A stretch of 64,000 bases of DNA from a virus, in IMG/VR virus record IMGVR_UViG_3300042450_000503, positions 1-64,000 of that record; one strand, 5' to 3'. Below are positions 1-64,000 of this stretch, one piece after another. A model generated the notes under the pieces. It did not search any database. It saw only the letters and a program-made list of their open reading frames with translations, and was not told the DNA's origin. Position 1 is the first letter of the stretch. The number at the start of each line of letters is the position of its first letter. The translations under genes and the position numbers were made by a program.

Positions 1-419
1 ATAGAATTATCTTTATATTGATTAACTTGCTCTCTAAATTTTGCATTTGCATTGATTACATCCGTGTCTTGCGCCTCGGTAGCTGCTTTTGCTGCATTTT
101 CCCCGTCTCTCGTAAGAAGAGTAGCAAGATTAGCTTTTGCTTTTTGCTGCAAAACAATATCAGTCGTAGAAATTTTATTTACAGCATCTCCAATTTCTTT
201 TTGATTTTTAGCAGCTTGGTTTGTTTTTATTACTTGCTGATTAATAATAATCTCGTCGCTTTCTTTTTTTAATTTGCGTTGCTCTTCCTTCTCTTTAAGT
301 AATCTATCATCACGTAAAGCTCTTGCTCTTAAAAAATTTTCACCAAAAGATGCAATTCCTTGCGACCACATTGCCGCAGAGTCATCTTTTATTATTGTTG
401 GATTATCGTATGCACTCAT
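1..419 (-). CDS. Coiled-coil virion-associated protein, C-terminus cut by window edge
   Basis: From the ATG at 419 the leftward frame stays open for 139 codons to the window edge, so the C-terminus is missing. The visible part begins MSAYDNPTIIKDD and is rich in Lys, Glu, Ala, Asn and Gln with long helical, probably coiled-coil stretches. It starts 3 bases after the stop of the internal-virion-protein gene at 423-1268, so it belongs to the end of the late structural operon. An internal or ejected virion protein is inferred from position only; I do not recognise the family. Confidence 0.7.
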   Translation of the reverse strand, partial: MSAYDNPTIIKDDSAAMWSQGIASFGENFLRARALRDDRLLKEKEEQRKLKKESDEIIINQQVIKTNQAAKNQKEIGDAVNKISTTDIVLQQKAKANLATLLTRDGENAAKAATEAQDTDVINANAKFREQVNQYKDNS

Positions 420-422
420 ATA

Positions 423-1268
423 TTATTTTTTACCAAAGTTAATTGTACTAGGAATATTGTTACTTTTACCAAAGTTAATTGTACTAGGAATATTATTACT
501 TCTACTGCTAAAAGAACCTACGGCAGATGCCCCAGTTCCACTATTTGCAGCGCCAACAGTTCCTCCACCTAATCCTCCAAGGGCAGATCCCATTGCTCCA
601 AAAGCGCTCCCCCATGCTCCAGCCTCTGCGGCTTTAGCGCTTGCTTGATTTTGCATTGCTTGTTGTTCTTGACCTGCGGTATAGCCAAGATCTTGACTAG
701 TACGCGCTTCAGCGGCTTGAAACATAAATTGTTGACCAGCGGCCGCATTTTGTTGTAATCTTTGGCCTTCGCTTATTTGTATACCTTGCAACCTTTGTTG
801 CTCAGACATTTTTAATTGATTCTTTTGCATTTCGCCTTGAGCTTTCAATTTTTCATTTTCAGCTTCTTGACTTTCTAAACTAGCCGCAACACCTTTTTTA
901 CTTTGTAAAGCTGCTTGAGCTAATGCTGTAGCACCACCCGCACTTCCACCAGTTTCTCTTATGGTATCCAATGTATTTGCTAATGCAATATCGGTTTGTT
1001 CCATTTGAATTTCAGCAGATTTAGTGGCTACACCTAAGTTTGCATATGGGTTTGTAATTAATCCAGACAGATCTTTTGCCATGCCGCTAAGATCTTTATC
1101 ATTAGCGTATGGATTAACTATTTTTGCTCTAGAGGCTTTAATAGCCGCCATTTCTTGTCTTGCTCTAGCGGCGTCATTACGAGCGCCCTTAGCTGCTTGT
1201 GACGCTTGATTTGCTGATACTGCTCCTCCTACTAAAGCCACTCCGGCTCCTATACATGCTGCTGCCAT
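423..1268 (-). CDS. Internal virion protein (T7 gp14-like, inferred)
   Basis: 281 aa, rich in Ala, Gln and Gly. Residues 1-25 form a small Ala/Gly hydrophobic segment (MAAACIGAGVALVGGAV). The middle (about 80-200) is Gln/Glu-rich helix typical of internal virion or ejection proteins of short-tailed phages, and a Gly/Ala segment lies at about 225-250. The C-terminus ends in two copies of SNNIPSTINFGK, encoded by a 36-bp tandem repeat. It sits between the GNAT gene and the coiled-coil gene at the end of the late operon, the place where podoviruses keep internal core proteins. The function is inferred from composition and position. Confidence 0.7.
   Translation of the reverse strand: MAAACIGAGVALVGGAVSANQASQAAKGARNDAARARQEMAAIKASRAKIVNPYANDKDLSGMAKDLSGLITNPYANLGVATKSAEIQMEQTDIALANTLDTIRETGGSAGGATALAQAALQSKKGVAASLESQEAENEKLKAQGEMQKNQLKMSEQQRLQGIQISEGQRLQQNAAAGQQFMFQAAEARTSQDLGYTAGQEQQAMQNQASAKAAEAGAWGSAFGAMGSALGGLGGGTVGAANSGTGASAVGSFSSRSNNIPSTINFGKSNNIPSTINFGKK
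432..503. repeat. 36-bp tandem duplication at the 3' end of a virion gene
   Basis: Two adjacent 36-bp units (432-467 and 468-503) differ at few positions. They add exactly 12 codons to the C-terminus of the internal virion protein, so the reading frame is kept. Confidence 0.85.
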
Positions 1269-1271
1269 ATT

Positions 1272-1688
1272 CTATATTTTTATATTTTTTGATAATTCAT
1301 AAGACGGATCTTTATCTACGATATAACCCAATTTTTTATGCATACTTAATAAACTTTTATTTCTTCCAATGCTAAGTATAATTTCTTTATCCATTGCGCG
1401 TGCAATATCCTCTAAACTTAGTATTAATAACTCTAACGCTTCTACTCTGTCATTCTCTTTGTATGTAGGATCAGAAACAATAAACTCCATCCATGCTACT
1501 TTTGAATTAGTTAAATATAGAAAACCCGCCATAATCGGCTTGCCTTCTTTTTCTATTATTAATCCGCCTGTACCATTTAAAGGTAACATTTCTTTTGTTG
1601 GGTTGTCTCCCCAGTCTTTCCAATTAGCCCACCATTCAACCAGCATATCCCAATCGGATTCTAAAATTACTCTTGTATTTAATTTCAT
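1272..1688 (-). CDS. GNAT-like N-acetyltransferase in the structural module
   Basis: 138 aa with the shape of the GNAT fold: a central strand (GGLIIEKEGKPIMAGFLYL, 41-59), a strand (WMEFIVSDPTYK) and a late helix/strand (SLLSMHKKLGYI) matching the usual GNAT C-terminal arrangement. Small GNAT proteins commonly sit among the tail or internal-core genes of podoviruses, and T7 gp13 lies in the same place. The acetyl-CoA loop is not a perfect Q/RxxGxG/A, so enzymatic activity is uncertain. It follows the nozzle-like gene and precedes the gp14-like gene with 3 bases between. Confidence 0.65.
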   Translation of the reverse strand: MKLNTRVILESDWDMLVEWWANWKDWGDNPTKEMLPLNGTGGLIIEKEGKPIMAGFLYLTNSKVAWMEFIVSDPTYKENDRVEALELLILSLEDIARAMDKEIILSIGRNKSLLSMHKKLGYIVDKDPSYELSKNIKI

Positions 1689-1702
1689 TTAATTTTATTT
1701 AA

Positions 1703-3268
1703 TTAATAAGATGATTTAACAAAGTTTGATGATACTGAATATAATTCAGCATATTGCGGAGACAAAGGCGGCAATGGATTTTCAAAAATCATTGTTATGG
1801 TAGTATAAAACCCTTTAATACCATTCATTGATTGACCGTATATTATTTCCCCGTATGTTGGTAAAGTATTATTTATAATAGTACCAAAATATTTATTTTC
1901 TTTTCTTTTAAAATTATTTGTAAATAATTGGTTTTCTAAATCACCCAAGTTAAATGAATCAATAGTTTTGCTAATTGGTATTCCAATATCCGTGTTTGAA
2001 TATATGCTTTCTAATGCCCACCCGGTTGTACCTTCGTAATTAATAGTATTAAAGTTTTTCACAGCCGAAACCTCTGGATTGAAAACTAATGAAACAGATG
2101 AATTATATTGGGTAGTATAAAAATTACAATAATTAACTAAATCAATTACTGGATCTGCATAATGTTTCCAAATATTACCATTTTTAAATGTATAATAATT
2201 ATTTCTTAAACTGCCGGATAAATTGGGTTTATAAGAAAATCTACTAGTCCAACCTAATACATCTTCATCAAATGATAAGGTAGCATAATTCTCGGAATTG
2301 TAGGGCTGCATAGAAACAACATATTGTTTATTATGCATATCCCACCCTCCAATAATTTTACCAGCATTGCCTACATTAGATAAATTATCTCTAAAGTAAT
2401 CTATCATACCTATTGAAGATATTTCAGTTATACCATCTTGTGATAATCTCAATACTACATTTTGATTTCTATCTGTAAAGTATTTTCGATACCCATAAAT
2501 GGCAAAACTTTCAGGATTGGTACTTATGCCATAGTTACCAGCATATTGTTGAACCTGGCCAATTACTTGAGCTCCTGAAGTAGTCATTGGCTGACCCTCT
2601 GCGGAATAAATTGCATCTTTATCAATTAAGGCTCTACTTACTTTTAATTCTTGAAATATAATTAAGTTTGTGTCTTCTGCATATAATTTTTGTATTGAAC
2701 CAACCGAAGGATCAACACCTCTAGTTATATCTTCTCCAACAGAAAATTGATTTGTATTATTTACTCCCGTTCTAGAATTTAATACACCTGAATATATCAA
2801 TGTGCTTATTAAATGCTGCTGCTTAGAATCTGGCTCTATTAGGTAGGCCTTAACGCCAAGATCTACATCGGTATTATTATAACCTCCTTGTATTCTGGAC
2901 TCTTCAACAAACCAATCAGAAGACTGTTCAAAATAAGCATTAGGTATATATGTAAAATCAGCTATAGGCCCAAAAGTTAATACATTTAATACTGACGGAG
3001 CGCTATATTGTAATATTGATACCGGCTTATTTAAAGTTATGGTTGTACCATTTACATAGATAACTGAAGGCAACACATTTTCTGTTATACCTATCCACGA
3101 AACTAATTGCCCTACATTTATCTCTGGATTTGCGGTAGTTAATACTATAGTAGCACTGTTTGTAACATTTGCAGATAATGTGCTAACAGTATTAATTACA
3201 TCCACAATACTATCCAACTTTTTCAACCAAAATGAATTGAAATATTTTAATTCTAATGTTGCTGCCAT
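1703..3268 (-). CDS. Nozzle / tail tubular protein B-like structural protein
   Basis: 521 aa, beta-rich, with no signal peptide. Repeated aromatic/Gly strand motifs such as GGWDMHNKQYVVSMQP and TLSFDEDVLGWTSRFSYKP (about 305-345) are typical of the beta-propeller nozzle proteins of short-tailed phages. It lies directly downstream of the 1858-aa protein, whose N-terminus looks like the other half of the same family. The two may be a split version of one nozzle protein or two partner tail proteins. Role in the tail tip is inferred from motifs and gene order. Confidence 0.6.
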   Translation of the reverse strand: MAATLELKYFNSFWLKKLDSIVDVINTVSTLSANVTNSATIVLTTANPEINVGQLVSWIGITENVLPSVIYVNGTTITLNKPVSILQYSAPSVLNVLTFGPIADFTYIPNAYFEQSSDWFVEESRIQGGYNNTDVDLGVKAYLIEPDSKQQHLISTLIYSGVLNSRTGVNNTNQFSVGEDITRGVDPSVGSIQKLYAEDTNLIIFQELKVSRALIDKDAIYSAEGQPMTTSGAQVIGQVQQYAGNYGISTNPESFAIYGYRKYFTDRNQNVVLRLSQDGITEISSIGMIDYFRDNLSNVGNAGKIIGGWDMHNKQYVVSMQPYNSENYATLSFDEDVLGWTSRFSYKPNLSGSLRNNYYTFKNGNIWKHYADPVIDLVNYCNFYTTQYNSSVSLVFNPEVSAVKNFNTINYEGTTGWALESIYSNTDIGIPISKTIDSFNLGDLENQLFTNNFKRKENKYFGTIINNTLPTYGEIIYGQSMNGIKGFYTTITMIFENPLPPLSPQYAELYSVSSNFVKSSY

Positions 3269-3306
3269 AATTAATAATTACTTGTTTTTATTCTTTTTTA
3301 ACTTAT

Positions 3307-6300
3307 TTATAATGGTAATGTTGTAAATTCATAAGGAAAATATGCTCCATTAATATAACCAACGCTTTGCTCAATATAAAACAAAACATAATATTTAGTG
3401 TTAGGCAATAAGCCTGTTATTGTATAACTTTGTATTGTAGGACTATTTGTAATATTGTAAGAAGTTAAAGGATATATATCTTTGGTAGGCGTGGTGCAAT
3501 CAGTTGCCCATGTTAACCAGTATGATATTCCAACCCCATCTGCCGTAAACCAAACAGTTGCATCAGTTGTTGTAATATTACTTATATTTCTAATCCGTAA
3601 ATTACTGCCAAAAACATCATATGATCCAGATAATCTATATGTTATAAAAGGAACAGTATAATAAAATGGGCTTGCGTATCTAAAATCTCTATTATAACCT
3701 AATATAGTGCTAAGCCCGGGTAAAGTCACTACTGCTCCGGTGTTAGAAACTTTAGCAGAATTAAAAGCCATATAAAAAGCGTCAGTATTCAAGATATTTT
3801 GAGTAACCGGGAATGTTGAATTTTGAAAAGTATAAAATCTATTAGCTATAGGAGGCGCCCATAATGTTTGAAAACTAGAAGTTGTAAAAAATTGGTTTAC
3901 AAATGTAGCGTCTTTGCTTTGAACATATATATATTGATGAGGCTTCCAAGAAATAGAACTTGTTTGAAATGATTCTTTAAAAGTAAGAGTTGTTCCATTT
4001 GGAATAGTATTATTACTAGACAATGTTATTAAACTGCCCGCTGGATTCACATTAGTTATTTGAGTACTAGCATTTAACCATAATCCTTCCGCTAATAATC
4101 CATTAATAGATTCAGAAGTAGGTGCTATTGTAACGGAATTTGCGGATGGCTGCGTGCCAACAGATACTATTCCGGTTGATATAAAATTAAATCCAGTTGA
4201 AGGGTCCTGCGTTAAATAAGGTACGCCATTTGGATAATTAGTTAAAAATTCACTTAATCCAATTAAATATCTTTCTTTAGGAAAGAAAGGGCCATTGTAT
4301 AATGGTAAACCAACGCTTGGTGTTGGATATATTTTATTGTAATAATAATTTGCGTCTTCTACAACAGCGTATATACCTAATGCACCAGTAGTTCCTGGGT
4401 TGTTAACTCTTTTAATAGCAAAGCAATATTCCCCTGGAGTAGATACTCTTACAATTCCAGTAGTTGCTGCCGGTAAGGTAGAGTCACCATTACAATAAAC
4501 TTGTATTGCAGCATTCCAATCTGCAACAGTTGTTCCGGCGTTATTTGCGTCTTTAACTAATTGCCATGTGTTATTAGGCGCTTGACTAGATTGTCTATAA
4601 TAAATTAATAATCTAGCCTCAGCTTCAGCAGAGCCTTCATCAACTCCAGCAGCCTGTGATTGTAATTTAAACCGTAAACTTCCTTTTGTTAAGCCCGTAG
4701 GGCTTGGCAAGCTTGGAGGTATTGGATATATCCCCTGCGTTATATTTTGCCAAGATGGGTTTATAATCACGGCCCAGCCTCCACCCGCAATTAACCCGGG
4801 AGGCGTAGGTAATTCACTAACTAGATTAGTTGTTCTATCCCCTACATAAACAGCAAAAAAAGTGCCGCCTTCCCAATAATCACCTTGATTATCCCAATAT
4901 TCTAAATTAGTAGAAATTGTTTCAGGCCCAACTGTTATTGTAAATGAAACGGTATCTTCTAAAGTAGAATAATCAAGATCTATATTTATTAATGGAGATG
5001 GCGGGTTTGTAGCAAAGGACATAGCGTCCTGTACTTTAACAGAAATAGGATAAACCCCTAAAGGTATATTAGGATCAATTAAACTTAATACTCCAGTAGC
5101 AGCCGTTAAACTAAAATAATTCATATTATTTCCTGATAATATACTAAAATATAGTCCGTCTTGATCGTCAACTTGCGCGGGAATTGATTTATGAGCCCCG
5201 TTTGTAGCTGTTAATGTTACAATATTAGTAGCGTTTGCACTAATAACCCTATCATATTGAGAATCTGGCAATAAAAATTTTGGAGCAGCATTTTTAAGTC
5301 TACCTGTAAATTGTAATTGTGATGCAATACCTGAGTATGTTGCTAATATTTTAAAAGTAAAGGAACTTTCTGTAGGAGCATTAAAATTAAATAAAAAATC
5401 ATTTAAAATTTTAACTCTATAAGTCTTAGGTAAAGACCCCGCAACTAATGCAAATTTACTAACAAAATTAATAGGTATTGGGGCTGCATTATTGTAAACA
5501 GAAACTAATTGGATGCTATCTAATGTTAAAGCAATATTTGTATTATTTAATACATAGAATTCATCTGTTATATATGGAGAATCATCATATCCAGTATGAT
5601 CTGGATCAACATCTGAGCCAAGTGGATTTTGTGACTCTCTAAAATCAAATCCAACATCGCTAAGTTGAGAAGCTCCGTCAAAACCAGTATTTACGTCAAA
5701 ATTAAGATCTGATATATAACCAGTGCTTGCGGTTTCCCAAAATATATCTAATAATGATTCAACGGGTCGGGTTTCATATACGCTCAATGTAGGTAGCATG
5801 TTATCAGCAACCTCCCCAATTGATTTAGACGTAGAAACTCTTCCAATTAAAGGATTATTTTCTAATTGATAAAAATTTAATCCAGCAGTGCCTTTTATAT
5901 TATCTACTGTATTTTGTAAAAAATTAAGATCCGTTGCATACGCAATTGTATTAACCAAGTCAGCTTTTCTAACTGGATAATATTGAATATTTTCTGCTTT
6001 TGTTATTATAAAATCTTTCCATTCGCCACCTATAGCATTTGCATCTAATAAGACGTTAGGGGGTGTAAATTTTATTATGCCGGTATTTCCGGTAATATCT
6101 ATAGGATCTATTTCAATGGAACTTATAACCGTATTTTTAAACCAAGGATAAGGTAAAGATTGCCCTCCTGGAGGGGTTGGATTATTTACTGGTACGGCGG
6201 CCTGCACACATTGTATCCCATCTCCAACTTTTATAATTCTCATAAAATTTGCTACTTGACTTGAAATAGAAAATTTTATTGTATCGGCTGTATAATTAGT

Positions 6301-8883
6301 TACAATATTTTCACCCAATAAAGGAATTTTAGTAGAATAGTTTTCTACTCTTCCATATAATTCAACACTACTTCTGTATTGTGTTTGATCAGGGCCAACT
6401 TCATTTAAATCTCTTGGCACTTTATTAATATTATCATTTATTAAAACTATATGGGCAGTTTTATTGGTTTCATTTACAGGAAAATTAGTAATATTTATTC
6501 CGTTTTGCAATGAACTTGTTTGGGAAGATGTAGCTCCAAATACTGTTATAGGTAAATTAACACCTGATGTTGGCGGAGTTTGATCTATTGCAAAAGTAGT
6601 AGCGTTTATTATTTGATTTACTATTGCCGCGGTTGGAGAAGGTAATATTCCAGATATTGAATCCCCAATCTTAAGCAATGAAGTTGTATATAATCCACCA
6701 GGCAAAGTTATTACCGTAGATCCAGAACTCCATGATACATTTGGTATTTGTGTTGTATATGAAGTTGTAGGGTCTGTATATATAACTTGAGAACCAGAGG
6801 TTTGTTTATATGGATAGCCATTCAACATTCCTGGAAGATATACATTATAGTAATCTTGTTCTTTTTGTTTTACAACTACTTTATAAGAATACCACCCTAT
6901 TTGATTTAAACTATATGAATATTTAATATCAGGAGGCGAGTTTGTTCCGGTCCAATTATATATATCATTTATTGCCCCATCGGTTACTAAACTTCCTTCA
7001 CTTGAGCCTTGCAATACTTTTACATAATCCGTATATTTTCCCCTTAAGTATGTTCCGTCAATAGGAAAGTTTCTTTCAGCGGGTAAGGCAGCTAATGTAT
7101 AGGTATATATATTATCATTGGTCCCGCTTATTGCCCCTGCCGTTATTTGAAACCCGGACGTAGTATTCCCAAGCGTTGCTCCTGAAATTGTTGCGTATAA
7201 TCCAGGGGTTCCATTTGGAATACTTCTTGTTGATTTTATTGTATCATTTACTAATAAAGTTAATGCATTTCCAAACCATTTTTTTACGCCTGGAAACAAT
7301 AAGTTATTTTCAGCAATATATGGAGCATATACAGTTGAACCGCTAAACCCAGCTGTTTTTTCTAGATCTACAGTAGACAATATTACAGATGATTGTCTTC
7401 CAAATTTATCGCTTAATATAAACCCAACTTGGTAATTCCTGTTTTGTTTTAATGTGTGGTTAGGGTATTCTATAAAATTAGAAAATATATCATTCTTTGG
7501 TTGAATGGATGCATTGTAATTTATAGAAGTAGGCGCATTATAATTAGTATATATATTACCATATATAATTCTATTACTAACTATCTCTTGAGTTAAAGCT
7601 CTAGTTGGAATCTTATCATAAACCCTAACAATTTGTTCTTCTGTTAATGTTTTATATGGCTTTTGTGATTGGTATGTATATGTATATATATTTGTATTTA
7701 AGTTATATAAATCAGAGACAGGTATTGAATCTAATACTTTAGGTATATTAGAGTTTGATTCTTTGTATAAAATTTCAATTGATTGTATTTTATATGAATT
7801 AATAATATTTTTACCAATATCAGGTAATGGAACTAATATTTCTATATTATTAGTGTTATTAATCATCCATTTTATTATAGTGCTTCTATATGCGGCTTGT
7901 TCATCACCATTTATGAAATATCCTTTTTGATTTGGAATAAATGCTATTTGTGAAAAAGGAGATAATAAAGAATATTCATTATCGTCAAATTTAAATCTAT
8001 AACTAAATCTAACATATTTATTCTCTAAATAAGCAGGATCCCCCGGCCAATTAGGATTCTCCTCCTGGTTGGACATTGTGGATATTAAAAATGTTAATGC
8101 ATCTCCATTGGTAATATGTGGGGCTGGTGTAGCTTGATATAATGTAACAACATTACCAACAACCCCGGTAACAATCATAAAATCATCACCTGAAATTGTA
8201 TTTGATATTAAAGTCATACCTTTTATAATGCCTGTTGCAGATGCAACCGTAATATTTAAATAAGGCGCCGTTTGAGTTGCGGTAGCAGTCGTAGTAATTT
8301 TTTTATATAATAAAGGACTTTCTATAGGCGCGTATTTAGCAACAGATATTTGTACTTCATCTGTATAATAATTTGGATTGGCTATAGCGCTAAAATAATT
8401 TATTTTTCTAGGTTGATTTCTATTGTCGGTCCAAAATAGCAATCCTTCTATTAAATTTAAACCTAATATTAAATTTGTTTTAGAAAAATTTAAAAATGAT
8501 CCTTCAACTAAAGTGCTGTAAATGGCGGTATTAAAATCATATACCGTTATTTTATGCACCGTATTTACTGGAGCTAAATTAATTTCAGCAGGTACTAAGT
8601 CTGTATAATTTGTTAAAAATTGGTATATTCTATTATTTTGATTGTCCATGAACATTCCTATGCATTCTAAGCCTACCGCAGTTTCTAATGGTAATTTTAT
8701 ACCATTAACAACTTTAGTTAATTGGTAATTACCTAAAACATTTTGCAATGTACCAATACTATCTTGTTCCGATTTACCAACCGATATATTTAAAGCATCT
8801 CTATATTCACTATTTGGTATAAGTCTATCGTCTAAATCTTTATTCATTTTAGATGATAGAAAACTATTTTTTACTTCAGCCAT
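3307..8883 (-). CDS. Giant tail nozzle / stabilization protein with Ig/FN3-like modules
   Basis: 1858 aa. Residues 1-60 (NSFLSSKMNKDLDDRLIPN, then EYRDALNISVGKSEQD) match a start common to large tail-hub or stabilization proteins of Bacteroidota podoviruses, followed by beta-propeller-like sequence to about 520. The middle is Thr/Asn/Gly-rich beta structure. About 1230-1370 looks like a cadherin/Ig-type domain (VDDQDGLYFSILSG, GVYPISVKVQDA), and the last roughly 110 residues look like a fibronectin type III domain (ITGLLPNTKYYVLFYI). It is far longer than a plain nozzle, suggesting inserted surface-binding modules. It follows the 414-aa adaptor gene by 5 bp. Receptor binding is inferred. Confidence 0.65.
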   Translation of the reverse strand: MAEVKNSFLSSKMNKDLDDRLIPNSEYRDALNISVGKSEQDSIGTLQNVLGNYQLTKVVNGIKLPLETAVGLECIGMFMDNQNNRIYQFLTNYTDLVPAEINLAPVNTVHKITVYDFNTAIYSTLVEGSFLNFSKTNLILGLNLIEGLLFWTDNRNQPRKINYFSAIANPNYYTDEVQISVAKYAPIESPLLYKKITTTATATQTAPYLNITVASATGIIKGMTLISNTISGDDFMIVTGVVGNVVTLYQATPAPHITNGDALTFLISTMSNQEENPNWPGDPAYLENKYVRFSYRFKFDDNEYSLLSPFSQIAFIPNQKGYFINGDEQAAYRSTIIKWMINNTNNIEILVPLPDIGKNIINSYKIQSIEILYKESNSNIPKVLDSIPVSDLYNLNTNIYTYTYQSQKPYKTLTEEQIVRVYDKIPTRALTQEIVSNRIIYGNIYTNYNAPTSINYNASIQPKNDIFSNFIEYPNHTLKQNRNYQVGFILSDKFGRQSSVILSTVDLEKTAGFSGSTVYAPYIAENNLLFPGVKKWFGNALTLLVNDTIKSTRSIPNGTPGLYATISGATLGNTTSGFQITAGAISGTNDNIYTYTLAALPAERNFPIDGTYLRGKYTDYVKVLQGSSEGSLVTDGAINDIYNWTGTNSPPDIKYSYSLNQIGWYSYKVVVKQKEQDYYNVYLPGMLNGYPYKQTSGSQVIYTDPTTSYTTQIPNVSWSSGSTVITLPGGLYTTSLLKIGDSISGILPSPTAAIVNQIINATTFAIDQTPPTSGVNLPITVFGATSSQTSSLQNGINITNFPVNETNKTAHIVLINDNINKVPRDLNEVGPDQTQYRSSVELYGRVENYSTKIPLLGENIVTNYTADTIKFSISSQVANFMRIIKVGDGIQCVQAAVPVNNPTPPGGQSLPYPWFKNTVISSIEIDPIDITGNTGIIKFTPPNVLLDANAIGGEWKDFIITKAENIQYYPVRKADLVNTIAYATDLNFLQNTVDNIKGTAGLNFYQLENNPLIGRVSTSKSIGEVADNMLPTLSVYETRPVESLLDIFWETASTGYISDLNFDVNTGFDGASQLSDVGFDFRESQNPLGSDVDPDHTGYDDSPYITDEFYVLNNTNIALTLDSIQLVSVYNNAAPIPINFVSKFALVAGSLPKTYRVKILNDFLFNFNAPTESSFTFKILATYSGIASQLQFTGRLKNAAPKFLLPDSQYDRVISANATNIVTLTATNGAHKSIPAQVDDQDGLYFSILSGNNMNYFSLTAATGVLSLIDPNIPLGVYPISVKVQDAMSFATNPPSPLINIDLDYSTLEDTVSFTITVGPETISTNLEYWDNQGDYWEGGTFFAVYVGDRTTNLVSELPTPPGLIAGGGWAVIINPSWQNITQGIYPIPPSLPSPTGLTKGSLRFKLQSQAAGVDEGSAEAEARLLIYYRQSSQAPNNTWQLVKDANNAGTTVADWNAAIQVYCNGDSTLPAATTGIVRVSTPGEYCFAIKRVNNPGTTGALGIYAVVEDANYYYNKIYPTPSVGLPLYNGPFFPKERYLIGLSEFLTNYPNGVPYLTQDPSTGFNFISTGIVSVGTQPSANSVTIAPTSESINGLLAEGLWLNASTQITNVNPAGSLITLSSNNTIPNGTTLTFKESFQTSSISWKPHQYIYVQSKDATFVNQFFTTSSFQTLWAPPIANRFYTFQNSTFPVTQNILNTDAFYMAFNSAKVSNTGAVVTLPGLSTILGYNRDFRYASPFYYTVPFITYRLSGSYDVFGSNLRIRNISNITTTDATVWFTADGVGISYWLTWATDCTTPTKDIYPLTSYNITNSPTIQSYTITGLLPNTKYYVLFYIEQSVGYINGAYFPYEFTTLPL

Positions 8884-8888
8884 TTATT

Positions 8889-10133
8889 TTAGTGTTTAAT
8901 CCATTTCGACTTCCCTCTTAATACTTGTGTAATCTCTTCTAATTTAATATTAGAAAGTCTAATTTTTGTGTTTCTTAACTTTGCTGTTTTTTCTCTACGA
9001 AGTCTTTGTACTAAATATTCAGGTTGATTTATACGTAAAGAAATAACAGCGTGAATAATATAAGCATATAAAGCCTCTTCCGCTAATTTAGGCACTTTTG
9101 TGTCTAAATCATAAGCCAATCCATCTGATATATATTCTAATACAATAAGTTTATCTCTTAGATCACTACTAAAAGACATTTTACCTTCTCTATCATTTAT
9201 TGTAAAATAACCATTAATATTTGCATATTGCGGATCTAAACCGTATTGGCGCCCGTAAGCATAATAGTCCCATTGGTATCCGTCTCCATAATTATTTATA
9301 TTGTTTGCGCCATTTTGTAGGCCAAACAAATTAAGGAAATTATCATTGGCCCATCTTTCTTCTGTTAATGAATCTCCTTCAATATTATCACTAAAATTAT
9401 CTTGTATAGGAACACCTCGAGTATCTTGTATAGGATTTTCATAAGGGTTTATAGTAAGATTATTTGCTGGATATATTGGGTGTTTAACTCCGTAATCGTC
9501 AATCCATGATACCTTAACATAGTTAACATAGTCTTGAGGCAATATAATACTTAAACTGGGCGGTATATTTAATTCCATAGAATGGATGCTTTTTAAAGTA
9601 TCATAGCTAAACTCTTGCATTGCGCGCTTAGCGTGAAATATTACATCCGTTCTTTTAACATCACTAATTAATTTTCCGGTTCCAACATATGCGACCATAA
9701 AATTATTAATAACATCGTTTAAAGTAATATAAGAATAGCTACCATAATTTTCTTCAACGGTGTTGCCATATGCATAACTGCCAGGTATTAATGGATTTCC
9801 ATAATTACCACCATCTAATGTTTTAAGCTGTACAACTATATAACTATTTAAGGCCGGAGCATTACCTACGGTAAATACAATTGCATTTCCTAAAACAGAA
9901 TAATTTGCAATAACCTCTGTAAAACTACCTGGAAAACCGGTGGAGCTAATATATAATTTGTAATTATTTAAGGCATAGTCAATATCGTTTGGATCGTAGC
10001 CGCCGTAAATTAAATCCGTATTAAACGTTGTTAAAAAAGTAAGATTAGTACCACTTGTTTGTATAAAGCCCTGTGCTCCTTCGTAGTATTGTCTATTTGT
10101 TTCAGTAATTAAACCGTTATTAGGTGTTGGCAT
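8889..10133 (-). CDS. Head-tail adaptor / tail tubular protein A-like
   Basis: 414 aa. The N-terminal 120 residues are beta-rich. About 140-200 (LISDVKRTDVIFHAKRAMQEFSYD in two parts) is the helical part usual for tail-tube adaptor proteins, followed by the strand LPQDYVNYVKVSWIDDYG. The C-terminal helix (LAEEALYAYIIHAVISLR) and basic tail follow. Position between the 237-aa connector-like gene and the nozzle gene matches the podovirus order connector, adaptor, nozzle. No enzymatic motif is seen. Confidence 0.6.
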   Translation of the reverse strand: MPTPNNGLITETNRQYYEGAQGFIQTSGTNLTFLTTFNTDLIYGGYDPNDIDYALNNYKLYISSTGFPGSFTEVIANYSVLGNAIVFTVGNAPALNSYIVVQLKTLDGGNYGNPLIPGSYAYGNTVEENYGSYSYITLNDVINNFMVAYVGTGKLISDVKRTDVIFHAKRAMQEFSYDTLKSIHSMELNIPPSLSIILPQDYVNYVKVSWIDDYGVKHPIYPANNLTINPYENPIQDTRGVPIQDNFSDNIEGDSLTEERWANDNFLNLFGLQNGANNINNYGDGYQWDYYAYGRQYGLDPQYANINGYFTINDREGKMSFSSDLRDKLIVLEYISDGLAYDLDTKVPKLAEEALYAYIIHAVISLRINQPEYLVQRLRREKTAKLRNTKIRLSNIKLEEITQVLRGKSKWIKH

Positions 10134-10139
10134 AATTTA

Positions 10140-10853
10140 TTAGCTTTTTGAATTAATGGTTTCTGCTTGCACTTGTTGCGCTGCAACTTGTACAATTTGA
10201 GGATCATTAATAACAATTCCTGAATAAAGTAATATTCTTGTTATTAAATTAGTTTGTTCGCTAGGATGCAACTCGAAGTCTTGAGAGCCAACCGGAGTAT
10301 ACATATATTGATAAGTAGGCGCTGTTGCCGTAAAATTCCATTTTGGATCAGCGGGTTTATGTATATAAGTACAAGATATTCCTGAAGTTATGGTTGTTGG
10401 GTATACTTTAATTATTGAATTTTTATATGTATATACCGGCCAATAATTTGAAGGTTTAGTTATTGGGGATAAATTTAGTTCTAATAGCTCATTTGGTTGA
10501 ACGTATTGGACTTCTTTATCATCATTATATATTACTGTTCCCAACTTATAAAAGTTCGTTACAGGAGGCGAATTAAGTGCCCCTGGAATATTAAATCCAC
10601 CAGTTGTAGGTAGACAAGTTCCATCTGTTTGAAAAATAGCAATTTTTTGTTGTAGATTTTTTATACGATCACTGTATTCGGTATCATTATCTGGTACTCG
10701 AACCTGTTGATTCAAATCTTCAAAATATTCATTAAATATTTCTAATTGAACTTGCGTTGCGGTTTTATTAAATTCATCAGGAGTTAAATAGCCTCTTTGT
10801 TCCTTATTAATTATTAATAAAACAGTTCTATAAACCGTGTCTACATTTACCAT
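10140..10853 (-). CDS. Connector / ring-like structural protein
   Basis: 237 aa. The N-terminal helical region (LLIINKEQRGYLTPDEFNKT, then QVQLEIFNEYFEDLN) is followed by a beta-rich part and a C-terminal helix (ALITRIL-type, AAQQVQAETINSKS end). The EQRGYLTPDEFN segment recurs in small head-tail connector proteins of Bacteroidota phages as far as I recall. It begins 77 bp after the stop of the 255-aa gene and is followed closely by the adaptor gene. Confidence 0.5.
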   Translation of the reverse strand: MVNVDTVYRTVLLIINKEQRGYLTPDEFNKTATQVQLEIFNEYFEDLNQQVRVPDNDTEYSDRIKNLQQKIAIFQTDGTCLPTTGGFNIPGALNSPPVTNFYKLGTVIYNDDKEVQYVQPNELLELNLSPITKPSNYWPVYTYKNSIIKVYPTTITSGISCTYIHKPADPKWNFTATAPTYQYMYTPVGSQDFELHPSEQTNLITRILLYSGIVINDPQIVQVAAQQVQAETINSKS

Positions 10854-10876
10854 TTGTTATATTTATTATAATATTT

Positions 10877-10912
10877 AGGCAGATACTGTACAAATATGCA
10901 CAATATCTACCT
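10877..10912 (-). promoter_or_regulatory. Intergenic hairpin upstream of the connector gene
   Basis: AGGCAGATA and TATCTACCT form a near-perfect inverted repeat around an 18-nt AT-rich loop, between the stop of the 255-aa gene and the ATG of the connector gene. There is no clear U-tract on the minus strand, so it could be a processing or regulatory hairpin rather than a terminator. Confidence 0.35.
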
Positions 10913-10930
10913 ATATATTAGTATTACGTA

Positions 10931-11698
10931 TTATTTTATTTTTTTCTCTATAGACTTGAAAACTTCTATACCTTCGTCAGTCTTAAAGAATGCAGCCATT
11001 GCTGAGTATGGATTTTCATCAAATGGAATAGTCATTAATTTTTTATTATTTGACGCCCAATTAAATGTTCTTTGGTCTTGTGATAAAGTCATAATGCCTA
11101 ATTCAACTGCTCTGATAGCAAGGTTTCTAAGCTGTACGTTTTCATCATTTGCTAATTCAATAAACAAAGAAGGATTATTTCTTGCGAATAAAAGCAAGTC
11201 TCTTCTAATTTCTTTTGAACTCATTTCCGACACTTTAGAACCAATTTCCACTCTAAGTATTGCTTCTGCTTGATCAACCTCAATTGCCATTGCGGCATTT
11301 AAAGCTTCAACTTGTAATTCTAAAATATCTAATTCATCTTCTGCAACTTCTATAGCGTCAAATTCTGCGTAAAGTTTATTGCGTAAAGGATGATATAAAG
11401 ATAATAATTTTTGTAAATTTTGTTTTTCTTTTGAAACTCTTAAATCGCCGTTTTCAAAAGTAATATGCCCTATTGTTGCCTCTCCTTTTTGTTCATCTAC
11501 AAAACAAGAGTCTTGATTGGTTGCATATCTAATTTCTTTTTGCTTCTTTGAATCTTCATCAAAATATAATAAAGCATGTTTTTTTGTGTGCTTACTAGGT
11601 ATCGTAAGTGTTAAAGGAGTTTCGTCTCCTTTTAAATAATAAATTCTGTCTTTAACTTCCCATGTAATTTCAACGGGTTTTTTTACTTGTTTTTCCAT
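10931..11698 (-). CDS. Conserved phage protein downstream of the capsid gene, unknown
   Basis: 255 aa. The N-terminus is beta-rich (VEITWEVKDRIYYLKGDETP), the middle is a long acidic helix (about 105-160, ending AILRVEIGSKVSEM) and the C-terminus is globular and helical (PFDENPYSAMAAFFKTDEG). It lies between the major capsid gene and the connector gene. A head-completion or capsid-associated role is possible from position, but I do not recognise the family. Confidence 0.6.
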   Translation of the reverse strand: MEKQVKKPVEITWEVKDRIYYLKGDETPLTLTIPSKHTKKHALLYFDEDSKKQKEIRYATNQDSCFVDEQKGEATIGHITFENGDLRVSKEKQNLQKLLSLYHPLRNKLYAEFDAIEVAEDELDILELQVEALNAAMAIEVDQAEAILRVEIGSKVSEMSSKEIRRDLLLFARNNPSLFIELANDENVQLRNLAIRAVELGIMTLSQDQRTFNWASNNKKLMTIPFDENPYSAMAAFFKTDEGIEVFKSIEKKIK

Positions 11699-11740
11699 AA
11701 TATAATATAATTTAATAATTTTTTTTAAAAGAGTAGTGTC

Positions 11741-11765
11741 TACCCCCGCACTTTCAGCGAGGGTA
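11741..11765 (-). terminator. Hairpin after the capsid gene (possible partial terminator)
   Basis: TACCC/GGGTA with inner CGC/GCG pairs around a 7-nt loop lies just past the major capsid stop. On the minus strand it is followed by only a short T run and then A-rich sequence, so it may attenuate rather than stop transcription or may stabilise the capsid mRNA 3' end. Confidence 0.4.
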
Positions 11766-11785
11766 AACCTACTATGTAACTAATA

Positions 11786-13243
11786 TTAGATACCTTTGAA
11801 CAATACAAAGTTATTAGCCGCTTGAGTAACTAAACATCTTTCAGACAAGAAGTTTACCTCCATTGCATCAAGAGTAGAAGTTTGTGCTCCACCAGCAGAT
11901 CCAGTTAACCAAGATTTCATTCTTCTATCGTCAGCTTGAGAAGCTCTATAACGAACGTGTAAGAAAGGTCTACGGATATTTGTACCTAATTGTTGATCGT
12001 AAACTGTAGTAGTTCCAGCAGGAATTAATACACCTTCGATTGAATTGATACCAACAATACCTCCACGAGTAGAAGCGTCATTTAAGTATTTCCAGTCAGT
12101 TTTATAGAAATCGTAAGATCCTCTACGGAAACCAGAGAAACCTAAGTTCAATGCCATCTCTTCAGAATTTTCAAACAATCCGTAAGCAACTCCACCAGCA
12201 GCGCCAGAAGATAATGCAGCAAGCATATCATCAAAATCTAAAGCAGTTTGTCTTTGTAAGAACAACATGTTTTCTTCAATAGCTCCTTGAGTATCTAAGT
12301 TTTTAAGGATTTGATCAAATGCATCTAATCCACCAGCAGCAGTAAATCCTACTTCTACATTTCCTCTTGCTTTAATAGCGGCAAAAAGACCTTGAGTTCC
12401 AGGTAATTGAGAAGCTTGATAAGCTCCAGCTCCAGTAGCTAAGTTCAATTCACCCTCTACCATAGACATTTCTAAGTAATCTTCAAAACGTAATCTTGTT
12501 TCAGATTCAGCTTTTAAGAACCATAAGAAACCACCGGTTCCATCTTCAGTAGCAACTTCAACCCACCCAATTTGAGCCATATCAGATCCGTTGATAACGT
12601 ATTGATTTCTGATAATAACAGGAGAGTTTGAGTACTGAGTAAGAACAGGATTAACACTATTTCTAGCAGCAGAGTTACCAGCACCAGTTCCAATAGTTGT
12701 TCCTTTAGTATAGTCAGAACCATAAACAAACACTTTCAATCCGCTAGCAGCGAATCCTTGAGTTGTAAGAGAAGTTCCTTTGTAAAGTTGTACAGAGAAA
12801 CTACCAGCAGTACCTACACCTACAGTTGAAGCTGTAACAATACCTTTTGCTTCTAAACCATTTACAGGGTCTAAAATTACAACGGTATCATTAATAGATA
12901 TAACGTTTGTAGGGCTTCCAGTTGCACTTAAAGTGATTGTACTAGGATTAACTCCAGTACCACCATTTGCTTGAGTACATCCAACGTAAGCAATGTGTAA
13001 TCTGTTTTGTTCAGACCAAATAACTTGATCAGAAGACATTGGCATTTCAGCGCCAACCATTCTTAAAAATCCTGCTAATGTTCTGTTACCGTAGCGTTCT
13101 ACTTCAGCTTCATAAATTTCAGGTAAATATTGTTGTGCAAAGTCGTTCCCTGCACCCGTGTTGAACTGTAAATAGTTTGTGTTCAACAATTGTTGCACTT
13201 GCGAAGGTATAATACTTCCAAATGTAGGCGTTAATGTTGCCAT
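11786..13243 (-). CDS. Major capsid protein
   Basis: 485 aa. The layout fits an HK97-fold capsid protein: an N-terminal arm (about 1-60), a long extended region, the helix LRFEDYLEMSMVEGELNLAT, the segment ENMLFLQRQTALDFDDML, and a C-terminal region with HVRYRASQADDRRMKSWL. It follows the scaffold-like gene by 17 bp and the portal gene before that, the standard head-gene order. It has a GC-richer, more regular codon choice than its neighbours, as expected for the most expressed late gene. Followed by a hairpin at 11741-11765. Confidence 0.9.
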   Translation of the reverse strand: MATLTPTFGSIIPSQVQQLLNTNYLQFNTGAGNDFAQQYLPEIYEAEVERYGNRTLAGFLRMVGAEMPMSSDQVIWSEQNRLHIAYVGCTQANGGTGVNPSTITLSATGSPTNVISINDTVVILDPVNGLEAKGIVTASTVGVGTAGSFSVQLYKGTSLTTQGFAASGLKVFVYGSDYTKGTTIGTGAGNSAARNSVNPVLTQYSNSPVIIRNQYVINGSDMAQIGWVEVATEDGTGGFLWFLKAESETRLRFEDYLEMSMVEGELNLATGAGAYQASQLPGTQGLFAAIKARGNVEVGFTAAGGLDAFDQILKNLDTQGAIEENMLFLQRQTALDFDDMLAALSSGAAGGVAYGLFENSEEMALNLGFSGFRRGSYDFYKTDWKYLNDASTRGGIVGINSIEGVLIPAGTTTVYDQQLGTNIRRPFLHVRYRASQADDRRMKSWLTGSAGGAQTSTLDAMEVNFLSERCLVTQAANNFVLFKGI

Positions 13244-13260
13244 AATGTTGTGGGTTTAAT

Positions 13261-14433
13261 TTAAAATTTTTTTGTTTGTATTTTTAATTTTGCTGAATCC
13301 CATCCACTAACCGATTTTATTTTAAGCCCGCCAACAAAAGTATTAGACGCTTGTCTAGGCACTCCTACGCTTGGGTTTTTAGAATTGGTGATTACCTCTT
13401 TAACGGCATCAGCTTTTCCTTGTTCATAAAAATGGCTAGCAATTTTATCAGAATTCATTGCGGTGTACAAAGCTTTATGGTAACCCGGCGCATCTGTTAC
13501 ATTCCCTTCTTTGTCAAGAAACTTTCCGACAAAGGATTGTATATTTGATTGGGTTTCCGCAACTTGAGTTGGATTTTGAACATTATATCTAAACTTTTTT
13601 TCGCCTAAGTTAAATTCAAAACCTTTGAATTCATTGCTAAAAAGATTAGATGTTTGTTTTTTAAACATCTCTTGTTGCTGAGCTACTTTGTTTTGCTCGT
13701 TATTATATCGATTAAAAAAATCGGTTGCCTTTTGTTGCTCGTTATTAATAGTTGGACGAGATTTAATTTCAGCATAATATTTAGCTTTTGTATCGTCTAA
13801 ATATTTTTTAGCTTTTGACACTTCTTCTTTAAATGCCAATTTTTTTAATTTAATTTCACGTTCCTCGTCAATATCTTCATCATAATAAAATCTATCTTCT
13901 AATAAGAAATCAATCTCTTCATTATCTAAATGAGGTTTTGTGCTTTTATAATATTCTTTTAATAAAGTATTATTGTTTACATTTGAATAGTCTGCATTAA
14001 GTCTAACGTAGTCTTCAACCGTTCCTCCAGTTTCTTCCATAAAAGACACAAGTTTCTCGATGTTTTCTGGTAAAGCTTTCCCGGTATTTATTTGCTCGGC
14101 TGCATGGTATTCTAATTCTTTAGCAACTTCCTTTGTTTCTTCTTTTATTTCTTCTTCTGAAATTTCTTGAATAACATTTTCAAAGGACCCTTCGTTTCCT
14201 TGCTCCACTTTTGGCAATTCCACTGCGGGCTGTTCTGTGCGTAGCACGCCTTCATTTGGGCTTTGTTCTTGAACGGCATCTGGTGTTTCTTTAGGGATTA
14301 CTACTTTTATTGGCTCTTCGCCAATTGGTGGAAAATTAACTTTAATAGGTTCGTTTTCGCTTAGCATTTTTTTCATTGAAGGTTTTCTAGCTTTCACTTT
14401 AAATTCCCCCTCTTGTTTTTCTTGTTGTGACAT
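13261..14433 (-). CDS. Capsid scaffolding protein (inferred)
   Basis: 390 aa, highly charged and mostly helical. The N-terminal 110 residues are rich in Glu and Pro and low in complexity; the middle (about 170-260) is a long Lys/Glu/Gln coiled coil; the C-terminus is small and basic (LKIKSVSGWDSAKLKIQTKKF in part). Charged helical proteins between portal and capsid genes are typical scaffolds. No protease motif is visible, so whether it is cleaved or simply released cannot be told. Confidence 0.7.
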   Translation of the reverse strand: MSQQEKQEGEFKVKARKPSMKKMLSENEPIKVNFPPIGEEPIKVVIPKETPDAVQEQSPNEGVLRTEQPAVELPKVEQGNEGSFENVIQEISEEEIKEETKEVAKELEYHAAEQINTGKALPENIEKLVSFMEETGGTVEDYVRLNADYSNVNNNTLLKEYYKSTKPHLDNEEIDFLLEDRFYYDEDIDEEREIKLKKLAFKEEVSKAKKYLDDTKAKYYAEIKSRPTINNEQQKATDFFNRYNNEQNKVAQQQEMFKKQTSNLFSNEFKGFEFNLGEKKFRYNVQNPTQVAETQSNIQSFVGKFLDKEGNVTDAPGYHKALYTAMNSDKIASHFYEQGKADAVKEVITNSKNPSVGVPRQASNTFVGGLKIKSVSGWDSAKLKIQTKKF

Positions 14434-14467
14434 AATATGATAATATAAAATTGGTTAATAATATTCT

Positions 14468-16873
14468 TTACATTCCGAAAGGATTGCCATTTCCGCCACC
14501 TAGAGCGTCATTGCCTGATTCAAAGTCTTTTGGAAATGAATCATTTTTCCTTTGGTTTATTAATTCTGATTGTTGAGTGGCTTGTATTTTTGTTCTGTCG
14601 TCTTTTCTATTCTCTAATTGCGTCCACTTATTAGTTTCAGCTTGTGTTTTTAATTGAGCAAGTTGCATATCATATTGAAATGCTTCTGCTAATAATTGTT
14701 TTTTGATTTCGGCTTCTACCTGTAATCGTTGTATTTCAAATTGAGACTTAGCTTGCTCAAGGTTAACAGCTTCTTGAGTTAATGCTTGTTGTTTTTGAAC
14801 TTCAAACATTGCTGCTTTTTCCGCGCTTTCTGAATTTGCTTGCGCTTGCGCTTGTATATTTGCTAACTGTTGTTGTTGAGCTGCTTCTAATTTCTTTTTT
14901 CTTTTTAATTTTAATAATTGATTAGCTAATTTAAGATTTTTAATTTGTCTAATATCTATTGCGTCTTCTAAATCAATTCCGCCACCTTGTAATGAAATCT
15001 GAATGTTCGCTTCTAATTGCGCTTTTTCTTCTTCATCAGGTTCAATTTCTAAATAAATTCCAAAATCATGTAAATTTAATTTATCAATTTCTTTTAAAGT
15101 TTCTACATTATAAGTTGATATACTTTGTTTTAAAGAATTTTTTGTTAGCGGATATTCTAAACAATCCGCAATTCTTAAGGATATATTTTCACATGTTCTT
15201 ACCGTTAAATATAAACTAGCGTCTTTTATATGTCTTGTAGCTACATTAGATGCGTTAGCTGCTATTTTTTGTAATCCTACTAAAGCGTTTGAATCTGGTT
15301 TGCTGCCATCAACCGCTTCGTTTAATCCGGTGACATCTCTAATCATCTGTAAATAATACTGATAAGTTTGTATTAAACTTTGTATTTTACCTTGACCACT
15401 TGATGTCGTTAGTTCTTGGATCGGCACCTTTGCTCTATTCATATCTCCATCCTGAGTTAGAGATCTACCTACAATACTACCTGTTTGAAAGTACATATTT
15501 AATGCTTCAGCTGGATTGTAATTTGTGCCATTGCCTAAATCAACTTCCGCTAAACCATCAACATCTAAAAATACACCGTCAGGAACTAATCTTGACATTA
15601 CTTGTTGTAATTTTAAATGGGTTAATTGTATCATATCTGCAAATGAAATACATTTACTAACAATAGAATCAATTCTACCTTTATACATTCTTGGGGCTAC
15701 AATGTTATAATTCATTTTAACTTTTGTAGTATCCGCATATGGGCGTGTCATGTTTTCTGACAATTGCCATTCTAACATAGTATTTGTGCCAACAACTTTT
15801 GCTCCTGTGTATAGCACCTCTATACTTCTAGAAACTCTTTCAAAATTATCGCTAGTAGGTGGATTAAATGAATCTGTTTTTTCAATAACTTTTTCTAATC
15901 CATTTTCTCCGTATTTTATTTTAAATACTTGGTTTACATACGTCTTATATTCAAAATATAATACTTGAACAGTATTTTCATCATAATTCCCCCACCCTTG
16001 AATATATTGTCTATTGCCCGGCATTTGCTGGATTTTATACAATTCATCTTCTGATATATCTGGAAATTGTTTTTTTAATTCTGATAGTGTAATTGCTTTA
16101 ACTTCACCAACATAATATATGTCTTCAAAATTTGGATCTTCAGTATATGAATATATCATATATGCAGGATCCACATAATCTACAACTATTCCTTCTGCTT
16201 GATTAAATGATGTTTTAACCGCCGCAATACCTATCGTTGTTAAATCATAATTTAACCTTTTTCTTGTTAAATCGTATTTATTATTTTTAAGAACACTATT
16301 TATTGCCTCCTCTTCTGCAATCTCAATAGATTGTTTAAAGGATAATTGCATATGTAATTCTAATTCTTCTTTTGTTGTAGGTAGTTCAGCTGCAGGTACA
16401 TTAGACTTTGATATATCAATACCGGTATCTTGCATTGCCGCATTAATTTGTGGTTGCGCGTACATGTCGAATGTTAAAGAAGTAGCGTAATCCGTTCTTT
16501 TCTTTAAGGATTCAGGGTCTTGGGCATACGCCCGAACGTCATAAGTTTTTTGTGAAATACCATTAGCAACTATATCAACAAATTTTGATAAAATAGGAAC
16601 TGGTGTCCAATCCAAGTTTAAATAAGATAAATCACCATTTATAGATAATTCATCTTTATATTTTTGAGCAGATTGTTCTCCTCTAGCATATAATCTTAAT
16701 CTATGAAAATTATTCCAATTTGTTAAATATCTATTACCGTTACCCCTGCCTTGATTAAACCATTCTTGTTCTATAGCACGAGACACTTGTAACCCGTATT
16801 CTTCTGATGCTTTTGTTGCATTATCTACTACTTGACTAGGAAAAGCGCTATTTGTATTTGTATATATATTCAT
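14468..16873 (-). CDS. Portal protein
   Basis: 801 aa. Directly downstream of the large terminase gene (start and stop abut at 16873/16874). The middle contains the segment DVTGLNEAVDGSKPDSN followed by ALVGLQKIAANASNVATRHI (about 545-580), a signature I associate with large portals of Bacteroidota podoviruses. The last roughly 140 residues are Gln/Ala/Lys-rich coiled coil, like the barrel or crown tail of long portals. The protein would form the dodecameric DNA-entry ring. Confidence 0.85.
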   Translation of the reverse strand: MNIYTNTNSAFPSQVVDNATKASEEYGLQVSRAIEQEWFNQGRGNGNRYLTNWNNFHRLRLYARGEQSAQKYKDELSINGDLSYLNLDWTPVPILSKFVDIVANGISQKTYDVRAYAQDPESLKKRTDYATSLTFDMYAQPQINAAMQDTGIDISKSNVPAAELPTTKEELELHMQLSFKQSIEIAEEEAINSVLKNNKYDLTRKRLNYDLTTIGIAAVKTSFNQAEGIVVDYVDPAYMIYSYTEDPNFEDIYYVGEVKAITLSELKKQFPDISEDELYKIQQMPGNRQYIQGWGNYDENTVQVLYFEYKTYVNQVFKIKYGENGLEKVIEKTDSFNPPTSDNFERVSRSIEVLYTGAKVVGTNTMLEWQLSENMTRPYADTTKVKMNYNIVAPRMYKGRIDSIVSKCISFADMIQLTHLKLQQVMSRLVPDGVFLDVDGLAEVDLGNGTNYNPAEALNMYFQTGSIVGRSLTQDGDMNRAKVPIQELTTSSGQGKIQSLIQTYQYYLQMIRDVTGLNEAVDGSKPDSNALVGLQKIAANASNVATRHIKDASLYLTVRTCENISLRIADCLEYPLTKNSLKQSISTYNVETLKEIDKLNLHDFGIYLEIEPDEEEKAQLEANIQISLQGGGIDLEDAIDIRQIKNLKLANQLLKLKRKKKLEAAQQQQLANIQAQAQANSESAEKAAMFEVQKQQALTQEAVNLEQAKSQFEIQRLQVEAEIKKQLLAEAFQYDMQLAQLKTQAETNKWTQLENRKDDRTKIQATQQSELINQRKNDSFPKDFESGNDALGGGNGNPFGM

Positions 16874-19096
16874 TTATTTAATAATTTTTGACGTATTCCC
16901 TTTATTATTATATTTTTTAAAACCTAAAGGCACAGTTATTATCTCTTTTTTATGCATAGGTATATACTTATTCTTATTGCACGCCATTATGGCTAATCCT
17001 GAGCTTATAGAAGCATCGAAATTTGTTCTATTGTTTATATTAAATCTTGCCCAGTCTTCCAAAGTTTCTTGGAAGTACATTGAACCATACCCATTTTCAT
17101 TTAATCCAATGTGATCCTCTATATAAGTCTCAATAGCTGCCGCGTGTGCCTGTATTATATCTTGCGATGAATTGGGTATTCCGCCAATTTCTCTTTCTGT
17201 AATAGATAACTTATTATATATTTTGTCAGGTCTATTCATTGAATATCCCCTATAACCTCTTCTTTTTAAATAATAAAGTAATCTTGGTTTATTGTTTTCT
17301 GCCAGCATTGGCATTCCATAAAATACTAAAGCCATTAAAACATCTTCAAAAAATATTTCTGCTGTCTGTGGTCTAGATATATATTGTAGAAAAAAAGTAT
17401 TAAGAGGAGCTTCGTCCATTGAGAATTTTGTTAATCCATGTAATGCTCCTTTTGAACCTTTACCATCTGTAGTTCCTGATATATCATAACTATCACAACC
17501 AAATGCGCCTAAATGCTCATTGCCAGGAAATTTTCCTCCGTTTTTTAATATTATATTATTTTGTATATTAGGAGATGGTATCCAGGATATTAAAAATCTA
17601 CCATCTTTATTAGGATAAAATACAACTCTAGTGTCTTGTATTCCATTAACCCATTGAAAGTTACCTCTAGTTAAGGCATTGGTATTTCTTAAATCCGCAT
17701 TATAATCTATTTGTTCGTATATTTTTGTAAGATTAAACAAAGATTGTTTTGCTTCATCTCTAAACGCGTGTTGTTCTGTTCTTGGAAATTGTCGGTAATA
17801 TTCGTTTAATCCGTCTGGATCTGACTTTAATCCGTCAACTTCATTTTGCCAATGTTCTATAACTCCGTAATCTATGTCATTACCATCAACCCCTTTTACA
17901 AAGGTTTTTGGAGTATCGAAGACAGGTAAGCCATAAGTATCAATGAATCCCTCGTACGACCATTCCATAGGTATGAACAAACTATATAATCCTGAGCTAG
18001 TCTGGCCATTGCGGTTTCTTTTTGTGACATCTGAATTGTAATAAAGAACTTTAAAATTTTCTCCTCCTTTATCTAAAGCGTTTGAGGTTGAACCCATCAT
18101 ACACTTTCCAATAATTTTGCTCCCCAACCTTAAAGTTGTTTTTGTTACCCTCCAGTTGTTTAGAATGTTGTCCGGTCTTTCCCACTTTCCGCTTTCATCG
18201 TGTACTAATATTTTTAACTTTTCACCATCATAGGAATTATCTCCAGTATTCTTCCAGTCAATTGTAGTATCAAGACCGTCAAGTTCTTCTAATTTTTCAT
18301 TAGCGTCTAACTTTCTTCTTGTTAATTTTGAAGCTGGAATTCTATATGCTAATTCTGTTTTAGGTCTATCCATACCATCTTGGATAGGTTTAAAAAAGAA
18401 TGGGTAATTAACTGAAATTGGCACTACCTTATCGGTAAACATCTTTTTTGCATCTGCTCCAGATTTTGATAATATACCAAATCTTGAATCACTTGATATT
18501 GTAGCAATATTAACAAGTTCCGCAGAAGACATAAAAGAAAATCCAGAACGTCTATTTTTTAAATAACACATTCCATAACATCTTGGATCTGCTTTACAAG
18601 CTTCCCAAAATATAAAGAACAATCTATTTGATTCTCTAAAGTCTGGTGCTCCAACGTCAATTTTGCTCCATTGAAGATACATATAATGTGTACCAGTTAT
18701 ATAAGTAGGTTTTCCATTATTATAAAAGAATAATCCTTCTTCCCTATACTTAAATTCATTATCAATGTAATCGTACCATCTTTCTTTAAAAGCGTCCGGG
18801 TGTTTGTTCCAATCAAAAGTATTTTTTATTCTACTTATTTCTTTTGGATAATCCATTTGTTCCCAGTGCTGCTCCTCTTTTAACTTAGATCTTGAATATG
18901 GATTTTCGCTTAAAGGTAATGCTATTTTTAAATTCTGGATTTCATATATTTCACCAATCTTTCCAGTCTTACTAATAACAACCATATCATGAGTCTTATC
19001 GTAGCCATATTTCCATTTATTTAAACGGTTGTTCTGCCGTATAACACTTGACTTTACATAGTCAGGTACTATTTTGTATAATGATTGCTCGTACAT
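16874..19096 (-). CDS. Terminase large subunit
   Basis: 740 aa DNA-packaging motor. The ATPase part shows an adenine-motif and Walker-A region around 178-191 (YLKNRRSGFSFMSS), a degenerate P-loop lacking the usual GK[ST], and a clear Walker B with catalytic Glu, ILVHDESG at 296-303. The C-terminal nuclease half contains HLGAFGCDSYDISG (acidic metal ligand Asp) and later acidic residues. It overlaps the 91-aa gene upstream by one base and runs straight into the portal gene. Confidence 0.9.
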   Translation of the reverse strand: MYEQSLYKIVPDYVKSSVIRQNNRLNKWKYGYDKTHDMVVISKTGKIGEIYEIQNLKIALPLSENPYSRSKLKEEQHWEQMDYPKEISRIKNTFDWNKHPDAFKERWYDYIDNEFKYREEGLFFYNNGKPTYITGTHYMYLQWSKIDVGAPDFRESNRLFFIFWEACKADPRCYGMCYLKNRRSGFSFMSSAELVNIATISSDSRFGILSKSGADAKKMFTDKVVPISVNYPFFFKPIQDGMDRPKTELAYRIPASKLTRRKLDANEKLEELDGLDTTIDWKNTGDNSYDGEKLKILVHDESGKWERPDNILNNWRVTKTTLRLGSKIIGKCMMGSTSNALDKGGENFKVLYYNSDVTKRNRNGQTSSGLYSLFIPMEWSYEGFIDTYGLPVFDTPKTFVKGVDGNDIDYGVIEHWQNEVDGLKSDPDGLNEYYRQFPRTEQHAFRDEAKQSLFNLTKIYEQIDYNADLRNTNALTRGNFQWVNGIQDTRVVFYPNKDGRFLISWIPSPNIQNNIILKNGGKFPGNEHLGAFGCDSYDISGTTDGKGSKGALHGLTKFSMDEAPLNTFFLQYISRPQTAEIFFEDVLMALVFYGMPMLAENNKPRLLYYLKRRGYRGYSMNRPDKIYNKLSITEREIGGIPNSSQDIIQAHAAAIETYIEDHIGLNENGYGSMYFQETLEDWARFNINNRTNFDASISSGLAIMACNKNKYIPMHKKEIITVPLGFKKYNNKGNTSKIIK

Positions 19097-19371
19097 TACT
19101 TAGATCTTCCTTCTGCAAATCCTTTAAAAACAGCTGTTGTAGATTCTTTTTCAGATTCGTTCAACATTTTTTCTTCTTCCTCTATTCTACTTAGAATTTC
19201 AAAAGCATCAAAAATAGCTAACTTTTTAGTAGCAGCAGCGTTTTTTAATTTATCAGCAGATAAATCATCATCGCCATTATCTAATATAGCTTCTTCAGCA
19301 ACCTTGATTAGTTCCAATACTGCTTTGTGCCCAGCTTGGATTATATTCGACTTCGTCTCCTTTATATTCAT
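19096..19371 (-). CDS. Small helical protein before terminase (possible small terminase)
   Basis: 91 aa, almost wholly helical. The core LKNAAATKKLAIFDAFEIL is followed by an acidic helix and a short basic end. Position immediately upstream of the large terminase is where small terminase subunits sit, but no HTH is obvious. Its first 77 bases overlap the 208-aa gene in another frame; no later Met would remove the overlap without losing two-thirds of the protein. Confidence 0.6.
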   Translation of the reverse strand: MNIKETKSNIIQAGHKAVLELIKVAEEAILDNGDDDLSADKLKNAAATKKLAIFDAFEILSRIEEEEKMLNESEKESTTAVFKGFAEGRSK

Positions 19372-19921
19372 ATTTAATTACAATATCATTAGATTTCATA
19401 CAATAAAGTCGCTGTCCATCAATTACGAATTCAAATTCCCCGTTAGGAGTATATCCTACAAGGTCTCCCTCGTTGATTTTAAGCGCTTCTAAGGACTTAT
19501 TTCCGTATTTTAATATACCAATAAGTCTTTGCTCTTTATCAAGCTTTAAATAGTCAATATTTTTTAGAGGTTTTATAAAACATCTATTTCCTATTGCCTT
19601 CCATTCTTTATCATTTTTATATAAATAAATTTGATCAAGATCACAAAAATACAAATTGTCCATAAAGAACGATCTGCTATTTTTTTTAATACCTTTAATG
19701 TCGTAAAATACTCTAAAAACATTATGGTGAATAACTATTAAATCGCCAACTTTTATATCCGTAGAATATGCTAATGGAACTGAAACCACTTCCGCTAAAT
19801 TATTTACAGATTTAAAACTTTCTATTTTGGTATTTAATATTAAACTTTTGCCATTCACTTTAACTTCATTATCGTATCTTTCGCCAACTGGCTTTACAAT
19901 AAAGCTAAATACGCTTTTCAT
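19295..19921 (-). CDS. Two-barrel GroES-like co-chaperonin-type protein
   Basis: 208 aa. Residues 1-100 and 110-200 each read like a GroES barrel: FSFIVKPVGERYDNEVKV then IKVGDLIVIHHNVFR in the first half; CFIKPLKN, NEGDLVGYTPNGEFEF and LYCMKSNDIVIKYEY in the second. These match the GroES pattern of an N-terminal hxVKP strand, a GDxV turn and a terminal DI[VL] strand. A tandem GroES-like protein beside head genes could be a chaperonin cap for capsid folding, like T4 gp31, or a repurposed virion protein. It coexists with an ordinary GroES at 24581. Confidence 0.6.
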   Translation of the reverse strand: MKSVFSFIVKPVGERYDNEVKVNGKSLILNTKIESFKSVNNLAEVVSVPLAYSTDIKVGDLIVIHHNVFRVFYDIKGIKKNSRSFFMDNLYFCDLDQIYLYKNDKEWKAIGNRCFIKPLKNIDYLKLDKEQRLIGILKYGNKSLEALKINEGDLVGYTPNGEFEFVIDGQRLYCMKSNDIVIKYEYKGDEVEYNPSWAQSSIGTNQGC

Positions 19922-20148
19922 TAATATTCTAAATCGTATTCTACAGAGATAGCCATGTTAGAATTAAACTTCTTCCATGGCATTACCTCATCCTCTTTTC
20001 TTATGTATATATTATATGATGAATCTTTATGATCTAACTTAATGTAAGCTATTTCATGACCACCATATACTGTTTGCCCTATTGAATAATGCATTGCTTC
20101 ATTCTTATAGTCAGCACCTATACTTATTTTTCTAATAACAGAATCCAT
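19921..20148 (-). CDS. Small conserved protein, unknown
   Basis: 75 aa, beta-rich, acidic, ending VEYDLEY. Start and stop overlap its neighbours by one base each, so it is translationally coupled between the 92-aa helical protein and the GroES-like protein. Not recognised. Confidence 0.6.
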   Translation of the reverse strand: MDSVIRKISIGADYKNEAMHYSIGQTVYGGHEIAYIKLDHKDSSYNIYIRKEDEVMPWKKFNSNMAISVEYDLEY

Positions 20149-20426
20149 TAATTCACTTCTTCTGCTTCAACCGTTTCTACTTCAGTAGTTTGCTCTTCCA
20201 TAAAATTGTAAGAACCGTCCTCTAGGTTGATATTAATAGCCCCATATTGATCTTGAAGTTCCATTTTAAAATCTTCTATCGCCTTGTTTACATCTGCAAG
20301 TTGGTGCAAAAACGCATGCTTTTGAGACTCTGCTAATCCAATGTTAGTTAATAACGCTTGAAGATCTTTTTGTTGGTTTACAATTGTTTCTAATTGTTCT
20401 GCTGTAATTTTGTTTGTGTTTTTCAT
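20148..20426 (-). CDS. Small coiled-coil protein, unknown
   Basis: 92 aa. Helical throughout (ITAEQLETIVNQQKDLQALL) with an acidic tail ending EVETVEAEEVN. First gene of a coupled run leading to the terminase. Similar short coiled-coil proteins are frequent in Bacteroidota phages, but no function is known to me. Confidence 0.6.
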   Translation of the reverse strand: MKNTNKITAEQLETIVNQQKDLQALLTNIGLAESQKHAFLHQLADVNKAIEDFKMELQDQYGAININLEDGSYNFMEEQTTEVETVEAEEVN

Positions 20427-20474
20427 GTTTATTTAATTTAATTGTTATTTATTATTTTTTTTATTTATGTATTA

Positions 20475-21380
20475 TTACGGATAATAAAATGTCCAAACAT
20501 TACCATATTCTGTTACATATCTATTATTTCTACTCCACCCTGTATCGTAAGGACCAAGAGCTATAGGGTCAACTGAAATGCTTGTAACATAAAATTGCTC
20601 AGAGGCTACATCATAATCTCCTCCGCCTCCCAAGCTAAAAGCATATTGTTCTGCTAAAAAATACCCTTCTGCCCCGTTTGGCACGTTGTATGAAGGAATT
20701 TCAAATGTAACGGTGCCAGCCATAGTCACAGGGGGATCTTCAGGTGCGGTAAGATATACTTCATAATTTACGTCGATAATCAATTCATTTGCATCTGATT
20801 GAAATGGTACATCTCCATCATTATTAACATATAAATCCACGTACCAATTGCCGTCGTCTTCAGTTCTAACTTCAAAAATAAATGTTACATTGCAATCATT
20901 ACATCTATCAGCAACATATCCAATTGGGAATCCTTCACTTTGATCTCCTTCTTGAGCAGTAGTTGTGTTTTGAACCCACCCATAGTTTCCATATTGCGTA
21001 TAAACTCTATCTCCAAGAGCAAAGTTTCCTGCATCATAATAACCAGAAGTATATTCTTCCCCTAAAATACAATCAACAATGACATACGATTCTAATGCTG
21101 TTACAGGACAACCTGAATAAGTTGGTCCTATTATTTCTACTTGATCGAGAGGAGTAGATTGTTGTGCCCCTAATAGAACGCCAAAATTAAGAGTTGTAGA
21201 ATATACATAATTTCCTGTAAAATATACATTTGGATCTACTAATTGTGTTGTATAAGCATCCATAGGTATAGGATCCTCTGAGCACCAATCATCAATTAAA
21301 TAATAAACATTAGTAGGAACTGGTGTTGCCACTGATGTTGCATTAGGCCAACCTATACCTATCCCTTGACCCCAGCCCAT
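20475..21380 (-). CDS. Beta-rich secreted- or virion-type protein, unknown
   Basis: 301 aa, rich in Tyr, Val, Thr, Gly and Asp. Residues 1-25 are Gly/Trp/Pro-rich (MGWGQGIGIGWPNATS). Two Cys close together (DRCNDCNVTF) lie at about 160. The composition suggests a beta-sandwich surface protein such as a head fibre or decoration protein. It overlaps the spike-base-like gene start by one base, so the two are coupled and may act together. Confidence 0.55.
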   Translation of the reverse strand: MGWGQGIGIGWPNATSVATPVPTNVYYLIDDWCSEDPIPMDAYTTQLVDPNVYFTGNYVYSTTLNFGVLLGAQQSTPLDQVEIIGPTYSGCPVTALESYVIVDCILGEEYTSGYYDAGNFALGDRVYTQYGNYGWVQNTTTAQEGDQSEGFPIGYVADRCNDCNVTFIFEVRTEDDGNWYVDLYVNNDGDVPFQSDANELIIDVNYEVYLTAPEDPPVTMAGTVTFEIPSYNVPNGAEGYFLAEQYAFSLGGGGDYDVASEQFYVTSISVDPIALGPYDTGWSRNNRYVTEYGNVWTFYYP

Positions 21381-21670
21381 TAGTAAAGTGCTACTATGCT
21401 AGAGCAGGTTGTTGGAGCAGCGCCCGCCCCCCCCTCGTTTACAAAAACGTGATCGACTATTACAGGAAAAAAAGTCCCGTTAGGAATGTTTTGAAATACT
21501 GTATAATTTGTAGAGCCATTGCCGCCAACAACGCTACATGTTAAATTGCCGCCCACGCCAATGTATAAAGCCGCTGATTGTAAACTTGGCGCTAAAGCAC
21601 CAGGTGTTCCGGCTGGTGATATATTTGCCGCTCTTGTTCCAAAATCTGGTTGATCACCGTATTGTCCCAT
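21380..21670 (-). CDS. Spike-base / decoration-like small protein
   Basis: 96 aa. The centre reads as a small beta trimer domain: ALYIGVGGNLTCSVVGG, then FQNIPNGTFFPVIVDHVF, ending CSSIVALY. This resembles the short spike-base domain family seen in gene transfer agents and phages (GGN..., NIPxGTxxPVxV, xIVALY). It probably anchors the coupled downstream 301-aa protein to the capsid. Family call is from memory. Confidence 0.55.
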   Translation of the reverse strand: MGQYGDQPDFGTRAANISPAGTPGALAPSLQSAALYIGVGGNLTCSVVGGNGSTNYTVFQNIPNGTFFPVIVDHVFVNEGGAGAAPTTCSSIVALY

Positions 21671-21673
21671 AAT

Positions 21674-21922
21674 TTATTTTTTAAATATTCTATTATATAT
21701 TTCGCTTTTGTTTTTTGTTCCAATTCTAAACTCTAATACAGATTCACCTGGAAAATTGTAATCTTCACCTGGTTCCATAACTTCAGAATTGCCTTCATTA
21801 TCAATACCCAAAACGGGGAAATCTACGTTTTTCATTGTGATGTCCCCGCTAGGTATTACATTATAAGGTCTATCTTTATCAGGACTATTTTTTTTATAAC
21901 CTGTTGTTGATAGATTTTTCAT
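21674..21922 (-). CDS. Small hypothetical protein
   Basis: 82 aa, polar, with a Lys/Asp-rich N-terminus and a short beta part (FPVLGIDNEGNSEVMEPGED). It lies between the 170-aa repeat protein and the spike-base-like gene and was probably carried on the same late transcript. Not recognised. Confidence 0.55.
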   Translation of the reverse strand: MKNLSTTGYKKNSPDKDRPYNVIPSGDITMKNVDFPVLGIDNEGNSEVMEPGEDYNFPGESVLEFRIGTKNKSEIYNRIFKK

Positions 21923-22435
21923 TTAGCATTTTTTCATTTTAGCAGGAGTTTTTTTAACCTCTTTCTTAACTTCACTAGCTTTTGGCTTATTTTTAGCAAT
22001 ATTTTTTAGCCTCATAGTTTCGTCTCCTCCACTATAATCCTTACTCCCTTTTTTTCCTTCAGCTAAGTCAGATAAATATTTTCCGCCTTCATAAATTTTA
22101 TTACCAATTTTTTTAATTGTCTCCATTTGTTTAACCGGAGATTTCTTTTTTTCCTTAGTTTTTGGGTTTTTTGCAGACGGAAGATTTTTTTGTCTCATAC
22201 TTTCGTCGGATTCACTATAATTTGCACTCCCATGTCTACCTTCAGCCACTTCGCTAAGATATTCCGCGCCTTTATAGATTTTATTACCAATTTTTTTAGC
22301 TTTTTCAGTTATAAACTTTCCTGTAGCAGTGCCTGCTCCAGCTCCAACTGCTCCCATAGTTTGTTTAAATGGGGCAGGAATATCACGTCCTGTCTTTGGT
22401 TGATTACCTCTACCTGGGTTTTGTTTGTATGCCAT
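21923..22435 (-). CDS. Basic protein with an internal duplication
   Basis: 170 aa. Two copies of a roughly 40-residue unit follow one another: KKIGNKIYKGAEYLSEVAEG...DESMRQKN and KKIGNKIYEGGKYLSDLAEG...DETMRLKN. The N-terminus is Gly/Pro/Lys-rich (MAYKQNPGRGNQPKTGRDIP) and the C-terminus is Lys-rich. Small basic, disordered proteins are common late products in this phage; a capsid-interior or DNA-associated role is possible. Confidence 0.6.
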   Translation of the reverse strand: MAYKQNPGRGNQPKTGRDIPAPFKQTMGAVGAGAGTATGKFITEKAKKIGNKIYKGAEYLSEVAEGRHGSANYSESDESMRQKNLPSAKNPKTKEKKKSPVKQMETIKKIGNKIYEGGKYLSDLAEGKKGSKDYSGGDETMRLKNIAKNKPKASEVKKEVKKTPAKMKKC

Positions 22436-22459
22436 TTTTTTTGTTTTTGTTGTTGTTAA

Positions 22460-22834
22460 TTACTTAATTTTTGTGTATATTAATTCTGCAGCTCCTTCGG
22501 AGTTTTTAACAATACAACTCAATGTCGTATCATTTACAAAAGTATATTCGCTATTAGCTATCCAGTTATTTGGTTTAAAAATTGTTTTTATTAAAAAATA
22601 ATCATCATAAATTTTAAAATTTATAACATCAATAGGCTCTCCACTAGTGCCACTTATTTCTTGCACTTGAATATTTCCATTATTATCTTTCCAAAAAAAC
22701 AATTGTGAGGATTCCTCATTTGGTTTCCAATAACCAATTAGATTATTTGTATTAATTTTTTTTGTATTTGTTAAATTAAAAATAACAAATACGGATGCTA
22801 TCACAATAACTGCAATTAAAAATACTTTTTTCAT
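22460..22834 (-). CDS. Membrane-anchored small protein
   Basis: 124 aa. An N-terminal membrane segment (VFLIAVIVIASVFVIFNL, about 4-21) has no lipobox. The rest is a small beta domain (IGYWKPNEESSQLFFWKDNN...) resembling lipocalin-like bacterial envelope proteins. It could act in superinfection exclusion or in lysis; neither is shown by the sequence. Confidence 0.55.
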   Translation of the reverse strand: MKKVFLIAVIVIASVFVIFNLTNTKKINTNNLIGYWKPNEESSQLFFWKDNNGNIQVQEISGTSGEPIDVINFKIYDDYFLIKTIFKPNNWIANSEYTFVNDTTLSCIVKNSEGAAELIYTKIK

Positions 22835-22878
22835 AATTAAATAATATTAAATTTATATAATATTATTATTACGTGTAT

Positions 22879-23193
22879 TTATTGCTTTTTATAAGCTTCC
22901 ATTTCCCAGGGTAGCTTCTTTGATCCTTCTTTCATTTGTGCTCTGGAATATTTCTTTCCTTTCCACATTACATGAGTATCAGTATAATCCAAATCGCCAC
23001 GTTTCATTTGATCTATATGGATCTTTTCGTGTGATACTGTTTTATTCTTTCTTAATTCTAGAGGTGAAACTTTTTTGTTTATTAAAATAGTACCATTATT
23101 TTGCGCCATACCTAATACATTGTCTTCCATGTCGGTACTATATATTGGCGTATTATCACAATCATACGGCATGCCTTTCATTTTATATGCCAT
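22879..23193 (-). CDS. Minimal HExxH metallopeptidase-like protein
   Basis: 104 aa. VSHEKIHIDQMKRGDLDYTD carries HExxH (HEKIH, about 55-59) followed some 35 residues later by an acidic PWEMEAY, the layout of a minimal gluzincin. The N-terminal half is short and beta-like. It is encoded among virion-associated small proteins, so it could be a prohead or envelope protease, or a degenerate zinc-binding structural protein. Confidence 0.5.
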   Translation of the reverse strand: MAYKMKGMPYDCDNTPIYSTDMEDNVLGMAQNNGTILINKKVSPLELRKNKTVSHEKIHIDQMKRGDLDYTDTHVMWKGKKYSRAQMKEGSKKLPWEMEAYKKQ

Positions 23194-23260
23194 GGGTATA
23201 CTGTTTTAAATTTATTAAATTCCCTATAAATATAAATCTATAGGGAATCTAAAATTATTG

Positions 23261-23644
23261 TTATGACCAAAGACCTGCTGTAATCTGTACATTTGTATAT
23301 ACAGGAGCCGCAGCAGTACCAGTAACATACGCAGGAACATTAACCGCAACTGTAGGAGTTGTAGGGTTTCCAGTCAAAGCCGTTACAATACCATCTTTTA
23401 CAGGAAATTGATTTACACCTGTTAATGGGTTTACCAATATCGGAGTAGATGTGTGAGTTAAAACTAATTTTTGTGTTCCAGCTATGGGTGATTGATTAAA
23501 ATGAATAGCTGTTGTAGTAGCACTAAGTGATTCAACTCTAGCAATTGTAGTAGCGTCAAGTAATGCTGATGTACCTATAGTAAGAGCTGTTGCACTACCA
23601 AAAGTAGCCGTTCCAATTACTGGAAATGTAATAAAGTTTGCCAT
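23261..23644 (-). CDS. Thr/Ala-rich structural protein (decoration-like)
   Basis: 127 aa, with nearly all residues Thr, Ala, Val, Ile, Pro or Gly, no charge clusters and no Cys. Predicted beta. The composition is typical of small capsid decoration or fibre proteins, and it sits among other virion genes. Not recognised as a family. Confidence 0.5.
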   Translation of the reverse strand: MANFITFPVIGTATFGSATALTIGTSALLDATTIARVESLSATTTAIHFNQSPIAGTQKLVLTHTSTPILVNPLTGVNQFPVKDGIVTALTGNPTTPTVAVNVPAYVTGTAAAPVYTNVQITAGLWS

Positions 23645-23681
23645 TGTTTTTTTTGTTTTGTTATTTGTTGTTTATTATTTG

Positions 23682-23897
23682 TTATTTTGCTTTTGCACGT
23701 TGAGTGATTGGCCCTGCCTGATATATTGGCTCATCAAACCTAAGTTTAATTCCATTTGGACCTCTATTAGATCCTTTATGTTTAGGGTAACCAGTTGTAT
23801 CAAATGGTCCATCCCAAAGAGCATTTGCTCCTACCCCAGACATTTTAGCTTCGCTATCGAATTGAGTTTTCGGGTGTTTTGTTTCTTTTATGTTCAT
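23682..23897 (-). CDS. Small basic protein, unknown
   Basis: 71 aa, basic and Gly-rich, probably disordered, ending GPITQRAKAK. Its first residues MNIKETK are the same as those of the 91-aa gene before the terminase, possibly chance. It lies 2 bp downstream of the 79-aa gene. Confidence 0.5.
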   Translation of the reverse strand: MNIKETKHPKTQFDSEAKMSGVGANALWDGPFDTTGYPKHKGSNRGPNGIKLRFDEPIYQAGPITQRAKAK

Positions 23898-23899
23898 AG

Positions 23900-24139
23900 T
23901 TATTGATTTGATAAATCGTAAGTTGGTGTTATTCCTTGTTCTACACTTATAGGCGGTTCTACTGGCTGAGAATCATTCATTGAAAGCGATATAGGATTTA
24001 TCTCTTGTGGCTGCGGCAACGCAGACATTGATCTATCATAACTGCCCGGAACTTGTTGCTGCCCAAATACATTTTTTACCGTAGCATTATTTCCCGTTGC
24101 TTTGGGATTCATTTGTTGTGTTGGTGTATTATAATTCAT
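23900..24139 (-). CDS. Small Pro/Asn/Gln-rich protein, unknown
   Basis: 79 aa, low complexity, rich in Pro, Asn, Gln and Ser; likely disordered. It overlaps the 3' end of the winged-helix-like gene by 11 bp. Not recognised. Confidence 0.5.
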   Translation of the reverse strand: MNYNTPTQQMNPKATGNNATVKNVFGQQQVPGSYDRSMSALPQPQEINPISLSMNDSQPVEPPISVEQGITPTYDLSNQ

Positions 24140-24584
24140 GATTTCTTGTTTTATCTTTATTTACATTATGTATTGCTGTTGCCATAACAGTATTCATATA
24201 CGTATCTCCTTTCATTATGATATTTCTATGACTTGTTGGTATATCTTCTTTACCTAACATTATACGATACATTTTGCTTATTAGTTGTTTACACTTAAAT
24301 GAAACTTTATATATATTATATTTTTGAGTTGTGTGGTTTCTATTTCTCCATACCACGATCCAACCCTCTTTTAATAAATTGTTCCAGCGTTTATTGTCCC
24401 AACTATATGCGTAGGTACCTATTTTATAATCTTGTTTTGTAAAAAAATCCATACAATCAAAATAAATTAACAATTCCAAATCGGCATCCGTTAAATTATT
24501 ATTCCTGCAAGCCCATCTTCGTATTATTCTGTAATGTTTTAATAACCCAAGTTCTTTAATATCTGAAGCTTCTAACTTAATCAT
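24129..24584 (-). CDS. Winged-helix-like DNA-binding protein, probable regulator
   Basis: 151 aa. The order helix (LLKHYRIIRRWACRNNNLTD), helix (DLELLIYFDCMDFFT), helix and then the wing-like KEGWIVVWRNRNHTTQKYNI fits a MarR-type winged helix. It overlaps the GroES start by 4 bp, so it is coupled to the chaperonin pair. Close relatives lie next to groES in other Bacteroidota phages as I recall. It may regulate late genes. Confidence 0.6.
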   Translation of the reverse strand: MIKLEASDIKELGLLKHYRIIRRWACRNNNLTDADLELLIYFDCMDFFTKQDYKIGTYAYSWDNKRWNNLLKEGWIVVWRNRNHTTQKYNIYKVSFKCKQLISKMYRIMLGKEDIPTSHRNIIMKGDTYMNTVMATAIHNVNKDKTRNHEL

Positions 24585-24841
24585 AGAACTACAACTATAT
24601 CACCTAGTTTTATAACATGATAAGTTTCCTTATCTATTTCAATTTTATGACCAGCATGTCGATCATAAAATATTTCATCATTTTTTTTAACCCCAACAAC
24701 TTCATCCCCAATTTCTAATACTTTAGCTTGTATATATCTAATATCTTCTCTTTGGTTTTCAGCAAGCATTAACCCACCTTTTGTTTTAGTGGTTCCCTCT
24801 TTTAATTTTTCTATAATTAGATTTCTACCTATTGCTTTCAT
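24581..24841 (-). CDS. groES: GroES co-chaperonin
   Basis: 86 aa, shorter than the 95-100 aa of bacterial GroES. It has the expected strands: IGRNLIIEKLKEGTTKTKGG with the mobile loop (KEGTTKTKGGLMLAE), the GDEV turn and the DIVVVL end. It overlaps the groEL start by one base. Together they would form a phage-encoded chaperonin for folding the capsid or the long fibre proteins. Confidence 0.9.
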   Translation of the reverse strand: MKAIGRNLIIEKLKEGTTKTKGGLMLAENQREDIRYIQAKVLEIGDEVVGVKKNDEIFYDRHAGHKIEIDKETYHVIKLGDIVVVL

Positions 24842-26385
24842 TATGCTCTCAAATTATTGATTACACAATCCGTTGACAATATTGTAGTTGCTACAGAGGC
24901 TGCATTTCTTAAAGCACTTTTTGTCACCAATAAAGGATCAATAATGCCTGCTTTAATCATATCCACAGTTTCCCCTGTTACAACATTAAGCCCATACCCT
25001 ATGCTTGATATAACTTTCATAGGCACTTCTTCAATGCCCGCATTATCTAATATAGTATTAAAAGGAGCTCTGATAGAATCTAACAATATCTCCTCACCTA
25101 TAGAAAACGTGTCTATATTATAAGAAGCGTTTAATAAAGCAATTCCTCCTCCAGGAACAATCCCTTCTTTTATTGCTGCTTTAGTTGCACAAATTGCATC
25201 TTCTATTCTATCAGCTTTTTCTTTTAATTCAATTTCTGAATTTGCACCAACTTTTACAATTGCTATTTTAGCCGATAGTCTTGCCAATCTTTTCTCTAAT
25301 TTAACTACAACGTGAGGTGGATTATTTTCAAGTAATGAATCTTTAATATCATTTATAATATTTAATATTTCATCTGATTGTTCCCCTACGTGAAGTATTG
25401 TTTCTTCATGAGATGTTATACTTTTAATGCAATTGCCTAAATGTTCAGGTTGAATTAAATCTAAATCATCTCCAAGATCCTCGTTTATAAGTGTAGCTCC
25501 TGTCAACAAAGCTAAATCATCAAAGATCTCTTTTTTATTAATACCATACATTGGAGCATTAATAACATTTATTTTTATATTACCTTTAGCTTTATTCATA
25601 GCTAATGCGGATAGTACTTGTTGTTCTAAATCGCCTATGATTAATAAAGGTTTATTATTTTTTATTACAAATTCTAATACCGATTGTATCTGTCTAATAG
25701 AATCTACCGGAGACTCTATTAATAATACTAATGGGTTATCTAGTTCAGCTGTTTTCTTTTGAGCATTGGTAATAAAGTGAGAATTTGTTAATCCCATATC
25801 ACATTGTACTCCCTCAACTATTTCTAAACTACAATCTGGATCTGATGAAGTTTCCATCATCACAATTCCGGTATTGCCTACCGATTTAAAAGCATCGCTA
25901 ACTAACTTACCTAATTCAGGATCATTATTAGTTGATATTGTTGCAATATTATTTAACATATTATCGTCTACAGTTATAGCCATATCTTCAAGATATTTTA
26001 TAACTTTTTCAACCGCTTTATTAATGCCTTCTTTAATTTTTCTAGCATTAGGGTCTTCTATATTATAAGCGTTCTTTAAAATAGAATGCGCTAATACAGT
26101 AGCGGTAGTAGTACCGTCTCCTGCTTCTCTAACTGTTTTTCTGGCAGCTTCTTTTAAAAGAGTAGCTCCCATATTTTCTACCGGGTCCAGTAAAATAACT
26201 GCATCCGCAACCGTTACTCCGTCCTTAGTTATTAGAGGTCTTCCTGAAGCGTCTTCTAAAAGAACACACTTGCCACTTGCCCCTAAGGTTGAACTAACCG
26301 CTTTGGTTAATTTTTCTATACCAATAAATACTTTATCGCTGGCTTCTTTACCGAAGCTTAGATTTTTGACTATAGCGTCTGACAT
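24841..26385 (-). CDS. groEL: GroEL chaperonin, phage-encoded
   Basis: 514 aa. Shows the ATP-binding AGDGTTTATVLAHSIL (about 88-103), ITKDGVTVA (about 53) and the late VPGGGIALLNAS nucleotide-site motif near 410. It is about 30 residues shorter than host GroEL and lacks the C-terminal GGM repeats (it ends STDCVINNLRA). Divergence and pairing with a short GroES indicate a dedicated phage chaperonin rather than a recent host copy. It is the second-longest reading frame in the 20-30 kb part. Confidence 0.93.
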   Translation of the reverse strand: MSDAIVKNLSFGKEASDKVFIGIEKLTKAVSSTLGASGKCVLLEDASGRPLITKDGVTVADAVILLDPVENMGATLLKEAARKTVREAGDGTTTATVLAHSILKNAYNIEDPNARKIKEGINKAVEKVIKYLEDMAITVDDNMLNNIATISTNNDPELGKLVSDAFKSVGNTGIVMMETSSDPDCSLEIVEGVQCDMGLTNSHFITNAQKKTAELDNPLVLLIESPVDSIRQIQSVLEFVIKNNKPLLIIGDLEQQVLSALAMNKAKGNIKINVINAPMYGINKKEIFDDLALLTGATLINEDLGDDLDLIQPEHLGNCIKSITSHEETILHVGEQSDEILNIINDIKDSLLENNPPHVVVKLEKRLARLSAKIAIVKVGANSEIELKEKADRIEDAICATKAAIKEGIVPGGGIALLNASYNIDTFSIGEEILLDSIRAPFNTILDNAGIEEVPMKVISSIGYGLNVVTGETVDMIKAGIIDPLLVTKSALRNAASVATTILSTDCVINNLRA

Positions 26386-26445
26386 AATTTTATTTGATTA
26401 AATTGATTTGAATATATTCTATATATTACTTATTTTTAGGGAGAT

Positions 26446-26580
26446 TTACTTACCTTGCCCTTTATAAGCTTTTTTATATAACTTTGAAGTTTTTAACTTG
26501 GATGACTTTGTTTTAGCATGAACGCCTGGTCTCGCTATATTTTTTACAATCCTAATAACAGACGCCGTTTGTTTCGCCAT
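26446..26580 (-). CDS. Tiny basic protein, conserved-looking
   Basis: 44 aa from the ATG at 26580: begins MAKQTASVIRIVKNIARPGV, then is Lys/Ser-rich and ends KAYKGQGK. Very basic. The PGVHAKTKSSKLKTSK core is a pattern I recall from small genes in other Bacteroidota phages. It overlaps the 3' end of the spanin gene by 37 bp in another frame, and it lies upstream of GroEL. Confidence 0.6.
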   Translation of the reverse strand: MAKQTASVIRIVKNIARPGVHAKTKSSKLKTSKLYKKAYKGQGK

Positions 26581-27032
26581 AATAAATATAAAATTAATAT
26601 TAATAAAAGTAACCACAGAATCCAACAGTAATTTGCTTTCTTTTCTATAGTTTTGTTTTTACCAGAAGTATTTTCTGTTTTATTTACTTTAACAGTTGCT
26701 ACGGAATCTTTAAGTTTAATATTAGACTCTCTTTTGTTATTTGTATATAAAGTATTAACTTTATTTTTTTTGATCTTTAAAATAACGTTTTTATAACTTT
26801 TACCATCAACGATAATTGTTTTACTTGAATCTATAGGTGTTATAATAATTTCACTATTGTCAATAGTTGTAACTATGTTTGTAGAATCTGTCTTTTCTTT
26901 CTTTTCTATAGTTGTAACTATAACTTTTGTTTCAACTACACTGTCTTTTTTTATATCAATTTTATCTACCTGTACATGCCTACTTGCACAAGAGGTTAAT
27001 ACAATTAAAAATAGTAATATAAGTTTTTTCAT
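26544..27032 (-). CDS. Unimolecular spanin (u-spanin) candidate
   Basis: 162 aa. The N-terminal signal MKKLILLFLIVLTSCAS has a lipobox (LTSC, Cys at 15), giving an outer-membrane lipoprotein. The middle is Lys/Asp/Thr-rich and extended. The C-terminus is a transmembrane helix (YCWILWLLLLILILYLLW, about 134-151) with a basic end. A lipobox plus a C-terminal membrane anchor is the T1-type u-spanin plan. It overlaps the endolysin candidate by one base, completing the lysis cassette. Confidence 0.75.
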   Translation of the reverse strand: MKKLILLFLIVLTSCASRHVQVDKIDIKKDSVVETKVIVTTIEKKEKTDSTNIVTTIDNSEIIITPIDSSKTIIVDGKSYKNVILKIKKNKVNTLYTNNKRESNIKLKDSVATVKVNKTENTSGKNKTIEKKANYCWILWLLLLILILYLLWRNKRRLLLGL

Positions 27033-27418
27033 TACGATAATATAGTTAATGATATTTCTTTAGCCGCCTGCATTTTTTTAAATAATTTTTCGTATGCTTT
27101 TCTTGATTGACCAATATAGTTTTTATTTCTAGATTGACCTACTAATATACAACCTTCAGTGTCGTGATTTGTATTACCGGCATGGATACGAACGCCTTCA
27201 AAGTTAGGCACGTTTAATAATAAAGGCATTAATCTTTTAAATCTATTAGATTGGTTGATTATTACTTTATATGTTCCTTTTGGAATAGCGGTTTCCGCTT
27301 TAATTTTTACCGGTCTTTCAACATCTTCTAATGTATAACATTCCCAAATGCCATCAATCAATAGTTCCCCTATTGTAGATGTATCAGTCTTGTGTAATCT
27401 CTTTATTGTTATCTGCAT
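27032..27418 (-). CDS. DUF5675-type endolysin candidate
   Basis: 128 aa. GVRIHAGNTNHDTEGCILVG (about 86-105) places His, Asp and Cys as in L,D-transpeptidase-type cysteine active sites and is the signature of DUF5675 as I recall. The N-terminus has WECYTLEDVERP. DUF5675 proteins often sit beside holins and spanins and are suspected cell-wall enzymes. Neighbours here are two small membrane proteins upstream and a spanin downstream. No signal peptide is seen, so export would need the holin. Confidence 0.7.
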   Translation of the reverse strand: MQITIKRLHKTDTSTIGELLIDGIWECYTLEDVERPVKIKAETAIPKGTYKVIINQSNRFKRLMPLLLNVPNFEGVRIHAGNTNHDTEGCILVGQSRNKNYIGQSRKAYEKLFKKMQAAKEISLTILS

Positions 27419-27581
27419 TTTTTCCTTTTATTTTAAATATTAACCAATCATATATTTTCATTGAGGTGTATACTATTGATATAATCAATAATAATATTTT
27501 TAGGCTTGCTTCCAAATTTGTAAGGCTTATTATAAGGGTTAGAGCATTTAAAGTGTAAACGCGAAGACTACATTGATCCAT
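27384..27581 (-). CDS. Small membrane protein, holin candidate
   Basis: 65 aa. Two hydrophobic stretches (LNALTLIISL and LKILLLIISIVYTSM) lead into a basic, polar C-terminus. It overlaps the start of the DUF5675 gene by 35 bp and the next upstream membrane protein by one base. Position and topology suggest a holin or antiholin. Confidence 0.6.
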   Translation of the reverse strand: MDQCSLRVYTLNALTLIISLTNLEASLKILLLIISIVYTSMKIYDWLIFKIKGKNADNNKEITQD

Positions 27582-27772
27582 TATCTTTTTAATTTATTAA
27601 CAATGTCCGTAAATCCTTGAATACCTATATATGCCGTTGATATAATAACCCAATCAGATGAGGTTAAATATCCTGAAAATAATCCGCAGCATGCTACAAT
27701 AAAAACAGAGAGCTTTCTACTAATCCATTTATTTAATAATATATCTAATTGTTCTTTACTCATATTTACCAA
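27581..27772 (-). CDS. Small membrane protein, holin candidate
   Basis: 63 aa. Two hydrophobic segments (LSVFIVACCGLFSGYL and WVIISTAYIGIQGF) with a basic end NKLKR. The true start may be the second Met (MSKEQLDILL). First gene of the lysis cassette, overlapping the fibre gene by 7 bp. Confidence 0.6.
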   Translation of the reverse strand: MVNMSKEQLDILLNKWISRKLSVFIVACCGLFSGYLTSSDWVIISTAYIGIQGFTDIVNKLKR

Positions 27773-29739
27773 GTTGTTAATGCTGCTCTAACCCAAGTAT
27801 TTGTCGCAATACATACATATATAAATGCCGCTGTAACTCTTATTTCTCCTAATGTTCCTGCGGCTGTTGCACTTGCAGGTGCTGTATTTAAAGCGCTTAA
27901 TTTATATTGTGTTGATTTTGTAGTGCCACCTACTATTAAACTATCTACAGCATTAAAAACACCTCCGTCTACTAAAGTAGTTCCCCGTATTACTGTTTCA
28001 GTTACTGAACTGTTACCTAAAACAACCTGATTATTTTTAGTCGTAATTGTCTGATAGCCTATAGCTGTACTATTAGTAGGGGCAACTGTCTGCCCAACAA
28101 CACTCCCTGCTCCTGAACCAAGAAAAGTATTTTGAGAACCACCTACAATAAGTAATCCCGAAATATTTCCTATGGCAGTATTGTTGTTTCCTGTAACATT
28201 TTTTAAAGATTGATGCCCAATAGCTGTGGTAAAACTACTAGTTGATAGCAAAGAAGATACAGATTCATACCCTATTACTGTATTTTGATTTCCTGTGTTA
28301 TCAATTAATGTATCTAAACCAATTCCTATATTAGTAGCGGCATTATTACTTCCTCTCCATATTCTAATTGTGTTTACTATAATATTATCTGTAAAGTTTT
28401 TTAATCCTGAAAAAGATTGGTTATTTACTGTAACAACTCCTCTTGCTGCTGTACCTGCATCAGGTAGATTAAATGTATGAGTGTTTATTGTTGATACTAT
28501 TCCAAAATTTGTACCCGTTGTTCCTGTTGCAAAAGTCTGAGTACTTGTAGTTAAACCGTTTAAAGAAGTAATTCCTGCGGCGGTGCTTACTGAGCCATCT
28601 GCCATTAAGTATTGAAGGTTTGTTCCTCCATCTTTTACAAATGATCCACCTACCACTGCTCCTCTTAATCTAGTGATTGTTATTGATGTATTACCAATAG
28701 TTACGGTATTTGATCCCGCTCCTATAGCGCCGCTACCAATAACTATAGAATTATTATCTGTAGGATTTAACAATAAACTATTATATCCAACGCCAACATT
28801 AAAAGATCCTGTTGTTGTGCTTGATAACGCGCTAGCTCCTGTTGCTGTATTCTGCTCACCCGTTGTATTGCTATAAAGTGAAAATCTACCTACCCCTACA
28901 TTATAACCCCCAGTAGTGTTAGCTCTTAAAGATTCTTTACCAACCCCTGTGTTACCAGTGCCAGCACCACCGCTATTATTTAATAATACATACATACCTA
29001 AAGCTGTGTTATCAGATCCTGTATTATTATTTTGAAGTGCACTTGCGCCTAATGCTACATTATTAGAACCGCTAGTGTTAGCGGCCATAGAAGCATATCC
29101 TACAGCAGTGTTAAGTAACCCGCTATTATTGAATTGTAACGCCCCTTGACCGATAGCTACGGTATTCGAAACTGTACCTTGTACAGTTAAAGTATTATAA
29201 CCAATTGCAACATTACCGGAACCAGTGGTATTTCCAGTCATTACTCCGTTCCCAATCGAAACATTATTACCTCCGGTTGTGTTACTAAACATAGAATTAT
29301 ATCCTAAAGCGGTATTAAAACCTCCCGTAGTGTTAAATGGCATGGTGCCCCGACCAATTGCAATATTGGTGCCGCCTGTGGTATTAACTTTTAAAGCTTC
29401 AAATCCAATAGCGACATTATATGTCCCAGTTGTATTAGAAATCAAAACTGAATTTCCTATTGCGGTATTATTTATACCTGTTCCAGCGCCTTTACCAACT
29501 GATATAGTATTAACGGTAAGATTATATGCTCCTAAATTAACAGGACCAGTAGCTCCGTTGTAAGGAACATAAGAACCTGGAGGAGTTATTATTGAAGCAA
29601 AGTATCCTGCAAGATCACTAATTTCAAAACTCTTTGTTTGGTTTTTTGGTCTACCATTAACTGTAACAGTACTAGACCCAACTATTATATCTGTTGCTAG
29701 TATATTTGTGTTTACTGGGTAACTATATATTATTGCCAT
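27766..29739 (-). CDS. Tail fibre with YadA-like NTTG repeats
   Basis: 657 aa. Residues 1-45 form an anchor starting MAIIYSYPVNTN, shared with the next fibre gene. About 75-360 and 470-580 consist of many 14-25-residue repeats of the form NTTGxxNxAxGxxxLxxNT, like trimeric autotransporter head repeats. The C-terminus (AGTLGEIRVTAAFIYVCIAT) resembles caps of other fibre proteins. Likely a trimeric receptor-binding fibre; no enzymatic motif. Confidence 0.75.
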   Translation of the reverse strand: MAIIYSYPVNTNILATDIIVGSSTVTVNGRPKNQTKSFEISDLAGYFASIITPPGSYVPYNGATGPVNLGAYNLTVNTISVGKGAGTGINNTAIGNSVLISNTTGTYNVAIGFEALKVNTTGGTNIAIGRGTMPFNTTGGFNTALGYNSMFSNTTGGNNVSIGNGVMTGNTTGSGNVAIGYNTLTVQGTVSNTVAIGQGALQFNNSGLLNTAVGYASMAANTSGSNNVALGASALQNNNTGSDNTALGMYVLLNNSGGAGTGNTGVGKESLRANTTGGYNVGVGRFSLYSNTTGEQNTATGASALSSTTTGSFNVGVGYNSLLLNPTDNNSIVIGSGAIGAGSNTVTIGNTSITITRLRGAVVGGSFVKDGGTNLQYLMADGSVSTAAGITSLNGLTTSTQTFATGTTGTNFGIVSTINTHTFNLPDAGTAARGVVTVNNQSFSGLKNFTDNIIVNTIRIWRGSNNAATNIGIGLDTLIDNTGNQNTVIGYESVSSLLSTSSFTTAIGHQSLKNVTGNNNTAIGNISGLLIVGGSQNTFLGSGAGSVVGQTVAPTNSTAIGYQTITTKNNQVVLGNSSVTETVIRGTTLVDGGVFNAVDSLIVGGTTKSTQYKLSALNTAPASATAAGTLGEIRVTAAFIYVCIATNTWVRAALTTW

Positions 29740-29740
29740 G

Positions 29741-30475
29741 TTATTTTGTTTTTAATAAATCAATTTCTGCTTTTAATTCTTTAATGGCGTTAATAAGTGC
29801 AAATGTTAAATCACTTGAATTAAAATCATATAATTCAGTTTTTTCTTTATCTTCTTCATTTAACTTTGCTTTATAAGTGTTAACAGTATCAGGGAATACC
29901 TCTTTTATTTCTTGAGCTATAATACCTGTGTATTTTTTTCCTTTAGTAGTTCCAGCTAATCCATTGTATTCGTAAGTTACTGGGTTGATAAGTAATATAT
30001 CTGACAACCCTTTTGTATAAGGAATAATGTTTTCTTTTATTCTTGAATCACTATAAGCGCTCCATGAACCACCACCTGGTTTTGCCGCTGACTGTGCCGC
30101 AACTAATGAATAGTTCTCATCACTGCTAAAATAACCGCCATACCCGGATTGAGCAATTCCCCAAACGCCATATCCAATATCTGTACTTCCTTTAACACCG
30201 GCTACCTCAGGGCCTTGGCCGATAACAGCTATCTGGGCTTCGGATTGTACTTGAAGCGTGTAATTATTTGATTCTAATATAATTGGTGTATTTAATACAA
30301 TTGCCCCAGCATTGCACACTTCTTGTAGCGTTGGTATTGCAGGGGCAGGCACTAAGCCAATTATATCCGATATTAAAAATGATTTTGTAGGATTGCCATC
30401 GTAATCAAACTGAGTACCTAATACCATGTCTGATAACGTGGGGGTTCCTTGAGGGTAACTATATACTATTGCCAT
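29741..30475 (-). CDS. Tail fibre with peptidase S74 intramolecular chaperone
   Basis: 244 aa. The anchor MAIVYSYPQGTPTLSDMVLG is related to that of the 657-aa fibre. The C-terminal half is an S74 chaperone/autoprotease domain: SDSRIKENIIPY (catalytic Ser and the Lys/Glu region), INPVTYEYNG, YTGIIAQEIKEVFPD and a final coiled coil LINAIKELKAEIDLLK. S74 domains trimerise the fibre and then cut themselves off. It ends one base before the 657-aa gene region begins. Confidence 0.85.
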   Translation of the reverse strand: MAIVYSYPQGTPTLSDMVLGTQFDYDGNPTKSFLISDIIGLVPAPAIPTLQEVCNAGAIVLNTPIILESNNYTLQVQSEAQIAVIGQGPEVAGVKGSTDIGYGVWGIAQSGYGGYFSSDENYSLVAAQSAAKPGGGSWSAYSDSRIKENIIPYTKGLSDILLINPVTYEYNGLAGTTKGKKYTGIIAQEIKEVFPDTVNTYKAKLNEEDKEKTELYDFNSSDLTFALINAIKELKAEIDLLKTK

Positions 30476-30489
30476 ATTGTTTATTAATT

Positions 30490-31404
30490 TTATATACTTA
30501 TATAAGTACCATTTATGTATGCCTTGCTAATTGTTGTTAGAGTTACAGGAAGTCCTTGAGTCCATAATCCTTCTCTAATAGGCGAATTAGCTCCTCCTGA
30601 TTGTTTCAAATAATGTAAGTCTAAGACAGTTGTAATACCAGCAGTGTCTGCATTAAGTATTGTGTGTCCAGTTCCAGTATCTGGGCTAATGTTTGGATCA
30701 GCCCATATCCAACCACTAAAATGATTATATCCAAAAGCAGGAGCAAATGGTAATGCAACTTTATATTGACCAGTGCCAAAGTTAGTAACTGTTGTAAAAT
30801 CAATTTCTATTACAAAGCTAACTAATAATCCTGATTTAATATAATAAGAATTATATGTAGGATAAGTTGCACCGCTTCCGGTAAAAGTCATACCTGTTGC
30901 TGTAAACGTTGGCGAATATCTTATATAACTTTCTAATCCAGATGTCCCGCTAACTCCTTGTATGCCCTGTACTCCTTGTATGCCTTGTTCACCCTGTACG
31001 CCTTGAGGTCCTTGAATTCCCTGAGGTCCTTGTAAATCACCTACGTCTTCCCATGCGGTTGTTGCAGTATTCCAAACATATAATGATCCATCGGATTCTA
31101 TTATCCACGCAGTGCCTGGCGTACCAGGCAAACCTCCAGCACCTGCATTAAACGCAGCAAGATCTGGATAAGACCCTAATACTGTTAAAGCAGCCCCGGT
31201 CTCTCCTTGGACACCTTGTACACCTTGAACTCCTTGGATACCTTGTGGCCCCTGAGGACCAACAGTACCTTGCCCAACAGTGTCAAGTACATCTTGCATT
31301 GTATACCAGTTTTGCATAGCTTGTAAAGCCGCACTTCCTCCGTATGTTGTATCAACGTCTTCACGGACCATGTATACTTTATCTGTTGCTGGTATTATTG
31401 ACAT
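30490..31404 (-). CDS. Collagen-like tail fibre
   Basis: 304 aa. Anchor residues 1-45 (VYMVREDVDTTYGGSAALQA) match the 194-aa fibre. Two collagen-like Gly-X-Y blocks (GPQGPQGIQGVQGVQG and GPQGIQGPQGVQGEQG) flank a short globular insert. The C-terminal 130 residues are a beta domain, probably the receptor-binding head. Its ATG overlaps the stop of the 47-aa gene as TAATG. Confidence 0.8.
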   Translation of the reverse strand: MSIIPATDKVYMVREDVDTTYGGSAALQAMQNWYTMQDVLDTVGQGTVGPQGPQGIQGVQGVQGVQGETGAALTVLGSYPDLAAFNAGAGGLPGTPGTAWIIESDGSLYVWNTATTAWEDVGDLQGPQGIQGPQGVQGEQGIQGVQGIQGVSGTSGLESYIRYSPTFTATGMTFTGSGATYPTYNSYYIKSGLLVSFVIEIDFTTVTNFGTGQYKVALPFAPAFGYNHFSGWIWADPNISPDTGTGHTILNADTAGITTVLDLHYLKQSGGANSPIREGLWTQGLPVTLTTISKAYINGTYISI

Positions 31405-31547
31405 TATTTCTTTGTTTTAGCTTTTATTTTCTTTGCTTCTGAAAGCATCGCCTTTGTAGGTTTTTTACCACTACCTTTATTCTCTCTTATGTTGTCCCAC
31501 AATCCGCGTTTGGATGTAGATCCATCTTTTCTTTTTAACAGTTCCAT
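31404..31547 (-). CDS. Tiny basic protein, unknown
   Basis: 47 aa from the ATG at 31547 (MELLKRKDGSTSKRGLWDNI, then Lys-rich to KAKTKK). Very basic. It is tightly coupled: its start lies inside the 3' end of the DUF6321-like gene and its stop overlaps the collagen-fibre ATG. Not recognised. Confidence 0.6.
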   Translation of the reverse strand: MELLKRKDGSTSKRGLWDNIRENKGSGKKPTKAMLSEAKKIKAKTKK

Positions 31548-31894
31548 TTGTCTAGTGCTAGTTTTTTTCTTGAAGGTTCACCGTTCGGTTTTGTCATAGG
31601 TCCAGGCATACCAGACATTCTAGCGCAAAATGATTTTCTACGCTTTGCATCTTTACTACCTGCTTTTAATTCCGATGGTTTTTTAGTTACCGCTGTTTGT
31701 AATTTACTTCCAGGGTTCTCTTTTCTGTAACTTGCAACACCTTTAGCGTTTAATCCTCCTTTAGGATCTTTGCCCTCTTTACGTGTCCAAGCTGCAGTCT
31801 TTTTTTGCATAGCTGGACTATTAGCTTCACCAATAGTATATCCGTTATTTTTGCTTGTGCCCAATCCTTGAGGGCCTATCCCTTTTCCGTTCAT
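31535..31894 (-). CDS. DUF6321-like small basic phage protein
   Basis: 119 aa from the internal Met at 31894 (MNGKGIGPQGLG); a longer frame starting at 31933 would overlap the upstream fibre gene. Motifs KDPKGGLNAKGVASYRKENP, KRRKSFCARMSGMPGPM and the terminal ALDKWNC belong to a basic protein family widespread in marine phages, known to me as DUF6321. Function is unknown; virion or DNA association is possible from its charge. Confidence 0.75.
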   Translation of the reverse strand: MNGKGIGPQGLGTSKNNGYTIGEANSPAMQKKTAAWTRKEGKDPKGGLNAKGVASYRKENPGSKLQTAVTKKPSELKAGSKDAKRRKSFCARMSGMPGPMTKPNGEPSRKKLALDKWNC

Positions 31895-31899
31895 TTTAT

Positions 31900-32484
31900 T
31901 TATGATTTTTCTATTTGAAATGATGATATGCAAGCTCTGTCTGTTGATGTTGTTGTAACCTGTGTAATTATGTAAAAATCAGTTGCTGGAATTGCAACAC
32001 CATTTATTGCAAGAGTTGAATTAGATGTTGAGGTTGAAAAACTAGTTGTAAAATCTTTTCCGTAAAATGTTGCGCCAGATACCCAAAAGAATCTATCTAC
32101 TGGAATATACTGAAGACCAATAGGACCATTGTATCTACCTATTAAAGTTGCTCCAACTGTTGTTGCCGCAGAATTTATGTAAAATTCTATTGTTGCAATT
32201 GCAACGCTCGCCGCTGTAGTAGTTATAGCGGCATTTAATTTCAATAAATCGCCATCTGTAAATGTACTACTTGGTATTGGCGCCGAAATGCTTTGCAAGG
32301 CACCAGCAGCGGTTTGATATGTTGTTGATGCTACTTTATATAGTGTTACACTACCTACAGAATCAATGATATCTTGCATTGTGTACCATTGGTTCATAGC
32401 CTGCAAAGCAGCGCTACCGCCGTATGTGGTGTTAGTGCCATTACTAACCATAAATACTTTTTCGTCACTTGGAATAATTGCCAT
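31900..32484 (-). CDS. Short tail fibre protein
   Basis: 194 aa. The N-terminal 45 residues (VFMVSNGTNTTYGGSAALQA, then WYTMQDIIDSVG) match the collagen-like fibre anchor, but the rest is a beta-rich Thr/Ala/Ser head (about 50-194) without collagen repeats. The shared anchor suggests both dock at the same tail site. Confidence 0.7.
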   Translation of the reverse strand: MAIIPSDEKVFMVSNGTNTTYGGSAALQAMNQWYTMQDIIDSVGSVTLYKVASTTYQTAAGALQSISAPIPSSTFTDGDLLKLNAAITTTAASVAIATIEFYINSAATTVGATLIGRYNGPIGLQYIPVDRFFWVSGATFYGKDFTTSFSTSTSNSTLAINGVAIPATDFYIITQVTTTSTDRACISSFQIEKS

Positions 32485-32501
32485 ATTTTTTTATTTATTA
32501 T

Positions 32502-32777
32502 TTACTTTACTTTATATTTTTTACCACTTTCTTTTTTTGTTCCTTCACCTTCATTACCCCTATTCTGTTTTACAGATTCAAATCTACCATCTTCGTGATC
32601 GTAATCCATACCTTTCTTACCGGGACTCTTACGATGCATTCTTTGAGCATGTGCCTTCTTAGCCGTTCTATCATCCGACTTAGCGTATGCAAGATCTCTT
32701 ACCGCTTTTGCTTTAGCGGCTTTAGGCGATAACTTTTGTTTTAATAAAGGGGATTGACTTCGTAATTGAAATGCCAT
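32502..32777 (-). CDS. Small basic protein with MAFxLRSQSPL start
   Basis: 91 aa, strongly basic and probably disordered, ending GKKYKVK. Its start MAFQLRSQSPLLKQ is shared with the next upstream gene. It contains AKAVRDLAYAKSDDRTAKKA. Function unknown; the shared N-terminal tag could be a packaging or protease signal. Confidence 0.6.
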   Translation of the reverse strand: MAFQLRSQSPLLKQKLSPKAAKAKAVRDLAYAKSDDRTAKKAHAQRMHRKSPGKKGMDYDHEDGRFESVKQNRGNEGEGTKKESGKKYKVK

Positions 32778-32779
32778 AT

Positions 32780-33061
32780 CTAAAATTTCTTTTTATAACC
32801 AATATTAGCGGTTACGTTAGGTTTCTCTTTACTCATTCCAGACACCCCAACCCCCGCAGAAAATCCACCTTTATTAAAGTTTAATCCAGCGTTGAAGTCT
32901 CCGCCTTTAGGGGTTACCGTTCCACCTGCCTTAACATTAAATGCCCCGGACGAAGCTGTTAAAGATGGAGTCATAGACCGCTCATCCTTATTGAAGTCAA
33001 TATTAGTTTCTATACTGCGCCCCTGTTTTAAAGGTGATTGCGATCTTAGTTTAAATGCCAT
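32780..33061 (-). CDS. Small Gly-rich protein with MAFxLRSQSPL start
   Basis: 93 aa. After the shared start MAFKLRSQSPLKQG comes a Gly/Asn/Lys-rich beta-repeat-like part (GGDFNAGLNFNKGGFSAGVG). It is the first protein gene of the leftward late block, just downstream of tRNA-Met. Not recognised. Confidence 0.6.
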   Translation of the reverse strand: MAFKLRSQSPLKQGRSIETNIDFNKDERSMTPSLTASSGAFNVKAGGTVTPKGGDFNAGLNFNKGGFSAGVGVSGMSKEKPNVTANIGYKKKF

Positions 33062-33076
33062 AGTTATTTTTATTAG

Positions 33077-33148
33077 TTGCGGATTCAGGACTCGAACCTG
33101 GCTCTGGGGTTATGAGCCCCTTGTGCTACCAATTACACTAAACCGCGA
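33077..33148 (-). tRNA. tRNA-Met (anticodon CAT)
   Basis: On the minus strand the anticodon stem GGGG/CCCC encloses CTCATAA (anticodon CAT). The T-arm is CAGG-TTCGAGT-CCTG and the acceptor is GCGG/CCGC with imperfect end pairs. It sits at the head of the late block and could serve Met elongator or, if modified, Ile-AUA decoding. Confidence 0.85.
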
Positions 33149-33185
33149 TATAGAGTATAATTACGTATAGACCCCACAATTTACA

Positions 33186-33233
33186 GTGCGACATTAGCCT
33201 ACTATTTTTATATATAAGTACCTAACGTCACAC
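33186..33233. repeat. Hairpin element copy 1 (divergent control region)
   Basis: GTGCGACATTAG and CTAACGTCAC form a near-perfect inverted repeat around an AT-rich 24-nt loop starting CCTACTATTTTTATATATAA. Arms and part of the loop are shared with copies at 35865 and 45010. A T-run follows on the + strand. Could be an operator, a terminator, or both. Confidence 0.7.
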
Positions 33234-33698
33234 TTTTTAATTAAAAAAAAATATTGTAAAAAATTTTTTATCACAAATATATAAGTAAAGTGTTATATAC
33301 CAATTTTGTTCGCAGGGACCCCCAACGGAAACGAACTTTGTTTGGCCCACCCCCCCAGTCGATTTCGACTTTCGGAAAAAGGATTTGCCTTTTCGGTCAC
33401 GGCATGCGTGAGTTGATTGGCACTTATAGGCGGAAGGTTGAGGTGTTGCGCTGCGTGCGTTTGTTATGATGAGTGGCCGTGTGTTTGTTATGATGTGATG
33501 TGTTGGTGTATGATATGTTATACGATACGGCATGATACGATACGATACGTATGGCATGCCAGCTAACAGCGTTACCTCATCGCGCTGCATCCGATCTGGT
33601 GTTGTGTGTTACTGTAATGCGTGTTACTGTAATGGTGGTTACCGATACGTGGAGCGGAGCGACACGCGGAGCGTGTATAGCAACGCGTATAGCACTCC
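33234..33698. other. GC-rich non-coding region with short tandem repeats
   Basis: No convincing gene on either strand. It contains a 15-bp-period repeat of GTGTTACTGTAATG (33606-33634), two copies of GTTTGTTATGATG (near 33459 and 33483), a GATACG cluster (33520-33550), the palindrome GGCATGCC (33553) and GGAGCG repeats (33649-33672). The composition is much richer in G+C than the flanks. Its location between the divergent blocks makes it the best candidate for an origin of replication, packaging site or transcription control region. Confidence 0.5.
33274..33303 (-). promoter_or_regulatory. Bacteroidota-type promoter facing the late block
   Basis: On the minus strand, TTG is followed after 19 nt by TATATTTG. 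This matches the Bacteroidota vegetative consensus (-33 TTTG, -7 TAnnTTTG, 19-20 nt apart). Transcription would run leftward through the hairpin, tRNA-Met and the virion genes. Confidence 0.45.
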
Positions 33699-33741
33699 CT
33701 ACAGTCCTGATACGACCTAGATATGATAATATATATGTAAC
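33699..33741 (+). promoter_or_regulatory. Early promoter motif copy 1
   Basis: CTACAGTCCTGATACGA, then 8-9 nt, then ATGATAATATATATGTAAC. First of 14 copies of a long motif whose consensus is YTTACAGTCTTAATACGA, N8, TGATAATATAAATGTAAC. It drives the 33758 gene cluster. Two 10-mer-like sites lie just upstream. Confidence 0.8.
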
Positions 33742-33757
33742 AAGTAAACAATAAGAC

Positions 33758-33913
33758 ATGAATAGAATAGAAGAGTTAATAGTACAAAAGTATCCATATC
33801 AATTGGAAGAGATCTTAACAAAAATAGAGGTTATGAAACAAGACTACGATCAAGACATGTTCTTGGAAGAAGACATCATCGAATCAATACTAATAGAATT
33901 AAATATAATATAA
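33758..33913 (+). CDS. 51-aa acidic protein, paralogue A
   Basis: 51 aa, beginning MNRIEELIVQKYPYQLEEIL and ending DIIESILIELNII. A near-twin is encoded at 34642. Both sit directly behind an early promoter, and the C-terminal 16 residues are identical. Helical and acidic. Position as the first early gene suggests a host-takeover protein; unknown. Confidence 0.7.
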   Translation: MNRIEELIVQKYPYQLEEILTKIEVMKQDYDQDMFLEEDIIESILIELNII

Positions 33914-33914
33914 C

Positions 33915-34079
33915 ATGAAGATAGAATTTACAAGAGAAGAGTTAAATGAGTTAGTGAACGGATTGTATTCATCAAGAGAGTTCGTACTCTCATATGAAGA
34001 GGAAAAACCAATCAACACATTAATCGATCGATTAGAAACAATCATTACAACAACCGAGTTATTAACAATAAACAAATAA
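33915..34079 (+). CDS. 54-aa early protein, unknown
   Basis: 54 aa, begins MKIEFTREELNELVNGLYSS. Acidic, helical, separated from the previous stop by one base, so co-transcribed. Not recognised. Confidence 0.6.
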   Translation: MKIEFTREELNELVNGLYSSREFVLSYEEEKPINTLIDRLETIITTTELLTINK

Positions 34080-34082
34080 GAT

Positions 34083-34244
34083 ATGAGAAAGTTTACACAC
34101 GATGAGAAAGTAGTAATTATTAAACGTGTAATTGTCGGTTATCAAATCGTACTCACAAGTATGTTCGTTGTTGGATTTACGAGAGTAGTGATCGGACTGA
34201 TCATGGGTGAGTTCTCGAATGTGTCGTTCGGGATTTATAACTAA
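34083..34244 (+). CDS. 53-aa membrane protein, unknown
   Basis: 53 aa with a single hydrophobic segment (VGYQIVLTSMFVVGFTRVVI, about 18-37) after a short basic N-terminus (MRKFTHDEK). Third gene of the first early unit. Confidence 0.55.
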   Translation: MRKFTHDEKVVIIKRVIVGYQIVLTSMFVVGFTRVVIGLIMGEFSNVSFGIYN

Positions 34245-34313
34245 TACAAACCGGAGGTGTGAAAACACCGAAGGTGTATAGCAAATGTATAGCATTTGCG
34301 TATAGCAAAAACC

Positions 34314-34356
34314 CTTACAGTCAGGACACGAGGTCAAAATGATAATATATATGAAT
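34314..34356 (+). promoter_or_regulatory. Early promoter motif copy 2
   Basis: CTTACAGTCAGGACACGA with a TGATAATATATATGAAT downstream box. Three 10-mer-like sites (GTGTATAGC, ATGTATAGC, GCGTATAGC) crowd the 40 bp upstream. Drives the 34391 gene. Confidence 0.7.
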
Positions 34357-34390
34357 AAAGAAATTAATAATAATAAATAAATCAAATAAA

Positions 34391-34567
34391 ATGACTTTAA
34401 AAATTAATCCTAACTTTAGATCTTTAATTAATTCTATATTAATTAATTCTAATAAATTAAATAATTCTTTTTATATATTAAATAATAATTTAATAATAAA
34501 TCCAAAAGATCTTGAAGAAGTTGATAAATTATTGACTAGAAATCTTTATAAATATAAAGTCTTATAA
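34391..34567 (+). CDS. 58-aa Asn/Leu-rich early protein
   Basis: 58 aa, rich in Asn, Leu and Ile, begins MTLKINPNFRSLINSILINS. Single-gene unit between two early promoters. Codons are extremely AT-rich. Not recognised. Confidence 0.55.
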   Translation: MTLKINPNFRSLINSILINSNKLNNSFYILNNNLIINPKDLEEVDKLLTRNLYKYKVL

Positions 34568-34571
34568 TCCT

Positions 34572-34614
34572 CTACAGTCTTAATACGATCAAAGAATGAT
34601 AATATAAATGTAAG
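34572..34614 (+). promoter_or_regulatory. Early promoter motif copy 3
   Basis: CTACAGTCTTAATACGA and TGATAATATAAATGTAA at standard spacing. Drives the paralogue B gene at 34642. Confidence 0.8.
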
Positions 34615-34641
34615 TAAATAATAATAAATAAATAAAATAAC

Positions 34642-34797
34642 ATGACTAGAATAGAACAATTAATAGTAAATAAATATCCTAACCAACTTCAAGAAATAAA
34701 AGATCAAATAGAACTTTTAAAATTAGACTATGATGAAGAATTATTCTTAGAAGAAGATATAATAGAATCAATATTAATAGAATTAAATATAATATAA
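34642..34797 (+). CDS. 51-aa acidic protein, paralogue B
   Basis: 51 aa, begins MTRIEQLIVNKYPNQLQEIK and ends with the same DIIESILIELNII as the 33758 gene. The DNA has many synonymous differences and is more AT-rich, so the duplication is not recent. Its own promoter lies 28 bp upstream. Confidence 0.7.
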   Translation: MTRIEQLIVNKYPNQLQEIKDQIELLKLDYDEELFLEEDIIESILIELNII

Positions 34798-34841
34798 CTT
34801 ACAGTCTAGATACGACTAGTAATTGATAATATAAATGTAAC
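34798..34841 (+). promoter_or_regulatory. Early promoter motif copy 4
   Basis: CTTACAGTCTAGATACGA and TGATAATATAAATGTAAC, beginning at the base after the previous stop codon. Drives 34874. Confidence 0.8.
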
Positions 34842-34873
34842 AAATAATAAATAACAAATTAAATAAAATAAAG

Positions 34874-35239
34874 ATGAACAAATTTAAAAAAGAAGTAGTA
34901 GAAGTAGAAGTAGTAGTTGTAAAAACTAACAAAGAATTATTAACTGAAGCCATCAGTAAATTAAGTCCAGAAGACTTAGCCTTGATCTATCCTAAGATCG
35001 AACGAGCTAACTTTGTAGTAAGAAAATCTTGGCTAGGTAGAAATCAAGTAATAACTTTTGTTAACAACAAAAATCAAAAGATAACTTACAATCATGATGA
35101 AGTATTAAAAGTCATGTTGCCTAAACTATCTATAATGCCATGTTGGATCAAAAGACAATACTGGTCACAATCTACTGATATGCCAAGTAATGTCAGACAT
35201 CTGGCTACTGTTGAAGTTCTAGAATCTACTGAAAAGTAG
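34874..35239 (+). CDS. 121-aa early protein, unknown
   Basis: 121 aa. Val/Glu-rich start (VVEVEVVVVKTNKELL), then a mixed basic domain with SWLGRNQVITFVNNKNQK and IMPCWIKRQYWSQS. Single-gene unit. Not recognised. Confidence 0.65.
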   Translation: MNKFKKEVVEVEVVVVKTNKELLTEAISKLSPEDLALIYPKIERANFVVRKSWLGRNQVITFVNNKNQKITYNHDEVLKVMLPKLSIMPCWIKRQYWSQSTDMPSNVRHLATVEVLESTEK

Positions 35240-35269
35240 GTTTTAGAATAAAACAAAAATGCTATACAC

Positions 35270-35313
35270 TCTACGGTCGTGACACGATCAATCTATGATA
35301 ATATAAATGTAAT
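35270..35313 (+). promoter_or_regulatory. Early promoter motif copy 5
   Basis: TCTACGGTCGTGACACGA and ATGATAATATAAATGTAA. A TGCTATACAC 10-mer abuts the upstream edge (35260-35269). Confidence 0.75.
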
Positions 35314-35326
35314 TAAATAAACAACT

Positions 35327-35623
35327 ATGAAAAATCAAATTAAATCAATTGAAGACGTTAAAAACTTTGTACAATATCTAATAGACAATGATCAATTGTA
35401 TCATTTCGAAGACGATCCGATTGATGTTATTAATATCAATGACGAAGCTGTGTTCACACCGTATGAATGTGACTTGTTAAATCAGCGAGTTGACGAAATA
35501 TGTGAGCTAAACTTGCTAGAAAGTGCATTCGAGTTCGCACTTGAGCATTTAGCAGCTGAAGATGAGATGCATGTGCAAGCCTGGAGAGAGTCATTAACAC
35601 AAGAACAATTAAATAGTATATAA
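35327..35623 (+). CDS. 98-aa acidic early protein, unknown
   Basis: 98 aa, acidic, helical C-terminal half (LLESAFEFALEHLAAEDEMH). GC-richer codons than the 34391 gene. Co-transcribed with the 78-aa membrane protein one base downstream. Confidence 0.65.
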   Translation: MKNQIKSIEDVKNFVQYLIDNDQLYHFEDDPIDVININDEAVFTPYECDLLNQRVDEICELNLLESAFEFALEHLAAEDEMHVQAWRESLTQEQLNSI

Positions 35624-35624
35624 T

Positions 35625-35861
35625 ATGAAAGATTTAGCCTTAATCGCGCTTGGAATAGCCGCTGGATTCGTAGCATCAGCATTGATAGCAAACAAACAAG
35701 AACAGATCAGAGTTGAAGAGCAGGGTAATATACCAGCATTCTATTGGAATGATCGAGTTAACCCACCTCACAGAGGTTTTGAACTAAAAGTTGATATGTA
35801 TTGGAACGAAACTAAAGATACTATCTACATGGAATATTCATCTGGTCCTGAGGGCGAGTAA
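35625..35861 (+). CDS. 78-aa protein with N-terminal membrane segment
   Basis: 78 aa. Membrane or signal segment LALIALGIAAGFVASALIAN (about 4-23), then a polar domain containing AFYWNDRVNPPHRGFELKVD. Could be an envelope-targeted early protein. Followed by hairpin copy 2. Confidence 0.6.
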   Translation: MKDLALIALGIAAGFVASALIANKQEQIRVEEQGNIPAFYWNDRVNPPHRGFELKVDMYWNETKDTIYMEYSSGPEGE

Positions 35862-35864
35862 AAT

Positions 35865-35918
35865 GTGCGACGTTAGCCTACTATTTATTAACTTAATCGG
35901 CTAATGTCACTCTTTTTC
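35865..35918 (+). terminator. Hairpin element copy 2, probable terminator
   Basis: GTGCGACGTTAGCC pairs with GGCTAATGTCAC around an AT-rich loop, followed by TCTTTTTC. It lies 3 bp past the stop of the 78-aa gene, so a rho-independent terminator is likely here. Arms and loop match copies at 33186 and 45010. Confidence 0.65.
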
Positions 35919-36148
35919 AACAGTTGCTTGCAACTACACCGAAGGTGTATAGCATACAGGCCTAATACGGTCTCTTTTTGATAATAATTACGTAGCCTGG
36001 CTTTGAAATAGCGTCGGAAGAGTAGACTCCGTCCTACATTATAGCCAAATATACTCGAAAGTAAGGTTTGCCCTTGTTTTTTACTTGAGGGTAGCGATTA
36101 CTTTTGATCTTTTTAGGTAAATCGTGTATAGCATCCACCCAAAAAACT
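35919..36148 (+). ncRNA. Promoter-linked non-coding region, possible small RNA
   Basis: No ORF. An early-promoter-like motif at 35954 precedes structured sequence: CGGA/TCCG hairpin near 36020-36040, an outer GGCT/AGCC pair, and GCCCT/AGGGT-type complementarity further on. GC content is above that of the neighbouring genes. A short transcript of 100-150 nt ending near the T-rich 36110-36118 stretch is possible. Confidence 0.35.
35954..35992 (+). promoter_or_regulatory. Early promoter motif copy 6 (variant)
   Basis: ATACAGGCCTAATACGG and TTGATAATAATTACG; the downstream box departs from consensus. GTGTATAGC ends immediately upstream. No gene follows before the next promoter, pointing to an RNA product or a decayed unit. 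Confidence 0.55.
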
Positions 36149-36192
36149 CTTACAAGATCAACACGAGACTAAATTGATAATATATTTGAATC
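36149..36192 (+). promoter_or_regulatory. Early promoter motif copy 7
   Basis: CTTACAAGATCAACACGA and TTGATAATATATTTGAATC. The -7 box TATATTTG here fits the host TAnnTTTG consensus exactly. GTGTATAGC lies 16 bp upstream. Confidence 0.7.
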
Positions 36193-36207
36193 AAAACAAT
36201 AATAATT

Positions 36208-36342
36208 ATGACTTTAGAATTAAATAATACCGAGGTTGCCCAATTAAAAGAGTTAATTTATGACTATATCGACCGCATCGGTGGTTTCGATCAATTAAGT
36301 GATGAAATGAAAGAGGTTTTACAAGATTTAATAGATGGATAG
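36208..36342 (+). CDS. 44-aa acidic early protein
   Basis: 44 aa, begins MTLELNNTEVAQLKELIYDY, fully helical and acidic. Single-gene unit behind promoter copy 7. Not recognised. Confidence 0.6.
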   Translation: MTLELNNTEVAQLKELIYDYIDRIGGFDQLSDEMKEVLQDLIDG

Positions 36343-36399
36343 AGAAGTACTCTATAGCACCTGTATACTATTTAATTCAAGCAAATGAAGTATAACCTT

Positions 36400-36443
36400 T
36401 TTACAATCATAATACGATAGCGAAATGATAATATAAATGTAAC
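36400..36443 (+). promoter_or_regulatory. Early promoter motif copy 8
   Basis: TTTACAATCATAATACGA and TGATAATATAAATGTAAC. Drives the run of genes from 36460 to the tRNA at 37311. Confidence 0.8.
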
Positions 36444-36459
36444 AAAAACAAATAAATAT

Positions 36460-36741
36460 ATGGAATATAAAGTAGTAGAAAGTAAGGAAATAGTATGGTG
36501 TGAGTACGATGATAGATATGTACTAATAATTAAGTCAAATGACGAGATAATTGGGTTAAACTTCATGCAAGGTGACGAACTTGAGATGTTTAAAGAAGAT
36601 TTCACTTATGTTGATGAGAAGTTAACTGACTTTTACAATGCGGTAAGTCCATACTTAGGCGGATTGAGTGAGCTTGACCGTATTAATCAAGCGATATGGG
36701 CATTCCATAGTTATAGAGTATTAAGAGATGAAAGATATTAA
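36460..36741 (+). CDS. 93-aa early protein, unknown
   Basis: 93 aa, acidic, mixed beta (YKVVESKEIVWCEYDDRYVL) then helical (LSELDRINQAIWAFHSYR). First gene behind promoter copy 8. Confidence 0.65.
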   Translation: MEYKVVESKEIVWCEYDDRYVLIIKSNDEIIGLNFMQGDELEMFKEDFTYVDEKLTDFYNAVSPYLGGLSELDRINQAIWAFHSYRVLRDERY

Positions 36742-36760
36742 CAAATAAAAAATAGAAAAT

Positions 36761-36877
36761 ATGGAAGAGTACAGTGATTGTTGTGGTGCGGGTAGACACC
36801 ACATATATGATGAGTTATGCGGTGATTGTTTAGAACATTGCGAGTTTACCGATTGGGATGGTGAAGATGAAAATTAA
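36761..36877 (+). CDS. 38-aa zinc-ribbon-like peptide
   Basis: 38 aa beginning MEEYSDCCGAGRHHIYDELC. CC, then CGDC and a further Cys (LEHC) plus two His make a plausible zinc-binding knuckle; the tail is acidic (DWDGEDEN). Similar tiny zinc-ribbon proteins are common in phage early regions. Confidence 0.6.
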   Translation: MEEYSDCCGAGRHHIYDELCGDCLEHCEFTDWDGEDEN

Positions 36878-36893
36878 TATTAAAAAGTAAATT

Positions 36894-37076
36894 ATGAAAA
36901 CATATACAATACAAATTAACGAAAGTTATTCAAGAATAGTAACTATAGAATTGCCAGATGATAGCGATATTAACGACGCTATTGCCGAAGTGCGTAGCGA
37001 TTATTATAATGAGCTAATAATATTAGATTATAGAGATTTTGATGATGCGGATTTTTATGAATTAGAAAATTATTAA
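36894..37076 (+). CDS. DpnD/PcfM-like small protein
   Basis: 60 aa. A two-strand start (MKTYTIQINESYSRIVTIEL) followed by a helix (DINDAIAEVRSDYYN) and LDYRDF near the end resembles the DpnD/PcfM family of small proteins from restriction loci, plasmids and phages. Molecular function unknown. Confidence 0.6.
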   Translation: MKTYTIQINESYSRIVTIELPDDSDINDAIAEVRSDYYNELIILDYRDFDDADFYELENY

Positions 37077-37078
37077 GT

Positions 37079-37303
37079 ATGATAGGAGATAACCAAATTG
37101 TAGAGTATATTAATCCGTATTTTCCGGATAGACAAATGTACAAATGTAAGATTGAGGATTCAACATATCACACCGATGACTATGGTAAATTAGTTGATTG
37201 GATTGTTGATAAGACTGTTAATGCAGAGTACTATGCGGAATGTAAGCAATTAAGCGACATAGCGTGCGCTAGCTTTATGGCGGATGTAAAATATAAAGAT
37301 TAA
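37079..37303 (+). CDS. 74-aa early protein, unknown
   Basis: 74 aa. Starts 2 bases after the DpnD-like stop. Contains YFPDRQMYKCKIEDST and a C-terminal helix with AECKQLSDIACASF. Ends just before the tRNA. Confidence 0.6.
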   Translation: MIGDNQIVEYINPYFPDRQMYKCKIEDSTYHTDDYGKLVDWIVDKTVNAEYYAECKQLSDIACASFMADVKYKD

Positions 37304-37310
37304 TAATAGG

Positions 37311-37384
37311 AGTTAAGAGGAGTAATGGTAAACTCAGGCCGATCAGTGATGCCCGCAATGTAGGTTCGATTCCTACCTTAACTA
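37311..37384 (+). tRNA. tRNA-like gene with irregular anticodon stem
   Basis: Perfect 7-bp acceptor AGTTAAG/CTTAACT, D-stem GAGT/ACTC and 5-bp T-stem GTAGG/CCTAC around TTCGATT. The anticodon arm pairs only at three positions (GGC/GCC) with two mismatches next to the loop. At standard spacing the anticodon is CAG (Leu), but a Leu tRNA would need a long variable arm, which is absent. Either a divergent functional tRNA or one whose anticodon arm has been altered. Confidence 0.75.
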
Positions 37385-37392
37385 CAAATTCA

Positions 37393-37436
37393 TTTACAGT
37401 CTTAATACGATTAATAAATGATAATATAAATGTAAC
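37393..37436 (+). promoter_or_regulatory. Early promoter motif copy 9
   Basis: TTTACAGTCTTAATACGA and TGATAATATAAATGTAAC, 9 bp after the tRNA. Drives the long run of small genes from 37453 to 39102. Confidence 0.8.
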
Positions 37437-37452
37437 TAACAAATAATAATAT

Positions 37453-37632
37453 ATGAAAAATTCAATCAAGTTTTTAAAGTACAATTTCATTAAGCTCAAC
37501 GGAGTGCTATACACACCCTACCTTGTCGGCGAACTACCGAACACGTTCGGATTTATAACTAATGACGAAGATCAAGATGGTTATAGTGAGTGGTTTAATT
37601 TTAAAGGTTTAACTTATATAATCAAGAAATAG
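37453..37632 (+). CDS. 59-aa early protein, unknown
   Basis: 59 aa from the ATG at 37453 (MKNSIKFLKYNFIKLNGVLY). The LYT codons contain a TGCTATACAC site. The C-terminal half is beta-like (YSEWFNFKGLTYIIKK). Not recognised. Confidence 0.6.
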   Translation: MKNSIKFLKYNFIKLNGVLYTPYLVGELPNTFGFITNDEDQDGYSEWFNFKGLTYIIKK

Positions 37633-37633
37633 T

Positions 37634-37822
37634 ATGATGTCATTCCCTAAATATAAACAAAACTTGCGAATGATCGGTGACGAAGTGTGGAGCTACTCTA
37701 CTAATGTTGCAAGAAAAGAAGATGATAAACTAATACAATTAGGTTATTGGTCTGTAACTACCCAGAAACATATTAACTATGTAGCCCGTGAATTAAATCT
37801 AACCTTAATAAAAACAGTATGA
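37634..37822 (+). CDS. 62-aa early protein, unknown
   Basis: 62 aa; the second Met at 37637 is an equal candidate start. Basic. Contains GDEVWSYSTNVARKEDDKLI and a helical end. Overlaps the next gene by 4 bp (ATGA type). Confidence 0.55.
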   Translation: MMSFPKYKQNLRMIGDEVWSYSTNVARKEDDKLIQLGYWSVTTQKHINYVARELNLTLIKTV

Positions 37823-38067
37823 TAGTAATAGCCAGTAATATGAAAGAAGCGTGTCAATTTCTTGAAGAAAAGAAAGCACGTAATAGAGCCAACCGTATAA
37901 ATGCGGTTAATACAGATGGATTGTGTAAAAGCTTCACTAGTGATGACTACAAAAAAGTTAAAACTACAATGAAGGGTGCAGCCAACCGTAAAGCCAAGAC
38001 CTTTAGCGTAACTAGATACTGGAATCACAACAACCTAACATTAACAGAAATTAAAAATAAATATTAA
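37819..38067 (+). CDS. 82-aa basic early protein
   Basis: 82 aa, strongly basic in the middle (EEKKARNRANRINAV and MKGAANRKAKTFSV). Could bind nucleic acid; no fold recognised. Confidence 0.55.
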   Translation: MIVIASNMKEACQFLEEKKARNRANRINAVNTDGLCKSFTSDDYKKVKTTMKGAANRKAKTFSVTRYWNHNNLTLTEIKNKY

Positions 38068-38068
38068 T

Positions 38069-38356
38069 ATGAGAAGAATAGTATTAGAACAAAATGAAGT
38101 AATATCATTAAGTGAAGTAGATAATCGATCGTTTGTAGGTATACAATGGGAAAGCGGGCAGAAATGTATGATTATTAGAACTATAGAGGGATATTGCAGT
38201 ATAAGCAATGACCATACCCCTAATATAATGAATGTATGGTATGCTGATTCCATACAAGAATACGTGACAAGAGCATTAAATCAAGGTAATAATACAAACT
38301 CTAGAGCCTATGCTTTCAATAATACAAAAGAGTTATGTGAATGGATGAGTATATAA
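38069..38356 (+). CDS. 95-aa early protein, unknown
   Basis: 95 aa, beta-rich N-terminus (FVGIQWESGQKCMIIRTIEG) and helical C-terminus (NTKELCEWMSI). Tight spacing on both sides. Not recognised. Confidence 0.6.
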   Translation: MRRIVLEQNEVISLSEVDNRSFVGIQWESGQKCMIIRTIEGYCSISNDHTPNIMNVWYADSIQEYVTRALNQGNNTNSRAYAFNNTKELCEWMSI

Positions 38357-38369
38357 TAAAAATAAATAT

Positions 38370-38561
38370 ATGAAAAAGTTAAACGGATTTGAAAGTTATT
38401 TAGTTCTTGAGGGCTTAGCGTCTATGAGAAGAACAATGAAAATGGATATATTAGAAATTCAAGCTGACGGTAAAAACCCTATTATGACTACAGGTTATGT
38501 AGATATGGTTATCGACGAAACAATTGAAAAGATTAAAACATTAACCTTAAAACAAAAGTAA
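38370..38561 (+). CDS. 63-aa helical early protein
   Basis: 63 aa, two helices (FESYLVLEGLASMRRTMKMD and VDMVIDETIEKIKTLTL). Its stop shares a base with the next ATG, so the two are coupled. Confidence 0.6.
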   Translation: MKKLNGFESYLVLEGLASMRRTMKMDILEIQADGKNPIMTTGYVDMVIDETIEKIKTLTLKQK

Positions 38562-38776
38562 TGAAAGAGCAGTATATTAAGATGCGTAACAGTAACCAAC
38601 TAGATATTGGTTTGCTATACACCTATGCTCGAGAGCAGGGCTTAACTATGCCGATCGATCAGTTTGCGGCGGGCCTGCAATTTATGGCTAGTGACGTGAT
38701 AGAGTATTTAGATCATAAACTTGAGTTAACTTTATTATTTAGTAAAGACGGTAAATTTATAAAAGTAGTAGAATAA
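38561..38776 (+). CDS. 71-aa early protein, unknown
   Basis: 71 aa. Contains GLLYTYAREQGLTMPIDQFA (with a 10-mer site in its DNA) and a C-terminal beta pair (TLLFSKDGKFIKVVE). Coupled to both neighbours by one-base overlaps. Confidence 0.6.
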   Translation: MKEQYIKMRNSNQLDIGLLYTYAREQGLTMPIDQFAAGLQFMASDVIEYLDHKLELTLLFSKDGKFIKVVE

Positions 38777-39102
38777 TGGAAAAAAGATATAAAGATAGCG
38801 GATATGGCTATAGAGATGTTGCGGTATTAGTAAGCGCTGGATATGGCGCTGGGTGGAGTTCTTGGAGTATGCCTGAAGAGGCATTGTTTGATCCGGTTAT
38901 AGTAGATTTTGTTGAAAATGACAAAACCAACACAGAAGAGTTCTCCGAGTATTTAGAAAAAAAATATTCAGAAGTTTTTACAGGCGGAGCTGGTGGTCTA
39001 TATGTATGTTGGGTACCTGAAGGTAAAGAATTTAGAATAGACGAATATGACGGAGCTGAAAGTTTAGTGCTAAAAGATAATGAAAGCTGGATAACAGCGT
39101 AG
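38776..39102 (+). CDS. 108-aa conserved-looking phage protein
   Basis: 108 aa. Gly/Trp-rich N-terminus (LVSAGYGAGWSSWSMPEEAL) and C-terminal GGAGGLYVCWVPEGKEFRID followed by the acidic EYDG. I recall related small proteins in other phages, without known function. Last gene of the promoter copy 9 unit. Confidence 0.65.
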   Translation: MEKRYKDSGYGYRDVAVLVSAGYGAGWSSWSMPEEALFDPVIVDFVENDKTNTEEFSEYLEKKYSEVFTGGAGGLYVCWVPEGKEFRIDEYDGAESLVLKDNESWITA

Positions 39103-39145
39103 TTACAATCCTGATACGAATAAGAATTGATAATATAAATGTAAC
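39102..39145 (+). promoter_or_regulatory. Early promoter motif copy 10
   Basis: GTTACAATCCTGATACGA and TTGATAATATAAATGTAAC, starting on the last base of the 108-aa gene stop codon. Drives 39163-39786. Confidence 0.8.
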
Positions 39146-39162
39146 AAATTAAATATAATAAT

Positions 39163-39411
39163 ATGAGTGATTTAACTAAAAAAATTAATTTAGTAGGTAG
39201 ATTTGCTACCTTATCTAAAACTGTAGACTTTGATGATTTTTATTCCATAAATATATGGATTGCACGAGACGAAATTAGTTTACAAGGGCATATTAACCCT
39301 ACTAATATGAGCTCAGCTAAAAAGCTTGGCGTAGATTTAGTATTTGAAAATGATAGTCAAATGCTTAAGGGTGAGTCTGAAGATGGTAAATTAAGAATCG
39401 TTTTAACCTAA
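39163..39411 (+). CDS. 82-aa early protein, unknown
   Basis: 82 aa, beta-rich (DFYSINIWIARDEISLQG, GESEDGKLRIVLT). Not recognised. Confidence 0.6.
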   Translation: MSDLTKKINLVGRFATLSKTVDFDDFYSINIWIARDEISLQGHINPTNMSSAKKLGVDLVFENDSQMLKGESEDGKLRIVLT

Positions 39412-39416
39412 TAACT

Positions 39417-39602
39417 ATGACAAAAGAAAAATTAGCATTTCAAGAAGCCTTAGCATTCGAAGTATGGATGCGCGAAACTGTAAGATCTGTACATTATGCA
39501 GACAACTCTAAAATGGCTGACGCTTATGACAGAGTATTTAATAACGCATTAGAAATAGTAATATATGAAAACGCTAAATCAAAAAGAACTAGACCTAGTT
39601 AG
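39417..39602 (+). CDS. 61-aa helical early protein
   Basis: 61 aa, wholly helical (KEKLAFQEALAFEVWMRETV). It overlaps the next gene by 38 bp in another frame; both look protein-like, so the overlap is probably genuine. Confidence 0.5.
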   Translation: MTKEKLAFQEALAFEVWMRETVRSVHYADNSKMADAYDRVFNNALEIVIYENAKSKRTRPS

Positions 39603-39786
39603 GTTAGCCGTGCTTGAAGGAGTACTAGAAACCCAAAATAAATTACGCATTGACTTTAAAATTAGAGAATCTGATTTAACTGTTCATCAAGTAATAAGAC
39701 TTGAGCAGATCACGGATTTGCTATACACGCTGTTTTGCCAAGTTGTTGAAGAGCGCGGTGTCTTACAGTCCGAATACGAACAATAA
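39565..39786 (+). CDS. 73-aa helical early protein
   Basis: 73 aa, helical (LDLVRLAVLEGVLETQNKLR; VIRLEQITDLLYTLFCQVVE). The last codons overlap promoter copy 11, so coding and promoter functions share about 25 bp. A 10-mer site encodes its LYT. Confidence 0.6.
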   Translation: MKTLNQKELDLVRLAVLEGVLETQNKLRIDFKIRESDLTVHQVIRLEQITDLLYTLFCQVVEERGVLQSEYEQ

Positions 39787-39805
39787 TTGATAATATAAAT
39801 GTAAC
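39762..39805 (+). promoter_or_regulatory. Early promoter motif copy 11 (inside a gene 3' end)
   Basis: CTTACAGTCCGAATACGA and TTGATAATATAAATGTAAC. The upstream half encodes the last residues of the 73-aa protein. Nearest consensus promoter upstream of the big non-coding RNA locus at 40.8 kb. Confidence 0.8.
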
Positions 39806-39822
39806 CAATAAAATTTAATAAA

Positions 39823-40230
39823 ATGGATAAAATAAACAACCTGTTTGATCAGGAAATTACAAAAACTATAGATGCTTACCCAAGTATTTATACTAAAGAT
39901 GATGTTGTTAGCTTATTAAGTAAGCTACGTACTGTAGTATTAACTGAAACCTCTGAAGCTTTATCTAATGCAAACGCTACTCCAATTACTGAAATGGACT
40001 TTCAAAACTTTAGCGAAAGTGTAACCAGAGAATTAGAAAACAGAATAAACAGAGGCGATGTTGATGTGCATGACTATTCAAGCGCTGAGTTCAGTATTAA
40101 CTATCACAATACAATTGAAATCGAAAGTATTGACTTTAATTCTGACGCTGTAACTGATGAATTATCTGATATATTATTAGATAAATTTCAAGAATCATTT
40201 GGTAAATTAATAACTAATACTGAAGAATAA
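39823..40230 (+). CDS. 135-aa acidic early protein
   Basis: 135 aa, acidic, Asp/Glu/Thr/Ser-rich, with helices (DVVSLLSKLRTVVLTETSEA). Not recognised. Shares one base with the next gene. Confidence 0.65.
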   Translation: MDKINNLFDQEITKTIDAYPSIYTKDDVVSLLSKLRTVVLTETSEALSNANATPITEMDFQNFSESVTRELENRINRGDVDVHDYSSAEFSINYHNTIEIESIDFNSDAVTDELSDILLDKFQESFGKLITNTEE

Positions 40231-40484
40231 TGATAGATCTTAGAAAGAATAAAACAGAAGATCAGCCGCTACCTAAATGGTTTAATGGTATGTTATATAC
40301 TAATGGCGGAATGGTAATGAACCCTTTTAGTCATGAAAGTATTGAATTAACAGCCGCTGAATTAAGTATGTATGATTATATTATGGGTTGTGTTATGTTA
40401 AATAAGTATGATGCAACCTTTAATAAAGCAATGAATTGGTTTCGGAAAGCCAATGGTGATGCCTATATGGTATTATTAGATTAA
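40230..40484 (+). CDS. 84-aa conserved phage protein
   Basis: 84 aa. LPKWFNGMLYTNGGMVMNPF, ELSMYDYIMGC and the end MNWFRKANGDAYMVLLD form a pattern I recall from many marine and freshwater phages, function unknown. It is coupled to the acidic gene upstream and ends 5 bp before tRNA-Gln. Confidence 0.7.
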   Translation: MIDLRKNKTEDQPLPKWFNGMLYTNGGMVMNPFSHESIELTAAELSMYDYIMGCVMLNKYDATFNKAMNWFRKANGDAYMVLLD

Positions 40485-40489
40485 CCATG

Positions 40490-40560
40490 TGTCTTATGGT
40501 GTAACGGTAGCACTAATCACTTTGACTGATTCAGTTTAGGTTCGAATCCTTATAAGACAA
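40490..40560 (+). tRNA. tRNA-Gln (anticodon TTG)
   Basis: Acceptor TGTCTTA/TAAGACA, D-arm with AACGGTA loop, anticodon stem AATCA/TGATT around CTTTGAC (anticodon TTG), T-loop TTCGAAT with one mismatch in its stem. 71 nt, no encoded CCA. Confidence 0.88.
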
Positions 40561-40582
40561 CTAACAATTAAATTTAATAACT

Positions 40583-40819
40583 ATGACTAATGTAAACTTA
40601 GTGGAAACACTAACGGTTGATAGTAGCGCTATCTTTGAAGTTGCTTACTATCCTAATGTCGAAAGACTATTTGTACTGTTTAAAAACGGTAAAGAGTATG
40701 AGTACTTCAATGTGCCAACTCACGTAATGAATGGTTTAAGAGAAGCCTCATCTAAAGGTAAATTCTTAAACAAATATATCTTAGCTTTCTACAGATTTAA
40801 GAAAGTTATTACGGTATAA
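40583..40819 (+). CDS. KTSC-domain protein
   Basis: 78 aa. Matches the KTSC domain: VDSSAIFEVAYYPNVERLFV, FKNGKEYEYFNVPTHVMNGL and FLNKYILAFYRFKK. This domain occurs in small phage and bacterial proteins; its biochemical role is not established, though an RNA- or lysyl-tRNA-synthetase-associated role has been suggested. It sits between tRNA-Gln and the large RNA locus, which fits an RNA-linked role but does not prove it. Confidence 0.8.
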   Translation: MTNVNLVETLTVDSSAIFEVAYYPNVERLFVLFKNGKEYEYFNVPTHVMNGLREASSKGKFLNKYILAFYRFKKVITV

Positions 40820-40830
40820 TTGCTATACAC

Positions 40831-41573
40831 GGTTGTCCTGCTGATCCGATCGGTAAGGTAGCGTAGAGGCCGTGTTATTTACAATTGTCTCACATGAGTG
40901 GTATAGAGGTTGTAACGCAGGAAACAGTGCGTAATGCTGAATGCGGGATTGGGGTGACCCCGGTCGCGACTCAGGGAGCAGTGAGTTCGTTAAATAAGAA
41001 CTGTTCAAAATGTTAATCACTCGGGGTTGTGTGAAGTTATACCAGGCTTAGCTAGCTGGTTGCAACCGAAATATGGGATAAAGAAAATAACCGGTCCTCG
41101 GATTAACAAAGAACTAAGTGCTGGGCTAAATGGATCTGTTTCAGTCTCCGGGCATTGTCACGGCCGACGGGTTAAGGGGTTCGATTCCCCTTTTAGTTCC
41201 TAATAGCTAAGCTGTGTAAAGCACCAGATCTGATAAACTGTGTGAAGCTATAGGTTAAACATTGAATACCTTATCACGGCGGGAATCTATTGAGGAACGG
41301 GTGATAAAAGATACTATCAGTAATGGTAGATGTGTTGTTCCCTTGAGAAAGGAATACAGGTGGGTAGATGAAATAAGCTATCAGAACTGCAGATAAAGAT
41401 GCGGACTGCACAACACAAATGAGTTCTCAGCAAGTAGTTAAAGAACCGTTGTATTACACCTTAATTGGTAGTAATCAACAAACGTCATATTAACTACGCG
41501 ACCCTAATCATTAAGTGAGCAGCGAGGGCTAACTTGCAAGGCTATAATGATGGGTGCTAAAAAAATTAAATAT
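40831..41573 (+). ncRNA. Large structured non-coding RNA locus (GOLLD/ROOL-like candidate)
   Basis: No gene-length ORF in about 740 bp. My hand count of 40861-41520 gives about 43% G+C, against roughly a third in the flanking genes. Many stems are visible: CGCA/TGCG (40917-40932), GGGG/CCCC (40951-40961), AGTTC/GAACT (40984-41002) nested in AGTGA/TCACT, ACCAG/CTGGT (41041-41060), TTATCAC/GTGATAA (41271-41307), TTCC/GGAA (41338-41353) and a closing stem ATCATTA/TAATGAT extended by ACCC/GGGT (41500-41563). GTGTGAAG recurs at 41029 and 41239. A tRNA-like acceptor plus T-arm is enclosed at 41112-41199. Size, phage context, tRNA neighbours and an enclosed tRNA-like part fit giant phage RNAs such as GOLLD or ROOL; family membership is inference. 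Confidence 0.6.
41112..41199 (+). tRNA. tRNA-like element inside the large RNA
   Basis: AACTAAG pairs with TTTAGTT, and AGGGG-TTCGATT-CCCCT is a perfect T-arm directly before it. The 50 nt between do not fold into a clear D-arm and anticodon arm, and the total of 88 nt is long. A tRNA-like module or a decayed tRNA is more likely than a standard one; no anticodon can be assigned. Confidence 0.45.
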
Positions 41574-41574
41574 T

Positions 41575-41727
41575 ATGAGCAGAACAGTAAAACAAGCGTA
41601 TAGAAAATCAAGAGTATTTGATAAAACATGCAGAAATAATGGAGCATGCTCTTATTGTAGAGACAATCGTTTACATAAGCATAATAAGAAATTAATTGCT
41701 TACAGTCTTGATACGATTAAAGAATGA
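41575..41727 (+). CDS. 50-aa zinc-knuckle-like protein
   Basis: 50 aa beginning MSRTVKQAYRKSRVFDKTCR. Cys spacing CRNNGACSYCRDN, followed by two His, suggests a zinc-binding knuckle; the rest is basic. It starts 12 bp after the large RNA's closing stem. The last 9 codons overlap promoter copy 12. Confidence 0.55.
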   Translation: MSRTVKQAYRKSRVFDKTCRNNGACSYCRDNRLHKHNKKLIAYSLDTIKE

Positions 41728-41744
41728 TAATATAATTGTAAAAC
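41699..41744 (+). promoter_or_regulatory. Early promoter motif copy 12 (inside a gene 3' end)
   Basis: CTTACAGTCTTGATACGA and ATGATAATATAATTGTAA. Overlaps the end of the 50-aa gene and drives 41752 onward. Confidence 0.75.
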
Positions 41745-41751
41745 AACAAAT

Positions 41752-42333
41752 ATGAAAGAATTAACAACTAAACAATTAGCGGAAGTAAATAAAAATTTAG
41801 ATAATTACTTCTCATTAGCAACCGACAAAGATATTGATAACGGTATTGCGTGGTATAAGCAAGCACATTATATATGTAAAGATCTTGCTGAGCGGTATAA
41901 TACTAAGCTAGAAACTGTTGCAAGTATCATTAGTGCATTGTCACCACGTAATCGTTGGCCACAAAATATCAAAGATACCAAAACGGTACTTGATGCTATA
42001 CACGCTGGCCTCGAGCCTGATCAAGTTAAAGTGTGTACGTTCAACCGAAACAAAGAAAAAGCTTTCTTATTGGGTAAAGAACAAACGTCTATTACTGATA
42101 AAAGTTTAAAAACATTCAGTTTTGTTAACAATATTGCAAAATTAGATAATAATTATATTACAGTTGATGTGTGGCATTTGCGTGCTTGTTTTGGTAAAAC
42201 TATAACAACTAATCCAAGCAGAAAAGCCTATGATCAAATAAGATTATTAACAATCGAAAAAGCTAAACAACGAGGCTTAAACGGTTACGAGTACCAAGCT
42301 ATAGTGTGGAACGCAGTAAAAAACAATTTTTAA
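41752..42333 (+). CDS. DUF7178-like conserved phage protein
   Basis: 193 aa. VASIISALSPRNRWPQNIKD (about 61-80), the middle KAFLLGKEQTSITDKSLKTF and VDVWHLRACFGKTI match a family common in phages, which I know as DUF7178. The ISALSP-type turn and the later DVWHLRA recall helix-hairpin-helix DNA glycosylase folds, but catalytic residues cannot be assigned. Heads the unit running to 44939. Confidence 0.65.
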   Translation: MKELTTKQLAEVNKNLDNYFSLATDKDIDNGIAWYKQAHYICKDLAERYNTKLETVASIISALSPRNRWPQNIKDTKTVLDAIHAGLEPDQVKVCTFNRNKEKAFLLGKEQTSITDKSLKTFSFVNNIAKLDNNYITVDVWHLRACFGKTITTNPSRKAYDQIRLLTIEKAKQRGLNGYEYQAIVWNAVKNNF

Positions 42334-42335
42334 TT

Positions 42336-42497
42336 ATGACAGCAAAAGAAAAAGCAAAAGAACTTATAGAAAAAATGAGTTCTAAAAATCGTAAATTTAA
42401 TGCAATATCTTGTGCATTAATAACCGCGGATGAAGCGGCTAAAATTACAGGTAGTAGATACTGGTATGATGTTCAACGAGAAATACAAAAACTATGA
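42336..42497 (+). CDS. 53-aa helical protein, unknown
   Basis: 53 aa from the Met at 42336 (MTAKEKAKELIEKM); a frame opening at 42306 would overlap the previous gene by 28 bp. It contains AISCALITADEAAKITGSRY, a helix pair. Overlaps the next gene by 4 bp. Confidence 0.6.
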   Translation: MTAKEKAKELIEKMSSKNRKFNAISCALITADEAAKITGSRYWYDVQREIQKL

Positions 42498-42967
42498 ATA
42501 TATTCTATTTAGATAAAGACCCGGATAAAGCAGCTACAATGATGTATAACAAGCATGTTGTAAAAATGATCCTCGAATCTGCGCAATTATTATGTACCGC
42601 GCATATTATGTTAGATGGTGATGATGCAGACGTACCATATAAAATGACTCACAAAAATCACCCGTCAGCAATATGGGCGCGAGAGTCTGCTGACAATTAT
42701 GCGTGGCTGTACTTTCATATGTTAGCGCTTGGCGAAGAATATACTAAACGTTATGGTAAAAAACATTTAACTATAACAAAATGCGAAGAATGTTTAGGCA
42801 ATATACCGGGCGGCATGTTAAACTTAGGTTCAACTCCAATGCCTCAATGTATGCCTGATGAATACAAAGTTCCTGGCGATAGCGTAACCGCTTACTGGAA
42901 TTATTACGAAGCTGAAAAAGTAAAAATACGAAATAGTAACGAAGAAATAAGAACACGACCTAACTAA
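42494..42967 (+). CDS. Conserved phage protein, pyrimidine-dimer-glycosylase-like family
   Basis: 157 aa. The start NIFYLDKDPDKAATMMYNKH, followed by VVKMILESAQLLCTAHIM and HPSAIWARESADNYAWLYFH, is a widespread phage family sometimes annotated as related to pyrimidine dimer DNA glycosylase. The conserved Lys-His pair, His and Glu could be catalytic. DNA repair is plausible but untested. Confidence 0.65.
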   Translation: MNIFYLDKDPDKAATMMYNKHVVKMILESAQLLCTAHIMLDGDDADVPYKMTHKNHPSAIWARESADNYAWLYFHMLALGEEYTKRYGKKHLTITKCEECLGNIPGGMLNLGSTPMPQCMPDEYKVPGDSVTAYWNYYEAEKVKIRNSNEEIRTRPN

Positions 42968-42968
42968 T

Positions 42969-43211
42969 ATGAAAGCAACAATTAAATTTAAGTTACCAGA
43001 AGATAACATGGAATTTGCTATACACAATATGGCTCAAGACATGGCCGGTTTACTATGGGAATTAACTCATAATGTAAAGAAAAAATGCGAGTGGGCAGCC
43101 GATCAAGTTGATCCTATCAATGCTAATATCTATGACGGAATAGATATAGTGTTTGAAAAAATAACAGAATTATTAAATGATTATAATATTGACTCAGATA
43201 AATTAGGATAA
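42969..43211 (+). CDS. 80-aa protein, unknown
   Basis: 80 aa. N-terminal beta (ATIKFKLPEDNMEFAIHNMA, with a 10-mer site), then helices (MAGLLWELTHNVKKKCEWAA). Conserved-looking in phages. Shares a base with the next gene. Confidence 0.6.
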   Translation: MKATIKFKLPEDNMEFAIHNMAQDMAGLLWELTHNVKKKCEWAADQVDPINANIYDGIDIVFEKITELLNDYNIDSDKLG

Positions 43212-43411
43212 TGATGGAAAAAGACATAAAAGAACGAGCAAGTGATAAAATATATTCTATATACATGGGATTAATGCGAGAATCGCTAAACCCCGATTTA
43301 TTCTGGAGCATTGATAAAGATCGAGCAAAAGAATTAATGGTAGCGCAAAACAGAGAGATACAAGTATATAGTTATATATTAAGTTTAATAGAAAAAGATA
43401 ATAAATTATGA
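43211..43411 (+). CDS. 66-aa helical protein, unknown
   Basis: 66 aa; MMEK start, with the second Met equally possible. Wholly helical and charged. Overlaps the metallophosphoesterase start by 4 bp. Confidence 0.6.
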   Translation: MMEKDIKERASDKIYSIYMGLMRESLNPDLFWSIDKDRAKELMVAQNREIQVYSYILSLIEKDNKL

Positions 43412-44085
43412 AAATATGGCATATATCAGATACTCATACGTATCACGACTTATTAACTATACCTAAAGGTATTGATATGGTAATACATTCTGGCGATTGT
43501 AGTAATCCTAGAGATCCATATAACAATGAACCTGAAGTTAAAGAGTTTATTCATTGGTACAAATCATTACCTATTGAGCATAAGATTTATGTAGCAGGTA
43601 ATCATGATACCTCTATTGAAAAAGGCTTAGTTAAAAAAATAGATTTTTCTGGGTACAACATACATTACTTAGAGAATGACTATATAGATATTGACGGCAT
43701 TAAAATATTTGGGTCACCCCATACGCCCCAGTTTGGCCAATGGGCATTTATGAAAGATCGCAATAAACTAGATCGATTCTGGCGCAATGCTATACACGAA
43801 CCTTGCGACATTATTGTTACGCACGGGCCGCCTAAAGGCATTTTAGACAAGTCTTTTGATCGTCTTAATAATATGGAACCCTGTGGAGATAAGTCTTTAT
43901 TAAATGTAGTATTAGAGATGCAACCTGCATATCATTTGTTTGGTCACATACACAACTGCAAAGATATTATTAATGCGGGAATGTTAAAACTAAGCGCATA
44001 CGACACGTGGTTTAGTAATGGATCAGTAGTAACTGATGGCAAATTTGGAAAATTAACTAGTAATGGTAATATATTTGAAATATGA
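43408..44085 (+). CDS. Calcineurin-like metallophosphoesterase
   Basis: 225 aa with the full motif set: WHISDTHTY (DxH, 3-11), IHSGDCSNP (GDxx, about 27-35), VAGNHDTS (GNHD, about 63-70), IIVTHGPPKG (about 133) and LFGHIHNC (GHxH, about 179). Binds two metals and hydrolyses phosphoesters. The substrate in phages is unknown; nucleic-acid end processing or cyclic-nucleotide cleavage are both possible. Overlaps the next gene by 4 bp. Confidence 0.88.
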   Translation: MKIWHISDTHTYHDLLTIPKGIDMVIHSGDCSNPRDPYNNEPEVKEFIHWYKSLPIEHKIYVAGNHDTSIEKGLVKKIDFSGYNIHYLENDYIDIDGIKIFGSPHTPQFGQWAFMKDRNKLDRFWRNAIHEPCDIIVTHGPPKGILDKSFDRLNNMEPCGDKSLLNVVLEMQPAYHLFGHIHNCKDIINAGMLKLSAYDTWFSNGSVVTDGKFGKLTSNGNIFEI

Positions 44086-44327
44086 AAGAAGAAACTAAAT
44101 GTTATTGCGGCCATACTACATATTGCGATTGTGGACCTGAAACACTTGAAGAAGCATCTAAAAGAGCACTTAAAAGTGGTCTGTTTAAAGATGAAACATT
44201 GTTTATTGCAGGTGTTAAATGGCAACAAGAACAGATAGGTAAGTCAGAATTTCTACAAAAATTAAGAGCAACTTTATCTGATGCAGAAGCAAGAAGATTA
44301 ATATTTGAAACATTTAAAAACAAATAA
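44082..44327 (+). CDS. 81-aa Cys-rich N-terminus protein
   Basis: 81 aa. The N-terminus has CYCGHTTYCDCGPETLEEAS, a possible zinc knuckle, then helices. Not recognised. Confidence 0.6.
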   Translation: MKEETKCYCGHTTYCDCGPETLEEASKRALKSGLFKDETLFIAGVKWQQEQIGKSEFLQKLRATLSDAEARRLIFETFKNK

Positions 44328-44330
44328 AAT

Positions 44331-44423
44331 ATGGAATTTTGGAAAATATGGTTGATAGCAATGCCTTTATGGGTTATTGCATTTAAATTACACGACATTT
44401 TGCAACAATTTAAAAAGAAATAA
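44331..44423 (+). CDS. 30-aa single-pass membrane peptide
   Basis: 30 aa from the ATG at 44331: MEFWKIWLIAMPLWVIAFKL, then a charged end FKKK. One membrane helix with a basic cytoplasmic end. Fits exactly between neighbours. Confidence 0.5.
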   Translation: MEFWKIWLIAMPLWVIAFKLHDILQQFKKK

Positions 44424-44425
44424 TT

Positions 44426-44698
44426 ATGAGTACAACATTTGGAATACCTCAACGGCAGGTAGAATTAAGTAAATTAGTAGATGAAGATAACGAATTGCAT
44501 GACTACATAGATACTTCATTCTTTGAAAAAGTGTTTTATAGAGGAGGTTACAGTAGATGGTTGAATCCATTATCAAGTAAATTATCTGATGATACTAGAA
44601 TATTTCCTTTAGATAATTCGGCTCAAGGAATATATACAATAGGAGATGCAAGAAAATTTTTAAAAGAAAAAGAAAATGAAGCCAATTCACAAATTTAA
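44426..44698 (+). CDS. 90-aa protein, unknown
   Basis: 90 aa, acidic, with VFYRGGYSRWLNPLSSKLSD in the middle and a helical end. Overlaps the zinc-ribbon gene by 23 bp. Confidence 0.6.
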   Translation: MSTTFGIPQRQVELSKLVDEDNELHDYIDTSFFEKVFYRGGYSRWLNPLSSKLSDDTRIFPLDNSAQGIYTIGDARKFLKEKENEANSQI

Positions 44699-44939
44699 TA
44701 ACGGCAGAGGGGCAACTCTCTGTTATTTATGTAGAACAATTATTACTGTAGGTAAACCTACTAATGATTTGTATTGCGATCGATGCCTAAGTGAAAGAAA
44801 CCATACTGAGGCTGAGTTTCTAAGACTTAAAGCTAATTTAAAGAAAGCAGATGCTGTTAAAGCTAATTTTACTATGCAAGAATACTACGAGCAAATGGAT
44901 AAAGAAGTTCATTTTAATCGTGGTAATCTAAATATATAG
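44676..44939 (+). CDS. Zinc-ribbon protein
   Basis: 87 aa. LCYLCRTIITVGKPTNDLYC followed by DRCL gives a CxxC...CxxC zinc ribbon (about 16-38), then an acidic/basic helix. Probably binds nucleic acid or protein. Last gene of the promoter copy 12 unit. Confidence 0.65.
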   Translation: MKPIHKFNNGRGATLCYLCRTIITVGKPTNDLYCDRCLSERNHTEAEFLRLKANLKKADAVKANFTMQEYYEQMDKEVHFNRGNLNI

Positions 44940-44940
44940 A

Positions 44941-44984
44941 CTTACAGTCTTAATACGAAAAACAAATGATTATATTAATATAAA
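44941..44984 (+). promoter_or_regulatory. Early promoter motif copy 13 (variant)
   Basis: CTTACAGTCTTAATACGA matches perfectly, but the downstream box is ATGATTATATTAATATAA. It drives the HTH and sigma factor genes, so a weaker or differently timed start would matter. Confidence 0.7.
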
Positions 44985-45009
44985 AAAAGGATTAGAACTA
45001 GAACAATAT

Positions 45010-45053
45010 GTGACGTTAGGTCCTTAATATAATAAAATAGTAAGCTAATGTCC
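45010..45053 (+). promoter_or_regulatory. Hairpin element copy 3 over the HTH gene start
   Basis: GTGACGTTAG and CTAATGTCC form the inverted repeat; this copy is in the opposite orientation to copies 1 and 2, and the loop is conserved too (complement of GCTTACTATTTTATTATATT). The ATG at 45048 lies in the 3' arm, so folding of the RNA would hide the start codon, and a protein bound to the DNA would block the promoter just upstream. Confidence 0.65.
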
Positions 45054-45668
45054 TATGATAGAAATTTAGAATACTTAAACAAAAAAAGAGTGATATACAG
45101 ACGTGGCCCTATTAATGATAAACCAACACAACAATATGAGTGGGGTTCTTTTTATGAATCAGGTACTACTGAATGTTATGAATTGTTTAGAAGTAAAGCA
45201 AAGATACCTACATACAAGTCTCTTAAATGGCATTTATATGTACTTTGGTATCTGAATCCTTCTTTAGATCAAAATGAATTTGAATCTATAGTTAGGCATG
45301 TATGTAATAAAAAAAACGGCTTTATAACATTTAATGTTAGTGAGCAATTATTACAGAGCATGATGTATGATGTGTCTTTAAAAGACCTTGATGAACCTCC
45401 TTATAATAAAACTCGCAAGATTATATTTAAGGATAACAGTGGATTAACATTAAATGAAAAGTTATCCATTGTAGGACAAATGATTGGTAAAACTAAAAAA
45501 GTTACCGAGTCTGATATTTACGATGCAATGCTATACACCCATGATCTAAATATAAAAATTACAATTAAAAAATTAGCTGATCACTTTGGTTGCTCAAGCA
45601 GAACCATACATCGCAATATGGGTAATGAACTTAAAAAAGAAAAAGAATTATTAAATCAATCATTATGA
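45048..45668 (+). CDS. HTH DNA-binding regulator
   Basis: 206 aa. The C-terminus carries a helix-turn-helix: KITIKKLADHFGCSSRTIHR (about 173-192), followed by a basic tail. The middle has an ELFRSKAKIPTYKSLKWHLY segment and helices LTLNEKLSIVGQMIGKTKKV. The N-terminal part has no recognised domain; a replication-initiation or transcription role is possible. The hairpin over its start and its place before the sigma factor gene suggest a control gene. Confidence 0.7.
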   Translation: MSYDRNLEYLNKKRVIYRRGPINDKPTQQYEWGSFYESGTTECYELFRSKAKIPTYKSLKWHLYVLWYLNPSLDQNEFESIVRHVCNKKNGFITFNVSEQLLQSMMYDVSLKDLDEPPYNKTRKIIFKDNSGLTLNEKLSIVGQMIGKTKKVTESDIYDAMLYTHDLNIKITIKKLADHFGCSSRTIHRNMGNELKKEKELLNQSL

Positions 45669-45835
45669 AAGAAATAGATGAAACAAAAATAAACAGAATA
45701 GAAGTAATAAACCACGCAAAGAATGATATGGCTATTGGTCGTTTATTAACTTTATACAAAGAACTTGACGCTTTTAATACTGTAGAACTATCTATACAAG
45801 ATGGAGGCAGAACCCTTAAAATATTTTTACAATAA
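45665..45835 (+). CDS. 56-aa protein, unknown
   Basis: 56 aa, begins MKEIDETKINRIEVINHAKN, ends GRTLKIFLQ. Overlaps the HTH gene by 4 bp and the next by one base, so translation is coupled. Not recognised. Confidence 0.6.
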   Translation: MKEIDETKINRIEVINHAKNDMAIGRLLTLYKELDAFNTVELSIQDGGRTLKIFLQ

Positions 45836-46008
45836 TGAAAGATCAATATATAATAATAGACCTTAGAAATATGGATTATTTTAAGGATTTAGAAAATAAT
45901 TTAAAATATTTTGATACAGAAGAAGAAGCTTGTCTTACAGCAGGCATTTACGAAGTTGAGGATGCTTGGGTAATGAAATTAATTTATAATCACATAGAAC
46001 AAGAATAA
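45835..46008 (+). CDS. 57-aa acidic protein, unknown
   Basis: 57 aa, begins MKDQYIIIDLRNMDYFKDLE, with ACLTAGIYEVEDAWVMKLIY near the end. It lies one base before the sigma factor gene; a modulator of it is possible but unproven. Confidence 0.6.
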   Translation: MKDQYIIIDLRNMDYFKDLENNLKYFDTEEEACLTAGIYEVEDAWVMKLIYNHIEQE

Positions 46009-46009
46009 T

Positions 46010-46777
46010 ATGAAAAGTTATAACATACAAAATTACATAAGGTATAAAGAAGACATTCAGCAATTTAATAAAGATAATGTTAAGCAAGATTATAGCTTAT
46101 ATTCTAGGGATAAATTGATTGTTTTATTTTTACCATTAGTTGATAGCATCGCTAAAAAGTTTTCTACAACTACCCAAGCATGCGGAGTATTAGATATTAC
46201 AGATCTTATACAAAGCGGTTCAATTGGCCTTGTTCAAGCTATTGATAGAATAGATTGGGACACAATTAAATACAGTACAAATCAAGAAACTACAATTAAA
46301 TCTTTTTTATCTAAAAGAATTAAAGGAGCAATACGCCGAACTATAGATATTAATCGAGGTAGCATAAAGATACCAGAATATAAATTATTAGAGATCAGAA
46401 AAAACAGTGAGAACGATCATACGTTAGTTGCAATGTTTTTTAATTCTATATTCTTAAGTATTGATGAGCAAATGAATGACGATGAAGATGATCTATTTAT
46501 GGTATATCAAATTCCAGATCAATCAGAGTTTTATAATATAGAACTAATGAACGCTTATTTAATTAGTCTGCTTAAGAAACATCTTAATGAAAGAGAGTAT
46601 GAGGTATTAAGATTAAGTTATGGATTAGACTGTGATAAACATTCAGCAAATGACATTGCGGATAAATTAGGCATTGAAGGAGCAAGCGCCTATGTAAGAA
46701 TTTCAGAGATAAAAAAGCAAGCAATCAAAAAGTTAGTTGACAACGTAGATTCCTCGCAAGTCCTTGATTTCCTATAA
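46010..46777 (+). CDS. Sigma-70 family RNA polymerase sigma factor
   Basis: 255 aa. Region 2: LVDSIAKKFSTTTQACGVLD, then DLIQSGSIGLVQAIDRIDW (2.2) and FLSKRIKGAIRRTIDINRGS (2.3-2.4). Region 3 is short and acidic (DEQMNDDEDDLF). Region 4: LNEREYEVLRLSYGLD, then the HTH SANDIADKLGIEGASAYVRI. Compact sigma factors of this type redirect host RNA polymerase to phage middle or late promoters. A late promoter consensus was not identified, so its targets are unknown. Confidence 0.88.
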   Translation: MKSYNIQNYIRYKEDIQQFNKDNVKQDYSLYSRDKLIVLFLPLVDSIAKKFSTTTQACGVLDITDLIQSGSIGLVQAIDRIDWDTIKYSTNQETTIKSFLSKRIKGAIRRTIDINRGSIKIPEYKLLEIRKNSENDHTLVAMFFNSIFLSIDEQMNDDEDDLFMVYQIPDQSEFYNIELMNAYLISLLKKHLNEREYEVLRLSYGLDCDKHSANDIADKLGIEGASAYVRISEIKKQAIKKLVDNVDSSQVLDFL

Positions 46778-46870
46778 GTTAAACTAAAAAATGTTAGCTA
46801 AAATAGACTAAATAGTTAACATAATACGTAATTATATAAATAAGAATACTAACTAAATAAATTAAATTAT

Positions 46871-47452
46871 ATGGCAACAAAAAAAGAAGAAAATGTACAA
46901 GAAACTCTAGAGAGAGATTTCACGCTTAACGAAAAGTTAGCAATAATACAAACAGAGTTTAAATCTAAAAAGTCTAGATTCAATTCGTTTGGTAAGTATA
47001 ACTTTAGATCGGCTGAAGATATTCTTGAAGCAACGAAACCGTTTTTATTACGACTTGGTGTAACAGTTACGGTCATAGAAGAACTTGTAACATCAAATCA
47101 AGGCTTCCCCATCTTAAAGTCTATTGCAACAATTTCCGATGGAGATGGTGCTTTACATGCAGTAGCAATCGTTGGGGTTGATCTTGATCAGAAAGGTATG
47201 CAAATGCCTCAGAAGTTTGGATCAGCATCAAGTTACGGTAAGAAATATGCATTAGGTAATCTATTCTTAATTGATGATACTCAAGATGCAGATCATGGTA
47301 AAGCGGAACCCGTTGCTAAAGCAAAGCTTGACGTAAGCGATGCGGCTTTTGAAAAAGCTTCACAGTTTATTAAAACAGGTGGCAAGATAGAAACTATTAA
47401 AGCAAAGTATGATTTGACTAAAGAAGCAGAGCTAATTCTATATAATCTTTAA
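46871..47452 (+). CDS. ERF-family single-strand annealing recombinase
   Basis: 193 aa. The ERF core is clear: LNEKLAIIQTEFKSKKSRFN, FGKYNFRSAEDILEATKPFL, then VTVTVIEELV and KFGSASSYGKKYALGNLFLI. Promotes annealing of homologous single strands, acting with the exonuclease gene 1 bp downstream and the SSB-like gene. The GSASSYGKKY segment is the usual C-terminal ERF signature. Confidence 0.88.
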   Translation: MATKKEENVQETLERDFTLNEKLAIIQTEFKSKKSRFNSFGKYNFRSAEDILEATKPFLLRLGVTVTVIEELVTSNQGFPILKSIATISDGDGALHAVAIVGVDLDQKGMQMPQKFGSASSYGKKYALGNLFLIDDTQDADHGKAEPVAKAKLDVSDAAFEKASQFIKTGGKIETIKAKYDLTKEAELILYNL

Positions 47453-47453
47453 T

Positions 47454-48188
47454 ATGACTAAAGAAGAAATAATAGAAAAATTAAAAAATGACGAGCATTA
47501 TTATGGTGAGTTTGGAAAAAACTTTTTAAGTAATTCAAATATATCTGCATTACTTACAAACCCATTATTAATGAATGCTCCTCAAGATCCTAATCCCAAT
47601 TTTGTTATTGGCGGTTACTTTCATACGGCTATATTAGAGCCTGACAAATTGCATAAGTACAAAATTATAGAAGCCACTACTAGAAATACTAATAAGTATA
47701 AAGAATTATCTGAAGGCGAAATTTGTTTACTACAGCATGAAGCAGATCGAATAGAGTTAATGAAAGATACAATGCTAGCGAACGAAGTTTGTAATGGATT
47801 AATACGGGGTTTCAATGTTGAATATGAAACTCCAGGCATTGTTGAATTATTTGGCACAATGTGGAAAGGCAAAGCTGATATTATAAATCATGACGAAGGT
47901 TTAATTATAGACCTTAAAACAACATCAGACTTAAGTTCATTTCCATATTCTGCAAAAAAATATAACTATGATAGTCAAGCTTACATTTATAAGAAGCTAT
48001 TTGATTATGATATGATATTTATGGCAATCGATAAAACAACACATCAAATCGGTATATTTGATTGTTCAGATAACTTTCTAGCAAATGGTGAAGATAAAGT
48101 TAGGAAAGCAGTTGAAGCATACGATTTATTTTTTAAAACTGAGGACTTTGATCCCAAACAATTTTTAATAACAAAAACCCTTAACTAA
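47454..48188 (+). CDS. PD-(D/E)XK exonuclease (RecE/lambda Exo-like)
   Basis: 244 aa. YFHTAILEPDKL (about 64-75), WKGKADIINHDEGLIIDLKT (Asp...Asp-x-Lys, about 140-159) and YDSQAYIYKKLF (the Q-A-Y motif, about 174-185) are the nuclease core of phage RecB-type exonucleases. Paired with ERF it would make a two-component recombination system resecting double-strand ends. Confidence 0.85.
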   Translation: MTKEEIIEKLKNDEHYYGEFGKNFLSNSNISALLTNPLLMNAPQDPNPNFVIGGYFHTAILEPDKLHKYKIIEATTRNTNKYKELSEGEICLLQHEADRIELMKDTMLANEVCNGLIRGFNVEYETPGIVELFGTMWKGKADIINHDEGLIIDLKTTSDLSSFPYSAKKYNYDSQAYIYKKLFDYDMIFMAIDKTTHQIGIFDCSDNFLANGEDKVRKAVEAYDLFFKTEDFDPKQFLITKTLN

Positions 48189-48205
48189 AAACAAAAACGA
48201 GAATT

Positions 48206-48520
48206 ATGGCAAGTATTATTAAAGCAAGTATTAACTTAAATGAAATTCCAAAGAACAAGATTATAGAAGGCAAGAAAGGTAAGTATCTTCCTATAACTAT
48301 AACAATTAATGACGAAGTAGATCAATTTGGTAACCAAGGACCTGTAATGGTCGAGCAGTCTAAAGAAGAACGTGAATCTAAAGCAACTAAAATTTACCTT
48401 GGAAATGTTAAAGTGGTATGGACGAATGGCGACAACGTTGCTGTTGCACCCAGAACTGATGGTCAATCTGCTCCGGCACAAAGAGCGCCAGCAGCGGTAG
48501 AAGATGATCTACCTTTTTAA
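48206..48520 (+). CDS. SSB-like protein with acidic tip
   Basis: 104 aa. A short beta-rich domain (ASINLNEIPKNKIIEGKKGK; ITITINDEVDQFGNQGP; KIYLGNVKVVW), then an Ala/Pro linker and the terminal EDDLPF. The tail copies the DDxPF tip by which SSB recruits partner proteins. Smaller than bacterial SSB. It follows ERF and exonuclease, completing the module. Confidence 0.75.
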   Translation: MASIIKASINLNEIPKNKIIEGKKGKYLPITITINDEVDQFGNQGPVMVEQSKEERESKATKIYLGNVKVVWTNGDNVAVAPRTDGQSAPAQRAPAAVEDDLPF

Positions 48521-48522
48521 AG

Positions 48523-48691
48523 TATAAAGCAGGATGAAGTCTGGACAGCTTTATAACAAGTGGCGTTAGGAGGCACCACTGCAGAGGTTACAAATAAGAA
48601 TCTCCTTTTATATAGTGTGGTTGCAACCTTTCGAGCCCAACTGCCCTATAGCACACTGTAGTTAGTTAAACCCCATTAATTGGGGTTTTTC
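48523..48691 (+). ncRNA. Multi-hairpin non-coding RNA ending in a terminator
   Basis: In order: TATAAAGC/GCTTTATA (48523-48555), AGTGG/CCACT (48559-48580), and a longer arm AGTGTG/CACACT holding an inner GTTG/CAAC (48614-48657), then the terminator stem. No ORF. Starts 3 bp after the SSB-like gene and stops before promoter copy 14, so it may be processed from the recombination mRNA or have its own start. GGTTGCAACC also occurs in the large RNA locus. Family unknown. Confidence 0.55.
48667..48691 (+). terminator. Rho-independent terminator
   Basis: AACCCC-ATTAATT-GGGGTT followed by TTTCT. Ends the recombination operon and the hairpin RNA, 22 bp before the next promoter motif. Confidence 0.88.
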
Positions 48692-48712
48692 TATCTACAA
48701 AAAGTAATGAGC

Positions 48713-48756
48713 CTTACAGTCTTAATACGATTGTATATTGATAATATATATGTAAC
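48713..48756 (+). promoter_or_regulatory. Early promoter motif copy 14
   Basis: CTTACAGTCTTAATACGA and TTGATAATATATATGTAAC. Drives the replication and nucleotide-metabolism genes from 48773. Confidence 0.8.
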
Positions 48757-48772
48757 AAATTAAATTTAATAG

Positions 48773-50479
48773 ATGCAAACAACAGAGATAAATGGTTTTT
48801 TGATTGACCAATTCAATCAACACAAGCTTGAAGAGGGTAAGTCACAAGGTATTTGTCCATTGTGTTCGCCTGATAGAAAGCCAAAGAATGAAAAAGCAAA
48901 GTGTGCATCTTATGATTGGGATCGCGGTATAGGCACGTGTCATAACTGTAATAAAACTTTTCAACTACATACATATGAACGTAAAGGCAAAAGTGAAAAA
49001 GTATATGTTAAACCCGACGTTGCTATACACGTTCCGCCAAGTTCAAAAGTTGTTGAATGGTTTGCAACACGTGGTATTTCAGAACAAACATTAAATGATC
49101 TTAAGGTAACTGAAGGCCAAGAATTCATGCCTCAAACCGCTAAACAAGAAAATGTAATCAATTTCAATTATTATGTTGGCGATCAACTTACAAACGTAAA
49201 ATATAGAGACGGCCGTAAAAACTTTAAATTATATAAAGGAGCTGAAAAAGTATTCTATAATATTAATAGCATTGTAGGGTTTGAATATTGTGTTATTGTT
49301 GAAGGTGAGATGGACGTATTAGCACTGCACGAAGCAGGTATTACAAATGCAATATCAGTTCCAAACGGAGCTACATTAGGCACAAACAATCTTGAGTACT
49401 TAGATAATTGTATTGATTATTTTGAAGACAAAGATAAAATTATTATTGCAGTTGATTCAGACGTTGCAGGGCAAGCCTTACAAGCTGAACTAGTCAGACG
49501 GCTAGGATCAGAAACTTGTTATATTGCAACTTTCGATGATTGTAAAGACGCTAACGAATACTTAATTAAATATGGAAAAGAAGCACTATCACAAAGAATT
49601 TCAAGATCAAAACCCGTACCGCTTGAAAATGTTACAACTTTTAAAGACATTGAAGACGAGGTTACCGATTTTGTCAGAAACGGATTTAAACCTGGATTCC
49701 AAGTCGGACTGGATAACTTCGACAGTATTTTTTCTACGTATACTGGTCAGTTCATTACTGTTACCGGCATTCCTAGCTCTGGCAAGTCTGATTTTGTTGA
49801 TCAAATGGTTGTTGGTTATAATGAAAAGTATGGTTGGAAGACTGCGTATGCTTCTCCTGAAAATCATCCAACGTATCTACATGCCCACAAGTTAATGCGT
49901 AAAACATGGCAAGGTATGCCTAGAGTTGATGATATTAAAACAGAAAAGTGGAATCAAGTTGCAGATCACGTTAATGATAATTATTTCTTTATTGACATGG
50001 AACGTTATACATTAGAATCTGTATTAAGAAAAGGGGCTGAGCTAGTTAAACGTAAAGGAATTAAATGCTTAGTTATTGATCCATTTAACAAAGTAAGATC
50101 TGCTGATCCATCTGGCGATGTTAATGTTTATACATTAGAGTATTTAAGTCAGATTGAAATCTTTGCTAAAAAATACGATGTGCTAGTAATGATTGTAGCC
50201 CACCCTACTAAAATGTACAAAGATTCAAAAGGTAATATTGAAGAACCTACAATGTACAATATTAAAGGTGGCGGCGAATGGTATGATGCATCCTATCACG
50301 GATTATTAGTTCACAGGAACTATGAAGATAAAACTGTTAAAGTTAAAGTGCTTAAATGTAAGTTTCAAAACCTCGGCGAGAATGGCGCTGAATGTCATTT
50401 TAAGTGGGAACCTAACTCAGGATGTTTCCTTCCGCATATACCAGCAGTAGGATCTGATGATAAAATGCCCTGGGAATAA
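48773..50479 (+). CDS. T7-like primase-helicase
   Basis: 568 aa. N-terminal zinc-binding primase domain with Cys at 28, 31, 56 and 59 (CPLC ... CHNC). TOPRIM core EGEMD at 177-181 and DSD at 228-230. RecA-type helicase with Walker A GIPSSGKS (332-339) and Walker B CLVIDPFN (about 432-439). This is the T7 gp4 / Twinkle arrangement: it unwinds the fork and makes primers. A 10-mer site lies in its DNA at 49022. Shares a base with the next gene. Confidence 0.92.
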   Translation: MQTTEINGFLIDQFNQHKLEEGKSQGICPLCSPDRKPKNEKAKCASYDWDRGIGTCHNCNKTFQLHTYERKGKSEKVYVKPDVAIHVPPSSKVVEWFATRGISEQTLNDLKVTEGQEFMPQTAKQENVINFNYYVGDQLTNVKYRDGRKNFKLYKGAEKVFYNINSIVGFEYCVIVEGEMDVLALHEAGITNAISVPNGATLGTNNLEYLDNCIDYFEDKDKIIIAVDSDVAGQALQAELVRRLGSETCYIATFDDCKDANEYLIKYGKEALSQRISRSKPVPLENVTTFKDIEDEVTDFVRNGFKPGFQVGLDNFDSIFSTYTGQFITVTGIPSSGKSDFVDQMVVGYNEKYGWKTAYASPENHPTYLHAHKLMRKTWQGMPRVDDIKTEKWNQVADHVNDNYFFIDMERYTLESVLRKGAELVKRKGIKCLVIDPFNKVRSADPSGDVNVYTLEYLSQIEIFAKKYDVLVMIVAHPTKMYKDSKGNIEEPTMYNIKGGGEWYDASYHGLLVHRNYEDKTVKVKVLKCKFQNLGENGAECHFKWEPNSGCFLPHIPAVGSDDKMPWE

Positions 50480-50820
50480 TGGGTAGTGGATCTAAAAGCA
50501 AAGGTACTATAGACATGGGTAATTATACGCCTAACATTAAAGAGCAAGAGGCTTATACATGGTGCATAAGAAACAATATATATATATCACCTAAAGCAAA
50601 GAGCACAACAGAATGGTACCTTACTATTACTATTAATGGTAAAGAGTCACAAAGCCCGCCATTTTATAAAAAGATTGATATATGGAAACAACTATATAAA
50701 TTCTATGTTTATTATTATGATAAATATGCAAATAAGATAGAAGTTAAAACCGTAGAAGATCCAAAAAGTAAGTTAAAGAAAGAAGTAGGAAAACCAAATA
50801 ACAATTTAAAATTATTCTAA
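50479..50820 (+). CDS. 113-aa replication-operon protein with clamp-box-like tail
   Basis: 113 aa, basic. Contains EQEAYTWCIRNNIYISPKAK and an aromatic middle (IWKQLYKFYVYYYDKY). It ends NNNLKLF, similar to the sliding-clamp-binding QLxLF box at C-termini of replication proteins. It lies between primase-helicase and thyA. Function unknown. Confidence 0.65.
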   Translation: MGSGSKSKGTIDMGNYTPNIKEQEAYTWCIRNNIYISPKAKSTTEWYLTITINGKESQSPPFYKKIDIWKQLYKFYVYYYDKYANKIEVKTVEDPKSKLKKEVGKPNNNLKLF

Positions 50821-50821
50821 T

Positions 50822-51592
50822 ATGATAACAAAGTATGAATCCCAATACAAAGCTTTATTATGGAAATGCTTAACCCGTAGTGTACATAGAAACGACCGCA
50901 CTGGCGTTGGGTCTAGATCTATATTCAATGCTAGTCTAAGGATTGATCTTAAAGATAGTTTCCCTTTATTAACTGGTAGAAAAATGTTTCAAAAAACTTT
51001 TGATACAGAATTTGAATGGCTTATGAATGGCGAAACTAATATACAAAGATTTAGAGATGCTGGCGTAAAGATATGGGATGCTTGGGCTGATGATAATGGA
51101 GATCTTGGGCCTGTGTATGGGCATCAAATGCGCAATTTTAACGATCAAAATATAGATCAGATGCAAATGCTTATTAAAAATTTAATTGCTGATCCAGACA
51201 GCCGTAGACACATTATAAGTTTATGGAATCCTGCACAATTAAAAGATATGAAATTGCCTCCATGCTATTTATACTTTCAGTTTTTTGTTGATGGCAAAGA
51301 TCTTAATATGTTTGTTGTGCAAAGATCAGGCGATATGTTCTTAGGTATACCTTATGATGTTGCTTTATTCTCCAAAGTACTTTTATATGTAGCTGATAAA
51401 GTAGGGCTGCAAGCTAATTATATAGATCTACAAATTGTAGATGCTCACATTTATGAGAATCAAGTTGAGGCTATACACAAATACTTTGAAGAAAAGAGCT
51501 TTGACGCTCCAAAGTACATTTATGAAAACGGCTTATTAACCTTAATAAATTACAAGCATGGCCCGGTAATTTCAGCAAAAGTGGCTATTTAA
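50822..51592 (+). CDS. thyA: Thymidylate synthase
   Basis: 256 aa. HRNDRTGVGSRSIF (22-35), WDAWADDNGDLGPVYGHQMR (85-104), RRHIISLWNP (128-137), catalytic Cys 148 in LPPCYLYFQF, QRSGDMFLGIPYDVALF (167-183) and DAHIYENQ (207-214) are the ThyA signature. Makes dTMP from dUMP using methylene-tetrahydrofolate. Shorter than typical ThyA because the C-terminus is trimmed (it ends GPVISAKVAI), so the final residues that close over the active site differ. Confidence 0.93.
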   Translation: MITKYESQYKALLWKCLTRSVHRNDRTGVGSRSIFNASLRIDLKDSFPLLTGRKMFQKTFDTEFEWLMNGETNIQRFRDAGVKIWDAWADDNGDLGPVYGHQMRNFNDQNIDQMQMLIKNLIADPDSRRHIISLWNPAQLKDMKLPPCYLYFQFFVDGKDLNMFVVQRSGDMFLGIPYDVALFSKVLLYVADKVGLQANYIDLQIVDAHIYENQVEAIHKYFEEKSFDAPKYIYENGLLTLINYKHGPVISAKVAI

Positions 51593-51607
51593 CCTTAAAA
51601 ACAAAAT

Positions 51608-52444
51608 ATGAAAACAAAAAAAGATCAAAAAATGTATTATTTATATCACATACCTGGTAAAAAGATAGGCATGACAAGTAATATATATAGTAGAGTCATT
51701 AAGCAACAAGGATATAAGTTTGGTGAATTTGAAATATTAGAATCATCTATAGACTTAGACACTATAGAACAATTAGAAAAACTTTATCAAACCAAATATG
51801 GATATAAGAATGATCTTAATTCCTATACAGACGCAAAAAACAGTCCTATTAATCAATTCAAATCAAATAAAACTATGTACACAAATGTAACCCCACAAAC
51901 AGTAACTTTTCCAGTTCCAATTAAAGATCTAAGAAATTATTTAACAAATGGTATCAATGCAACCTTTGAAACCAACTATGGTAAATATCTTGTAAATCAA
52001 GAGCTAATTGATATTATAGTAAAAAACGCAAGAGAATCAATGTTTAGAAGCACAGCTTGTTATATATATAATAAAGTATTATTTGAAGAAACCAATAAGC
52101 CCGCTGTTATTGAAGAAGAAACAACTAAAGAAGCTTACTTTGATCCAAATAATGTCTATGATCTTATTAGATTATGGGCGTCAAACAGGGGCATATACAA
52201 AGAAGGCGATACAAAAACACAATTCGCAAAATTGCAAGAAGAATCTGGAGAATTAGCAAGGGCTATATTAAAAAAGAATAAACCAGAATTTATTGATGCT
52301 ATTGGCGATATGGTTGTTGTGTTAACTAATCTAGCCGCATTAGAAGGATTAAAGATTGAAGATTGTGTTACATCAGCTTATGAAGTAATTGCAAGTCGTA
52401 AGGGCAAAATGGTTAATGGAACATTTGTAAAAGAAACACTATAA
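51608..52444 (+). CDS. GIY-YIG-like / MazG fusion protein
   Basis: 278 aa. Residues 8-60 look like a compact GIY-YIG fold (MYYLYHIPGKKIGMTSNIYS, then EQLEKLYQTKYG). Residues 175-278 are a MazG nucleotide pyrophosphohydrolase: FAKLQEESGELARAIL with the EExxE metal site and DAIGDMVVVLTNLAALEG with ExxD. The middle (about 85-165) is unassigned. Nuclease activity of the first domain is doubtful because the Glu position is not clear. It lies with ThyA and RNR, so the MazG part probably cleans or reshapes dNTP pools. Confidence 0.7.
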   Translation: MKTKKDQKMYYLYHIPGKKIGMTSNIYSRVIKQQGYKFGEFEILESSIDLDTIEQLEKLYQTKYGYKNDLNSYTDAKNSPINQFKSNKTMYTNVTPQTVTFPVPIKDLRNYLTNGINATFETNYGKYLVNQELIDIIVKNARESMFRSTACYIYNKVLFEETNKPAVIEEETTKEAYFDPNNVYDLIRLWASNRGIYKEGDTKTQFAKLQEESGELARAILKKNKPEFIDAIGDMVVVLTNLAALEGLKIEDCVTSAYEVIASRKGKMVNGTFVKETL

Positions 52445-52445
52445 T

Positions 52446-52925
52446 ATGACAAAACAAGAAATTGAATTTAGAGATCCGGTTGTACAATCAGTAGTAAACA
52501 AATTTGTAGATCGTTCTGATGTAGGCTTTGCTAAGTATGGCAAAACAATGCGTGACGACAAATCTGATGTATTTATTTGGCTTAATCATTTGCAAGAAGA
52601 ACTTATGGATGCTACATTGTATCTTCAACGTTTAAAAGAAGAAATATCTACATTGCGTGAAGAAAAAGCATTGCTAAAAGAACTAAATGATATTGATGTT
52701 ATAGATGCTTTTGAACTTCTTAGTGATAAAAAAAAACAATGGAAAGATTCCAAGAAGCACAAGAAGCCTGGAACTGGACGTGGTGATCATTATTCATTTA
52801 CTATAGATGAACCCGATCATAAAGATTGGAAAGATATAATAGATCAAAGTCCTTTAGTAAATTTTGCAGAATTCTTTCGTCCAACATGCAGAACAACCAC
52901 TATGCCTGATGCGCAAGATAAGTAG
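52446..52925 (+). CDS. MazG-like dNTP pyrophosphohydrolase (phage type)
   Basis: 159 aa. FVDRSDVGFAKYGKTMRDDK and FIWLNHLQEELMDATLYLQR match the short phage MazG-like family with EExxD metal ligands (about 50-56). The C-terminal half is charged with KKHKKPGTGRGDHYSFTID. Relatives in 2-aminoadenine phages hydrolyse dATP, but the partner PurZ is not seen here. Overlaps the nuclease gene by 17 bp. Confidence 0.65.
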   Translation: MTKQEIEFRDPVVQSVVNKFVDRSDVGFAKYGKTMRDDKSDVFIWLNHLQEELMDATLYLQRLKEEISTLREEKALLKELNDIDVIDAFELLSDKKKQWKDSKKHKKPGTGRGDHYSFTIDEPDHKDWKDIIDQSPLVNFAEFFRPTCRTTTMPDAQDK

Positions 52926-53355
52926 AAAAAAAGGACCAGTAACTTCTAAGGTGGTATCATATGATGGTATCACCTTTAAATCTGGATTAGAGAAGTACAT
53001 GTATAAAGCATTGAAAGACGCTGGCATACCTGCTGAATATGAAAAATATACATTTGAATTACTACCGTCGTTTACATTCTTAAATGATTGTATAGAAAGA
53101 CAGGCTAATAGTAAAGGTGATTTTATAAACAGAGGTAATAAAAAAGTTTTAAATTTAAAATACACGCCAGATTTTGTTGGTGATGGATTTATAATAGAAA
53201 CTAAAGGCAGAGCAAATGATGCTTTCCCATTGCGTTGGAAAATGTTCAAACATTTAATGATGCTAACGAGCGACAATAGATCTTTATACAAACCTCAGTC
53301 ACAAAAAGAATGTGATATTACAATTGAATTAATTTTAAAACCCAAAAACAAATGA
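52909..53355 (+). CDS. PD-(D/E)XK endonuclease, resolvase-like
   Basis: 148 aa from the Met at 52909 (MRKISRKKGPVTSK), chosen because the Met at 52864 would give a 62-bp overlap. FKSGLEKYMYKALKDAGIPA (Glu), KYTPDFVGDGFIIETKGRAN (Asp...Glu-x-Lys) form the nuclease core, as in T7 endonuclease I. Likely resolves recombination branches or trims replication intermediates. Sits with the replication genes. Confidence 0.78.
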   Translation: MRKISRKKGPVTSKVVSYDGITFKSGLEKYMYKALKDAGIPAEYEKYTFELLPSFTFLNDCIERQANSKGDFINRGNKKVLNLKYTPDFVGDGFIIETKGRANDAFPLRWKMFKHLMMLTSDNRSLYKPQSQKECDITIELILKPKNK

Positions 53356-53543
53356 CAAAGAAAAAAGCAACACCCATGCCAGAAGTTCCAAACTTTAATC
53401 AAGATGATGATAAATATTGGAGTATAACAATTGGATTTTATCCAGGAATATTATTTGGCTTTAGATCGTATGTAGAAAAAGATTTTACAACGCATGTATT
53501 ATACTTGCCATTTATAGATATTGCATTAGAGATAGATAATTAA
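53352..53543 (+). CDS. 63-aa protein, unknown
   Basis: 63 aa, hydrophobic in the middle (SITIGFYPGILFGFRSYVEK) with a beta end. Overlaps the endonuclease by 4 bp. Similar tiny proteins precede RNR in some phages; function unknown. Confidence 0.6.
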   Translation: MTKKKATPMPEVPNFNQDDDKYWSITIGFYPGILFGFRSYVEKDFTTHVLYLPFIDIALEIDN

Positions 53544-53559
53544 TAATTAAAAACCAAAC

Positions 53560-55428
53560 ATGAGTTTAACATTAGACAAGCAGATTTTAAGTGATATTAC
53601 AGTATACACTAAATATGCTAAATATTTACCCGCTAAGGAAAGAAGAGAGACTTGGCGGGAATTAGTAACCAGGAATATGGAAATGCACATTGCTAAGTTT
53701 CCTGAAATGAAAGAATCAATAACAGCCATATATGAAAATTTTGTATTCACTAAAAAAGTTTTACCTTCGATGCGAAGCTTACAGTTTGGTGGTAAAGCTA
53801 TTGAGCTTAATAATGCTCGCATTTATAACTGTGCTTTCCTACCTGTTGATAGTATTCATAGTTTTTCTGAGACTATGTTTTTATTGCTTGGAGGTACTGG
53901 CGTTGGTTATTCGGTCCAACAACATCAAATTGATAAACTACCTGAGATTAGAAAACCTAATTACGATCGTAAGAAGAAGTATGTCGTGCAAGACAGTATT
54001 ATAGGTTGGGCAGATGCGGTTAAAACTTTATTCAAATCCTATACAGGAGCAATGACTTCTCATATTGAGTTTGATTTATCTGACATAAGACAGAAAGGCG
54101 CATTGCTTGTAACGGCAGGAGGTAAAGCGCCGGGGCCAGAGCCTTTGCGTATAGCATTAGTAAAGATTGAAGCAATTCTTAGAACAAAAGAAGATAGATC
54201 TAAACTTACAGATATTGAGTGTCACGATATTCAGTGTCATATTGCCGATGCCGTTTTAGCTGGTGGTATACGTAGAGCAGCAATGATTTCATTGTTTGAC
54301 CTTGATAGTAATGCAATGTTAAATTGTAAAGCAGGAAATTGGTGGGAAGATAATCCGCAAAGAGGTAGATCAAATAATTCAGTAGTACTTTTAAGACATA
54401 AAATTGATAAAAAAACATTTGACAAAGTTTGGGAACGTATTGAGGCTTCTGGATCGGGCGAGCCAGGCATTTACCTTACTAATGATAAAGATTGGGGCAC
54501 TAATCCTTGTTGTGAGATTGCTTTACGTCCTTATCAGTTCTGTAATTTAACAGAGATTAATATGTCTGATATTGAGGATCAAGAGGACTTTAATGCAAGA
54601 GCGTCGGCCGCATCATTCTTAGGAACGTTGCAAGCATCGTATTCAGATTTCCATTACTTACGTGATATATGGAGAAAAAACACAGAAAAAGACGCGTTGC
54701 TTGGAGTATCAATGACAGGCATTGCATCAGAATCAAACTTAAAACTAAACTATGAAGAAGCAGCACAAACTGTTAAGGAAACAAATAATATTATTGCAGC
54801 GGCTCTTAATATCAACAAAGCGGCCAGAACCACCGCAGTTAAGCCGGCCGGAACGACTAGCCTTGTACTTGGCACTTCTAGCGGTATTCACGCTTGGCAT
54901 AATGACTATTATATTCGCCGTATGCGCTTAGGTAAGAATGAAGCAATCTATTCTTATCTTGCAATAAATCATCCAGAATTGATTGAAGACGAATATTTTA
55001 ATCCAACATTACAGTCAGTCATATCTGTGCCACAAAAGGCTCCAAATGGCGCTATAACACGATACGAGTCAACATTAGATGCGCTTGAAAGAGTAAAGCT
55101 AATATCTAAAGATTGGGTTAAGCCTGGTCACATTAAAGGTAACAACACGCATAATGTTTCGTGTACAGTTTCTGTAAGAGACGATGAATGGAAAATTGTT
55201 GGCGAGTGGATGTGGGCAAATAAAGAATACTATAACGGATTATCTGTTTTACCATATCATGGCGGTACATATAAGCAAACGCCGTTTGAGGATTGTACTA
55301 AGGAAGTATACGAACAAATGATGCTAACATTAAAAGACGTTGATCTATCTAAGGTAATTGAAATACAAGATAATACTAATTTTGGTGAGTCAGTTGCCTG
55401 TGGACCAGGTGGTTGCGAAATAACATAG
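53560..55428 (+). CDS. nrdJ: Class II (B12-dependent) ribonucleotide reductase
   Basis: 622 aa, monomeric adenosylcobalamin type. PSMRSLQFGG, then ARIYNCAFLPVDSIHSFSET and FLLLGGTGVGYSVQ form the N-terminal part; NPCCEIALRPYQFCNLTEIN carries the radical Cys region; PAGTTSLVLGTSSGIHAWHN is the phosphate-binding loop; THNVSCTVSVRDDEW holds the partner Cys; and the end ACGPGGCEIT has the redox Cys pair. Reduces ribonucleotides without oxygen using B12. Shorter than the roughly 740-aa bacterial form. The host must supply cobalamin. Confidence 0.9.
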   Translation: MSLTLDKQILSDITVYTKYAKYLPAKERRETWRELVTRNMEMHIAKFPEMKESITAIYENFVFTKKVLPSMRSLQFGGKAIELNNARIYNCAFLPVDSIHSFSETMFLLLGGTGVGYSVQQHQIDKLPEIRKPNYDRKKKYVVQDSIIGWADAVKTLFKSYTGAMTSHIEFDLSDIRQKGALLVTAGGKAPGPEPLRIALVKIEAILRTKEDRSKLTDIECHDIQCHIADAVLAGGIRRAAMISLFDLDSNAMLNCKAGNWWEDNPQRGRSNNSVVLLRHKIDKKTFDKVWERIEASGSGEPGIYLTNDKDWGTNPCCEIALRPYQFCNLTEINMSDIEDQEDFNARASAASFLGTLQASYSDFHYLRDIWRKNTEKDALLGVSMTGIASESNLKLNYEEAAQTVKETNNIIAAALNINKAARTTAVKPAGTTSLVLGTSSGIHAWHNDYYIRRMRLGKNEAIYSYLAINHPELIEDEYFNPTLQSVISVPQKAPNGAITRYESTLDALERVKLISKDWVKPGHIKGNNTHNVSCTVSVRDDEWKIVGEWMWANKEYYNGLSVLPYHGGTYKQTPFEDCTKEVYEQMMLTLKDVDLSKVIEIQDNTNFGESVACGPGGCEIT

Positions 55429-55429
55429 T

Positions 55430-55993
55430 ATGATATATATAGAAGACGATTTCTTAGATATTAATCTAATTAATTATTTAAACAATGACAAAACAGACTT
55501 CCAGGAAATAAAGACTCCTGGAAAGTCTTTTTGGGTTAAAAAACCTACTGAGAATTTTGTAGAATTAGTTTGTGAAAAGTTATCTAAAATAGAAAACTGT
55601 ACCATACAACCGATATTAAGTTTTTTTAGAGAGGCAAAAGAAGGACAAGACAATGATTGGAGAATACATAATGATTCTATTATAGAAGGTCAACAACCAG
55701 ACAGAGCAATAGTATTATATGTTTCAGAAAACAATTATTGTGACTTAAATGGAACCGCTTTTTGGGAACATTGGAAACATGGAGAAAAACTTGAAAATAT
55801 TACACAGGAAGAATTTGACAGACTATTAATAAAAGACTCTAATGATAGAGATAAGTGGTTATTAAAATCTGTAATAGGTCATAAACAAAATAGATTGTTA
55901 TCTTATCCATGTAATTATTTTCATAGTAAATATCCTAATGAATTTTTGAATAGTAGAAAAGTATTTGTAATGTTTTATAAAATAGAAAAATGA
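55430..55993 (+). CDS. 2OG-Fe(II) oxygenase-like protein
   Basis: 187 aa. Jelly-roll pattern with WRIHNDSI (HxD iron ligands, about 77-84), YVSENNYCDLNGTAFWEHWK, the distal His in YPCNYFHSKYP (about 160-170) and Arg in SRKVFVMFYK (2-oxoglutarate). Phage members may hydroxylate proteins or modify bases, but the substrate cannot be told here. Starts 1 bp after the RNR stop. Confidence 0.65.
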   Translation: MIYIEDDFLDINLINYLNNDKTDFQEIKTPGKSFWVKKPTENFVELVCEKLSKIENCTIQPILSFFREAKEGQDNDWRIHNDSIIEGQQPDRAIVLYVSENNYCDLNGTAFWEHWKHGEKLENITQEEFDRLLIKDSNDRDKWLLKSVIGHKQNRLLSYPCNYFHSKYPNEFLNSRKVFVMFYKIEK

Positions 55994-56241
55994 AAGAAAC
56001 AAGTTTAATTGAAATGAAGAATAAGGTTGAAGCAATAATAAGAGTGCTCCAACAAGTTATGGACGAACAAAAGCATTTAACAACGTTAACTGTTGGAATG
56101 CTGGAAGCCGTCAAATTAATGCCGGGTTATGATGATGCTATCAAAGCTCTAACTGAGCGTGCTAAAGAAAATTTAGAAGCAAAAGAAAAAATCAGTGATG
56201 AATTAAAATTAGCAGCTGATAATGCAGTTATAGTAAATTAA
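55990..56241 (+). CDS. 83-aa coiled-coil protein, unknown
   Basis: 83 aa, helical (IEMKNKVEAIIRVLQQVMDE; AKENLEAKEKISDELKLAAD). Last rightward gene, overlapping the oxygenase-like gene by 4 bp. Similar helical proteins of this size occur beside virion genes in other phages. Confidence 0.6.
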   Translation: MKETSLIEMKNKVEAIIRVLQQVMDEQKHLTTLTVGMLEAVKLMPGYDDAIKALTERAKENLEAKEKISDELKLAADNAVIVN

Positions 56242-56250
56242 ATTAAATAG

Positions 56251-56282
56251 GAAAAGGGAGGCTAATTAAAGCTTCCCTTTTC
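56251..56282. terminator. Bidirectional terminator at the convergent junction
   Basis: GAAAAGGGAGGCT pairs with AGCTTCCCTTTTC around a short AT loop, giving an A-run before and a T-run after the GC stem, so it can stop both the rightward early transcript and the leftward virion transcript. A second pair GGAAC/GTTCC (56289-56324) with an inner AGG/CCT follows. Confidence 0.88.
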
Positions 56283-56327
56283 ATTTATGGAACATTAGGT
56301 ATGGTGCCTAGTCTATATCGTTCCTAT

Positions 56328-59300
56328 TTAATACTTAGCCATTTCTCTTTTTTTCCTTCTGCTTTCTCTTCTTTTAGCTCTAGCCTCTTCTTTTATTTTA
56401 ACCTGTTCGTCGTAAGGCAATTTACTAATACTGTCTTTTAAAGCTTTTCTATTTTCTTCTCTACTTATTATGCCTTTTTCAATACCTTCTTTTTTTCTTA
56501 TAGCTTTTGCTTTAGATCTTATTTCTTCATCACCTTTTGGATCTTCTATACCTACTGAGTAAGGTGTAAATCCAACTCCTACCGCAACTCTTTGCCAAGC
56601 TTTATTTTGTGAGTTCATGGCTTGAGATACGTTCTCAATTTTATTTACTAAACGATCCATTGGAAAGTTTGTACCAGCTTCTACAAGTTTTCCGGTTACG
56701 CCATACATAGGGCCTAAGTGAACTCGTCCATCTTGCATTACACCCCATCCTCTTTCGGTTATAAGATCTTTTTCAAATTTAGTTTGTTGAAGTCCAGTAT
56801 ATACTTTTCTAAGCTTAGATCCAATTGGAGGCGATATATTAGCCCCTTCCAACATAACTTTTGCGTAGTCAGCTTTAAAGTTTTTATCTTTCTCGTCAAG
56901 GTATTTATTAGTCATGTTTTTTAATACAGAAACAATCCCACCTAAAAACCCGGTTCCTCTTAATATTGTATCTAAAACACCATCAGCAACACCTATTAAT
57001 CTTTCATTAGTTGTTTTCTTTTTTGCTTTACCTTTTTCTGGATCTAATTCTTTATCATCATCATCAAAAGCAACCGCAAATAATCCCTGTTGTAAAGCAG
57101 CAAATAATGTATTTTGTATTGCTAAATAGTATATTATTTTTGCAACATGAGTTTTCGCGTCTCCCCTTCCGTTTTTAAGATCTAAAAAAGATTTTTTAAC
57201 AGTACGAGATTGTTGCATTGCGGTATTCTGGAATGTTAATAGTAATCTACCAGCTCCACTTGCTTGTTGCTTTGATATATCTCTTGGATCTCCTGATTGT
57301 TGTGTTTCATCAGATACTTTTGTAAAATCACTCCATGCTGCAGTTTCCGCCTCTGCTTCTGTTAAACCTTCTTTTAAATAAGATTTAATTCTATTTCTAT
57401 AAAACGGGGCACCACCAGAAGCAATAGCAAAACTATCCGCTAATTGTGTTGGGGTATAACCAATCTTTAATAAGTAGGCTATAACGGCAGCAGGTTTATT
57501 TTTACTTGTTGCAGCAGCATTAGCTATTTCAGCAGAGGCAACATCTTCTTTTAATCCACCACGTCTTTCTTTCATTTTATCTGAATTCCAAATACGTGAA
57601 AAATCTGTCCAATATTGTTTTTGATTTGCAAACGCAATACCTGCGGCAACAGGATTATTATCTCTTAGGTTTAAAAAGTTAACGGCTCCAATTAATTGTA
57701 ATGTAGCAGATCGAGTATTTAAGAACATAATAGCTCCAGTAGAACCATTTACCCAATTACTCCAAGCACTTGTTTCTTTGTCTTGACCAAAGCCTCGGTT
57801 TTTACCGTTGATCATTCTATACAATACATCTTCAATTGCTTCTCGAACATCGGTTCCATATATTGCTTCTACTTTATTTATATTAGCGCCAACAAGTTTA
57901 CCGTTTTCAAACTTACCAAACATTTCTTCTGAGTTTTCAATAAATTCAGCAAGGAATTTTTTTCTACCAGCTCCTTCTGTAATATTGTGCAAATCTGCTA
58001 TAATAGTATCAGCATCCCAATGTTGAGTAGGTGTAATCCATCCAGGCCCTTGTCTACCCATTATAATTAATCCATTTTTAAATGAATCTAATTCAGGGTC
58101 ATTTGCAACAAGAGCAGTAAGTTTGTTTGCATCTCGTTTAGATATACCTGGGATCTCAATACCAGCTTCTGTCCACATTGCAACACGAATAGCTTGATCA
58201 TATGTAAAGTCTCCATCCGGGGTTAATTTTTCAATTTTCTTTCTAATATTAGGGAATGAACTTATCAATGCTTTATAATCTCTTTTAATAGATTGTCTAG
58301 CTGCATCCATCAAATCATTTCCATTAGCGTATGGTTTTAATAACGCATCGGTAAAAAACTTCTTATGCCCCTCACCTATTGTGCCTTTACCAATAAAATT
58401 ATATAATAACAATTCAAAATCTGCTGCGGAAGCAGGTACATATAAATCAAATAGATTTTTACCAGCTCCTCTTCTTTTTGCAACAATGTCTGAAAATATT
58501 TTATATCGCTCTGTTCCTTTATTCTCTTCTATAATTCTATTGAATGTAGGTGATATAACTTTACTAAACTTTTCTCTAGCTTGTTGTATTTTTGATTTTA
58601 CGTCTAATACGTTTAAAGCATTTTGTACCGCTTCAACATTTGGCAAATGATCATCTGCAAAATAGAAATCGTTATATCCTTCAACCGCTTTTGCAGTCAT
58701 CCAATCAGCTTTTGCTTGAGCTGTGCTGTTACCCAATCCAGTTATATTTTCTAATGGTATGTCTATGCCTATAGAAGATAAAAATTGATGTATAGGTTCC
58801 GCAGAATTTGCGGGTCTTGCCGTAAGTATAAAGAAATTTTCTGGCCCAAACTTAGCAATCATCTTTTTCATTTTTTCAACCATTGGACCTGGTTTGCCGT
58901 CAACTACTTTGCTAAATTCAGAAAAATCAAACATAGCACCGTCTTCTAAAAGAGTTGATCCTTGTTTTGCAAATTCAGCACCATTTAGTTTCCCAGTGGT
59001 GCCATCGGGCATTGTGTATAATACATTGCTTTTTGTTAAACCAACAGTATCATCAAAGTCAAAAACGCTAATACCTTTTGCTACCTTTGAATCTTTGCTT
59101 AAAGATCTAACTGTAGCATCAATGTTATTATTATTTTGTTGATTATAAAGTTTGGAAAATCTAACAAATTCTCTACCTAAATATTGAATTTCTGCATTAG
59201 GATCTAAATTAATTAATGAATATAATTTTTTATTTCCTAAAGTTACTATATTATAATATCTAGCTCCTTCTGATAAATCACCTGCTATTCCTATTGTCTT

Positions 59301-62300
59301 AAATCCTAATGCTCCAATTTCCTTATCCATAGAAACCGGAATTACCGCAACGTTAAAATCTTCCATTACTTTTGCAAAATATCCTTTTCTTTCGCTTTCC
59401 GATAAATTACTATTAAATACTTCATGTAATTGAGCTCTAGTTTTATCAACGCTTTTCAAATGCTCATAACGCAATTCTCCAAAATCTTTTGGCCCTGAAT
59501 TTTCATCAAATATCCATTTTGCAATAGCCGCTTTCCTTAGTGGAGTTTGTTGGTTAGAATTTAAACTTTTCCAAAGCATTGCTTTAGTAGCGTCAGGAAC
59601 TTTATTTTTAGGATCATAATACCAATCTAGTATTTCATATAAAAACTTTTGATTTTCTATAGCGGTTTCTTTCTTGTTTTTTAAATATTCTGCATTATTT
59701 TTATTAGCATATAATTCTTTAGCACTATCCGCAATATATCCTTTTCTATTTGCAGTAAATCCAGGCTCTAAAACAACTCCAACGTCTTTTAAAGCAAATT
59801 TTGCCGCTGCCCAAAATGATCCTTTACTAGAATATATTTGATCCGACGCTCTTTTCTTTTTTTCTATTACTGTTCCATCTTTGTCTTTAGCTTTAGCTGG
59901 TCTAGGCGTTTGAGGTACTAATTGATTATCTACTATTGTAAAACTATCATCACCAATTTGAGCTTGTGATGCTGAAAAGGTACCAATTTTTCTCAGCCTA
60001 GAACTTAATTCTTTATTATTATATATCTTTCCTAAATGAGCTATAAACTTAGAGTTGATTGCTTGGGCTTGTCTAATATCTTCTTGTTGATTAAATAGCT
60101 GCGTAACGCTATTTACTGCATTTCCACTTGCGTCTTTTAATTGATTTGTTTTTTGTCTATCTAATTTATTGCTGTTTTCTTCAAGTGAAGCATTAATAAA
60201 GTTTTTTACATATTCAATACTTTGTCCTTTTAACGGAAGCGCTAAATTGGGAGTATAATAACTTGTTATATCTTTTGATAAATCTTTTAAATCTTCAATA
60301 GATATAGTTCCATTTTTGTATATTTTTTGTACTGCATTAAAAACGTCTTCTTCGTCAGGCGTAATACTATAATTAATATTAGCTAATTCCCGGGCTAAAT
60401 CAGCAGACTTACTTGCAATATATTCTTTTTGAGATTCAGTAAAGCTATTAAATACTTTAGAATATTTACTATTACCTCTATCTGAATCTTTTTGAAAAGT
60501 TGCTGCAAAATTATTCATTACTTCGTAACCTAAACGAGTTTGGTTAGCCGCTAATGCTTCATAAATAGGCCCTTCGTTTTCAAGATCATTGTTTATAATA
60601 TCAAAAGCGGATTCTTCAGACATTGCTTTTGCTAAAGATTCTTTTCTACCACGTATAGGATTACCGTCAGGACCAATAACTTGGCCTAAATAATCTGCAT
60701 CGGAAACATTGTTAAATACATTTGGTATTCTTCTAACTAATTCAGACCCAGAAGTTCTTCCGGCTTGATCGGTTGTTGTTTTTTCTCTATCAATTTTTTG
60801 TCCAACCCAATCAGGAAAGCTAACCCATCTTCCGTCAATTTGTTTTTGAATTGCTTGTGGTATACCTCCTTGTCCATTAGCTCCCATTAACCAAGTAGTA
60901 GTCATATTCTCTAAAACATAACGCTTGTGCTTCATCATGAATTTTTGCAATTCACCATCTTTCTTTCCACCCATTATAGTTTTAAGATCAATGTCAATTT
61001 GTTTACCAACCTCGTCTCTAATTTCTGAAATTAATGGTGTTACGGTTCTATTTAATGTTATTGGAGCATCTATTCTTGACTTAACAGTTCTAAGTATAGT
61101 TATAAGCTTGTTACTGATTGTTTTTAAGGTCTCTGCTTCAAAAAGTTTTGATTCTAGTGCATTCTTATATTTTGGTTTTTCTTTTACCTCTGAGACAGTT
61201 TCTTCGGCTATTAAACTTTTTTCTTCTTCTACGTCTTTTTTAATACCACCTTTAGTTGCTCCTTCAATACCTAGTTCATATGCTAAAGCATTTGCTCTAA
61301 GATTTAAACGAGAACTAATAAACTTATCTAAAGACTGTTTAGATGGGTCAAACTCATTATTAATTAATAATGATGCACTTTGTAACAATGCATTTTTATA
61401 CTCATCTCTACTAACTCCTCTTTTAGCATCCGCCGCAATAGGGTCATATAGTCTTCTTGTTATAGTTTCTACCGCTCCGCCAAGTTCTTTACCTATTACA
61501 GATTTTGCAAAATCATTTGTAGCGTTTCCTGATGGAGTATATCTTAATCCTTCAGAGGCCATTTTTTTAGGATCGCTATTGTATTTAGTATCTAATAAGT
61601 TTTGTAAATTAGCTTTACTTTTAATAACAGTTTCTTTAGTTTCTGTTTTTTGAGTTTTTGGCTTTTCAGTTTTTGCAGCAGTTTCAACTTTAGGAGCAGC
61701 TTCCGCTTTCTTTAAGTCTTCTTTATAAGTTTTTAGTCGATTAGTATAATCGTCGTAGTCAATATCGTTATTATCAAACTGATCTTCTAGTTTGTCAATT
61801 TTTTGTTTGATTTCTTCTACCGTTACTTTAGATTCTTTTTGATTGCCGGCTATTGTTTTTCCTTGATCACCTAAAGCAATTGCTCTTTCAGATAATTTAC
61901 CTCTTCTTAAGTTTTTATTGTAATCCTTAATAAAATCATAAACATCTTTACCGTCTTTAAATTCTAAATTTGTAAATCCTTTTTTCTTTAAAAACGGCAA
62001 TAGCATATCTCCAATTTTAGCAAACATGTCGCCAAGTTTATCGGACCAAGTTAATTCTTTACTTGCAACAATCTCAAAGAATTGTGTTAAGTATTCGTCG
62101 GGATTTTCTTGTAAATATTGATCAGTATATAATCGCTCTCCTTTATCTTCTTTAAGAACTCTATCCATTACAGCATTATAATCTTCATCGCTTAATACAC
62201 TTAAAAATTTATCTTTAAGTTCTGTAGCTTTTACCAAATCATTTGCCGACAATGTACTAAACGACGATACAAGTATTTTATGTAATAGTTCATGTCCCGC

Positions 62301-64000
62301 TACATTTGTTTGTCTAGTTCGCTTAGCTAATTCCTTATTAATAATTATTTGCCCATTAGGTAAATTGGTACCAACAGTATTTGACAGTTGGCTTTTTGGC
62401 AATCCCATTTTTTCATTAAAATCATCTAATGCTTTTTGTCCTTCCGCTTGAGTTTCAAAAGCAACTAAAGCATCTATTGTTCCGTCCGGATTAGTTATTG
62501 GGTTTTCAAATTCTGTTTTACCAACTATGCTAGCTAATCCTTTTGCAACTCCTACGTTTTTATTTAATTTTTCAAGTTCTGTTTCAAAACTTTTATTATA
62601 TATTTCAGTTATTTCATTGTTAGCAATTTCAATCTTCTCGTCAATAGCCCCATGAAAAGGCTTTGCAATTGTTTTTTTGCTAGTTTCTAAATCTTCTACT
62701 TCCTGTAATTTTCTAATTAAGTTTAAACTAGTGGCAGCATCAGTATCTTTAGGTATTTTACTTAATTGTTGCACTGTAGAAAACGCTTCTTTCTTTAACT
62801 TCTCTGCTTCATCTAATGTAGCAGATCCATTTTTTACTAAAGCATCTAGGTTTTCTGTTAATAAAGTAGGGTTTTGTCCTAACGTATATAAATTAATAAG
62901 TTGTTGATTAGGATCTGAAGAAAAGCTTGGGATTTTTGCATTGGCAATAAGGCCCCCTGATAAAAATGACAAACCGGTTGTATTAATAAAGTCTTGGTAT
63001 GTATAATTATCTTTTAATATTTTTTGCCCAGCAAGCTCGTTTATATTAGCGTTCACAACTTCTTGTTCGCCTTTTTGTTGTATATTTTCTTGAATAGATT
63101 CTTTACCCCCTTCTTCAACAAATCCAACAACACCTCTAGCCGCGGATTTTACTCCACGATTTAAAGTGTTTATAAACCCACGAGTACCCGTGTCTCTAAA
63201 TTCGTTTAAAGCGGTTGTCACTAATCTTCTTTCAGCAGATCCAAATATAAGCTCTTTAGCTTTAGTTTGAGGAGACAAAGGAGCTGTTAATGCGTATAGC
63301 ACAGCCATTTGATTCCCAGCGGTTAAAGCCAATGATTCTGCTTGTCTGTCGTCTATACCGGCGTTTTTTGCTGCTTTTAATGTTTGTTCATATCCATTTG
63401 AATATCCAAATGCACTTTGCGCAGCAATGGAGCTAGCTATTTCTTTTGTTATAGGCAAAGGCATTTTAGTTAACGCTTTACCGCCAACAGCTTCGCTTAA
63501 AGCAACCATGTTTTTATATTCCGCTACAGAAGAAAATCCAGCTCTAGTAGCTAACGCTCTAGTACCAATTGCTCCTCCTAATCCCATGGTGGCCTCTGCT
63601 AATACTATTTGCGGCACCATTGCGCCTAATACTTGAGCAGTGTTCTTTGCGGCTCCTCTAGGGCTTACAGACCAGTCTTCTTTACCTTTACTAGCAATTT
63701 CTAATTTAATTTCTTTATATTCTTTATCCTCAATTATGCCATTTAAGTTGAATCCATGCGTAATGTCGTATAAATTACCTTCTCTATCTTCTAAATACTT
63801 TACACCTTTTACATTTACACTTTTTCCTTCAATATACCCATAATCTTTTGTGTCTGGGGTTTTGTATGCATCATATATAGCTTGATCTCTGCTTAAGTCA
63901 GCTTCTTTATCAAGGCCTACTAAATCTTGTACGGTGGATATTAATTCTTTACTAGTATTCCACATACTACCAACTAGGTTTTTTGCAAAACCAAATGTTT
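56328..64000 (-). CDS. Giant polyvalent virion/ejection protein, N-terminus cut by window edge
   Basis: At least 2556 aa. An ATG lies at 63965, but the frame stays open to 64000 upstream with protein-like residues (TFGFAKNLVGS), so the true start lies outside. Zincin-type metallopeptidase motif GHELLH sits about 556 residues after that ATG; a HAD-type phosphatase follows at about 1630-1770 (VFDFDDTVGL, ILTARPANS, YFADDHLPN). The C-terminal third (TGAIMFLNTRSATLQLIGAV; LLTFQNTAMQQSRTVKKS) resembles large polyvalent proteins injected with podovirus DNA, and the very end is Lys/Arg-rich. Probably a core or ejected protein acting in the new host. Confidence 0.8.
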   Translation of the reverse strand, partial: TFGFAKNLVGSMWNTSKELISTVQDLVGLDKEADLSRDQAIYDAYKTPDTKDYGYIEGKSVNVKGVKYLEDREGNLYDITHGFNLNGIIEDKEYKEIKLEIASKGKEDWSVSPRGAAKNTAQVLGAMVPQIVLAEATMGLGGAIGTRALATRAGFSSVAEYKNMVALSEAVGGKALTKMPLPITKEIASSIAAQSAFGYSNGYEQTLKAAKNAGIDDRQAESLALTAGNQMAVLYALTAPLSPQTKAKELIFGSAERRLVTTALNEFRDTGTRGFINTLNRGVKSAARGVVGFVEEGGKESIQENIQQKGEQEVVNANINELAGQKILKDNYTYQDFINTTGLSFLSGGLIANAKIPSFSSDPNQQLINLYTLGQNPTLLTENLDALVKNGSATLDEAEKLKKEAFSTVQQLSKIPKDTDAATSLNLIRKLQEVEDLETSKKTIAKPFHGAIDEKIEIANNEITEIYNKSFETELEKLNKNVGVAKGLASIVGKTEFENPITNPDGTIDALVAFETQAEGQKALDDFNEKMGLPKSQLSNTVGTNLPNGQIIINKELAKRTRQTNVAGHELLHKILVSSFSTLSANDLVKATELKDKFLSVLSDEDYNAVMDRVLKEDKGERLYTDQYLQENPDEYLTQFFEIVASKELTWSDKLGDMFAKIGDMLLPFLKKKGFTNLEFKDGKDVYDFIKDYNKNLRRGKLSERAIALGDQGKTIAGNQKESKVTVEEIKQKIDKLEDQFDNNDIDYDDYTNRLKTYKEDLKKAEAAPKVETAAKTEKPKTQKTETKETVIKSKANLQNLLDTKYNSDPKKMASEGLRYTPSGNATNDFAKSVIGKELGGAVETITRRLYDPIAADAKRGVSRDEYKNALLQSASLLINNEFDPSKQSLDKFISSRLNLRANALAYELGIEGATKGGIKKDVEEEKSLIAEETVSEVKEKPKYKNALESKLFEAETLKTISNKLITILRTVKSRIDAPITLNRTVTPLISEIRDEVGKQIDIDLKTIMGGKKDGELQKFMMKHKRYVLENMTTTWLMGANGQGGIPQAIQKQIDGRWVSFPDWVGQKIDREKTTTDQAGRTSGSELVRRIPNVFNNVSDADYLGQVIGPDGNPIRGRKESLAKAMSEESAFDIINNDLENEGPIYEALAANQTRLGYEVMNNFAATFQKDSDRGNSKYSKVFNSFTESQKEYIASKSADLARELANINYSITPDEEDVFNAVQKIYKNGTISIEDLKDLSKDITSYYTPNLALPLKGQSIEYVKNFINASLEENSNKLDRQKTNQLKDASGNAVNSVTQLFNQQEDIRQAQAINSKFIAHLGKIYNNKELSSRLRKIGTFSASQAQIGDDSFTIVDNQLVPQTPRPAKAKDKDGTVIEKKKRASDQIYSSKGSFWAAAKFALKDVGVVLEPGFTANRKGYIADSAKELYANKNNAEYLKNKKETAIENQKFLYEILDWYYDPKNKVPDATKAMLWKSLNSNQQTPLRKAAIAKWIFDENSGPKDFGELRYEHLKSVDKTRAQLHEVFNSNLSESERKGYFAKVMEDFNVAVIPVSMDKEIGALGFKTIGIAGDLSEGARYYNIVTLGNKKLYSLINLDPNAEIQYLGREFVRFSKLYNQQNNNNIDATVRSLSKDSKVAKGISVFDFDDTVGLTKSNVLYTMPDGTTGKLNGAEFAKQGSTLLEDGAMFDFSEFSKVVDGKPGPMVEKMKKMIAKFGPENFFILTARPANSAEPIHQFLSSIGIDIPLENITGLGNSTAQAKADWMTAKAVEGYNDFYFADDHLPNVEAVQNALNVLDVKSKIQQAREKFSKVISPTFNRIIEENKGTERYKIFSDIVAKRRGAGKNLFDLYVPASAADFELLLYNFIGKGTIGEGHKKFFTDALLKPYANGNDLMDAARQSIKRDYKALISSFPNIRKKIEKLTPDGDFTYDQAIRVAMWTEAGIEIPGISKRDANKLTALVANDPELDSFKNGLIIMGRQGPGWITPTQHWDADTIIADLHNITEGAGRKKFLAEFIENSEEMFGKFENGKLVGANINKVEAIYGTDVREAIEDVLYRMINGKNRGFGQDKETSAWSNWVNGSTGAIMFLNTRSATLQLIGAVNFLNLRDNNPVAAGIAFANQKQYWTDFSRIWNSDKMKERRGGLKEDVASAEIANAAATSKNKPAAVIAYLLKIGYTPTQLADSFAIASGGAPFYRNRIKSYLKEGLTEAEAETAAWSDFTKVSDETQQSGDPRDISKQQASGAGRLLLTFQNTAMQQSRTVKKSFLDLKNGRGDAKTHVAKIIYYLAIQNTLFAALQQGLFAVAFDDDDKELDPEKGKAKKKTTNERLIGVADGVLDTILRGTGFLGGIVSVLKNMTNKYLDEKDKNFKADYAKVMLEGANISPPIGSKLRKVYTGLQQTKFEKDLITERGWGVMQDGRVHLGPMYGVTGKLVEAGTNFPMDRLVNKIENVSQAMNSQNKAWQRVAVGVGFTPYSVGIEDPKGDEEIRSKAKAIRKKEGIEKGIISREENRKALKDSISKLPYDEQVKIKEEARAKRRESRRKKREMAKY

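Follow-up and report, generated by a model that had tools for sequence, protein, structure and literature searches.

We found that positions 40820-41574 on the plus strand of the window (the whole 64,000-nucleotide stretch of DNA analyzed here, part of a virus record of 66,478 bases) form a structured-RNA locus in two parts. Judged by sequence comparison, the 3' part (41204-41560) belongs to a new structured-RNA family, which we call the core RNA. The 5' part (40820-41200) is an array of modules ending in a tRNA-like element that lacks a normal anticodon arm. The reading we favor, at a probability of roughly 0.45, is that the core RNA is transcribed and trimmed together with stable RNAs and combines a scaffold core like that of GOLLD or ROOL RNA with exchangeable recognition arms. 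An initial annotation had described a large structured phage RNA locus with a tRNA-like module in a setting like that of GOLLD and ROOL, and this description was borne out, although its terms "giant" and "enclosing" are less certain.

The locus has no conserved gene and lies downstream of tRNA-Gln and a KTSC-domain gene

The closest relatives of the phage's large terminase are from an uncultured podovirus (63% identity) and from Flavobacterium and Cellulophaga phages. Elsewhere the window carries a phage-encoded GroEL-like chaperonin (24841-26385, Pfam), a protein resembling ribonucleotide reductase as judged by eye (53560-55428), tRNA-Met (33076-33147), and another tRNA called by Rfam only (37311-37384). 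Two genes precede the locus, as the initial annotation had stated:

40490..40561, plus strand: tRNA-Gln (UUG), called by ARAGORN and by Rfam RF00005 (59 bits)
40583..40819, plus strand: KTSC-domain protein gene (Pfam PF13619, E 7e-16)

The annotation had also counted about 740 bp with no gene and noted raised G+C, and both observations held. The gap spans 755 bases from the KTSC stop (40819) to the next ATG (41575), and no open reading frame (ORF) between them exceeds 65 amino acids. ORFs within homologues are short and not conserved; conserved ORFs, which the annotation had named as evidence against an RNA, were seen neither at the locus nor in its homologues. The G+C content is 46.5% in 40801-41200 and 38% in 41201-41600, compared with about 33% in the surroundings. 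The folding-energy z score was -1.9 over the entire locus, with values of -0.9 in its 5' half and -1.6 in its 3' half. Because folding energy by itself is weak, we built the case on comparative evidence.

The core RNA belongs to a family found in diverse phages

By scanning with short patterns taken from the window's 3' half of the locus, we identified the family at no fewer than about 110 IMG/VR loci and in Cellulophaga phage phi14:2. By blastn, we found a 31-base exact match to phi14:2 (Crassvirales), with further matching blocks around it in the same order. A covariance model (R1), made from a separate alignment of 40 members with the window left out, finds the window with 105.4 bits (E 5e-20) at 41308-41440. 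From P1 to its end the core RNA is 218 to 523 nt long (median, 321; window, 305). Many phages have it on its own, directly after the end of a protein gene (phi14:2, L008, L119). One contig (IMGVR_UViG_3300035670_000037) holds two copies about 20 kb apart (L009 and L099). In phi14:2 (KC821624.1), the core RNA lies at about 2908-3360; three small minus-strand "hypothetical proteins" (gp007-gp009, 3106-3431) overlie it and are probably annotation artifacts.

An exact 20-mer from the core RNA did not occur in the genomes of 84,980 bacterial and archaeal species, and plasmids gave no match to the RNA. A relaxed pattern identified one contig of a Sphingobacteriales metagenome-assembled genome (MAG), L148; its genes resemble those of the window's phage, and it is therefore probably a phage contig. 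Another relaxed-pattern match, L149, lies inside a coding gene and was set aside as chance. R1 found no core RNA in an elemo phage, crAss001, cr108_1, ProJPt-Bp1, or phi19:3; a match in ctfjg026 (E 0.009) sits in a coding gene and was rejected.

When the whole window was compared with Rfam (4,227 families), only three ordinary tRNAs were found. The locus alone, at E values up to 10, gave nothing significant (best E, 1.3), and 20 other member loci gave nothing beyond tRNA, tmRNA, and a single plastid match below the cut-off. At L041:5748-5808 there is a match to freshwater-1 RNA (RF02979; 50 bits, cut-off 72 bits, E 1.4e-8). We found no description of the core RNA in the literature searched, outside which most subscription journals lay. 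The initial annotation had offered two possibilities, membership in the GOLLD/ROOL class or a new class of similar scale. The Rfam result speaks against the former, and a covarying family that is absent from Rfam and recognizes the window at 105.4 bits bears out the latter.

Covariation supports a shared core structure

We assigned the following elements to the core RNA; pairing percentages are from the alignments of members.

41204..41560, plus strand: core RNA, P0 to P8, containing the R1 match
41204..41250, plus strand: P0, optional 5' hairpin TAGCT/AGCTA, common to about 10 members
41252..41271, plus strand: P1 hairpin, AGGT-(TAAACATTGAAT)-ACCT, 72% paired as aligned (85 members)
41271..41307, plus strand: P2, TTATCAC/GTGATAA, with a variable tip (cassette V2)
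41314..41329, plus strand: P3, CTATC-AGTAAT-GGTAG, 99.5% of cells paired, double changes at 5 of 5 pairs
41332..41416, plus strand: P4, GTGTTG/CAACAC, around P5 and V5, 98.8% paired
41338..41354, plus strand: P5, 95% paired
41355..41410, plus strand: cassette V5, inside P4
41344..41429, plus strand: pseudoknot, P5 loop TGAGAA (41344-41349) with TTCTCA (41424-41429), 97.5% paired, almost invariant
41434..41497, plus strand: P6, GTAGTTA/TAACTAC, with cassette V6, 96% paired
41502..41554, plus strand: P7, CCC-TA-ATCATTA/TAATGAT-GGG, with cassette V7; strands covary in relatives
41429..41558, plus strand: P8, AGCA (41429-41432) with TGCT (41555-41558), 97% paired, nearly invariant

Across 85 nonredundant members, standard pairs fill 86 to 98% of cells in P2-P8. 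P1 in the members has an AGGU stem and the loop UAAACAUUGAAU, and the most frequent form of P2 in other members is TGTAAAT/ATTTACA. At one P4 position, G-C, C-G, A-U, and U-A all occur. We compared P3, P4, P5, and the pseudoknot in the 40 members, without the window, with shuffled alignments. Of 838 cells, 97.9% were paired, versus 83.5% in shuffles; double-changed cells numbered 81 versus 11.9, and the covariation score was 0.356 versus 0.089. None of 500 shuffles matched the real alignment on any measure, and sliding the partner strand reduced pairing to 35 to 50%. Covarying stems were a check that the initial annotation had named, and we regard the covariation in the alignment over P3-P5 as decisive.

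The pseudoknot and P8 are almost invariant and therefore count as compatible with the alignment, without covariation support; the invariance of the pseudoknot strand is partly ascertainment, because the TTCTCAGCAAGTAG strand served as search bait. We regard the conserved core, with P1, P3, P4, P5, P6, P7, and P8, as probably pseudoknotted. The ATCATTA/TAATGAT stem, which had been taken to close the whole locus, is present (41507-41513 with 41545-41551) and instead forms part of helix P7 of the 3' RNA.

Some members carry an insert of about 400 to 660 nt inside the core RNA (L009:6617-7414, L083:3662-4299, and L092:10546-11101, and also L093 and L004). The inserts of L009, L083, and L092 contain an HNH-endonuclease-like ORF and terminate in a second, diverged copy of P3-P4-P5, while those of L093 and L004 contain no endonuclease. 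In L009 and L083, the insert splits the most conserved strand, after ACACAAATGAGTTCT and before GAGTTCTCAGCAAG or AAGTTCTCAGCAAG. Rfam gave no group I or group II intron match at the endonuclease-bearing loci. The insert looks like a homing element or an unrecognized intron.

Peripheral arms are shared singly between members

Four peripheral regions (the P2 tip, the hairpin after P5, the P6 tip, and the P7 tip) cannot be aligned between most members, and single arms are nearly identical between members whose other arms differ. In 44 pairs of members, identity reaches 95% or more in one arm and stays below 60% in two or more of the others; for 25 of these pairs, less than 150 bp is common to the flanks, taken as 3 kb to either side. 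The V5 arm of the window matches its counterpart in L026 at 100% identity and that in L076 at 98%, and its V7 arm matches those of L054, L057, and L116 at 98%. The window's remaining arms are unrelated to the arms of these matches. L054 and L057, which come from related phages, have kilobases of flank and one arm in common but not the other arms. From these alignments, arm sharing is best read as recombination at the conserved core that swaps arms. We know of no other RNA family that evolves by cassette exchange at the level of arms.

Self-complementary 6-mers showed no excess in arm loops; self-kissing arms, one route to cage assembly, are therefore unsupported. Direct pairing of one arm with another also seems unlikely, because the arms are exchanged independently. 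In L142, a lone P6-type hairpin cassette (stem TAGTTAAT..ATTAACTA) lies 40 to 110 nt past the tRNA-like element and is followed by a tRNA, and from this locus arms may move on their own.

The 5' part is a modular array ending in a tRNA-like element

The 5' part contains the following elements.

40820..40830, plus strand: TTGCTATACAC, kept right after the KTSC stop in relatives, whichever module follows
40827..40875, plus strand: module A, stem ACACGG/CCGTGT (ACACAA/TTGTGT in L143)
40916..40942, plus strand: module B, hairpin CGCA-GGAAACAG-TGCG and tail (CGTG/CACG in relatives)
40945..40965, plus strand: module C, GGGATTGGGGTGACCCCGGTC hairpin
40968..41005, plus strand: module D, GACTCAGGGAGCAGTGAGTTC hairpin and tail
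41012..41107, plus strand: module E, closing stem GTTAATC/GATTAAC, inner stem, and hairpin with loop ATAAAGNANNTAACCGG; several stems altered on both sides in relatives
41111..41200, plus strand: tRNA-like element, acceptor GAACTAA/TTAGTTC, T-arm AAGGGG-TTCGATT-CCCCTT

Compensatory changes in the 5' modules were judged by eye, without statistics. We found the tRNA-like pattern and the modules in about 16 other virus records, mostly of 48 to 68 kb, that resemble the window's phage group; a further pattern match, L140, is G+C-rich coding-like DNA and was regarded as chance. A KTSC-like gene also lies 5' of the array in L064, L136, L138, L142, L143, and L146, and TTGCTATACAC might be a promoter or processing signal. 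Modules A, B, C, D, E, X, Y, Z, and W precede the tRNA-like element in varying subsets. A repeat of GTGTGAAG reported by the initial annotation is indeed present, but its copies fall in two unrelated modules and are incidental; at these sites relatives have GCGTGAA or CTAGAAG.

The T-arm and 7-bp acceptor that the annotation had pointed out are real and are retained in the approximately 16 relatives, where CCGACGGGUU and the T-arm are invariant by construction because those letters were the search pattern. In L064 and L138, the acceptor changes from GAACUAA/UUAGUUC to GAACUAG/CUAGUUC. The element also has a D-like arm (GTG/CAC) with a variable insert of 14 to 52 nt, followed by CCGACGGGTT. Neither ARAGORN nor RF00005 called it. 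Like tmRNA (RF00023), it ends in an acceptor stem and a T-arm without a normal anticodon arm. In contrast to tmRNA, only its T-arm matches the model (13 to 15 bits, in relatives), and the L146 contig has a real tmRNA (77 bits) in addition. The window's record gave no match to the tmRNA model, and neither a full-length match nor a tag reading frame was found. We therefore rejected a permuted or diverged tmRNA. The bacterial Y RNA YrlA (RF02553) is another modular RNA with a tRNA-mimic domain; its match at the locus (16 bits, E 3.6, cut-off 69 bits) was regarded as chance.

The array and the core RNA occur together only in the window, L063, and L064, and most relatives lack the core RNA. Modules W, Y, and Z are common to tRNA-like arrays without the core RNA and to core RNA loci without the tRNA-like element. 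Because the halves occur separately, we favor two neighboring RNAs over a single 740-nt molecule.

The core RNA is linked to tRNA and tmRNA genes

Members have 40 tRNA and tmRNA genes no more than 1.5 kb away, all of them on the strand of the core RNA, and the density of such genes is 0.176 per kb near the core RNA versus 0.084 per kb in the rest of the loci. A tmRNA starts 5 to 200 nt downstream of the core RNA end in 12 of 85 members, and no tmRNA was found farther than 1.5 kb away on these loci. The tmRNAs of L014, L036, and L054 were confirmed as real by Rfam. With laxer detection, tRNAs end 5 to 10 nt before P1 in L019, L040, L079, and L122. Same-strand linkage, doubled density, and adjoining tmRNAs suggest that the core RNA is probably part of a stable-RNA transcript.

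In L005/L006, about 280 nt before the core motif, and in L144, after P0, tRNA-Leu-like genes with long inserts lie immediately 5' of the core RNA or replace it. ARAGORN calls the one in L005 only when introns are allowed.

Models for the function of the locus

In the model we favor, the core RNA would be transcribed within the phage tRNA/tmRNA (stable-RNA) transcript, trimmed out, and act in trans. The core may work as a scaffold, by analogy with GOLLD and ROOL, and the four hypervariable arms would be recognition surfaces that phages swap by recombining at the conserved core. The 5' half would be a second, modular structured RNA of the phage group, most likely on the same transcript, and it may recruit tRNA-processing enzymes to define its own ends and those of the core RNA. 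Somewhat more tentatively, we propose that the RNA is combinatorial, with a fixed pseudoknotted core and with arms and upstream modules, including the tRNA-like element, shuffled as units.

The main rivals are an anti-defense decoy and an accessory to tmRNA or translation. As a decoy, the RNA would imitate, with its arms, RNAs that host systems (tRNA nucleases or RNA-antitoxin systems) target or use as antitoxins, rapid arm exchange would reflect an arms race, and the core would merely stabilize the molecule. A fixed core whose single arms pass between otherwise unrelated phages fits this idea, as does a tRNA-like element that has no normal anticodon arm. It has been proposed (PMC10264068) that phage tRNAs, which neighbor the core RNA, serve to evade tRNA-targeting defenses. 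No arm, however, was matched to a host RNA or toxin target, and so elaborate and invariant a core would be superfluous; we consider a decoy unlikely, if a serious contender. An accessory RNA would work with the adjoining tmRNA and tRNAs, for instance, where ribosomes have stalled or as tRNAs mature late in infection. The tmRNAs just downstream in 12 of 85 members and nowhere else on these loci, and the Rfam-verified tmRNAs of L014, L036, and L054, argue for it. Most members, including the window, have no nearby tmRNA, a conserved ribosomal partner poorly fits hypervariable arms, and a shared stable-RNA operon may alone account for the linkage. We consider the accessory role less probable than the decoy. 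We are more doubtful still that the locus acts only in cis, as a regulatory or packaging sequence or a series of terminator and processing sites, with no trans-acting RNA: it is intergenic, modular, and often flanked by tRNAs, but the sequence and helices of the core stay constant although gene context varies between phages, and a core of about 320 nt with a pseudoknot exceeds what a terminator would call for.

GOLLD has a conserved 3' domain and a variable 5' part, with tRNAs sometimes in the linker (PMC12286853). The core RNA could thus be the conserved 3' domain of a diverged GOLLD, with the 5' modules and tRNA-like element as variable 5' domain and linker. Like GOLLD (RF02032), the core RNA is phage borne, noncoding, and near tRNAs, and the conserved 3' part and less conserved 5' part of the locus are similar to GOLLD by analogy only. 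In contrast, the core RNA is about 320 nt long, versus 833 nt for the solved GOLLD, and its arms are exchanged as cassettes. The GOLLD model (cut-off 150 bits) matched neither the core RNA in about 100 records nor the window at E values up to 10. Moreover, two contigs carry GOLLD in addition to the core RNA and apart from it: the match in L108 (103 bits) lies about 1.3 kb 5' of the core motif, and that on the contig of L085 (250 bits) lies about 1.5 kb downstream. This co-occurrence contradicts both a diverged GOLLD and the membership first suggested. We consider a diverged GOLLD very improbable. ROOL (RF03087) is likewise a large ornate RNA of phages and prophages by tRNA islands; the core RNA differs in that, apart from a single phage-like MAG contig, we found it on virus records alone. 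The ROOL model (cut-off 99.1 bits) gave no match in the window or in 50 records, the latter searched without a positive control. Hardly credible is a small conserved peptide gene (MSSQQVV...) in the region of highest conservation. The sequence ATG AGT TCT CAG CAA GTA GTT occurs in 67 of 85 members, but the ATG is missing in the other 18, the lengths range from 8 to 48 amino acids (median, 13), nothing is conserved beyond residue 7, and P6, P8, and the pseudoknot use these bases for pairing.

The family is missing from Rfam 15 and spans podovirus-like phages of about 66 kb, Crassvirales, and contigs of more than 300 kb. With phi14:2 as a cultured representative, the role of large ornate phage RNAs becomes testable in a laboratory phage. 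The close linkage to tmRNA is a functional lead, and the arms form a natural library for finding what they recognize. Cassette exchange of RNA arms would be an unexpected mode of RNA evolution. If the combinatorial reading is correct, a pool shared between unrelated phages would provide every phage with an individual set of RNA recognition surfaces.
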